Shown: positions 1 through 23,876 of the stretch, piece after piece
Numbering within the stretch: the first letter of the stretch is position 1
Layout of the letters: every line of letters starts with the position of its first letter
IMG/VR virus record: IMGVR_UViG_3300025128_000335
Coordinates: 1 to 23,876 of that record
Reading direction: 5' to 3' (one strand)
DNA: 23,876 nt
Source of the DNA: a virus
The notes under the pieces: model-generated
What the model saw: the letters and a program-made list of their open reading frames with translations, nothing else
Database searches by the model: none
Told to the model about the DNA's origin: nothing
Made by a program: the position numbers and the translations under genes

Positions 1-2
1 AA

Positions 3-110
3 CGAAACACAGAAGCCCTGGAAGAATTAGAGGCGTATAGAACCGCTAACCAGGCAGCCGTAGACGCGGTTAACGTACGCAGCCGCCTGATTGAACTAGG
101 CATTAATTAA
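3..110 (+). CDS. C-terminal end of gene upstream of capsid (probable prohead protease), partial
   Basis: An open frame enters from the left edge and ends at TAA 108-110, giving 35 residues that finish RLIELGIN. The residues are charged and helical (TEALEELEAYRTANQ). In HK97-like phages the gene just before the major capsid gene is usually the prohead protease, which often ends in a helical tail of this style; portal or a ClpP-type protease are alternatives. Only position and composition support the call, since no catalytic residues lie in the window. Confidence 0.5.
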   Translation, partial: RNTEALEELEAYRTANQAAVDAVNVRSRLIELGIN

Positions 111-323
111 AACAGTGTCGCATCGCAAATAGGAATCAGTAAATTTAACAACAGTCAGTAACCGAACGCCGCCGGTTAGTAAGTGCTGATTGACAGGCCA
201 CAGCAGAACACCGCAAGGGCTAGTAACTGTTGGTTCGTAGACGTTTTGTAATCACGCAAACCGTTTACCAGCCAAGGGTTATTAGCCCTTTTTGCGTTGG
301 TAAACCCAATGAGGGGTTCAGCA
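111..323 (+). promoter_or_regulatory. Structured leader of the major capsid gene
   Basis: This is a 213-nt gap without a convincing gene inside an otherwise tightly packed head cassette. Two perfect stems cross each other: ACGCAAA 254-260 with TTTGCGT 291-297, and GTTTACCA 263-270 with TGGTAAAC 298-305, which is a pseudoknot geometry. A small hairpin AAGGG 274-278 with CCCTT 286-290 nests inside and is followed by TTT. A competing 12-bp pairing joins 215-226 to 279-290 with one G-U pair. CAACAGT 149-155 can also pair with ACTGTTG 226-232. A perfect TTGACA lies at 190-195 but has no -10 box at normal spacing. A leader that controls capsid expression, or a terminator with an alternative fold, is inferred. 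Confidence 0.5.
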
Positions 324-1637
324 ATGGACAATATCAAACAGCTAAACGAACAGCGGCAGCAATTGGCCGCCGAAATTAAAGACCTAGCCGAACGGCAAAA
401 CGAATGGTCAGTAGAAGACCGCGAAGTATGGGAGCGCGTTAACGCCGCATACGACGACAACCAGGGACAATTAGACGCTGAAAAGGAACGGCTAGAAGTT
501 AGCGCCCGCGCTAACGAAGTAGCAGAAGCCAAAGACATTCAGCAGTTTAAAGCAGACCGCGAAACCCGCGAAATTAACCGCCCGGTTAACGAAGTGGAAC
601 GCCGCGCAGCCTTTTTGTGTTGGGCGCGTTTTCAACAGGGCCTAGACACCACAGAAGAACAGCGGCAAGCCGCTAAACGTTGCGGTGTTAACTGGCAGTC
701 TAAACACTACGATATCGGCCTACCTGGTACACCAGCAGGCTATAGCGTACGCGGTTACGGCGCTGAGTACCGTGCGCAGGCCACGACTTCAGATTCCGTC
801 GGTGGCGCGTTAATTCCCGAGGGCTTCAGCAACGAGCTAGAGCGCGCGTTACTAAGCTATGGCGGGCCGCGACGTGTAGCCCGAATTATTCGGACTAGCA
901 GCGGTAATCCAATCCCGTGGCCGACCGTTAACGATTCGAGCAACAAAGGCCAGCTATTAAGTGAAAACGCAGCCATTAGCGAAACCGCAGTAACGTTCGG
1001 TAGTGAAACGCTAAATGCTTATAAGTATTCATCTGATAGCGTTTTGGTATCCGCCGAATTAATGCAGGATAGTTTTTTTGATCTATCCTCGGAAATCGGT
1101 TCTATGCTCGGCGAACGTTTGGGCCGCATTACTAGCGAACACTTCACAACCGGCACTGGTTCGTCACAGCCAGAAGGCGTTGTAGTTGGTTCGGTAGCTG
1201 GCGTTACAGCCGCAAGCGCAACAGCGATTGCAGCAGATGAACTGATCGAACTAGTTCATAGCGTCGACCCTGCCTACCGTGAGTCCGCGGGCTGGATGAT
1301 GCACGATAACGTTATTCTGGCAATCAGAAAACTTAAAGACTCTGACGGTCAGTACCTATGGCAACCAGGACTACAAGCAAGCGAACCAGATCGCCTGCTA
1401 GGTAAGCCCGTTGTCGTTAACCAGGATATGGCCAGCAGCATTGCAACAACCGCTAAAACGGTTTTGTTTGGCGATTTTAGCCGGTTCATTATCCGCGACG
1501 TAGCAAACGTACGCCTTATGCGTCTTGACGAACGATACGCAGACTACGACCAAACAGGCTTTATCGCCTTTAGTCGTCACGACAGCGTAGTTTTAGACGC
1601 CGGTTCGAATCCCATTAAACACCTGGTACAGGCTTAA
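324..1637 (+). CDS. Major capsid protein, HK97 fold
   Basis: This 437-residue protein is the structural subunit of the icosahedral head. The first ~80 residues are charged and helical (QLNEQRQQLAAEIKDLAERQ), as expected for the scaffolding delta domain that the prohead protease removes. A linker leads to TTSDSVGGALIPEG at about 154-167, the typical start of the mature HK97-type subunit, followed by the family's beta-rich and helical body (SSDSVLVSAELMQDSFFDL). ATG 324 is preferred because GAGGGG at 311-316 sits 7 nt upstream; an in-frame TTG at 297 and ATG at 309 lie inside the leader stems. The stop overlaps the next start (TAATG). The family call is firm; the cleavage position is inferred. 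Confidence 0.93.
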   Translation: MDNIKQLNEQRQQLAAEIKDLAERQNEWSVEDREVWERVNAAYDDNQGQLDAEKERLEVSARANEVAEAKDIQQFKADRETREINRPVNEVERRAAFLCWARFQQGLDTTEEQRQAAKRCGVNWQSKHYDIGLPGTPAGYSVRGYGAEYRAQATTSDSVGGALIPEGFSNELERALLSYGGPRRVARIIRTSSGNPIPWPTVNDSSNKGQLLSENAAISETAVTFGSETLNAYKYSSDSVLVSAELMQDSFFDLSSEIGSMLGERLGRITSEHFTTGTGSSQPEGVVVGSVAGVTAASATAIAADELIELVHSVDPAYRESAGWMMHDNVILAIRKLKDSDGQYLWQPGLQASEPDRLLGKPVVVNQDMASSIATTAKTVLFGDFSRFIIRDVANVRLMRLDERYADYDQTGFIAFSRHDSVVLDAGSNPIKHLVQA

Positions 1638-1825
1638 TGTTAATTCGACTGTTAACCGGGATCGTTGGCGATCGTTTCAGTTACCGCGCAGGTGACGAAA
1701 TCGAAGTACCCGACGACCTGGCCGAACGTTTGATCGCGAAGAAGCAGGCCGAAGCCGTCACCCGTAAGAAGGTGGCGGCTAAGGCCGTTTCTAAACCTGT
1801 TAAGAAAACGAAGAAGCGCAAATGA
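1637..1825 (+). CDS. Small head-region protein with lysine-rich tail
   Basis: This 62-residue protein starts on the TAATG that ends the capsid gene and overlaps the next gene by 4 nt, so it is translationally coupled to both. The N-terminal half (LLTGIVGDRFSYRAGDEIEVPDD) is a small beta-rich unit followed by AERLIAKKQAEAV. Proteins of this shape often lie between the capsid and head-tail connector genes of tailed phages. The last 20 residues are almost all lysine, alanine and valine, which could bind DNA or an acidic partner. The precise function is not known. Confidence 0.75.
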   Translation: MLIRLLTGIVGDRFSYRAGDEIEVPDDLAERLIAKKQAEAVTRKKVAAKAVSKPVKKTKKRK

Positions 1826-2427
1826 ATTACGGCGTAAAACTTGTTACCGCCGCTACCGAGGAACCGGTAACGACCGCAGAAGCTAAAACGCATTTAGCCG
1901 TAGACGATAGCTACTACGATTCGTTTATAGGCGACCTGATAACCGCCGCCCGTAGCCAAATAGAAGACCTAACAAACCTACAAATGGTTACGGCTACCTA
2001 CGATTTATACCTGGATAGATTCCCGGCTGGCCGCGAGGCGCTGAATATACCCAAAGGCCATTTACAAAGCGTAACGAGTATTACGTACGTAGATACCGCC
2101 GGGGCTAGTCAAACCCTGGCCGGATCCGATTACAGCGTCATAACTAGCCGTTCGGTAGGTTTTGTAGAGCCGGTCTACGATAAGACATGGCCGATAGCCC
2201 GCAAACAATCCGACGCGGTAACGGTTAGATTTGTTGCCGGTTATGGGGCCGCCGCAGATGTACCGCAGGGACTCAAACAGGCAATTTTACTACTGGTCGG
2301 CAGCATGTTCGAAAACCGCGAAGGCACCCAGGCAGGGCCAGCGGGCGTTGTGCCTGTAGCCGTTAAAAGTCTGGTTAACCAGTTTCAGTTAGGGGATTCC
2401 TATACATGGTATGGGCAGGACAACTAA
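1822..2427 (+). CDS. Head-tail connector protein, gp6/phiE125 gp8-like
   Basis: This 201-residue protein likely forms the adaptor ring under the portal that joins head to tail. The opening VTTAEAKTHLAVDDSYYDSFIGDLITAA, then RSQIEDLTNLQMVTATYDLYLDRFP, is the hallmark of the gp6-like connector family: a short helix, then a helical bundle, then a beta-rich part. The rest (LNIPKGHLQSVTSITYVD; VRFVAGYG; GLKQAILLLVGSMFENRE) follows the usual order of the family, and the length is normal. It overlaps the lysine-rich gene by 4 nt and the next gene by 22 nt, in the standard connector-adaptor order. Confidence 0.88.
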   Translation: MNYGVKLVTAATEEPVTTAEAKTHLAVDDSYYDSFIGDLITAARSQIEDLTNLQMVTATYDLYLDRFPAGREALNIPKGHLQSVTSITYVDTAGASQTLAGSDYSVITSRSVGFVEPVYDKTWPIARKQSDAVTVRFVAGYGAAADVPQGLKQAILLLVGSMFENREGTQAGPAGVVPVAVKSLVNQFQLGDSYTWYGQDN

Positions 2428-2747
2428 GACGCCGCCTAACGCTAGAACAGCGGGCAACGACGGTAGACGACGCGGGCCAGGTAGATAACACCTGGACGAC
2501 CGCTGACACGTTTAGCGGTTCCGTACTTGATAAGGGCGGGGCCGAAACGATAAAGGGCGACCAGGTAAGCGCCACCACTACAACGGTAGTTATTATGCGA
2601 ACGCCGCGAAACAATACGACGCCAACGCCACAGATGCGGTTAACGTTCGACCATGACGGTAATACAAGAACGTTAAACATTGAATCGGTACAGCATCGCG
2701 ACGCTAAACAGCGTGAACTCTGGTTGTATTGCAGCGAGGCCAGCTAA
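2406..2747 (+). CDS. Phage head closure protein (head-tail adaptor, SPP1 gp16-like)
   Basis: This 113-residue protein has the small beta-barrel pattern of head closure proteins. It starts with a basic LRRRLTLEQRATTVDDAGQ segment, followed by VDNTWTTADTFSGSVLDKGG and a closing MRLTFDHDGNTRTLNIESVQ. In the family this ring closes the portal channel after DNA packaging. Its start lies 22 nt inside the connector gene and its stop forms TAATG with the next gene. Length and neighbours both fit. Confidence 0.85.
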   Translation: MVWAGQLRRRLTLEQRATTVDDAGQVDNTWTTADTFSGSVLDKGGAETIKGDQVSATTTTVVIMRTPRNNTTPTPQMRLTFDHDGNTRTLNIESVQHRDAKQRELWLYCSEAS

Positions 2748-3226
2748 TGCAGAAATCTGGGTTAGAGTTTAAAGGGCTAAAGGCGATGCAATCCCGGCTA
2801 GACAAGCTAGGCGGTAGCGTTAGGCGCGGGTTTGAACGGAAGCTAATTAGCAAGGCCGCGACTATTCAAATGCGGCACATACGAAAAGAAACCCCAAAGG
2901 GCAAAACGGGAAACCTTAAAAAGTCGATTAAACGAAAGCCTAGTAGTAAATGGGCTAGCGCTTCGAAGTTACGGGCCGCTGGCGTTATCGGCGTCGCGAT
3001 CGGACACGAACGACCGCAAGGCGCACACAGTCACCTGGTAGCAGAAGGCCACCGCGCTTTTTACTGGTCGCGAAATGATAGCGGCGAGGTAGTACCAGGC
3101 AGCGACTATTTCCAAAAAGGCTTGGAAAAGGGCAACGCCCAGGTAAACGCCAGTATTAAACAAGAAGCGCGAACGATTTTAAATAAGGTCGTAGCCAAAG
3201 CAAAAAGCAAGAAAAGTAAAAAGTAA
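2747..3226 (+). CDS. HK97 gp10-like neck/tail completion protein
   Basis: This 159-residue basic protein begins at the ATG that overlaps the head-closure stop; an in-frame TTG at 2729 lies inside the previous gene and is not needed. The segment LKAMQSRLDKLGG, then TPKGKTGNLKKSIKRK, and the later HSHLVAEGH fit the HK97 gp10 family, whose members sit at the head-tail junction. It is followed by a DUF3168-like protein as usual. The C-terminus is strongly basic (KVVAKAKSKKSKK). The family call is fairly secure; the structural role is taken from the family. Confidence 0.82.
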   Translation: MQKSGLEFKGLKAMQSRLDKLGGSVRRGFERKLISKAATIQMRHIRKETPKGKTGNLKKSIKRKPSSKWASASKLRAAGVIGVAIGHERPQGAHSHLVAEGHRAFYWSRNDSGEVVPGSDYFQKGLEKGNAQVNASIKQEARTILNKVVAKAKSKKSKK

Positions 3227-3640
3227 ATGGGACATATAGGGCCAGGGGTACGCAGTAAACTTATAGCCGATTCCGACGTTTCGGCGCTGGTAGGTACACG
3301 CATTAGGCCCGACAAACTAGCACAAAAAGAAACGTTACCCGCCATTGTGTACAGCGAACTAAACACCGAACACGACCAGGGAATAGCCGGGCCTGTTGGT
3401 TCAAGGCTTACACGTTTGGCGGTAGGCTGTTTCGATGATTCACGGCTAGGCGCTAACGCCCTGGCCGAAAAAGTACGCCTAGCGATCGACGGGGAGGTCG
3501 GCACGTTTGGCAGCGAAACGGTAGACGCATGTGTACTAGAAGACAGCGACCAACAAGACATACAGCCAGACGACGGTAGCGACGTTGGGCAGTACGTAAC
3601 CACCTTAGTGTTTTTAATCTCGCTACAGGAAACTACTTAA
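3227..3640 (+). CDS. DUF3168-like tail completion / tail terminator protein
   Basis: This 137-residue protein starts at ATG directly after the preceding stop. It contains VRSKLIADSDVSALVGTRI, then LPAIVYSELNTEHDQG, then SRLTRLAVGCFDDSRLGANALAEKVRLAID, which is the order typical of DUF3168 and gp17-like proteins. These form the ring that caps the tail tube and docks to the head. It lies directly before the tail tube gene, as usual. No odd features are seen. Confidence 0.85.
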   Translation: MGHIGPGVRSKLIADSDVSALVGTRIRPDKLAQKETLPAIVYSELNTEHDQGIAGPVGSRLTRLAVGCFDDSRLGANALAEKVRLAIDGEVGTFGSETVDACVLEDSDQQDIQPDDGSDVGQYVTTLVFLISLQETT

Positions 3641-3652
3641 AAGGTAATAACG

Positions 3653-4054
3653 ATGGCTCTAACAGGTAATGGCGCAAGCATATCAATTAGCGGTTTTACT
3701 GGTACGGTTCAAACGATCGCCGGTATTGAACACACGCGCGAAGTAATGGACGTAACCCCCCTGGACGCCGCCGACTTCGAAGAATTCGACCCGGCACCGC
3801 TACGCAATCCGGGCAGCGTTGACGTAGTTTACTTCTATGATTCCAGCAACGAAGCGCCACTAAGCGGCGCAGCAGGAACGGTAACAGTAACCTTCCCATT
3901 AAAAAGCGGGGAATCCACCGCCGCTACGCTATCCGGCACAGGCTTTTTGTCTCGCGCCGGAATCACGGAACTAAACAACACAGATAAAACGATGGGCGAA
4001 ATTACCGTGCAGTGGGACGGCAAAACAGGCCCAGCATATACCGCCGGGAGCTAA
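3653..4054 (+). CDS. Major tail tube protein
   Basis: This 133-residue beta-rich protein is the probable repeating subunit of the tail tube. The N-terminal half reads GNGASISISGFTGTVQTIAGIEHTREVMDVTPLDAADF; the middle (TVTFPLKSGESTAATLSGTG) and the last strands (GEITVQWDGKTGP) match short siphovirus tail tube proteins. AAGG sits 9-10 nt upstream of the ATG, a good ribosome site for an abundant protein. It sits between the tail terminator and the tail chaperone genes. Confidence 0.85.
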   Translation: MALTGNGASISISGFTGTVQTIAGIEHTREVMDVTPLDAADFEEFDPAPLRNPGSVDVVYFYDSSNEAPLSGAAGTVTVTFPLKSGESTAATLSGTGFLSRAGITELNNTDKTMGEITVQWDGKTGPAYTAGS

Positions 4055-4061
4055 TTAAACG

Positions 4062-4334
4062 ATGGCTAAAATCTCGATAGACGACCACCCCAACACAGAC
4101 ATTACAGACGTCAAGATTATCCGCGTAAATGGAATAGGCCCGGCTGCCTATTTCAACGTTGAAAACGCGACCGAATCTATCAGTATCGTAATGACGGTTG
4201 GCAATGAAATTATCGAGAAGATTAACCAGGCGGTTAGCGAGTACACCGGCAGTAAAAAGCGAAAAGTTACTAAACCCCCAAAGGACGAAACGAAGGTGCT
4301 AAACGATGACGACGACAACGACGGCGGGAACTAG
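4062..4334 (+). CDS. Small unknown protein between tail tube and tail chaperone
   Basis: I do not recognise this 90-residue protein. The first ~60 residues look like a compact alpha/beta unit (DVKIIRVNGIGPAAYFNVE, SISIVMTVGNEIIEKINQAVS). The last ~25 are charged: a lysine-rich part (GSKKRKVTKPPKDE) followed by an aspartate-asparagine run. It lies 8 nt after the tail tube stop and overlaps the tail chaperone start by 29 nt, so the acidic end of this protein and the threonine-rich start of the next share DNA. A role in tail assembly is inferred from position only. Confidence 0.7.
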   Translation: MAKISIDDHPNTDITDVKIIRVNGIGPAAYFNVENATESISIVMTVGNEIIEKINQAVSEYTGSKKRKVTKPPKDETKVLNDDDDNDGGN

Positions 4335-4698
4335 AGAGCTACTACTAGGATTTACGAAACGCCGATACCGCGAAGAATGTATTGCGGGTATTAACTGGCG
4401 TTTGAAAAGTTTAACAGAAGGCGAAAAAGCGCGCTTCGAACAGTCATGCCTAAATAAAAAGGGCATGGTACGCGACGACGCGCGCCGCCGTTTGTTAATC
4501 CTGATGCTAGTAGACGACGACGGCGACCAGTTGTTATTGGATACAGACGTTAGGTTACTGGCCGAATTGGACGCGGCAGTAACACAACGCCTGTTTGAAG
4601 TAGCGATGGAGCATGCCGGATTCCAGCCGGATGACGTTGACGACATGGTGAAAAAAAACTCGCAGATAACCCGCGAAGACGATTCGCCTTTAAATTAG
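4306..4698 (+). CDS. Tail assembly chaperone, short form (G-like)
   Basis: This 130-residue protein is the normal-frame product of the tail chaperone locus. In siphoviruses the short form and a frameshifted long form help the tape measure protein assemble the tail. Visible family-like parts are LLLGFTKRRYREECIAGINW, LTEGEKARFE, then RRRLLILMLVDDDGD and ELDAAVTQRLFEVAMEHAGF, ending KKNSQITREDDSPLN. The start overlaps the preceding gene by 29 nt, with AAGG about 10 nt before it. The end holds an A-run that lets part of the ribosomes shift into the -1 frame. Confidence 0.85.
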   Translation: MTTTTTAGTRELLLGFTKRRYREECIAGINWRLKSLTEGEKARFEQSCLNKKGMVRDDARRRLLILMLVDDDGDQLLLDTDVRLLAELDAAVTQRLFEVAMEHAGFQPDDVDDMVKKNSQITREDDSPLN

Positions 4699-4970
4699 CG
4701 CTTGCGCTAGGTGAATGGGACGTGGACGGGCTGCTAGATACGATACCCGCCGAACTGTTTAGCGAGTGGTATTTATACGCCGCCTACTACGAACCGTTCG
4801 GCGACACCTGGTTACAAACCAGTTACATATGCAGCGTAGCTAGTAACATGCTGGCTACAAAGCAGAACGAATTATTAGACCTCGATACCTTCGTACCAAA
4901 AGTAATGGACGAAGTAACCAAGCCTAAAAACGAACTAGACGAAGGGCAGCTAGCCGCCCTCTACGGATAA
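4306..4970 (+). CDS. Tail assembly chaperone, long form made by -1 frameshift (GT-like)
   Basis: Shifting -1 at 4653-4659 joins the short-form frame to a frame running to TAA 4968-4970, giving about 221 residues. The joined part begins LADNPRRRFAFKLALALGEW, which is family-like before any possible start codon; a separate gene starting at GTG 4722 would lose that conserved stretch. It continues DVDGLLDTIPAELFSEW and YYEPFGDTWLQTSYICSVAS, the usual T-domain pattern in which the long form binds the tape measure protein made by the next gene. The T-domain frame has no convincing ribosome site of its own. Confidence 0.82.
4651..4659 (+). promoter_or_regulatory. Programmed -1 ribosomal frameshift site
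   Basis: Eight A residues followed by C are read in the zero frame as AAA AAA AAC, so the heptamer A AAA AAC (4653-4659) is present in the correct phase. This is one of the most efficient known -1 slippery sequences. It lies 39 nt before the zero-frame TAG at 4696-4698, and the -1 frame after it encodes the T-domain. No long downstream hairpin stands out by eye. Confidence 0.85.
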
Positions 4971-4976
4971 AACAAA

Positions 4977-6509
4977 ATGGCCGCAAATCTGGGAAGTATG
5001 GTAGCGAGTCTAACGGTGCAAACGCGCCCGTTTGACAGCGGACTAAAGCGCAGCGCGGGCCAGCTAAACAGGTTTGGTAACCATGTTAAAACGAATACCG
5101 CCAATCTTAAACGCATGGCCGGTACTGCGCTAAAAACCGTTGGCGCGTTTCTTGGTTTTAGGGCCGTTGTAAATATCTTCAACGAAGCACGCGCGGCGAT
5201 CGACAAGGTAACTAAGGCGGCCCGTGGTTTAGGCATGAGCGCCCAAGCGCTCGAACAATGGCAGCACGCCGCAAGCCTGGCAGGGGTTAGCCAGGAAACA
5301 ATGGTAAAAGCCTTTAACAAGCTACCGTTTGTTATCGGCCAGGCCCAGCAAGGTTTAGCAACCTACCAGCGGGCGTTTAAATTGCTGGGCCTAGATGCTA
5401 ACCAGTTAGCTAACCTATCACCCGCGGAACAAATGAAAGAACTGGCCGCGGCAATCAGTCAAATACAAAACCCAACAGACCGCGCCGCGCTGGTTATGCA
5501 GTTATTTGGCTCCAGAATCGGGGCGGAACTAATACCGCTGTTAATGCAGACTACCGAAGAACTACAGGCGCAGTTTAACGAATGGGACGAACTCGCGGGC
5601 ATTATTGGCGGCGTTGGCCGTAAGGCTGTAGAAGATTACAACGATTCGCTAACAAAATTAGACGCTATCTGGCAAGGTCTTAAACGAGCGCTAACCGTTA
5701 CGCTCGCAACCGCACTAACGCCGATTGTAAACACGTTTATAGACTGGCGACGCGCGTTAAACGATCTAGACCCGCGGCTAGCCGCCATAATTACCGGCAC
5801 CCTTAAATTTGTCGCCGCCATGACGGGGTTAATTGTAGCCTATCGCCTTTTTGCGCTAACGCTAAAAGCAGTTAACGTTCTATTAGACGCGCAACTGATT
5901 AAAAAGTTAGCGTTACTTGCAGTAGCTAACCCGTTTATGGCGGCGCTGGTCGGTTTTACCGGTCTATTTGTTTCTATCGGTCTGGCGATGGACGACGGCA
6001 AAAAAGCGGCTAAGGATCTAGGCAAGGAAATTGAAAACGAAACGCAAAAAATGTTATCCGCCATTGGAGCCGCTACACAATTAGCCGCAAAAATGGACTC
6101 GCTACGGGCCGCAGCCGAATCGCTAAAGCAAACCCTACGTACGCCTTTCGAAATATTCCGCGACGAACTAACCCAGTTAGTAGAGTTAAGCACCTGGATA
6201 GATGACCAGACGGGGTTACCGTTTATCGACACAGACACGTTTAACCGCGGGATAGCCGCCGCAGTAGATAAGCTGGCAAAGGCGTTAAACCTAGCACAGA
6301 AAATACGCGACGCACTTAAACCAGTCGCGGCGGTACGTCTGGGAACGATGGCGGAAGTTGAAGCCCGGCACGAATCCGAACGACAAGTAAAAGCCCAGGG
6401 ACAGTACCAAAATCAGATACTAAAACTACGTCAAAAAGCGAACGGAATGTTAGCCCAGATCCAGGCGAACACCGCCGCCCAACCACCCATAGCGAACGTA
6501 CAACCATAA
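4977..6509 (+). CDS. Tail tape measure protein
   Basis: This 510-residue protein likely sets tail length and leads DNA ejection. It begins LGSMVASLTVQTRPFDSGLK, then coiled-coil and amphipathic segments (RSAGQLNRFGNHVKTNTANLKRM) that are common at the start of tape measure proteins. A hydrophobic block lies at about residues 268-338 (FVAAMTGLIVAYRLFALTL; ALLAVANPFMAALVGFTGLF). The C-terminal part is again helical and glutamine-rich. It follows the frameshifted chaperone locus, its normal position. At about 0.15 nm per residue the tail would be near 75 nm, which is short for a siphovirus. Confidence 0.85.
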   Translation: MAANLGSMVASLTVQTRPFDSGLKRSAGQLNRFGNHVKTNTANLKRMAGTALKTVGAFLGFRAVVNIFNEARAAIDKVTKAARGLGMSAQALEQWQHAASLAGVSQETMVKAFNKLPFVIGQAQQGLATYQRAFKLLGLDANQLANLSPAEQMKELAAAISQIQNPTDRAALVMQLFGSRIGAELIPLLMQTTEELQAQFNEWDELAGIIGGVGRKAVEDYNDSLTKLDAIWQGLKRALTVTLATALTPIVNTFIDWRRALNDLDPRLAAIITGTLKFVAAMTGLIVAYRLFALTLKAVNVLLDAQLIKKLALLAVANPFMAALVGFTGLFVSIGLAMDDGKKAAKDLGKEIENETQKMLSAIGAATQLAAKMDSLRAAAESLKQTLRTPFEIFRDELTQLVELSTWIDDQTGLPFIDTDTFNRGIAAAVDKLAKALNLAQKIRDALKPVAAVRLGTMAEVEARHESERQVKAQGQYQNQILKLRQKANGMLAQIQANTAAQPPIANVQP

Positions 6510-7633
6510 TGTCAGTAACAGAAGTAATTAAACAATACGGTGGCCGCCAGGCGAATTACGATTACCCTGGTAAGGCTAGTTACACGATGCGTTATATCGT
6601 CAAAACCGACGACGTTAACGACGGCATGGACGCCGTAATGCTATCTGACGAAATTCCATCGCCGGGCGATACCTGGGACATTGGGCACGACGACGACGCC
6701 ACCAGCATCGCTAAAAAATTTAGTATTGAAGAACTCGAACAAAACCTATGGCAAGTAACGGTAACGTTTGGCGCGCGGGATAAAGATAATAAAAGCAATA
6801 ACCCTAGCGGCGACTGGAGACTTGAAGGGCCAGAAATCGACGTTAGCACAACGAGCGTAAGCCGCCCCGCCGAATATGGCACGTATTGCGGTCAATTCCT
6901 CGTACAGGGCGGCGGTAACGCAATGCCGGTTATCATGGGGCCGCATAAAGGACAGGTAGCCCAGTTCGACGCCCGCGGGCCGATAACCCAGGACTTCGCG
7001 ACGCCCGGCGGTAACTTTATAGCCGGTGGTATTAGTAACGCCATACCTATAACCAACAGTGCCTGGACACCGTTTGACCCGCCGCCAGAAGCAGAGTATA
7101 GCCGTTTATCTATTCGAATTACGCGTAACCATGCTGTTTACCCTACAGCCTTAATGGGCGCGTACCAGGACACGGTAAACGCCGCGCCGTTCTTTATTAA
7201 TATCAACGGGTTTCAATTAATGGTACCGCGTTTTGTCGCCCGTTTAGTTGGCGTTAGTGGCAGCCGCCAGTTTGCCGAGGAATCGCCTTACTGGCGCGTA
7301 TCGTATGAACTGCTACTAGACTTTTACACTACCTGGCGGGTACTGCTACTGGATCGCGGATACCAGGAAGCGAAAGAAGAAGAGGACGCGCAATCACTGC
7401 GCGATAGTGACGAGAACGGCGACCCTATACCGCTGGGTATGAACAAAGAAAAACACAACATCATAGACGATAAGGGCCTACCGTTAACCGCGCCTGTTTT
7501 AATGGACGGCCACGGCAAAGTAATGATGGGCGGTTCGACGCCCGTTTATCTCTGGTATGCGATTTACCAGGAAAGAGATTTTTCGCGATTACAGTTTCAT
7601 AACCCCGGCCCTATTTTAGTAATGCCGAATTAA
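6509..7633 (+). CDS. Unknown structural protein after the tape measure (tail-tip candidate)
   Basis: I cannot assign this 374-residue protein to a named family. It starts on the TAATG that ends the tape measure gene. It is rich in beta strands and aromatic residues: YTMRYIVKTDDVNDGMDAV, WQVTVTFGARD, and a later part with SPYWRVSYELLLDF and TTWRVLLLDRGYQEA. The C-terminal ~100 residues contain an acidic stretch (KEEEDAQSLRDSDENGDPI) and end PVYLWYAIYQERDFSRL. Position and the mixed beta architecture suggest a distal tail or baseplate hub component. Confidence 0.7.
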   Translation: MSVTEVIKQYGGRQANYDYPGKASYTMRYIVKTDDVNDGMDAVMLSDEIPSPGDTWDIGHDDDATSIAKKFSIEELEQNLWQVTVTFGARDKDNKSNNPSGDWRLEGPEIDVSTTSVSRPAEYGTYCGQFLVQGGGNAMPVIMGPHKGQVAQFDARGPITQDFATPGGNFIAGGISNAIPITNSAWTPFDPPPEAEYSRLSIRITRNHAVYPTALMGAYQDTVNAAPFFININGFQLMVPRFVARLVGVSGSRQFAEESPYWRVSYELLLDFYTTWRVLLLDRGYQEAKEEEDAQSLRDSDENGDPIPLGMNKEKHNIIDDKGLPLTAPVLMDGHGKVMMGGSTPVYLWYAIYQERDFSRLQFHNPGPILVMPN

Positions 7634-7647
7634 AGGAATAACACGCA

Positions 7648-8481
7648 ATGGCTAATAAAACCTGGCTAGGAAACGGAACCGCAAGCAGCGCTAATTATGG
7701 CGACTGGTCACAGGCTGATAACTGGTCACCGTCTGGGGTTCCTGTTGCTAGCGATGATGTTAGGTTTACCGCGGAACATACCACCGCGGTAACCGGTGGC
7801 CTGAATCAATCCGCCGTAACCCTCGGCGATTTAATAATTGAAACAGGTTACAAAGGCAAAATTGGGACCAATACCGCCAGCCTACAAGTCGGCGTCGCTA
7901 GTTTCGAATACAGCGGCAGCGCCACCGCGGCGTTTATAGATTTAGGCAGTAGTGCCATAGGCCCGGTCATTCACAACACGGGCGCGGCGGGCGTCGGCCA
8001 GGTAGCGTTAGAGATCAAAGGCAGCGCATTTACTACCGTTACGGTTATGGGCGGTAACGTCGGGTTAGCGACGAAGCACGGCGACACAGCCAGCGCCACA
8101 AATGTACGCGTTATTAACGGTAGTATTGCTATTGGATCCGGGGCAACGGTAACCAATCTACACGTATTCCAGGGTACCGCCGTAACAGCCTCAGATATTA
8201 CCGGCTGTAACTTACACGGCGGAACCGTAACGTTTAAAGAACAGGCAAACGCCACAACGTTAGATTTAGAGGGCGGCATTTGTAATTACGATGCTGAGGG
8301 AACCATAACAACGGCCAATTGTAACGGCGGCAAACTAAACGTTGGCGCGGGGCAAGCTAAAACGATTACAACGCTAAACATCGAACCCGGTGGCAGTATA
8401 CGTTACTACCCTAGTAACCTAACAATTACAAATAATTCCGTATCGACTAACCCTATAGATATAACGACGAATAATGCCTGA
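7648..8481 (+). CDS. Beta-solenoid protein, tail fibre or adhesin candidate
   Basis: This 277-residue protein opens with NKTWLGNGTASSANYGDWSQ and ADNWSPSGVPVASDDVRF, a start seen on many secreted or surface beta-helix proteins. The rest is a run of short hydrophobic strands with Gly, Thr, Asn and Val (LQVGVASFEYSG; VRVINGSIAIGSGATVTNLH; GTITTANCNGGKLNVGAGQ), which suggests a right-handed beta-helix. AAAGGA lies about 10 nt before ATG. It probably forms part of the host-contact apparatus; the actual receptor is unknown. Confidence 0.7.
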   Translation: MANKTWLGNGTASSANYGDWSQADNWSPSGVPVASDDVRFTAEHTTAVTGGLNQSAVTLGDLIIETGYKGKIGTNTASLQVGVASFEYSGSATAAFIDLGSSAIGPVIHNTGAAGVGQVALEIKGSAFTTVTVMGGNVGLATKHGDTASATNVRVINGSIAIGSGATVTNLHVFQGTAVTASDITGCNLHGGTVTFKEQANATTLDLEGGICNYDAEGTITTANCNGGKLNVGAGQAKTITTLNIEPGGSIRYYPSNLTITNNSVSTNPIDITTNNA

Positions 8482-9466
8482 TGGTTACCTGGTTAGTCGC
8501 GATCTATTACGGCAGATTCAACGCGACCACAGCCGAATAAAATACGAACTAAAAACCGTTTCTGGCCAGGTTAGCAGATTGTCAACCGTTGCGCCCCTGC
8601 GCGATGAACAAATGCTAGCCCAGGCCCAGGCGGAAGTAGCAGCGATCGACAGCACCGAAAGTGAACCGTTAGTAACGTCGGGTACATTTAAAGTTTTGTT
8701 TTTAGATCGAAAAGACGAAAAGCTAAAACAGCTTAGTGATTACGAAGTCACAGCGTGGAATGTCACCGGCGACGATATTGAAAAGGATGCTTATGTAACG
8801 CTACAACGTAACAGCGTTACGGGTAAATGGGTTATTAACCCTAACAACCGGGCCGTTATTAGGTTTCGTTTAAAAGAGGATCCAAAGGCGTACAAACGGC
8901 CCGCAGATACCAGCACGCAGTACTGGTACGCCTCAGCGGATAAAATCACATTTACCTACGATCCAGACAACGACGACAGCACCGACAACGGGTTAACACT
9001 GGGGCCAACAGATGACGACGAAATCACAGATTCGGACGAAATCACAGTATACGACCCTTACGGTAAATTCCGTTTTGCCAAAGGGCCGCGAACACACCCG
9101 GACGGAAGCGACCTAAAAGGTAGTTACGGGTACGCCGAATTAATAAAAGGTGCCTGGCATATTATCGAATGTGAAACAGTCGCGAAGTTTATAAACTTCG
9201 CTATAGATAATACGGCGGGTTACACGCAGGCCGATAACGTCTGGAATATCGACTCGCTGTTTAATCCTATCGACGGTATCCACCCAGGCGATAGCATAAC
9301 AACGGTTCTAAACTGGCAGGTTAACGCCCACGTTTCACCAGTTAGTTATCTGTTTGAAGGGGTCGACGGGGCCACAGGGTTAGCTCAGTTTCAAGACGAT
9401 AACCTAAGCAGCGGCACGTACTACTACAAAATCATCCAGTTAGAAGTAGATTGCGGGGCCAGCTAA
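8474..9466 (+). CDS. Unknown tail-region structural protein
   Basis: I do not recognise this 330-residue protein. The first ~60 residues (DGYLVSRDLLRQIQRDHSRI, then YELKTVSGQVSRLS) form a probable helical anchor, and the remainder is beta-rich with many Asp, Thr and Tyr residues. An acidic strand-turn region (DPDNDDSTDNGLTLGPTDDD) is followed by EITVYDPYGKFRFAKG and a final part ending GTYYYKIIQLEVDCG. The start overlaps the preceding gene by 8 nt and the stop forms TAATG with the next gene. The architecture of helical anchor plus beta domains suits a tail-tip or fibre-attachment protein. Confidence 0.68.
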   Translation: MPDGYLVSRDLLRQIQRDHSRIKYELKTVSGQVSRLSTVAPLRDEQMLAQAQAEVAAIDSTESEPLVTSGTFKVLFLDRKDEKLKQLSDYEVTAWNVTGDDIEKDAYVTLQRNSVTGKWVINPNNRAVIRFRLKEDPKAYKRPADTSTQYWYASADKITFTYDPDNDDSTDNGLTLGPTDDDEITDSDEITVYDPYGKFRFAKGPRTHPDGSDLKGSYGYAELIKGAWHIIECETVAKFINFAIDNTAGYTQADNVWNIDSLFNPIDGIHPGDSITTVLNWQVNAHVSPVSYLFEGVDGATGLAQFQDDNLSSGTYYYKIIQLEVDCGAS

Positions 9467-10707
9467 TGCCAGCCCCGTACCCGTGGTGGTCTAAGAAATG
9501 GTGGTACCCGAATTGCTGCTGTAATGAATGTCTAATATTCCACGATGATTGCCGCGGCTATTATCCGTTGGTACCCGCAGTATGGTGGCATGAATACGAG
9601 CTACCCAGTAGCTCGCAACCCTGGAAAACTGACGTCTACGATACGTCGTCATCGTTTGGTGAAATTGGGTACGTTTGCGGCGACGGGTTTTTAATCTGTA
9701 AAACGGAAATAAGCGAGGCCCCCTATAACTGCGTCGTTGGCGCTAAATTCCTATGGGCCACAGCCACAGACACAGCTACCGCGCGAATGGTCGTAGATTA
9801 CGTTGACGATGATAACTTCCATTACGTTGATATCGACCATGACGGTAGCCGTAGCGGTGATTCGATAGAGATACGTTTCTACGATCGCGCCGCGGGCGCT
9901 GATACACAGATAGGCAGCACCATTAGCGTAGATTCGAGCGAGCTAACCGGCTGGCCTAGTCTCTACGTTGTCGTCTGTAAAAGTACTACGGCGATGCAGC
10001 TAAATATATTTAGTGCGACTACACCCTACGCCGACGGCTGGCCGCCGTTCACAGATCAAACTACGTCGTTTTTCGCAGAAGCCCAAATAACAAACAAAGC
10101 CGGGAAACAGGCGGGCGTAGGCTTAAAGGGCGCGTACCTCGGATCCGGCGGAAGTCGTACAGATGACGATTACGGCATACGGCTGCAGGAATTCTGGTTA
10201 GAACGTACCGCCGATGAAAATAGTAACTGTGAAGCCTGCCAGCGGCTGTGCTGTAGCGATACGTTGCCTATAGAATTCGACGTTACGCTGGATGGTTTTG
10301 AGGATAGCAACCCCAGCACTACAGGCGGCGGTTTCTGTTTAGATTGTAGCGACGTAGACGACGTTTATACCGTTTCGCAGACCTGGGGCTGCTGTTGGGA
10401 GTTCGACGCGGGTTACTCTACGACGTTTTTCGAATGTGATTACGAACAATCCGGCGTAGAGTTTCAGGGTGCGCGATATACCACCGTTAGGTTATGCGTT
10501 TCCGAGGATTTAGCAACAAATAACGCTGTGTGGGAATTGCAGATATTAGAGATAGGACACAGTAACAAAAGAATAGCCTGGCAATATGATTCAGGCCAAA
10601 CGTATCCCGCGGCGTGTGCGCTTGATGGCACCGAGAGTTGGACGGAAAGCCTAAATACAACAAACTGTAAAACAGACGCGGTAACGGTTAGTGTAGTGGT
10701 GGGTTAA
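9466..10707 (+). CDS. Cysteine-rich tail-region protein with lectin-like middle
   Basis: This 413-residue protein starts at the ATG of TAATG; an in-frame TTG at 9451 is inside the previous gene. It has about 21 cysteines, mainly in clusters: NCCCNEC near the N-terminus, NCEACQRLCC in the middle, then FCLDCSD and WGCCWEF. Between the first two clusters is a beta-rich stretch (TARMVVDYVDDDNFHYVDID; IEIRFYDRAAGADTQIGS; LYVVVCKSTTAMQLNIF) that resembles a jelly-roll of the concanavalin-like type. The clusters could bind metal or form disulfides in the virion. Host binding is a reasonable inference only. Confidence 0.68.
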   Translation: MPAPYPWWSKKWWYPNCCCNECLIFHDDCRGYYPLVPAVWWHEYELPSSSQPWKTDVYDTSSSFGEIGYVCGDGFLICKTEISEAPYNCVVGAKFLWATATDTATARMVVDYVDDDNFHYVDIDHDGSRSGDSIEIRFYDRAAGADTQIGSTISVDSSELTGWPSLYVVVCKSTTAMQLNIFSATTPYADGWPPFTDQTTSFFAEAQITNKAGKQAGVGLKGAYLGSGGSRTDDDYGIRLQEFWLERTADENSNCEACQRLCCSDTLPIEFDVTLDGFEDSNPSTTGGGFCLDCSDVDDVYTVSQTWGCCWEFDAGYSTTFFECDYEQSGVEFQGARYTTVRLCVSEDLATNNAVWELQILEIGHSNKRIAWQYDSGQTYPAACALDGTESWTESLNTTNCKTDAVTVSVVVG

Positions 10708-11711
10708 TGCACTGTATCTGGAATGAACACGACGGCGGCGTTATCTGCATTAATTGCGGACGGCTAAAGGCCCGGCCAACGCGCCGCAATTGCAAAGTTA
10801 AAAAGGGACTAGGCGACACAATCGCAAACGTTACTAAGGCCATCGGTTTAAAGCCCTGTGGCGGGTGCAATAAGCGAAGATCTAAAGTTAACAACCTGGC
10901 TCCAACCAGCGCATACAAGCACGCGCGGTATATAACCACTGCTGAATTAGCAGCCGCGGCGTTAAACCTGGCGGCTAAGATTCCAGCCGACGTAACGGGC
11001 GTTGTAGGTATTCCGCGGTCTGGCATGATTCCGGCAAGCGTTTTAGCGGCGCAACTACATGTACCCCTATTCAGCTACGCAAATGGTCACGTTGTGCATT
11101 GCGGACACGGCAACCGGTTTACCGAAAAGGTAAGCGCACTGGGCCGCCTGGTATTTGTCGACGATACGTTAATGATGGGTACCACACTAAAACACCACCG
11201 GCCCGAATCGCCGCATCTATGGGCCGTCGTATATCAAAACCCACACGCTAAAATTAGCGCGGACATATTCGGCCAGGAATTAGAGCCGCCGCACCTGCTC
11301 GAATGGAATCTATTTAATAGCCAGTTTTGTAACGACCTGGCTACCGACATGGACGGGGTGTTATGTCACGACATGCCCCGCGATGCAGACCTAACAGACG
11401 CCCGGCCCCTGCACCTACCGCGACGCACAGCCGTTAAAGCAATCATAACGGCGCGCTGTGAGCGCTGGCGGATGGTTACTAAAGCCTGGTTGTCGCATTA
11501 TGGCGTTAAGTATGAAAAATTAATTATGGGGCAGTGGAAAACCGAAGCAGAACGCGACAGCAACCCGGCCCAGATTGCCCAGTATAAGGCCGACGCCATA
11601 ACGCGTTTGGGCGTTAACTGGTTTACCGAATCCTGCCCAAGGCAGGCCCAAGATATCGCCGCCCTTAGCGGGGTCTGGACGATATGCCCGACTAACTCAA
11701 AGGTGTTTTAA
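10707..11711 (+). CDS. Zinc-ribbon / phosphoribosyltransferase / HAD phosphatase fusion
   Basis: This 334-residue protein has three parts. Residues 1-60 hold C3, C14, C17 and C29, then the segment GLGDTIANVTKAIGLKPCGG and a second Cys pair (C51, C54), suggesting metal binding. Residues ~75-200 are a type I phosphoribosyltransferase: VVGIPRSGMIPA (99-110) fits the pyrophosphate loop, and VFVDDTLMMGTT (149-160) is the PRPP-binding motif. Residues ~210-334 are HAD-like: DMDGVLC (214-220) with both aspartates, IITAR (246-250), K294, and an acidic FTES near the end. The pair could make or break a nucleotide; substrate unknown. It lies between tail and lysis genes, with one base of overlap on its left. 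Confidence 0.8.
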   Translation: MHCIWNEHDGGVICINCGRLKARPTRRNCKVKKGLGDTIANVTKAIGLKPCGGCNKRRSKVNNLAPTSAYKHARYITTAELAAAALNLAAKIPADVTGVVGIPRSGMIPASVLAAQLHVPLFSYANGHVVHCGHGNRFTEKVSALGRLVFVDDTLMMGTTLKHHRPESPHLWAVVYQNPHAKISADIFGQELEPPHLLEWNLFNSQFCNDLATDMDGVLCHDMPRDADLTDARPLHLPRRTAVKAIITARCERWRMVTKAWLSHYGVKYEKLIMGQWKTEAERDSNPAQIAQYKADAITRLGVNWFTESCPRQAQDIAALSGVWTICPTNSKVF

Positions 11712-11712
11712 A

Positions 11713-11994
11713 ATGCGACGACGAAGGCGACCCAGGGATCCAGAGGCGCAGCCCTCGCCAATTTACGACCAGCCAGCGGTCGTTGATAAGCACGACGACA
11801 AGGCAGAAAAGAAGGACGATAAGCGCGAAGTTAAAACAGAAAAGAAGGACGATAAGCGCGAATATAAGATAACCAAAATAAACTCTAAGGCGCAGCTATT
11901 AGAAGCCAGGGCAGGGTGTTTCAAATGGGCGGCAATTCTCTTAGCAATTGCAGCCGGTGTATTTTTCTATCTAAAAGGTAAGTTACCAATATGA
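11713..11994 (+). CDS. Small single-pass membrane protein with charged repeat
   Basis: This 93-residue protein starts with an arginine run (MRRRRRPRD), has a long Lys/Asp/Glu-rich helical stretch and ends with one hydrophobic segment (WAAILLAIAAGVFFYLKG) near the C-terminus. The charged part is encoded by a perfect 26-bp direct repeat at 11804-11829 and 11837-11862 (33-bp period, 11 residues), giving KKDDKRE twice. It is followed at once by a holin-like gene (4-nt overlap). A membrane role in lysis is possible but not shown. Confidence 0.68.
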   Translation: MRRRRRPRDPEAQPSPIYDQPAVVDKHDDKAEKKDDKREVKTEKKDDKREYKITKINSKAQLLEARAGCFKWAAILLAIAAGVFFYLKGKLPI

Positions 11995-12236
11995 GCAAAA
12001 ATGAAAACGCGAAACCCTGGTACAAGTCGAAAACAATCTGGGTTAATTTGTTCACCATCGTTACCACAGTGGGTACAGTTATCGTCGATGAAAACCTGTT
12101 ATCTGATAACCCTAAAGTTATGGCGTATATAACGATTGCGGTTGCCGCGGCTAACATCGGATTACGCGCCGTAACGAGTCAGGCTATGTCGTTGTTCTGG
12201 GCTGGCGATAGTGTCGCCCTAGATAATGAAACGTAG
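11991..12236 (+). CDS. Holin-like small membrane protein
   Basis: This 81-residue protein has a basic, hydrophilic start (MSKNENAKPWYKSK), two hydrophobic segments at about 15-32 (TIWVNLFTIVTTVGTVIV) and 43-62 (VMAYITIAVAAANIGLRAVT), and a short polar end. The WYKSKTIWVN start followed by two membrane segments is a common layout among predicted phage holins, which open the inner membrane at lysis. It sits 4 nt inside the preceding membrane-protein gene and before a strong terminator. No adjacent endolysin gene was found to confirm the role. Confidence 0.65.
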   Translation: MSKNENAKPWYKSKTIWVNLFTIVTTVGTVIVDENLLSDNPKVMAYITIAVAAANIGLRAVTSQAMSLFWAGDSVALDNET

Positions 12237-12285
12237 ATAATTGTCTGTTAAGCACCCGCACCGGGGTATAGTGTCCACCCGGTTT

Positions 12286-12321
12286 AACACCCCGGTTATT
12301 ATGGCCGGGGTGTTATTTTTT
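12286..12321 (+). terminator. Strong rho-independent terminator
   Basis: A perfect 10-bp stem AACACCCCGG (12286-12295) with CCGGGGTGTT (12305-12314), 9-nt loop, is followed by ATTTTTT. It ends the late transcript after the holin-like gene. It lies upstream of the ATG at 12334, which argues against the longer TTG-started frame of the next gene. Confidence 0.88.
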
Positions 12322-12333
12322 GGGGGGGGTAGA

Positions 12334-12537
12334 ATGGATAAGTACAGCGTGCATAGAAACTGCTGCACGTATAAAGTAGTTGCACCTGGCGGGGACGTGA
12401 TATTTAAAACGGTATCCAAACACGCCGCCCTAGACCTGGCACACAGTTTAAACAGATCCCGTAAAGACCGACTAGAAGCAGAGGTAAACAGCGGTATGGC
12501 CTGGCCTATCGTCGTAGATTCACCTATAGCACCATGA
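12334..12537 (+). CDS. Small unknown protein after the terminator
   Basis: This 67-residue protein (start MDKYSVHRNCCTYKVV) has no family I recognise. ATG 12334 is chosen because a G-run (12322-12329) provides a ribosome site 4 nt upstream and because an in-frame TTG at 12241 would carry the terminator in its coding region. The fold looks like a small alpha/beta unit (YKVVAPGGDVIFKTVSKHAA, LDLAHSLNR). Its stop overlaps the next start (ATGA). Expression needs read-through or a promoter that I cannot place with confidence. Confidence 0.6.
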   Translation: MDKYSVHRNCCTYKVVAPGGDVIFKTVSKHAALDLAHSLNRSRKDRLEAEVNSGMAWPIVVDSPIAP

Positions 12538-12797
12538 CAGATCAACAGATCCTAAGCGCGTTACGCGACGATGTTAACAAGCTATCGCAAAAAATAGAGG
12601 CGATGCACGCCGAACTAAAACCGGTTAGCCAGTTGTTTAGGGGAAACGGTAAGCCGTCACTAGAGGCCCGAATATTTCATGCTGAAAAGACACTCGACGC
12701 CCAGGTTAATAATACGCGCTGGGCGATGCGTTGGGCGCTTGGATCTGCTGCCACCGCTATAGCTACGGTTTTATGGTACATGATTACCGCAAACTAA
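12534..12797 (+). CDS. XhlA-like coiled-coil membrane protein
   Basis: This 87-residue protein has a helical, coiled-coil-prone N-terminal half (LRDDVNKLSQKIEAMHAELK), a short GNGKPSLEAR turn, another helix and one C-terminal hydrophobic segment at about 64-85 (AMRWALGSAATAIATVLWYM). This layout resembles XhlA-type holin-associated proteins and similar small phage membrane proteins with the G-N-G-K-P turn. It overlaps the previous gene by 4 nt. A role in lysis is inferred from shape and position. Confidence 0.65.
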   Translation: MTDQQILSALRDDVNKLSQKIEAMHAELKPVSQLFRGNGKPSLEARIFHAEKTLDAQVNNTRWAMRWALGSAATAIATVLWYMITAN

Positions 12798-12802
12798 CGA
12801 CA

Positions 12803-12850
12803 GTTACTAATTACGGTTACTAATTCAGCTATTTAGTAACCAAGGTAACC
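12803..12850. repeat. 48-bp direct repeat, copy 1
   Basis: This copy is identical over 48 bp to 12889-12936. It is built of GGTTAC/GTAACC units and holds an inverted pair GGTTACTAA (12816-12824) with TTAGTAACC (12834-12842) around a 9-nt centre. It lies between convergent genes. Confidence 0.9.
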
Positions 12851-12855
12851 GGCCT

Positions 12856-12880
12856 AAAACCCTTAAATACTAGGGTTTTT
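12856..12880. terminator. Bidirectional-type terminator between convergent genes
   Basis: The stem AAAACCCT (12856-12863) with AGGGTTTT (12872-12879) has an 8-nt loop and a T after it; the A-run on the left gives a T-run on the other strand. It sits between the two 48-bp repeats, where the rightward membrane-protein transcript meets the leftward lysogeny transcript. Confidence 0.65.
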
Positions 12881-12888
12881 AATTGAGG

Positions 12889-12936
12889 GTTACTAATTAC
12901 GGTTACTAATTCAGCTATTTAGTAACCAAGGTAACC
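12889..12936. repeat. 48-bp direct repeat, copy 2
   Basis: This is the second perfect copy, 86 bp from the first. It is followed directly by two more partial GTAACC units (12932-12944). The inverted GGTTACTAA/TTAGTAACC pair is present again. Confidence 0.9.
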
Positions 12937-12951
12937 AGGGTAACCGGGTAG

Positions 12952-13245
12952 CTATTCTTTTAGCCCGCCAATATCTTTAAGCGCGGTAATCAGGTCGACC
13001 GGCTGGCCCTGGTCGGTCGCGTTTTCTTCCGGCCACAGATGAACCGGACGGCGCGCAAGACAATCGGTAACAGTGTCTATTATTTCGCGCCTGATGAAGC
13101 TCGGCATTGCTACTATCTGATGCGTAAGGCTAACAAACCGACTGCCCGACCGCTCATACTCGATGAGCTTGAATGCTTCTTCGAGTGATAGTCTTACAAA
13201 GGTTTCTGGCCCGTCTGTTCGGGTCACTTCGATAATATGTAGCAT
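12952..13245 (-). CDS. Small unknown leftward protein
   Basis: I do not recognise this 97-residue protein. It starts LHIIEVTRTDGPETFVRLSL and has a helical middle (EEAFKLIEYERSG; PSFIRREIIDTVTDCLARR), then a polar end. It is the last gene of the leftward group and ends beside the GTAACC repeats. The 226 bp on its right (13246-13471) contain no convincing gene; a 9-bp direct repeat GGTCGTGCT (13264-13272 and 13280-13288, 16-bp period) lies just upstream and could be an operator. Its position beside the integrase suggests a lysogeny or accessory gene. Confidence 0.6.
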   Translation of the reverse strand: MLHIIEVTRTDGPETFVRLSLEEAFKLIEYERSGSRFVSLTHQIVAMPSFIRREIIDTVTDCLARRPVHLWPEENATDQGQPVDLITALKDIGGLKE

Positions 13246-13471
13246 GGAGTCTCTATTGTCGTTGGTCGTGCTGTGTGCTGGTCGTGCTAACAGACGGTCT
13301 AACGAAGGTTTGAGTTAATCTAATACGCTGATTTAATTCTAACGGCGGGCCGGTTCGCGGGTAGTATTAAAAGCGCTACACCGCGGCCAGGTAGTAGCGA
13401 TTCTATTACATTGATTTGCAGATGCAACAAAAAACTATACAGCCCCGTACCCGTTTAAACAGCCCGTTGGT

Positions 13472-14977
13472 TTACCCGTATTCCTTTTGCGTTTCTATGG
13501 CCTGGTTTAGCTGCATATCGGGGTGGTAGCGCCGCGTCATTTGCTGGGTAACATGGCCTAAAACTGCCTGGGCTGCTTCAATGCCGCCTTGTTCCACTAG
13601 CGTAGTATTACGGCGATAGCGCAGCAGATGCGGGAATATATCAGCGACGCCTACGCGTTTTGCTACGCGCTGCATCGACTGGCGGTAGGTATCAACGCTA
13701 TAACGTTCGTTGGTGATTTTAGCGAGGCCGCCGGGCAACTGCTGATAAATGCTATCCCACGTTGGGGCCAGGTTTGCCGGTGGCTCATAGCCCACTAACT
13801 TAAACGTGGTGCTAAACTTCTTCTTCGTGCCAGTCTTTTCAATCACATAACCACGGTTCCTCAGATACTGTAACGCCCCGCCGTAGTGTTTCTTGATTCG
13901 CATAAGCTCATTACATTTAACCTCGCCCTTTTCAAGTCGGCGAAGAATCTTAGCGGCGACGTGTTTAGGATCTACCGTAAGACTCTTACGGTTATGGGCC
14001 TTAAGGCTCGTTAGCCATCGGTAGTAACTGGCGTTAGCCCTCGGGTTAAAAATATATTCATGGCCCCTATCGGGGCGCTGCTGCTCATAATCAAGTAGCG
14101 CCTGCACCGCTGTAGCCCCAAACACGATATTTAGCCGCCCTATTTTTTCTTCCGTTTTATGGCTGGGGGCGTAGATCCAGCAGCCGTCAGCCTCGTACCT
14201 GCTCTGGTCGATATCATTCCATTTAAGATCTACCAGGTTACCACTACGCATACCGGTGTTAAGCTGTACCGCTAGCATCGTTCGCAGCGTTGGCGGGGCA
14301 GCCTCTATGATTTGTTGCACCGATTCGGTGCTAGGCGTTGCGCGTTGCTGTTTGGTTTTTACGCCATCTACCTTACGCAGGCCTTTTACCATCCTTAGGT
14401 AGACGTAAACGTCCTTATGGCAAAGGTGATGGTTAGCACCCCAGCGGAAGATATCACGGATCAACCAAACCTTTTTAGCTATCGTCGCCTGGGCGTTACC
14501 GACTCGGTTCATAAGTCGATTCTGTATATCTTCTAGATCAGTTGTTTTAAATGTATCCGCAACCCGGTGGCCGTAAGGCGCTAGCTGTTGGCGTACCGTT
14601 TCGATAGCTTGCAGCGCGCGGGTATCACGTAGAGATGTAGCGCGGTCGGTGCTGTCCGGGTTACGCCTTCCCTTTTCGTGTTCTAGATAGGCGTCGACTA
14701 GTTCGTCGATTGTTACGCTCTGGTAACTATCAAACCTATCCTCGACGGCTGGCCGTCGCTCTACCGGCTGGCCGGATTCTTTCGCGTACCATTTTTCAAA
14801 GTCGTGCCACATTTCAGCAGACTTATACTCTCCGGCGAAGTACTTCGTTTTGCGTACCGGTTTGCCGTTAGCATTGCGTACTATTTCGCCGTCGTCGTTG
14901 GTAACCGTCCAGCGGACATAACCTTTACCTTTACCTTTATGTAATTGTGGCGCGGTGGGTAGTGGTGTACCGGTCAT
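13472..14977 (-). CDS. int: Tyrosine-family integrase with inserted winged-helix-like segment
   Basis: This 501-residue protein likely integrates and excises the phage at attP/attB. Numbering from the chosen ATG, an N-terminal arm-binding region is followed by a core-binding region at about 85-195 (VTIDELVDAYLEHEKG). The catalytic domain has R244 (NTGMRSGNL), a lysine in HKTEEK (K274), H450 and R453 (FPHLLRYRRNT), H475 (VLGHV) and the nucleophile Y484 (TRRYHPDM). Residues ~336-398 between the first arginine and the H-x-x-R box look like an inserted winged helix (ILRRLEKGEVKCNELMRIKK; YLRNRGYVIEKTG). ATG 14977 has AGGGAG about 8 nt upstream; a longer start at 15019 would run through the GGTGTACC arm sites. 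It lies next to attP. Confidence 0.9.
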   Translation of the reverse strand: MTGTPLPTAPQLHKGKGKGYVRWTVTNDDGEIVRNANGKPVRKTKYFAGEYKSAEMWHDFEKWYAKESGQPVERRPAVEDRFDSYQSVTIDELVDAYLEHEKGRRNPDSTDRATSLRDTRALQAIETVRQQLAPYGHRVADTFKTTDLEDIQNRLMNRVGNAQATIAKKVWLIRDIFRWGANHHLCHKDVYVYLRMVKGLRKVDGVKTKQQRATPSTESVQQIIEAAPPTLRTMLAVQLNTGMRSGNLVDLKWNDIDQSRYEADGCWIYAPSHKTEEKIGRLNIVFGATAVQALLDYEQQRPDRGHEYIFNPRANASYYRWLTSLKAHNRKSLTVDPKHVAAKILRRLEKGEVKCNELMRIKKHYGGALQYLRNRGYVIEKTGTKKKFSTTFKLVGYEPPANLAPTWDSIYQQLPGGLAKITNERYSVDTYRQSMQRVAKRVGVADIFPHLLRYRRNTTLVEQGGIEAAQAVLGHVTQQMTRRYHPDMQLNQAIETQKEYG

Positions 14978-15020
14978 AATAATCTCCCTGAGTTGGCTGC
15001 TGTGGTGTACCGGGTACACC
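14964..15020. repeat. Left-arm GGTGTACC repeats near integrase start
   Basis: GGTGTACC occurs at 14964-14971 and 15004-15011, with its reverse complement at 15013-15020 one base later. The same octamer forms the right cluster at 15265-15292. Arm-type integrase or excisionase sites flanking the attP core are the best fit; a repressor operator is possible. Confidence 0.65.
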
Positions 15021-15111
15021 TAGCAGGCTGGTTAAAATCTGCCAGCGAAATTATATGACGCTAAAAAACGAGATAAAAGGGGGTATAGAGCTATAAAGAA
15101 GGGTTATGGCC

Positions 15112-15150
15112 TTATGAGCCTCGCGAGCTACCGGGCTGCTCCACCCCGCG
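15112..15150 (-). other. Putative attP core: 5' half of initiator tRNA
   Basis: Read leftward from 15150, the strand gives CGCGGGGTGGAGCAGCCCGG, followed by TAGCTCGCGAGGCTCATAA. This is the first 38-39 nt of a bacterial initiator tRNA-fMet: acceptor strand, D arm, anticodon 5' stem and the CTCATAA anticodon loop with its CAT anticodon. Similarity stops right after the loop, where a tRNA would need a 3' anticodon stem, so this is not a tRNA gene. It sits 135 bp upstream of the integrase start with phage genes on both sides. The natural reading is an att core for integration into the host initiator-tRNA gene. The rest of 15020-15321 holds no gene. Confidence 0.85.
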
Positions 15151-15260
15151 ATATGTAACGTTTACTCTTGTTTTTAAGTGTCAAATGCTTCCGTTGGCTA
15201 TGTTAAGTAATGTTGTTTGTATCGGCATAGTTATACCTGAAAATGCAGTGTTTATAAACC

Positions 15261-15292
15261 CCGTGGTGTACCGTGGTGTACCGTGGTGTACC
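15261..15292. repeat. Right-arm triple 10-bp tandem repeat
   Basis: CCGTGGTGTA occurs three times in perfect tandem at 15261-15270, 15271-15280 and 15281-15290, followed by CC. It places GGTGTACC at 15265, 15275 and 15285, on the same helix face. These lie about 115 bp right of the tRNA-like core. Confidence 0.8.
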
Positions 15293-15321
15293 GCCCGTTC
15301 AATGGTACGTATAGACGCCCC

Positions 15322-15558
15322 CTAAGTATCCTTTGAAATCTTCAATTCAAACAGCGCCTGCTCTACGGCTGAGGCGAACACCTGCACACGTCTAACGGCT
15401 TCGGTAGTGTTAGCCATGTGGCTAACTTCAATCGTCTCAGCGCCCAAGTCGTTAGCCGTTTCTGCTAGCGCGCGGATCCCATCCGCGGCATGGGTCAACG
15501 TGTCGGCGATCGTCCCAAGTGCGCCAACCTTGATTTGCGTAAGGTTTTTCTGCGGCAT
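15322..15558 (-). CDS. Small helical leftward protein, unknown
   Basis: This 78-residue protein is mostly helical (IADTLTHAADGIRALAETAND; TTEAVRRVQVFASAVEQALF) with few aromatic residues. I do not recognise it and see no DNA-binding helix-turn-helix. Its start faces the excisionase-like gene across a 173-bp divergent promoter region, the place where temperate phages often keep a regulator of lysogeny. The ribosome site is weak. It could be a small regulator or an accessory protein for recombination. Confidence 0.55.
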   Translation of the reverse strand: MPQKNLTQIKVGALGTIADTLTHAADGIRALAETANDLGAETIEVSHMANTTEAVRRVQVFASAVEQALFELKISKDT

Positions 15559-15671
15559 GGCTATGTATAGATAAGTAGGTAAAGAGCGAATAGTAATAAA
15601 TCAATATAGGGATTCAGAACATATACGCAACCGCTTATGTATTCATTTTGAAAAAATCAATTGCTGGATGA

Positions 15672-15720
15672 TTGCATAACGCTGTAAAGCCCTTTATAAA
15701 ACTATGCGTAAATTTCGCAT
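15672..15720 (+). promoter_or_regulatory. Candidate early promoter and operator
   Basis: TATAAA (15695-15700) is a good -10 box 17 bp after TTGCAT (15672-15677), a weak -35 box. An imperfect palindrome ATGCG-7 nt-CGCAT at 15704-15720 covers the expected transcription start, suiting a repressor operator. GGAGGG then lies just before the ATG at 15732. The TTG in the -35 box could start a longer frame but would be inside the promoter. Confidence 0.55.
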
Positions 15721-15731
15721 GGAGGGTAAGA

Positions 15732-15947
15732 ATGTTAAACGACACAACACAGCCAGCCGTTACGCTGGCGGACTTCGAACACGCGTTATCGATACAAGAG
15801 GTCGCAGACTCTCTAAGCCTGCATTACATGACGGTAAGCCGCTGGCTGCATAACGGCCAGTTAAAGGGCTACAAGGTCGGGCGTAAGTGGCATGTGCTAC
15901 CAGTCGACCTGGACGCATTTCTAAACCAGGCGGGTAACGCTCATTAA
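15732..15947 (+). CDS. Excisionase-like helix-turn-helix protein
   Basis: This 71-residue protein has the MerR-type winged-helix pattern of small excisionase or HTH_17 proteins: LSIQEVADSLSLHYMTVSRW, then LHNGQLKGYKVGRKWHVLPV and DLDAFLNQ. In this family the helix-turn-helix chooses the site and the G-R-K-W-H strand forms the wing. Excisionases direct integrase towards excision; related proteins act as regulators. The ATG has GGAGGG a few bases upstream. It is the first gene of the rightward early operon, about 580 bp from attP, which fits an excision or switch role. Confidence 0.78.
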   Translation: MLNDTTQPAVTLADFEHALSIQEVADSLSLHYMTVSRWLHNGQLKGYKVGRKWHVLPVDLDAFLNQAGNAH

Positions 15948-15972
15948 ACAAATTGCAAAAAGAGGGTAAGCG

Positions 15973-16245
15973 ATGGACACAACCACAACAAACACATACC
16001 AGCTAGATTTATTCGTTTCGAATATCGCCGACGGATCTACAGCGGCCAGCCGCATTTACCGGCTAATGAGTAACCGCGGCTGGGTAGGCCCGGACGAAAT
16101 AGAACGGGCCGCCCGCAGCGCAAAGGGCCGCCCGGTTCGTGACTATATGCGGCGGCTAAGAGACATACGCAACATGGGTTACAACGTCCAAAAGAGACGC
16201 GACCCAAACGACCCGCAGGGGTTCCAGTACCGTTTGATTAAATGA
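15973..16245 (+). CDS. Small winged-helix protein
   Basis: This 90-residue protein has a disordered threonine-rich start, then a winged-helix layout: SRIYRLMSNRGWVGPDEIER, a recognition-helix region RPVRDYMRRLRDIRNMGYNV, and a final strand GFQYRLIK. The form is typical of small phage DNA-binding proteins that use an R-x-x-x-L-R-x-x-G-Y helix. A similar pattern is inserted in the integrase. GAGGG is a good ribosome site 8 nt before the ATG. It probably regulates early genes or assists replication. Confidence 0.7.
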   Translation: MDTTTTNTYQLDLFVSNIADGSTAASRIYRLMSNRGWVGPDEIERAARSAKGRPVRDYMRRLRDIRNMGYNVQKRRDPNDPQGFQYRLIK

Positions 16246-16259
16246 AAACGTGATCGCGT

Positions 16260-16613
16260 ATGGCAAAACAGAAAAAGATTACGGACGCCGAACGCGAAGA
16301 AATCGAAAAACTACACCTACTCGGTTATAGCTACGGGAAAATAGGGCGGCACATTGGCAGAAGCAGCCAGGCCGTAATGCGGGTCATTAATGGCGAAAGC
16401 ACGAACAAAACAGACAACCGTTACTGGAAGTGTCGGGAATGCGGAAATAAATACAGCGGCGCTCAGCGCCTCATCTGTAGAAAATGCGCAGGCCGTCGGG
16501 AATCTACAAAAAGAAACCGCGACCTCGCTAAATTGGCATGGCGTAAGTGGGTTAACGGCAGCCGTACTACTGGGTTACCTGGTATCGACACACCCGAAAC
16601 TAAAAGGCTTTAA
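16260..16613 (+). CDS. Helix-turn-helix plus zinc-ribbon protein
   Basis: This 117-residue protein begins with a resolvase-type helix-turn-helix (ITDAEREEIEKLHLLGYSYG, then KIGRHIGRSSQAVMRVIN). A zinc ribbon follows with cysteines 58, 61, 73 and 76 (KCRECGNKYSGAQRLICRKC). The end is basic. The pair of domains points to DNA binding, possibly transcription control in the early operon. Another open frame, starting at 16390, overlaps the second half; the four spaced cysteines support this frame as coding. Confidence 0.72.
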   Translation: MAKQKKITDAEREEIEKLHLLGYSYGKIGRHIGRSSQAVMRVINGESTNKTDNRYWKCRECGNKYSGAQRLICRKCAGRRESTKRNRDLAKLAWRKWVNGSRTTGLPGIDTPETKRL

Positions 16614-16749
16614 CGTTTATATACCGTCGCCCGAAGGCGAAGAAATAAAAGTACCCGTCACTAACACAATAATGCAACATGCCATCAACTGGGATCAATC
16701 CGAATACCGCCGCGAGTGTTTACGAGCGGATCCCGAAACCGCCGAATAA
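16390..16749 (+). CDS. Overlapping small protein, uncertain
   Basis: This 119-residue frame overlaps the zinc-ribbon gene by 224 nt. Its last third (KGFNVYIPSPEGEEIKVPVT, then NTIMQHAIN) looks like real coding sequence and fills the gap after 16613. The first part, rich in Ala, Ser and Thr, looks like a shadow. No strong ribosome site precedes 16390. Either the two genes truly share DNA, or the real gene begins later at a start I cannot see. Confidence 0.35.
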   Translation: MAKARTKQTTVTGSVGNAEINTAALSASSVENAQAVGNLQKETATSLNWHGVSGLTAAVLLGYLVSTHPKLKGFNVYIPSPEGEEIKVPVTNTIMQHAINWDQSEYRRECLRADPETAE

Positions 16750-17131
16750 CGCCGACCAGTTAGAGCTGAAAAGATATTACAACGTTTTAATATATGCCGC
16801 CCGGTGGGAATGCGGGCAAGACATTTACACAGGACTAGCGTTAACAGACGGGCTACGCGAGTGGCAGGACACGATAGGAAGGAATCTAAAAAATGACGTT
16901 AAGTTTCAAACCGGTGCAACCAGAGAAGATCGCAGAAAGTCGGCTAAAGGTTTATCTATTCGGGGAGCCGAACACGGGGAAAACCTGGACAAGTCTAAAG
17001 CTGCCAAAGGTTCTATACCTGGACTACGAACAGGGGGCGACGAGGAAACACTACGCGCGGCGGTTAGAAGAAAACGGCGGGGCCTGGCTAGGAAGGGCAA
17101 GCGGACTAACAAACCTAACGACCCTGGTTAA
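16679..17131 (+). CDS. Small unknown protein running into the ATPase gene
   Basis: This 150-residue frame starts at ATG 16679, overlapping the end of the previous frame. Its first ~70 residues look genuine (INPNTAASVYERIPKPPNNA; YYNVLIYAARWECGQDIYTG) and are the only reasonable reading of 16750-16890. The frame then stays open for 239 nt inside the Sak4-like gene, where it is arginine- and lysine-rich and looks like a shadow. It has no good ribosome site, so coupling to the preceding frame is likely if it is translated. No family is recognised. Confidence 0.42.
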   Translation: MPSTGINPNTAASVYERIPKPPNNADQLELKRYYNVLIYAARWECGQDIYTGLALTDGLREWQDTIGRNLKNDVKFQTGATREDRRKSAKGLSIRGAEHGENLDKSKAAKGSIPGLRTGGDEETLRAAVRRKRRGLARKGKRTNKPNDPG

Positions 17132-17792
17132 GTGGCTCGAAGAACTCACCACCGAAAAGCACGATTACCAAAGCCTGGCGATAGATTCCATAACGGATCT
17201 TTACGCCGCTGAAATCCTGTACCAGGAAAAGAAGGTAGGTAACAGCTATAACGCCCACGTTGGGGCCGCCAAAAAGGTAGTTACCCGTTTGCTCGAATGG
17301 ATCAACCGCGTTGATATGAACGTGTTTTTAATTGCGCACACGAAGCGTACGACAAAACAGGACGTGAACGGGCAGGACGTTACAACGTTTGTCCCCGACT
17401 GTTTCGAAAAGGTGGAATACGATATAGACCTATGTGTACAAACGTTTCAGCAGAACGGGCGTTTCTACGGCAAGGTCTATAAATCACGCCTTGAGGAATT
17501 CCCCATAGGCGACGTGTTCGACCTGGATTATGACGAAATCGCCGCGCGTTTAGAGATATCAGGCGCACCGGCCAAACCTGTACGACTGATAACTAAAACG
17601 CAGTTAGGCAACCTTCGTAAAAAGCTAGAGGCAGTCGAGAGTAACGAAGGCGAATACCTCGACCCGCTATTACAACGGGCTGGCGTCGATGAAATAGACC
17701 AGCTAACCAGCGACCAGGCTAAAAAGGCCATCGGCTGGTTAGAGATTAAAGAGGCAGAAAAGCAAACAGAAGAAGCCGTAGCCCCATTTTAA
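16893..17792 (+). CDS. Sak4-like RecA-fold ATPase (AAA_24), recombination
   Basis: This 299-residue protein has a Walker A motif GEPNTGKT (24-31), a strand and acidic residue in LAIDSITDL (D98, Walker B), and the typical YLDYEQGATRKHY stretch between them. The later part (NVFLIAHTKRTTKQDVNGQD) completes the RecA-like core of phage nucleotide-binding proteins called AAA_24 or Sak4. Sak4 proteins anneal single strands in phage recombination and work with an SSB partner; the next gene encodes one with an SSB-like tail. AAGGA lies 10 nt before the ATG. The C-terminal ~70 residues are helical (QLGNLRKKLEAVESNEGEYL). Confidence 0.82.
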   Translation: MTLSFKPVQPEKIAESRLKVYLFGEPNTGKTWTSLKLPKVLYLDYEQGATRKHYARRLEENGGAWLGRASGLTNLTTLVKWLEELTTEKHDYQSLAIDSITDLYAAEILYQEKKVGNSYNAHVGAAKKVVTRLLEWINRVDMNVFLIAHTKRTTKQDVNGQDVTTFVPDCFEKVEYDIDLCVQTFQQNGRFYGKVYKSRLEEFPIGDVFDLDYDEIAARLEISGAPAKPVRLITKTQLGNLRKKLEAVESNEGEYLDPLLQRAGVDEIDQLTSDQAKKAIGWLEIKEAEKQTEEAVAPF

Positions 17793-17806
17793 AAAGGATT
17801 TAAAAA

Positions 17807-18238
17807 ATGGCGTTTGTATATGACCCAATTGAATTACGTAAAAACAGCATAGCGGCGGGTACATACCCGGTAACAATCACCGCGGCTGAGGAGAGCGAAA
17901 GCAATAACGGATCCAAAGCATTCGTTTTAGAAATGGAAATAGAAACCGAAACGGGCAAGGAAAATATAACGCGCTGGTTGTTTCTACCGCGAGATGGCGA
18001 GGACAAACGCTCGCACTATCTGTTAAACGAGCTATGTACCATTGCGGGCCACGATTACAGCAGCGGTAAAACAGCGGTAACCGACATTATTGGGGCTACT
18101 GGTTATGTAACGCTGGTCGAACGTACAAACGCCAGCGGCGATACGTTCACGAATCTAAAATGTTTTACCCCCCAGGAACCGGAAGCGGCTGACGGTAGCA
18201 AGCCAGACGCCGCGACCGGTTCCGATTTGCCGTTCTAG
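17807..18238 (+). CDS. DUF669-like single-strand DNA-binding protein with SSB-type tail
   Basis: This 143-residue protein starts IELRKNSIAAGTYPVTITAA, followed by SKAFVLEMEIETETGKENIT and RWLFLPRDGEDKRS, the pattern of DUF669 proteins. The core is beta-rich and OB-like. It ends SDLPF after a Pro/Glu/Asp-rich linker, like the acidic D-(D/L)-I/L-P-F tip by which SSB proteins recruit replication and repair factors. It follows the Sak4-like ATPase by 14 nt with AAGGA before the ATG, which supports a recombination pair. The large terminator at 18247-18306 follows. Confidence 0.8.
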   Translation: MAFVYDPIELRKNSIAAGTYPVTITAAEESESNNGSKAFVLEMEIETETGKENITRWLFLPRDGEDKRSHYLLNELCTIAGHDYSSGKTAVTDIIGATGYVTLVERTNASGDTFTNLKCFTPQEPEAADGSKPDAATGSDLPF

Positions 18239-18246
18239 TTTCCGTC

Positions 18247-18306
18247 GCGGGCGGCCAGAAACAGCTAGCCTGTTTCGTGTAAAGCTGGTCGCCCGCCTTT
18301 TCTTTT
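18247..18306 (+). terminator. Large nested terminator hairpin
   Basis: GCGGGCGGCCAG (18247-18258) pairs with CTGGTCGCCCGC (18285-18296), with one G-U. An inner stem GAAACAG (18258-18264) with CTGTTTC (18270-18276) sits in its loop. CTTTTCTTTT follows. It lies between the SSB-like gene and the replication gene, starting 10 nt before the latter. Confidence 0.85.
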
Positions 18307-18316
18307 AGGCCCGTCG

Positions 18317-19327
18317 ATGTCGTACGAAGGTTACATAAAGTTATACCGCCGCTCTGTATTTAGTGACGTGTTTAACGATCCCTGCCTATGGCAGCTATGG
18401 AGCTATCTTTTACTAGAGGCAAATTTTGCGGCTGGTACATTATCTAGCGGGCGTACGTTGGCCCCTGGTCAGTTGATTACCAGCCGTCAAAAGCTAGCCG
18501 ACCTGTTAGGGTGTAGCGAACACCAGGCCTACCGCCGTTTGCAACAGCTAAAAAGCCGCGGAAATATAAGCATGGCCGCCGTACCTGGTAAGGGCGGAAC
18601 GCTAATAACTATACGTAACTGGCGGCGTTTTCAGGCTGAGGAGGGGCGCACAGCAAACCCCAAAAAAGCGCACAGCAAGGGGCCGAAAAGCGCACAGCAA
18701 AAAGGGACAACAGGCGCACAGCAGGAAATCAGCGAAAACCCCTATATATATAGAAGCGAAGAACCAGACGACGACAGCACGCGCACAGCAGAAAAGGACA
18801 GCACGCGCACAGCAAACGGCCAAAAAGCGCACAGCAAACCCCCAAAAAGCGCACACAGAATAAGAATAAACAATAAGAATAAAACAATAAGAATAGCCGG
18901 TATTGAAGTTTCGCTAGATATACCGTGGACGACAGGAACGGCGGTAGACGCGTTACAGGGCTGGATTGAGTACAAGGGCAAACGATACACCCGCCAGCAG
19001 GTAGAAGCCCTGATAGCTACATGGCAGCATCTAAGCGATAACGAAATAACAGCCGCGATTAATCACAGCATCGCCAGCGGCTACAAAGCGATTTACAACG
19101 CCCCAGCCGCCGCCCGGCCTTTACCCATTGAACGGGGGCGTGTCGAGTATTTTCAGACGCCCGCCTACACTCATCTTTACCGGCAGATCAGCGAAGTCAA
19201 AAAACAACTGACAGGGGCTACAGGTAAGAACCGCCAGAAGCTATTAGCCCAGCGCGAAGCCTTGGCAGAATCAATACAGCGGCTAGAAGAACGGCACAAC
19301 AGAGGCGACGAATTAAACAGTGATTAA
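18317..19327 (+). CDS. Replication initiator-like protein with internal origin
   Basis: This 336-residue protein begins IKLYRRSVFSDVFNDPCLWQ, then LWSYLLLEANFAAG, a winged-helix start common to phage replisome organisers and DnaD-like proteins. A helix-turn-helix lies at about 53-82 (SRQKLADLLGCSEHQAYRRL). Residues ~110-185 form a low-complexity linker (KAHSK, SAQQ, RTAN) encoded by iterons. The middle (ALQGWIEYKGKRYTRQQVEA) and the C-terminal coiled coil (QISEVKKQLTGATGKNRQKL) may contact helicase or loader. By analogy with lambda O it probably binds the iterons in its own gene; no helicase or loader gene was recognised. Confidence 0.78.
   Translation: MSYEGYIKLYRRSVFSDVFNDPCLWQLWSYLLLEANFAAGTLSSGRTLAPGQLITSRQKLADLLGCSEHQAYRRLQQLKSRGNISMAAVPGKGGTLITIRNWRRFQAEEGRTANPKKAHSKGPKSAQQKGTTGAQQEISENPYIYRSEEPDDDSTRTAEKDSTRTANGQKAHSKPPKSAHRIRINNKNKTIRIAGIEVSLDIPWTTGTAVDALQGWIEYKGKRYTRQQVEALIATWQHLSDNEITAAINHSIASGYKAIYNAPAAARPLPIERGRVEYFQTPAYTHLYRQISEVKKQLTGATGKNRQKLLAQREALAESIQRLEERHNRGDELNSD
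18646..18896 (+). repeat. Putative replication origin: iterons and AT-rich element
   Basis: GCGCACAGCA occurs exactly at 18646, 18668, 18690, 18714, 18781, 18805 and 18827, with a variant GCGCACACAG at 18849. Spacing is 22, 22, 24, 67, 24, 22 and 22 bp, so two groups of four sites flank a centre holding TATATATATAG (18743-18753). The last site runs into an A/T-rich stretch (18857-18895) with AATAAGAATA-type repeats, a good unwinding element. The iterons are read in all three codon phases (RTA, AHS, AQQ), so the DNA itself is conserved. Confidence 0.85.
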
Positions 19328-19342
19328 ACCAAAGGTTAGAAA

Positions 19343-19585
19343 ATGAAATTAAGACTTATAGACCCCAAAAGCAGTTTGCGTATGCGAGTGACCAGTAACA
19401 GCCCTACGTATCTCGCGACGATCCAGGTACTAGTAAACGTGTTGGGGCTGGAGCGCGTAGGCCTGGTTAAATTCTGGCGGCACGTAATCCGGCACGCCTT
19501 TAAATTCACGCAGCCGGAGCGCGAAGGCTTACAGCTAGCGAACCGGGCAGAATCCGTACTAGATGAAATCGCGAAAAACAACTAA
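19343..19585 (+). CDS. Small unknown protein after replication gene
   Basis: I do not recognise this 80-residue protein. It is basic and mostly helical (TIQVLVNVLGLERVGLVKFW, then RHVIRHAFKFTQPEREGLQL). AAAGG lies 7-8 nt before the ATG. Its stop overlaps the next start by one base. It may serve replication or be an accessory of the early operon. Confidence 0.6.
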   Translation: MKLRLIDPKSSLRMRVTSNSPTYLATIQVLVNVLGLERVGLVKFWRHVIRHAFKFTQPEREGLQLANRAESVLDEIAKNN

Positions 19586-19803
19586 TGAGCGAACGCGACC
19601 CAACAAACCCCAGTTACTACACCAAAGGCATAGAGCCTATCGACTACGCAGACAGTCACGCGTTTAACCTGTACCAGCACAACGTACTTAAATACGTTAC
19701 GCGGTACCGTGAGAAAAACGGCGTAGAGGATTTAAAGAAAGCCCGCTGGTATCTGGATCGACTGATTAAAAACGAAGGAATGGCACAGCATGACGGAAGC
19801 TAA
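19585..19803 (+). CDS. DUF3310 protein
   Basis: This 72-residue protein has the DUF3310 signature: PSYYTKGIEPIDYADSHAFN followed by QHNVLKYVTRYREKNGVEDL and KKARWYLDRLI. Such proteins are frequent in phage early regions and are sometimes labelled as nucleotide kinase related, but their function is not established. The start overlaps the previous stop by one base, and the end overlaps the next gene by 14 nt. Confidence 0.85.
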   Translation: MSERDPTNPSYYTKGIEPIDYADSHAFNLYQHNVLKYVTRYREKNGVEDLKKARWYLDRLIKNEGMAQHDGS

Positions 19804-20005
19804 AAACGTAGTTATAGAAATTAGCGATTACGCGGCACAGTTAACCGCGTACCGACTGGAAAACACCGTTGAGTTATTGCGGGAGTTAATCGAGTACACC
19901 GATAGCCAGGTGTTACAGGTAGTGATACAAACAGCGGCCCGAACGGTAGACACAGTGCGGGCAGACTTCGATAACTGGATTCACGAACCAGAGGGGTGTA
20001 GTTGA
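19790..20005 (+). CDS. Small helical protein, unknown
   Basis: This 71-residue acidic, helical protein (VVIEISDYAAQLTAYRLENT, VELLRELIEYTDSQVLQVV) is not recognised. It starts 14 nt inside the DUF3310 gene and ends TGATG, overlapping a tiny membrane-protein gene. The tight overlaps support it as a real member of the operon. Confidence 0.6.
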   Translation: MTEAKNVVIEISDYAAQLTAYRLENTVELLRELIEYTDSQVLQVVIQTAARTVDTVRADFDNWIHEPEGCS

Positions 20006-20175
20006 TGATTGTAATACCTATAAGCCCAGAACCGCGTCATAAGCCTGAATTACTGGCAATGACAATAATAATACTAATGCCCATACCGCGGGTGCTGTTC
20101 CTCATGGCGTTTGTTTTTGTCGCATTCTCGGCCAACGTATTTAGGAGCATTTTCAGACGTGATAACAGTAGGTGA
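20005..20175 (+). CDS. Tiny membrane protein
   Basis: This 56-residue frame (start MIVIPISPEPRHKPEL) runs from the ATG of TGATG to TGA 20173-20175. It has a hydrophobic stretch LLAMTIIILMPIPRVLFLM, extended by AFVFVAFSANVF, and ends basic (RSIFRRDNSR). One or two membrane passes are possible. It overlaps the methyltransferase start by 17 nt. Its coupled start and clean hydrophobic profile support it; function unknown. Confidence 0.55.
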   Translation: MIVIPISPEPRHKPELLAMTIIILMPIPRVLFLMAFVFVAFSANVFRSIFRRDNSR

Positions 20176-20923
20176 ATTATTTGCCGGAATCGGTGGTATA
20201 GGTCTGGGTCTGGAGATGACCGGCGGGTTCGAGGTGAAATGGCAAGTTGAACGCGATCCATACGCTACACGGGTGTTAGAAAAGAATTGGCCTGATGTAA
20301 AACGGTGGGATGACGTTACGACATTTCCACCGACAGAATCTGACGTATGGAACGTTGACTTAATCGCCGGTGGGTTTCCGTGCCAGGACATATCTTTTGC
20401 TGGCAAGGGTGCAGGATTAAAAGGGGAAAGAAGTGGACTGTTTTACGAAGTTGTGCGAATTGCAGAGAGACTTAGACCGAGATACTTGCTACTGGAAAAC
20501 GTCGCAGCGCTCGTTGTTCGGGGAATGGGCCACGTTCTCGGAGCGCTGGCCCAGGTCGGGTATGACTGTGAATGGCACTGCATACCGGCTGCCGCCCTTG
20601 GTGCCCCTCACAGACGTGACAGAGTATTCATTTTGGCCTACGCCGCGGGCGAGCGAATACAAGGACTGCGGGCCACTGGGCAGCAAGTCATATCGCCACA
20701 TGTTAGCCCGTCGTTATCTCTGCGCGAAAGCTCAGGAAGCAGACAACATTTCTGGAAAGTTGAACCCGAATTGGGTCGAGTGGTTAATGGGGTTTCCATC
20801 GGGGTGGACAGAGCTAAACGAATCAAAGCATTAGGTAACGCGGTAGTTCCGCAAGTGGCGCAATTTATAGGCGAGCAAATTTTAAGGGTACATAATGGGC
20901 CGGATGTCACGAACCAAAGGTAA
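20159..20923 (+). CDS. DNA (cytosine-5) methyltransferase
   Basis: This 254-residue protein transfers a methyl group from S-adenosylmethionine to cytosine C5 in DNA. Motif I is ELFAGIGGIGLGLE (6-19), motif IV has the catalytic Cys75 in GGFPCQDIS (71-79), motif VI is LLENVAA (111-117), motif VIII is RRDRVFILA (152-160), and the final helix motif is RIKALGNAVVP (221-231). It is short because the target-recognition part between VIII and IX is only about 60 residues. GTG 20159 puts motif I near the N-terminus, with AGGAG 11 nt upstream; an in-frame TTG at 20111 is inside the preceding gene. No cognate restriction enzyme was seen, so self-protection from host restriction is likely. A second frame overlaps its second half. 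Confidence 0.9.
   Translation: MITVGELFAGIGGIGLGLEMTGGFEVKWQVERDPYATRVLEKNWPDVKRWDDVTTFPPTESDVWNVDLIAGGFPCQDISFAGKGAGLKGERSGLFYEVVRIAERLRPRYLLLENVAALVVRGMGHVLGALAQVGYDCEWHCIPAAALGAPHRRDRVFILAYAAGERIQGLRATGQQVISPHVSPSLSLRESSGSRQHFWKVEPELGRVVNGVSIGVDRAKRIKALGNAVVPQVAQFIGEQILRVHNGPDVTNQR
20433..20834 (+). CDS. Protein encoded inside the methyltransferase gene (overlapping frame)
   Basis: This 133-residue frame lies wholly inside the methyltransferase, shifted +1. It starts at GTG 20433 with AAGGGGA about 6 nt upstream. It has features of a real phage protein: CYWKTSQRSLFGEWATFSER and WPRSGMTVNGTAYRLPPLVP, then FWPTPRASEYKD, and near the end LNPNWVEWLMGFPSGWTEL. I associate this order (S-L-F-G, W-P-R-S-G-M, W-P-T-P, W-V-E-W-L-M-G-F-P) with small phage proteins annotated beside or as methyltransferase parts. 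Its function is unknown; a protein partner of the methyltransferase is one inference. It could instead be a frozen shadow of a conserved gene. Confidence 0.6.
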   Translation: MDCFTKLCELQRDLDRDTCYWKTSQRSLFGEWATFSERWPRSGMTVNGTAYRLPPLVPLTDVTEYSFWPTPRASEYKDCGPLGSKSYRHMLARRYLCAKAQEADNISGKLNPNWVEWLMGFPSGWTELNESKH

Positions 20924-21254
20924 AGTAGGCGAACGGGAACTAAGCCGGGTACTTCGTAAACTGTACCCCCAACTGAAGGACCAAATTCGGCGCGGCCAGC
21001 AGTACAACGGGGCCGACGGTAGCGCGGACGTTATCGGGATCCCTGGTTTACATATCGAATGTAAACGCACCGAAAAACTAAACCTCTACAAAGCGTTAGA
21101 TCAGGCGGAGGACGACTGCCCTAAAGACCAAATACCGGTAGTTGCGCATCGTCGCAATCTCCAGCCCTGGGTGTTAATATTACCGCTGGACAAATTAACA
21201 GAATTCGTACGGGTGCTGGCACAACAGGAAACCGGCGAATATGACAACGTTTAA
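20895..21254 (+). CDS. PD-(D/E)XK nuclease, Holliday-junction-resolvase-like
   Basis: This 119-residue protein has the nuclease layout: KGKVGERELSRVL (E13), then RRGQQYNGADGSADVIGIPG (D45), then LHIECKRTEKL (E55, K57). These residues fit the D-E-x-K active site of the archaeal-type Hjc or phage resolvase group. It would cut branched DNA made in replication and recombination, in keeping with the Sak4-like gene upstream. It overlaps the methyltransferase end by 29 nt and has AAGGG before the ATG. Confidence 0.82.
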   Translation: MGRMSRTKGKVGERELSRVLRKLYPQLKDQIRRGQQYNGADGSADVIGIPGLHIECKRTEKLNLYKALDQAEDDCPKDQIPVVAHRRNLQPWVLILPLDKLTEFVRVLAQQETGEYDNV

Positions 21255-21552
21255 ACAGCAATACACTAGCCAAACAACCGCCGCGGCGTCGTCTGCTATT
21301 GAATGGGAAGGCGGGTTAGGCCATATGGTCGTAACGGGAACATTTGACGGCGCTACAGTCGCGTTACAAATTAGCCCGGACGATGGCAGTACCTGGCAGG
21401 ACGTAGGCGGCGACGCCTCTATAACAGACGCGGGCGCGGTATCGTTTGAGATTAACCCCTGCCAACTGCGTTTAAATCTAACCAGCGCTGGCGGTAGTAC
21501 CAGCGTTAACGGCTGGGTTACACGCGGCAGCGAAGGTAGCGCCAGAACATGA
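21241..21552 (+). CDS. Small beta-sandwich protein, possible virion decoration
   Basis: This 103-residue protein has short beta strands with Thr, Ser and Gly turns (GHMVVTGTFDGATVALQISP, DDGSTWQDVGGDASITDAG, ending NGWVTRGSEGSART). The pattern D-G-A-T-V-x-L-Q-x-S-x-D-D-G-x-T-W is seen in small beta-sandwich phage structural proteins. It overlaps the nuclease gene by 14 nt, so it is expressed with the replication operon despite its structural look. A head decoration or tail accessory role is possible. Confidence 0.62.
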   Translation: MTTFKQQYTSQTTAAASSAIEWEGGLGHMVVTGTFDGATVALQISPDDGSTWQDVGGDASITDAGAVSFEINPCQLRLNLTSAGGSTSVNGWVTRGSEGSART

Positions 21553-22151
21553 CCCAATACGCCAGACCAGACGGGGACGTAAGCCGCAATTCTGAATGGA
21601 CTACTAGTTTATTTGGAACAACGGATCTTTATAGCTTCATTGATGAAGATACGGCAGACGATACGGACTACATAAAGTTTAATTCTTCATGGAGCGAAAG
21701 TACGTCCAGCGTGCGCTTTAGTCTAAGCGATATTACAGAGCCAGCGGATTTATCTACGGTAAAGGTCGTCTTTCGCAGCAAAGCGTATCAGGCGTGGTTT
21801 ACTGATATTACTGGTCGTGTGATGCTTTACGAGGGCAGTACTTCGATTGCTGAAAAAAATTACAGCAGCGCGAGTGCTTGGGGTGGGTCGTCATTCACAA
21901 CAATTGACGACTTTACGCTTACCTCGACTGAAGCTGGCAACATAACCGATTGGTCTGATTTAGAAGTAAGATTCCGCAACAACGACAACGAAGGCACTGG
22001 CTCTTATATCTACATATCTCAGGCCTATCTTGAGGCCGGAGCCGCTGTGGGCGGTGGCGGTGGTGGCGGTGGTAATGTATCTGCATTAGCCAGGCCGTTA
22101 GCGTTTGCGACTGCTAAGCCTGTAGCCCGCCGGGTAAGTGACGCGCGCTAG
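21549..22151 (+). CDS. Beta-rich protein with glycine linker, tail or surface role
   Basis: This 200-residue protein begins ARPDGDVSRNSEWTTSLFGT and continues LYSFIDEDTADDTDYIKF, a start common to jelly-roll-like domains in phage and bacterial surface proteins. The domain covers about 1-165 and ends EAGAAVGGGGGGGGN, a flexible link to a basic tail of ~25 residues. It overlaps the previous gene by 4 nt. The likely fold is a carbohydrate-binding-like beta sandwich; its role is inferred only. It is the last gene of the rightward early block before a short promoter-sized gap (22152-22228). Confidence 0.62.
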   Translation: MTQYARPDGDVSRNSEWTTSLFGTTDLYSFIDEDTADDTDYIKFNSSWSESTSSVRFSLSDITEPADLSTVKVVFRSKAYQAWFTDITGRVMLYEGSTSIAEKNYSSASAWGGSSFTTIDDFTLTSTEAGNITDWSDLEVRFRNNDNEGTGSYIYISQAYLEAGAAVGGGGGGGGNVSALARPLAFATAKPVARRVSDAR

Positions 22152-22228
22152 TTGTCGCCCTTATCTACAGCCCCCATTAAAATAGACTCGGAACGAGAAA
22201 ACCGGGTGCTATCCAAAGGGGGGTAACG

Positions 22229-22438
22229 ATGGCAGATCGTAAGAAAACTAAACTGTGGTTCGTGTTTCTGTTTAGCGGTATTCTTTATTTTGTCTCTAAC
22301 GCGTCGCTGCATTCGATCGCGATTTATAAGCAGTACCAGCAAGTTAAAATGCTTCAAAGCGCTACAAACCTAATGCGAATGCAGATGGAGCATTTTGAAA
22401 ACTACGGGGTAGAGGATCCCTACGACCGTACGTTATGA
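22229..22438 (+). CDS. Small membrane-anchored protein
   Basis: This 69-residue protein has a short basic start (MADRKKTKL), one hydrophobic segment (WFVFLFSGILYFVSNASL), then a soluble helical tail (YKQYQQVKMLQSATNLMRMQ). A G-run (22219-22225) 3 nt or more before ATG gives a ribosome site. No family is recognised. It is followed by hairpins that end the opposing leftward gene. Confidence 0.6.
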   Translation: MADRKKTKLWFVFLFSGILYFVSNASLHSIAIYKQYQQVKMLQSATNLMRMQMEHFENYGVEDPYDRTL

Positions 22439-22454
22439 GCTAGTGACTACCAAT

Positions 22455-22489
22455 AAAAAGGGCGGGCTAGAGAATGAATCTAGCCCGCC
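22455..22489 (-). terminator. Terminator for the leftward phosphoesterase gene
   Basis: A perfect 11-bp stem GGCGGGCTAGA (22461-22471) with TCTAGCCCGCC (22479-22489) has a 7-nt loop. Leftward it is followed by CTTTTTATT, so it ends the 22589-23452 gene. Rightward no T-run follows. Confidence 0.85.
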
Positions 22490-22542
22490 TGAGTCTTAGC
22501 GTCGCTGGATGCTACGACGCTGGCCGCATTATATCAAACCGA

Positions 22543-22576
22543 CCGACGGACAAAAACATTTAATTATGTCCGTCGG
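22543..22576. repeat. Inverted repeat downstream of the phosphoesterase gene
   Basis: CCGACGGACA (22543-22552) and TGTCCGTCGG (22567-22576) form a perfect 10-bp stem with a 14-nt AT-rich loop. It lies 12 bp past the leftward stop and ~55 bp before the terminator. A transcript-stabilising hairpin or a protein-binding palindrome are both possible. Confidence 0.7.
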
Positions 22577-22588
22577 CGTTAACCTGAG

Positions 22589-23452
22589 CTAGTCACAGGT
22601 TAGAAACGAATTCGCATATAACCGGCTGTGTTTAGTTATTCGCCAGAAGTAGCCGCCCTGGGGCCTGGGGCCGCGGCCCTTGATGTGATGGTATCCGCTA
22701 AGGGCGTCGCCGGTGAAGTATTCATCTTTATAGGTTCCCAGGCGTACACAGTGAATGTCGCGCTCGGTGATATTCCGTTTAACGTTTAGTTCAGCTATAC
22801 GCAGCGGCACTACTTCCTTCCAGTGAGTATGCCCGGCTAGATACACGTCGGCCCTGACCTGGGCCATATACTGCACCCAGTGATTAGTAGCCCTGGTCGC
22901 CTGGCTACCACCGCCAAACCCATGATGTAGATAGGCGTCTATGGCGTAACCCCAGTTGGCGTTTAACGTCACTCTTAGGAAGCTGGCATAACTGGCCGCC
23001 TGAGTAATGCCGCCGGATTGCCTCAGTCCGAAACAAAGGTTCTGGATTAGGTCTACTTCTTTACGATCTAGTACGCTCGTTTCGTGATTACCCTGGCCGA
23101 CTATTGCCAGATGGTTTTTATACGGTAGCCACCATTCGATGGCCTCGGATACTATCGAATCTAAGTAGTTAGCCGTTTGGTGTTCTGGTCGTACGTCGGC
23201 CTTACTACCGCGGTTGTCGCCTTTACCTTGCATTGCACAGAAGAAGTCACCGACAACGATAATAGGCGCGTCTCGTTCTACCGCTAAATCCAGATGGCGT
23301 TTAAGTAGGTGCCTATCACAATGCGGGTTATCGAAATGGATATCTGATAGGCACAGAATATCATGGTGCCAGGACTTACCCCGGCTGTTAAACGCTAACA
23401 CGTTAACGCTCTTGCTGATGTGTTCTAGATTCCAACGCCTCTTAGCAGCCAT
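22589..23452 (-). CDS. Calcineurin-like metallophosphoesterase
   Basis: This 287-residue protein holds the five-block metal site of the family: D37-x-H39 in SDIHFD, GD in VVGDFF (D69), GNHE (N122, H123), HH at 176-177, and GHTHW (H208, H210). These residues bind two metals and cleave phosphomono- or diesters. The substrate is not predictable: nucleic acid, nucleotide and protein targets occur in the family. It is transcribed leftward with its own terminator, opposite to its neighbours, which is usual for phage accessory genes. ATG 23452 is accepted. Confidence 0.88.
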   Translation of the reverse strand: MAAKRRWNLEHISKSVNVLAFNSRGKSWHHDILCLSDIHFDNPHCDRHLLKRHLDLAVERDAPIIVVGDFFCAMQGKGDNRGSKADVRPEHQTANYLDSIVSEAIEWWLPYKNHLAIVGQGNHETSVLDRKEVDLIQNLCFGLRQSGGITQAASYASFLRVTLNANWGYAIDAYLHHGFGGGSQATRATNHWVQYMAQVRADVYLAGHTHWKEVVPLRIAELNVKRNITERDIHCVRLGTYKDEYFTGDALSGYHHIKGRGPRPQGGYFWRITKHSRLYANSFLTCD

Positions 23453-23483
23453 ATAACCCCCACCGTCTAAGTATCATGCTGCC

Positions 23484-23515
23484 ATTGTCGCAACAGATCC
23501 CCGTAAAGCGACAAT
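23484..23515. promoter_or_regulatory. Inverted repeat between divergent genes
   Basis: ATTGTCGC (23484-23491) and GCGACAAT (23508-23515) form a perfect 8-bp pair 16 nt apart, in the 70-bp gap between the leftward phosphoesterase and the rightward HNH gene. An operator for both is possible; clear promoter boxes are not seen. Confidence 0.5.
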
Positions 23516-23522
23516 AGAAGAC

Positions 23523-23852
23523 ATGCCGGAAGCAGCGAACACATTATGTAAGTGGTGTAGACTTCCGCGTTGTACGTGTGATAGGGGGGCAAGTACTAGG
23601 CGATATGTTAAAGATAAACGCCCAAATGCACACCAACGCGGATACACTCACCGCTGGCGGGAATCGCGCAAGGTTTACTTAGCCGAACACCCGTTATGTA
23701 TTAGCTGTGCGAAACAGGGGAAAACCAGGGGGGCTACAGTGGTCGACCATATCCAGCCGCACCGCGGTAACCAGCAATTGTTCTGGGACATGGAAAACTG
23801 GCAGCCGCTGTGCGCTAGTTGTCACAGCCGGAAAACTGGACGGGGACAGTAA
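23523..23852 (+). CDS. HNH endonuclease next to the expected terminase site
   Basis: This 109-residue protein has an HNH fold: LCISCAKQG (C59, C62), VVDHIQPHRG (D75, H76), MENWQPLC (N92), then ASCHSRKTG (C97, C100, H101). The cysteines bind the structural zinc and H76, N92 and H101 the catalytic metal. An N-terminal cluster (CKWCRLPRCTC) may hold a second metal. In many HK97-like phages such an HNH gene precedes terminase and helps DNA packaging; the sequence beyond 23852 is too short to show terminase. Confidence 0.88.
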   Translation: MPEAANTLCKWCRLPRCTCDRGASTRRYVKDKRPNAHQRGYTHRWRESRKVYLAEHPLCISCAKQGKTRGATVVDHIQPHRGNQQLFWDMENWQPLCASCHSRKTGRGQ

Positions 23853-23876
23853 AAACCAGCATTCGGGAAAAAGGGG

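Follow-up and report, generated by a model that had tools for sequence, protein, structure and literature searches.

Elements that integrate into tRNA genes are typically described as carrying the 3' half of the gene (PMC10865867). As summarised in a passage of PMC8371274 that cites Williams 2002, tRNA genes rebuilt in bacteria almost always keep their original promoter, and use of the 5' half is a feature of archaeal pTN3-like elements that is seldom met in bacteria. The pTN3-like elements (pTN3 of Thermococcus nautili, and TKV4) carry 41 bp of the 5' half of a tRNA-Leu gene, and the gene rebuilt on integration is taken off its promoter (PMC5495485, PMC8371274). In the tRNA-dependent lysogeny of actinobacteriophages, the core is only about 10 bp long, the host tRNA is destroyed, and the phage carries a complete tRNA gene (PMC10865867).

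The DNA analysed here (the window) is an entire virus record of 23,876 bases. Positions 15112 to 15150 read on the minus strand CGCGGGGTGGAGCAGCCCGGTAGCTCGCGAGGCTCATAA, 39 nt that start with base 1 of an initiator tRNA and end where its CTCATAA anticodon loop ends. The bases that follow, GGCCATAACCC, do not continue the tRNA and are unrelated DNA, and ARAGORN found no tRNA anywhere in the 23,876 bases. The original prediction of a 39-nt match to tRNA-fMet through this loop is correct to the base, and its description of 5'-half carriage as unusual agrees with the literature, in which the 3' half is typical (PMC10865867) and the 5' half, in the passage cited above, seldom bacterial (PMC8371274). 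The half also lies, as had been claimed, beside an integrase gene (13472-14977, minus strand, 135 nt downstream) with phage genes on both sides: capsid, connector, tape measure and tail genes to the left, and HTH/excisionase-like, AAA, DnaD-like replication, C5-methylase, metallophosphatase and HNH genes to the right. The features around the half are as follows.

13472-14977, minus strand: tyrosine integrase (int), ATG at 14977-14975, lambda-type domain order, inserted segment at about residues 335-400 (PF00589, E=4e-16; phrog_1)
14962-14972, plus strand: putative arm-type site GTGGTGTACCG, overlapping the first int codons (exact repeat; same-offset equivalents in relatives)
15002-15012, plus strand: putative arm-type site GTGGTGTACCG on the int side (exact repeat; same-offset equivalents in relatives)
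15112-15150, minus strand: attP core, identical to the 5' half of tRNA-fMet(CAT), the initiator tRNA of planctomycetes (sequence; exact match to host fMet genes; all 39 positions invariant in 10 phage lineages)
15179-15184, minus strand: TTGACA, candidate -35 box at -34 to -29 from tRNA base 1, with no convincing -10 box (sequence)
15263-15273, 15273-15283 and 15283-15293, plus strand: three putative arm-type integrase sites GTGGTGTACCG with a 10-bp period (exact repeats; same-offset equivalents in relatives)
15322-15558, minus strand: small conserved ORF (MPQKN...) that immediately precedes the tRNA half and has the same orientation (same-place homologues in L192, L266 and L265; ORF table for L034, L043 and L064)
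15672-15947, plus strand: HTH_17 protein, excisionase-like, divergent from int (PF12728, E=2e-11; weak matches to the excisionases phrog_2907/1840)

The capsid gene is at the left end of the record and the HNH gene at the right end (ends 1 and 23876), and terminase, portal and protease genes are apparently absent. In a relative (G227), an HNH gene is located about 9 kb before the capsid gene, a spacing from which a terminase-portal segment is probably missing between the two ends of the window, so that the att region is internal to the phage genome. The record is therefore probably an incomplete genome.

Five exact copies of GTGGTGTACCG are present in the window, starting at 14962, 15002, 15263, 15273 and 15283; all are around the half, none is elsewhere, and they are split three and two between the two sides of the core. 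For the 9-mer TGGTGTACC, 0.11 chance matches would be expected. The arm repeats of relatives have other sequences (for example, TTACGGATT, TGTACATCA, TGTGCACAATT and GTACGCAAAA) at the same offsets as in the window (with base 1 of the tRNA as reference, about -119 to -163 and +125 to +178), and reach -195 in L265. When one 8-mer common to both arm zones, in at least three copies, was demanded, 10 of 12 testable contigs passed at the half, compared with none of 129,173 background positions; the contigs L064 and L068 failed this two-sided test. Because a constant core is flanked on both sides by phage-specific arms, the half is, judged by this arrangement, the core of a lambda-type attP. Both arms are in one piece and phage genes continue on both sides, so that this attP is not integrated, in accordance with the earlier claim. 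A conserved hairpin that was considered between the core and int is poorly supported.

The catalytic domain PF00589 was found in the window integrase and in all 10 integrases aligned with it. The AF2 model of the window integrase (pLDDT 81) gave Foldseek matches to lambda Int, XerA and Tn1549 Int. In this model, the insert at about residues 335-400 in the catalytic domain forms helices and a hairpin, with a weak winged-helix (PadR-type) match; apparently two copies of it exist in L090 (9531-11258), and none in L041/L265.

The exact 39-mer is present in 13 IMG/VR contigs, all of which (13/13) have the 5' half only, with the same stop point. Across ten distinct lineages, the window included, 39 of 39 columns are invariant, whereas the columns flanking the core on both sides agree in about four to five of ten sequences, which is the chance level. 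The same 39-mer is part of whole fMet genes in planctomycetes; this, together with its invariance in ten phages whose flanks agree only by chance, means that the half is not a chance match. An integrase homologous to that of the window (23-44% identity) lies directly beside the half in nine of the ten lineages, again counting the window, and in the tenth, L022, the int side of the half is short in the available piece. These relatives were reached through a search by tRNA sequence, and a search of viral contigs and GenBank phages with the single integrase protein found no relatives. Conversely, an integrase-profile scan of IMG/VR recovered 13 contigs; the half is present in 11 of them, and the other two break off within int. 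No complete tRNA was found in any relative, the genomes of which are incomplete.

L192 was considered as an attL and rejected: it has xis-like and recT phage genes upstream and is 98.6% identical to L266 over 3.5 kb, and is accordingly read as an attP. Four unannotated matches to the half in GenBank phages were also set aside; three turned out to be complete tRNAs, and the remaining one (L006) is cut short by the end of its record. L068 (3803-5448; L278 is from the same contig) differs from all relatives in that its half has the inverted orientation with respect to the integrase and no arm repeats were detected. Positions 15131-15228 (minus strand) of the window have a sub-threshold Rfam match to S774 (RF02896), the consensus of which itself ends in an fMet 5' end; this family may be an fMet leader and not an independent small RNA.

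The search of bacterial genomes suggested in the original prediction yielded exact initiator-tRNA matches, mainly in Planctomycetes. The 39-mer was found in at least 117 pieces of GTDB genomes, and 110 of the 117 listed are whole fMet genes. Almost all of the whole genes listed belong to Planctomycetota, and a few to Peregrinibacteria, Binatia and Deltaproteobacteria. It is present in 124 of 397 Pirellulales genomes, in 122 of the 124 as a single exact copy, and the core is identical (39/39) to the attB expected in planctomycete fMet genes. One contig that has this half together with phage genes, L192, was binned in a Pirellulales MAG. In addition, four Pirellulales genomes, in which the structural gene order of the window is partly present, encode capsids that share 42-46% identity with the window capsid along most or all of the latter. 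The 39-mer matches, the binning of L192 and the capsid relatives all point to Planctomycetes as the hosts of the phage.

The two Pirellulales genomes with two copies of the 39-mer, G186 and G293, were considered as lysogens and rejected: since all four copies are whole tRNAs and the surroundings in G293 are host-like, these genomes have duplicated fMet genes. A divergent initiator-type tRNA-Met exists at 4352-4424 of L306 (contig 2 of G075), a 43.5-kb contig that also carries related capsid genes.

On integration, the tyrosine integrase would bind the flanking arm repeats and the core in the anticodon stem, and a crossover in or near the anticodon loop would insert the phage into the host fMet gene. 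Because the phage and host 5' halves are identical, the products would be the same wherever the crossover falls within the 39 bp. One end would comprise the host promoter, an orphan 5' half and int. The other would comprise phage DNA, the phage 5' half and the host 3' half, that is, an intact fMet gene severed from its own promoter, and its predicted junction is the MPQKN side of the phage followed by the 39-mer and the 3' half, CCTCGAGG. When this side of the window was joined in silico to planctomycete 3' halves, ARAGORN (linear mode) recognised tRNA-Met(CAT) in 107 of 107 cases; the reciprocal junction (attL) gave no tRNA with any of the five hosts tested (0/5). On this side, the prophage would end with the MPQKN ORF (15322-15558) as its final gene; the rebuilt tRNA behind it would be transcribed from prophage DNA, by way of either a nearby upstream promoter or read-through out of this ORF. 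All 39 bases would be kept as part of an essential RNA, not through any need of recombination.

The earlier claim that integration replaces the 5' part of the tRNA follows from this geometry, and such a replacement is seen in an unrelated integrated element, L011, described below. The tRNA sequence would nevertheless be unchanged, because the halves are identical; what is replaced would be everything upstream of base 1, namely the promoter. The main consequence, which the original prediction did not draw, is that the prophage would capture the promoter position of the initiator-tRNA gene; this much follows from the geometry, and transcription from the phage side is what we infer. Upstream of the half, good -10 boxes exist in L068, L034/L043 and L106 (24-25 nt upstream), and weak ones elsewhere. 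A promoter scan of the family gave a pooled Fisher p of 0.04 with an E. coli consensus, which detects native planctomycete fMet promoters poorly, and with this consensus no consistent sigma-70 promoter was found upstream of the half across the family.

The core, the arms, the adjacent integrase and the identity to host fMet genes can be read directly from the DNA. The best explanation of them together is that a temperate, siphovirus-like phage infecting Planctomycetes has an attP whose core is the 5' half of the host initiator tRNA, and that this phage integrates into, and rebuilds, the fMet gene; we give this reading a probability of about 0.87. It is improbable to a high degree that the half is a captured tRNA fragment, such as a transduction remnant or a tRNA-derived decoy RNA, instead of an attP core: tRNA fragments are common around mobile elements (PMC9897764), but here the two endpoints are identical in ten lineages, the cognate integrase adjoins wherever that side is present, and the half is centred between phage-specific arm repeats. 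Only slightly less remote is a form of tRNA-dependent lysogeny, in which the host fMet gene would be broken by the insertion and its place taken by a separate tRNA that the phage encodes. Although such lysogeny is known in actinobacteriophages (PMC10865867), the present core is 39 bp long rather than about 10 bp, and the tRNA was rebuilt in all 107 in silico junctions. Moreover, no complete tRNA was detected in the window, outside which several kilobases of the genome lie, or in any relative, which makes complementation by a second phage tRNA unlikely.

A further alternative, which we regard as unlikely, accepts integration as described and leaves the rebuilt tRNA unexpressed, lysogens relying on a second initiator-tRNA gene and the phage supplying no promoter. 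The lack of a clear shared promoter upstream of the half would fit this, as would the two exact-match fMet genes in each of the Pirellulales genomes G186 and G293. However, the exact 39-mer occurs just once in each of the other 122 of the 124 Pirellulales genomes that have it, and the strict retention of all 39 bases, about 30 of which are away from the anticodon loop, points to selection for tRNA function; L011, moreover, keeps a promoter-like pair at a host-like distance. Under the preferred reading of a phage that rebuilds a functional fMet gene, a broader and tentative proposal, to which we would give somewhat less than an even chance, is that a widespread planctomycete prophage family takes over transcription of the usually single initiator-tRNA gene of its hosts. 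Translation initiation in the lysogen would then depend on a promoter in the prophage, open to tuning by the phage, and the orphaned host promoter would read toward int at the opposite end.

The original prediction also proposed a search for integrated relatives with attL and attR at initiator-tRNA genes. None was found for the window's integrase family in 397 Pirellulales genomes and 241 genomes of the G001 family, with few candidates scored per genome, and Pirellulales prophages with related capsids (in G075, G227, G057, G134 and G231) were rejected as candidates for lack of a 5'-half site. Both ends are present in the unrelated L011 (IMGVR_UViG_3300050821_011048, 1-9636), which was found by searching IMG/VR for fMet 5' halves followed by non-tRNA bases. 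This 9.6-kb contig contains a 9.4-kb phage-like element integrated in 5'-half mode, with genes for a terminase small subunit, a capsid and a tyrosine integrase (PF14659 type) unrelated to that of the window, and with the fMet 5' half present as a direct repeat of 39 bp. At the left (attL), TTGACC-17-TATGAT, an excellent match to a promoter that 0 of 1000 shuffles equalled in score, precedes an orphan half that has T for C at base 1 and runs into element DNA. At the right (attR), a whole tRNA-Met lies behind TTGCGG-17-TAATAT, the candidate -10 box of which overlaps the int stop codon (p=0.07 against shuffles for the pair); this pair is at nearly the same distance as that before the related fMet gene in L078, and the promoter match is suggestive. 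By its sequence, L011 is the predicted product in another lineage, with a host promoter stranded with a dead half and a rebuilt gene behind element DNA. Few other phage genes were seen in L011, and it is possibly a capsid-forming satellite.

A TCAGG-type fMet 5' half is also located directly upstream of its own tyrosine integrase gene in L024 (7014-7052) and L119 (6600-6638), which belong to an unrelated, unintegrated phage. At least three independent lineages, namely the planctomycete family, L024/L119 and L011, carry the 5' half of the essential initiator tRNA. In IMG/VR, 73 pieces have a whole fMet gene near the piece end with phage on its 3' side. The chromosome of Adhaeretor mobilis has, at 3.10-3.19 Mb (L272-L274), one whole fMet tRNA as well as three copies of the 3' half, downstream of which lie three integrase genes, apparently a tandem array of classical 3'-half elements whose integrases are distantly related to that of the window. 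From these 3'-half copies and the 5' halves of the phages, one planctomycete fMet gene appears to be used in both polarities.

Nearly all elements that target tRNA genes carry the 3' half and leave the host promoter in place, whereas the 5' half found here would put a gene needed for every protein behind phage DNA. Such a system offers a clean way to ask if an essential host promoter can be owned by prophages, and its invariant core with diverging arms is well suited to separating the constraint of tRNA function from integrase recognition. It also adds a set of uncultured phages linked to Planctomycetes, for which few named phages were met in the literature searched.

The window shares with classical lambda-type 3'-half tRNA prophages and islands a tyrosine integrase, arms on both sides, a core that ends in the anticodon loop and a rebuilt tRNA, but it carries the other half of the tRNA, so that the rebuilt gene would gain a new upstream region and not a new 3' flank. 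As in the tRNA-dependent lysogeny of actinobacteriophages, the prophage would control the supply of an essential host tRNA; in contrast to it, the core is 39 bp long, the tRNA would be rebuilt, and neither the window nor its relatives yielded a complete tRNA. L011 likewise uses the 5'-half mode at an initiator-tRNA gene and is seen integrated, but it has an unrelated integrase, its int gene is upstream and ends in a stop codon that overlaps the candidate promoter for the rebuilt tRNA, and it belongs to another host clade. As in pTN3, the attP comprises a tRNA 5' half up to the anticodon region, from which an intact tRNA would be rebuilt apart from its original promoter. In archaeal pTN3 the target is tRNA-Leu, the att site is inside int and int is disrupted, whereas the core of the window belongs to an initiator tRNA, is flanked by lambda-type arm repeats, and lies outside int, 135 nt from its ATG; because of this last difference, the system works like a pTN3-like element but is not one. 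Thus, the 5'-half mode itself is known, and it is combined here with an initiator tRNA and a lambda-type attP with arms.

Follow-up and report, generated by a model that had tools for sequence, protein, structure and literature searches.

Can one stretch of phage DNA be held to two proteins at once over some hundreds of nucleotides, and if so, what is the second protein for? The question is raised by a locus in a viral genome fragment that was analysed as a single stretch of 23,876 nucleotides, referred to here as the window. The fragment is from a temperate phage, with genes for a major head protein, a tape measure protein and an integrase; the temperate lifestyle follows from the large integrase-like gene (phrog_1, 1.1e-29) at 13475-15019 on the minus strand. 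On the plus strand, a C5-cytosine methyltransferase gene, alpha, holds within it a second open reading frame, beta (Table 1). A sequence-only reading had called this gene dual-coding, and the nested frame, of 133 codons with a GTG start and a TAG stop, does carry the motifs that were listed for it (SLFGEW, WPRSGMT, FWPTPRA and WVEWLMGFPSGW). A RusA-like resolvase gene (phrog_244; 20895-21254) begins within the end of alpha and extends the chain of overlapping genes.

Table 1. Features of the methyltransferase locus in the window, with the basis of each assignment.
Feature	Positions	Strand	Basis
alpha, probable large subunit of a C5-cytosine methyltransferase (motifs I-VIII and X, without IX)	20159-20923	+	probable GTG start
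beta, probable small subunit, +1 frame, nested in alpha	20433-20834	+	open reading frame; phrog_1008; selection tests
purine-rich AAAGGGGAAAGAA, possible ribosome-binding site of beta	20420-20432	+	4-base Shine-Dalgarno match only
alpha motif VIII, RRDRV	20612-20626	+	alignment
beta WPTP module (WPTPRASEYKDCGPLGSKSYRHM...), candidate target-recognition module, function inferred	20634-20759	+	alignment; module clustering and shuffling
beta motif IX, LNPNWVEWLMGFPSGW	20760-20807	+	alignment; betas with IX and X; phrog_116; fused model on HhaI
alpha EPELGRVVNGV, in DNA shared with beta motif IX of the other frame	20762-20794	+	Glu/Arg kept in 183 relatives
alpha motif X, ALGNAVVP	20828-20851	+	alignment

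Alpha is readily recognized as a methyltransferase, but not as a complete one. The open reading frame around it spans 20111-20923, and the GTG at 20159, behind the Shine-Dalgarno sequence AGGAG (20143-20147), is its most likely start. The protein matches PF00145 (3.7e-48, profile positions 2-168), phrog_363 (8.9e-73), phrog_116 (6.4e-62) and HhaI (1.8e-39), the last in an alignment that reaches motifs I-VIII only. GxG, PCQ, EN, RxR and GN are invariant among the aligned relatives, and motifs I, IV (PCQ), VI (ENV), VIII (QxRxR-like) and X follow in order, by which alpha qualifies as a C5-cytosine DNA methyltransferase (PF00145). Between VIII and X within alpha, however, motif IX is absent, and alpha does not qualify as a single-chain member of PF00145. 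The earlier assignment of motifs VI to IX to the main frame thus needs correction in its naming: RIKALGNAVVP is motif X, and motif IX lies in the other frame.

To judge whether the +1 frame is open by accident, the number of expected stops was obtained by holding the alpha protein fixed and redrawing synonymous codons from the gene's own usage. For the window alone, the expectation for the +1 frame over the beta stretch is 7.4 stops, and the probability of finding it open is 0.0005. Among 54 non-redundant relatives the +1 frame is open in 54 of 54, with 0 stops against 257.9 expected, whereas the third frame of the same relatives, which served as a control, has 520 stops against 521.1 expected. 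The fourteen of them that were found with alpha alone as the query have 0 stops where 75.4 are expected. When the beta protein is held fixed instead, the alpha frame over the TRD/IX region of beta also has 0 stops (183.7 expected). Both frames were present in every locus found with the beta query and, separately, in each of the 18 found with the alpha query. Given that the loci and pairs are mutually related, we take these counts as effect sizes rather than exact probabilities. The open +1 frame in alpha is not due to chance.

Selection on the two proteins can be followed along the locus by comparing differences per codon at alpha positions 1/2/3 in 148 pairs of related genes. These are.094/.051/.220 upstream of beta,.086/.047/.117 over motifs VI-VIII,.186/.051/.042 in the TRD/IX segment between VIII and X, and.078/.023/.300 after the beta stop, so that variability is alpha-like upstream, then shared, then beta-like, and alpha-like again past the end of beta. 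The first codon position of alpha is the third of beta, and the VIII-X segment thus evolves as the beta protein; across it alpha is mostly an open linker whose variation is a slave of that of beta.

Not everything in alpha is given up there, as seen at sites that are silent in beta. In 183 non-redundant loci, compared at the motif WVEWLMGFPxGW, the fourfold-degenerate base of the WVEW Val codon is C in 123, A in 42, G in 5 and T in 1, against a background of 41% G, and alpha has Arg at this site (CGN or AGR, with C or A as the beta base) in 175 of the 183. The GWT Thr codon behaves likewise (C75 A88 G8 T0, alpha Arg again), and at the LNP Leu codon the base is G in 113 of 122, with the alpha Glu retained. 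The GFP Pro codon, a control column at which alpha varies, is near background. That a site silent in beta should alternate between two families of Arg codons is as predicted by protein-level selection on alpha. Both frames are under protein-level selection, and the proposal of dual coding with both frames conserved is borne out, by the absence of +1 stops in diverse homologues and by alpha residues held at beta-synonymous sites. Frequent +1 stops among homologues, or substitutions explained by the main frame alone, would have refuted it; the stop counts for the 54 relatives and the codon-position pattern contain neither.

What, then, is the beta protein? It belongs with phrog_1008 (5.5e-24), and a tblastn search found relatives in 242 phage records, all below 60% identity. 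Beta had no significant match in Pfam, its profile found nothing among PDB chains by sequence, and phmmer searches with the IX-X pieces of betas gave nothing usable; the IX-X part had only a sub-threshold Pfam match to PF00145 (0.04), at the right end of the profile. In the alignment, the C-terminal end of beta reads LNPxWVEWLMGFPxGWT, which is motif IX. In five loci (L006, L007, L010, L133 and L204) alpha ends soon after motif VIII and the beta frame holds IX and then X, the latter as RLKAIGNGQVP or LQQLGNAVVP. Betas of this kind include those of Gordonia phage GordTnk2, Arthrobacter phage Eesa, Streptomyces phage Samy, the archaeal contig L133 and L204, and in L133 and L204 the alpha profile itself detects motif X in the beta frame. 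Positions 208-379 of phrog_116 match the window alpha, and positions 440-500 match the IX-X part of beta from L010 (Samy; 3.5e-13) and L204 (3.7e-6), so that the two parts follow in canonical order within a single profile.

Structure prediction is consistent with this placement, within limits. Folded alone, beta has low confidence (pLDDT 62), and its model has no structure match in the PDB. A fused model, in which alpha I-VIII and beta TRD/IX are joined through one frame shift, has a pLDDT of 84.5 and a pTM of 0.81 and superposes on M.HhaI residues 12-295 (Z 17.8, rmsd 2.8, 184 aligned). In this predicted superposition, with what we take to be the HhaI motif positions, motif IX of beta would end just before HhaI motif X. 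The model was joined by hand, which biases it toward a methyltransferase-like placement. We conclude that beta is not a foreign protein but probably contributes a recognition module and motif IX to the methyltransferase of which alpha is the rest, its role in recognition being inferred. The sequence-only reading saw the second protein but missed this identity, which is not that of a separate phage family.

How beta is made bears on the choice between explanations. The claim that the +1 frame has its own ribosome site stands only in part: the purine-rich sequence does precede the GTG, but this internal start is weakly marked and its exact position is uncertain. Related phages keep a GAARGAAGTGG-like sequence in the region of the beta start. 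In 23 relatives, among them L121, L126, L128, L133, L148 and L151, alpha and beta start in different frames with their start codons exactly 4 nt apart (RTGAATGAGYTGGC), behind one ribosome site, which may feed two proteins. Strong Shine-Dalgarno sequences (at least 6 matching bases) accompany 6.9% of beta-frame start codons and 1.3% of third-frame ones; the mere presence of such a sequence at an internal beta start says little, since many start codons are available. In the absence of expression data, we infer that beta probably has its own translation start.

The beta segment could also be reached by ribosomal frameshifting from alpha, in which case the active enzyme would be a single chain with alpha(I-VIII) fused to beta. 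In favour of this are the +1 frame of beta and the fused model, which resembles a near-complete C5 methyltransferase. Yet the N-terminal extension of beta is conserved upstream of the would-be junction, and neither the twin starts of the 23 relatives nor the richness of beta-frame starts in strong Shine-Dalgarno sequences fits a product that begins with alpha. There was no systematic search for slippery sites; we rank frameshifting below independent initiation and consider the fusion an unlikely form of the enzyme. We find it harder still to believe that alpha is a complete enzyme and beta an unrelated phage protein, e.g., a regulator or an anti-restriction factor, as might be supposed from the lack of a significant Pfam or PDB match for beta alone and from the many records that annotate only alpha. 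Such an alpha would be without motif IX, and its VIII-X segment would vary as a slave of a stranger; moreover, in the betas of other phages IX is followed by X, and the two match the part of phrog_116 that comes after I-VIII, and every beta locus among 262 has an alpha on the same strand.

Hardly any room is left for the view that the +1 frame is an untranslated by-product of methyltransferase codon usage and a conserved protein. G+C-rich genes do easily yield long +1 open frames, and a few actinophage relatives have individual probabilities of being open of 0.1-0.2. A by-product, however, would not be free of stops where 258 are expected, nor would its third codon position replace that of alpha as the most variable one in the TRD/IX segment, nor would it stay conserved beyond the alpha stop, as the beta frame does in the five loci named above.

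We therefore hold it very likely that a single C5-cytosine DNA methyltransferase is encoded here in two subunits that share their DNA. In this enzyme, alpha would be the catalytic domain, with SAM binding, the PCQ nucleophile, ENV and motif VIII, and would also bring the motif X helix; beta, as recognition module plus motif IX, would correspond to the small domain with which ordinary C5 methyltransferases bind DNA. Alpha and beta may associate into an active heterodimer, for which there are no binding data, and the enzyme may methylate phage (or host) DNA, for which there are no activity data; protection from host restriction is a possible benefit, also inferred. As to origin, a once-continuous enzyme may have undergone two compensating frame changes that moved VIII-IX into +1, or an AquI-like split may have come first, with motif X passing from the frame of beta to that of alpha. 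Both options are inferred, and both layouts (the AquI-like split and X in alpha) exist among relatives.

The arrangement is not confined to the window. In the 262 loci, drawn from IMG/VR, GTDB genomes and phage records, beta is nested in +1 in 254, partly overlapping in +1 in 6 and apparently broken by indels in 2. The overlap of about 400 nt, correctly estimated for the window, is larger in relatives, in which the shared open frame has a median of 711 nt and a maximum of 1252 nt. The layout is present in phages, bacteria and archaea, the archaeal cases being L269, on a plasmid of Methanomethylovorans hollandica, and L133. In Mycobacterium phage Jinglebell (L268), where two antisense hypothetical genes are annotated at the locus, and in L211 and L246, the two frames are swapped or merged by indels. 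In E. coli PCP07014 (L265:1200-1961), alpha has an internal stop and is annotated as a pseudogene, and the beta frame is mostly still open.

By a simple pattern count, betas carry 1-6 WPTP modules, with one in the window, and the same module type occurs at differing array positions (e.g., WPTPTVHGNNNRKG... at positions 1, 2 and 3 in arrays of 2 to 5). It is possible, although we lean slightly toward doubt, that the +1 frame is a cassette array of 1-6 interchangeable WPTP modules, each with its own DNA target, that recombine between phages while the alpha frame is kept open throughout. If so, a phage could change or stack methylation specificities by swapping DNA that codes in two frames.

In the records examined, only one frame of nested loci is annotated, usually alpha. 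Rctr197k has beta alone, and E. coli PT62 has alpha alone though beta is open across the whole gene. In the PT62 prophage, a second C5 methyltransferase lies beside the first (L264:542-1528) with a nested +1 beta of its own, of a divergent type ending in LNPAHSRWLMGLPRAW (3.4e-12); here too the annotation shows nothing but the alphas.

In prokaryotes, long stretches that code in two frames of one strand are generally considered rare, and annotation mostly fails to show them. A large and widespread family in which both proteins are under selection across hundreds of bases allows statistical tests of how overlapping genes evolve. Proteins that are now hypothetical or mislabelled (phrog_1008 and its kin) can be reassigned as probable DNA-recognition subunits of phage methyltransferases. 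Specificity prediction and enzyme cloning from alpha alone should fail, and studies of restriction escape need both frames.

No paper describing these methyltransferases as dual-coding was found in the literature, of which only open-licence texts were searched; nor did these mention the breadth of the family, the modular arrays, the twin starts or a measured dual constraint. Among protein families, alpha belongs with both phrog_363 and phrog_116 and beta with phrog_1008. These are kept as separate families, all labelled DNA methyltransferase, and the labels are silent on phrog_1008 being the other frame of the same gene.

M.EcoHK31I, whose target is YGGCCR, is reported, after work by Lee et al. 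in 1995, to have its small polypeptide encoded within the large gene in another frame; the nested small-subunit gene of the window resembles it in this. The enzyme consists of two polypeptides. The large one has motifs I-VIII and X, the small one has IX alone, and the predicted recognition domain was placed in the large polypeptide (PMC3404938). Alpha and beta of the window share this motif division, a likeness of layout only, without sequence comparison. They differ in that the variable, modular VIII-IX segment is read in beta; its variation as the beta protein points to beta for the recognition domain, in the absence of DNA-binding data. The window locus also differs in that it belongs to a phage and no restriction enzyme was seen close to it. 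A search of E. coli for an M.EcoHK31I-like gene found prophage relatives, none identifiable as EcoHK31I itself.

In M.AquI, the alpha subunit holds motifs I-VIII and the beta subunit part of the variable region, IX and X (PMC3404938). The window locus is likewise split between VIII and IX, and the five loci with motif X in beta share the AquI motif division; the window does not, having motif X in alpha and beta wholly nested in the other frame. The multispecific C5 methyltransferases of Bacillus phages (SPR, phi3T, H2) have tandem recognition modules between VIII and IX (PMC8936443). The WPTP modules of long betas, 1-6 in number, are similar to these, but the Bacillus phage modules belong to single-chain enzymes; the window beta has one module, and WPTP specificity is unproven. 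The layout thus has a precedent in M.EcoHK31I, and its breadth, modular arrays, twin starts and overlaps of up to ~1250 nt go beyond that precedent.
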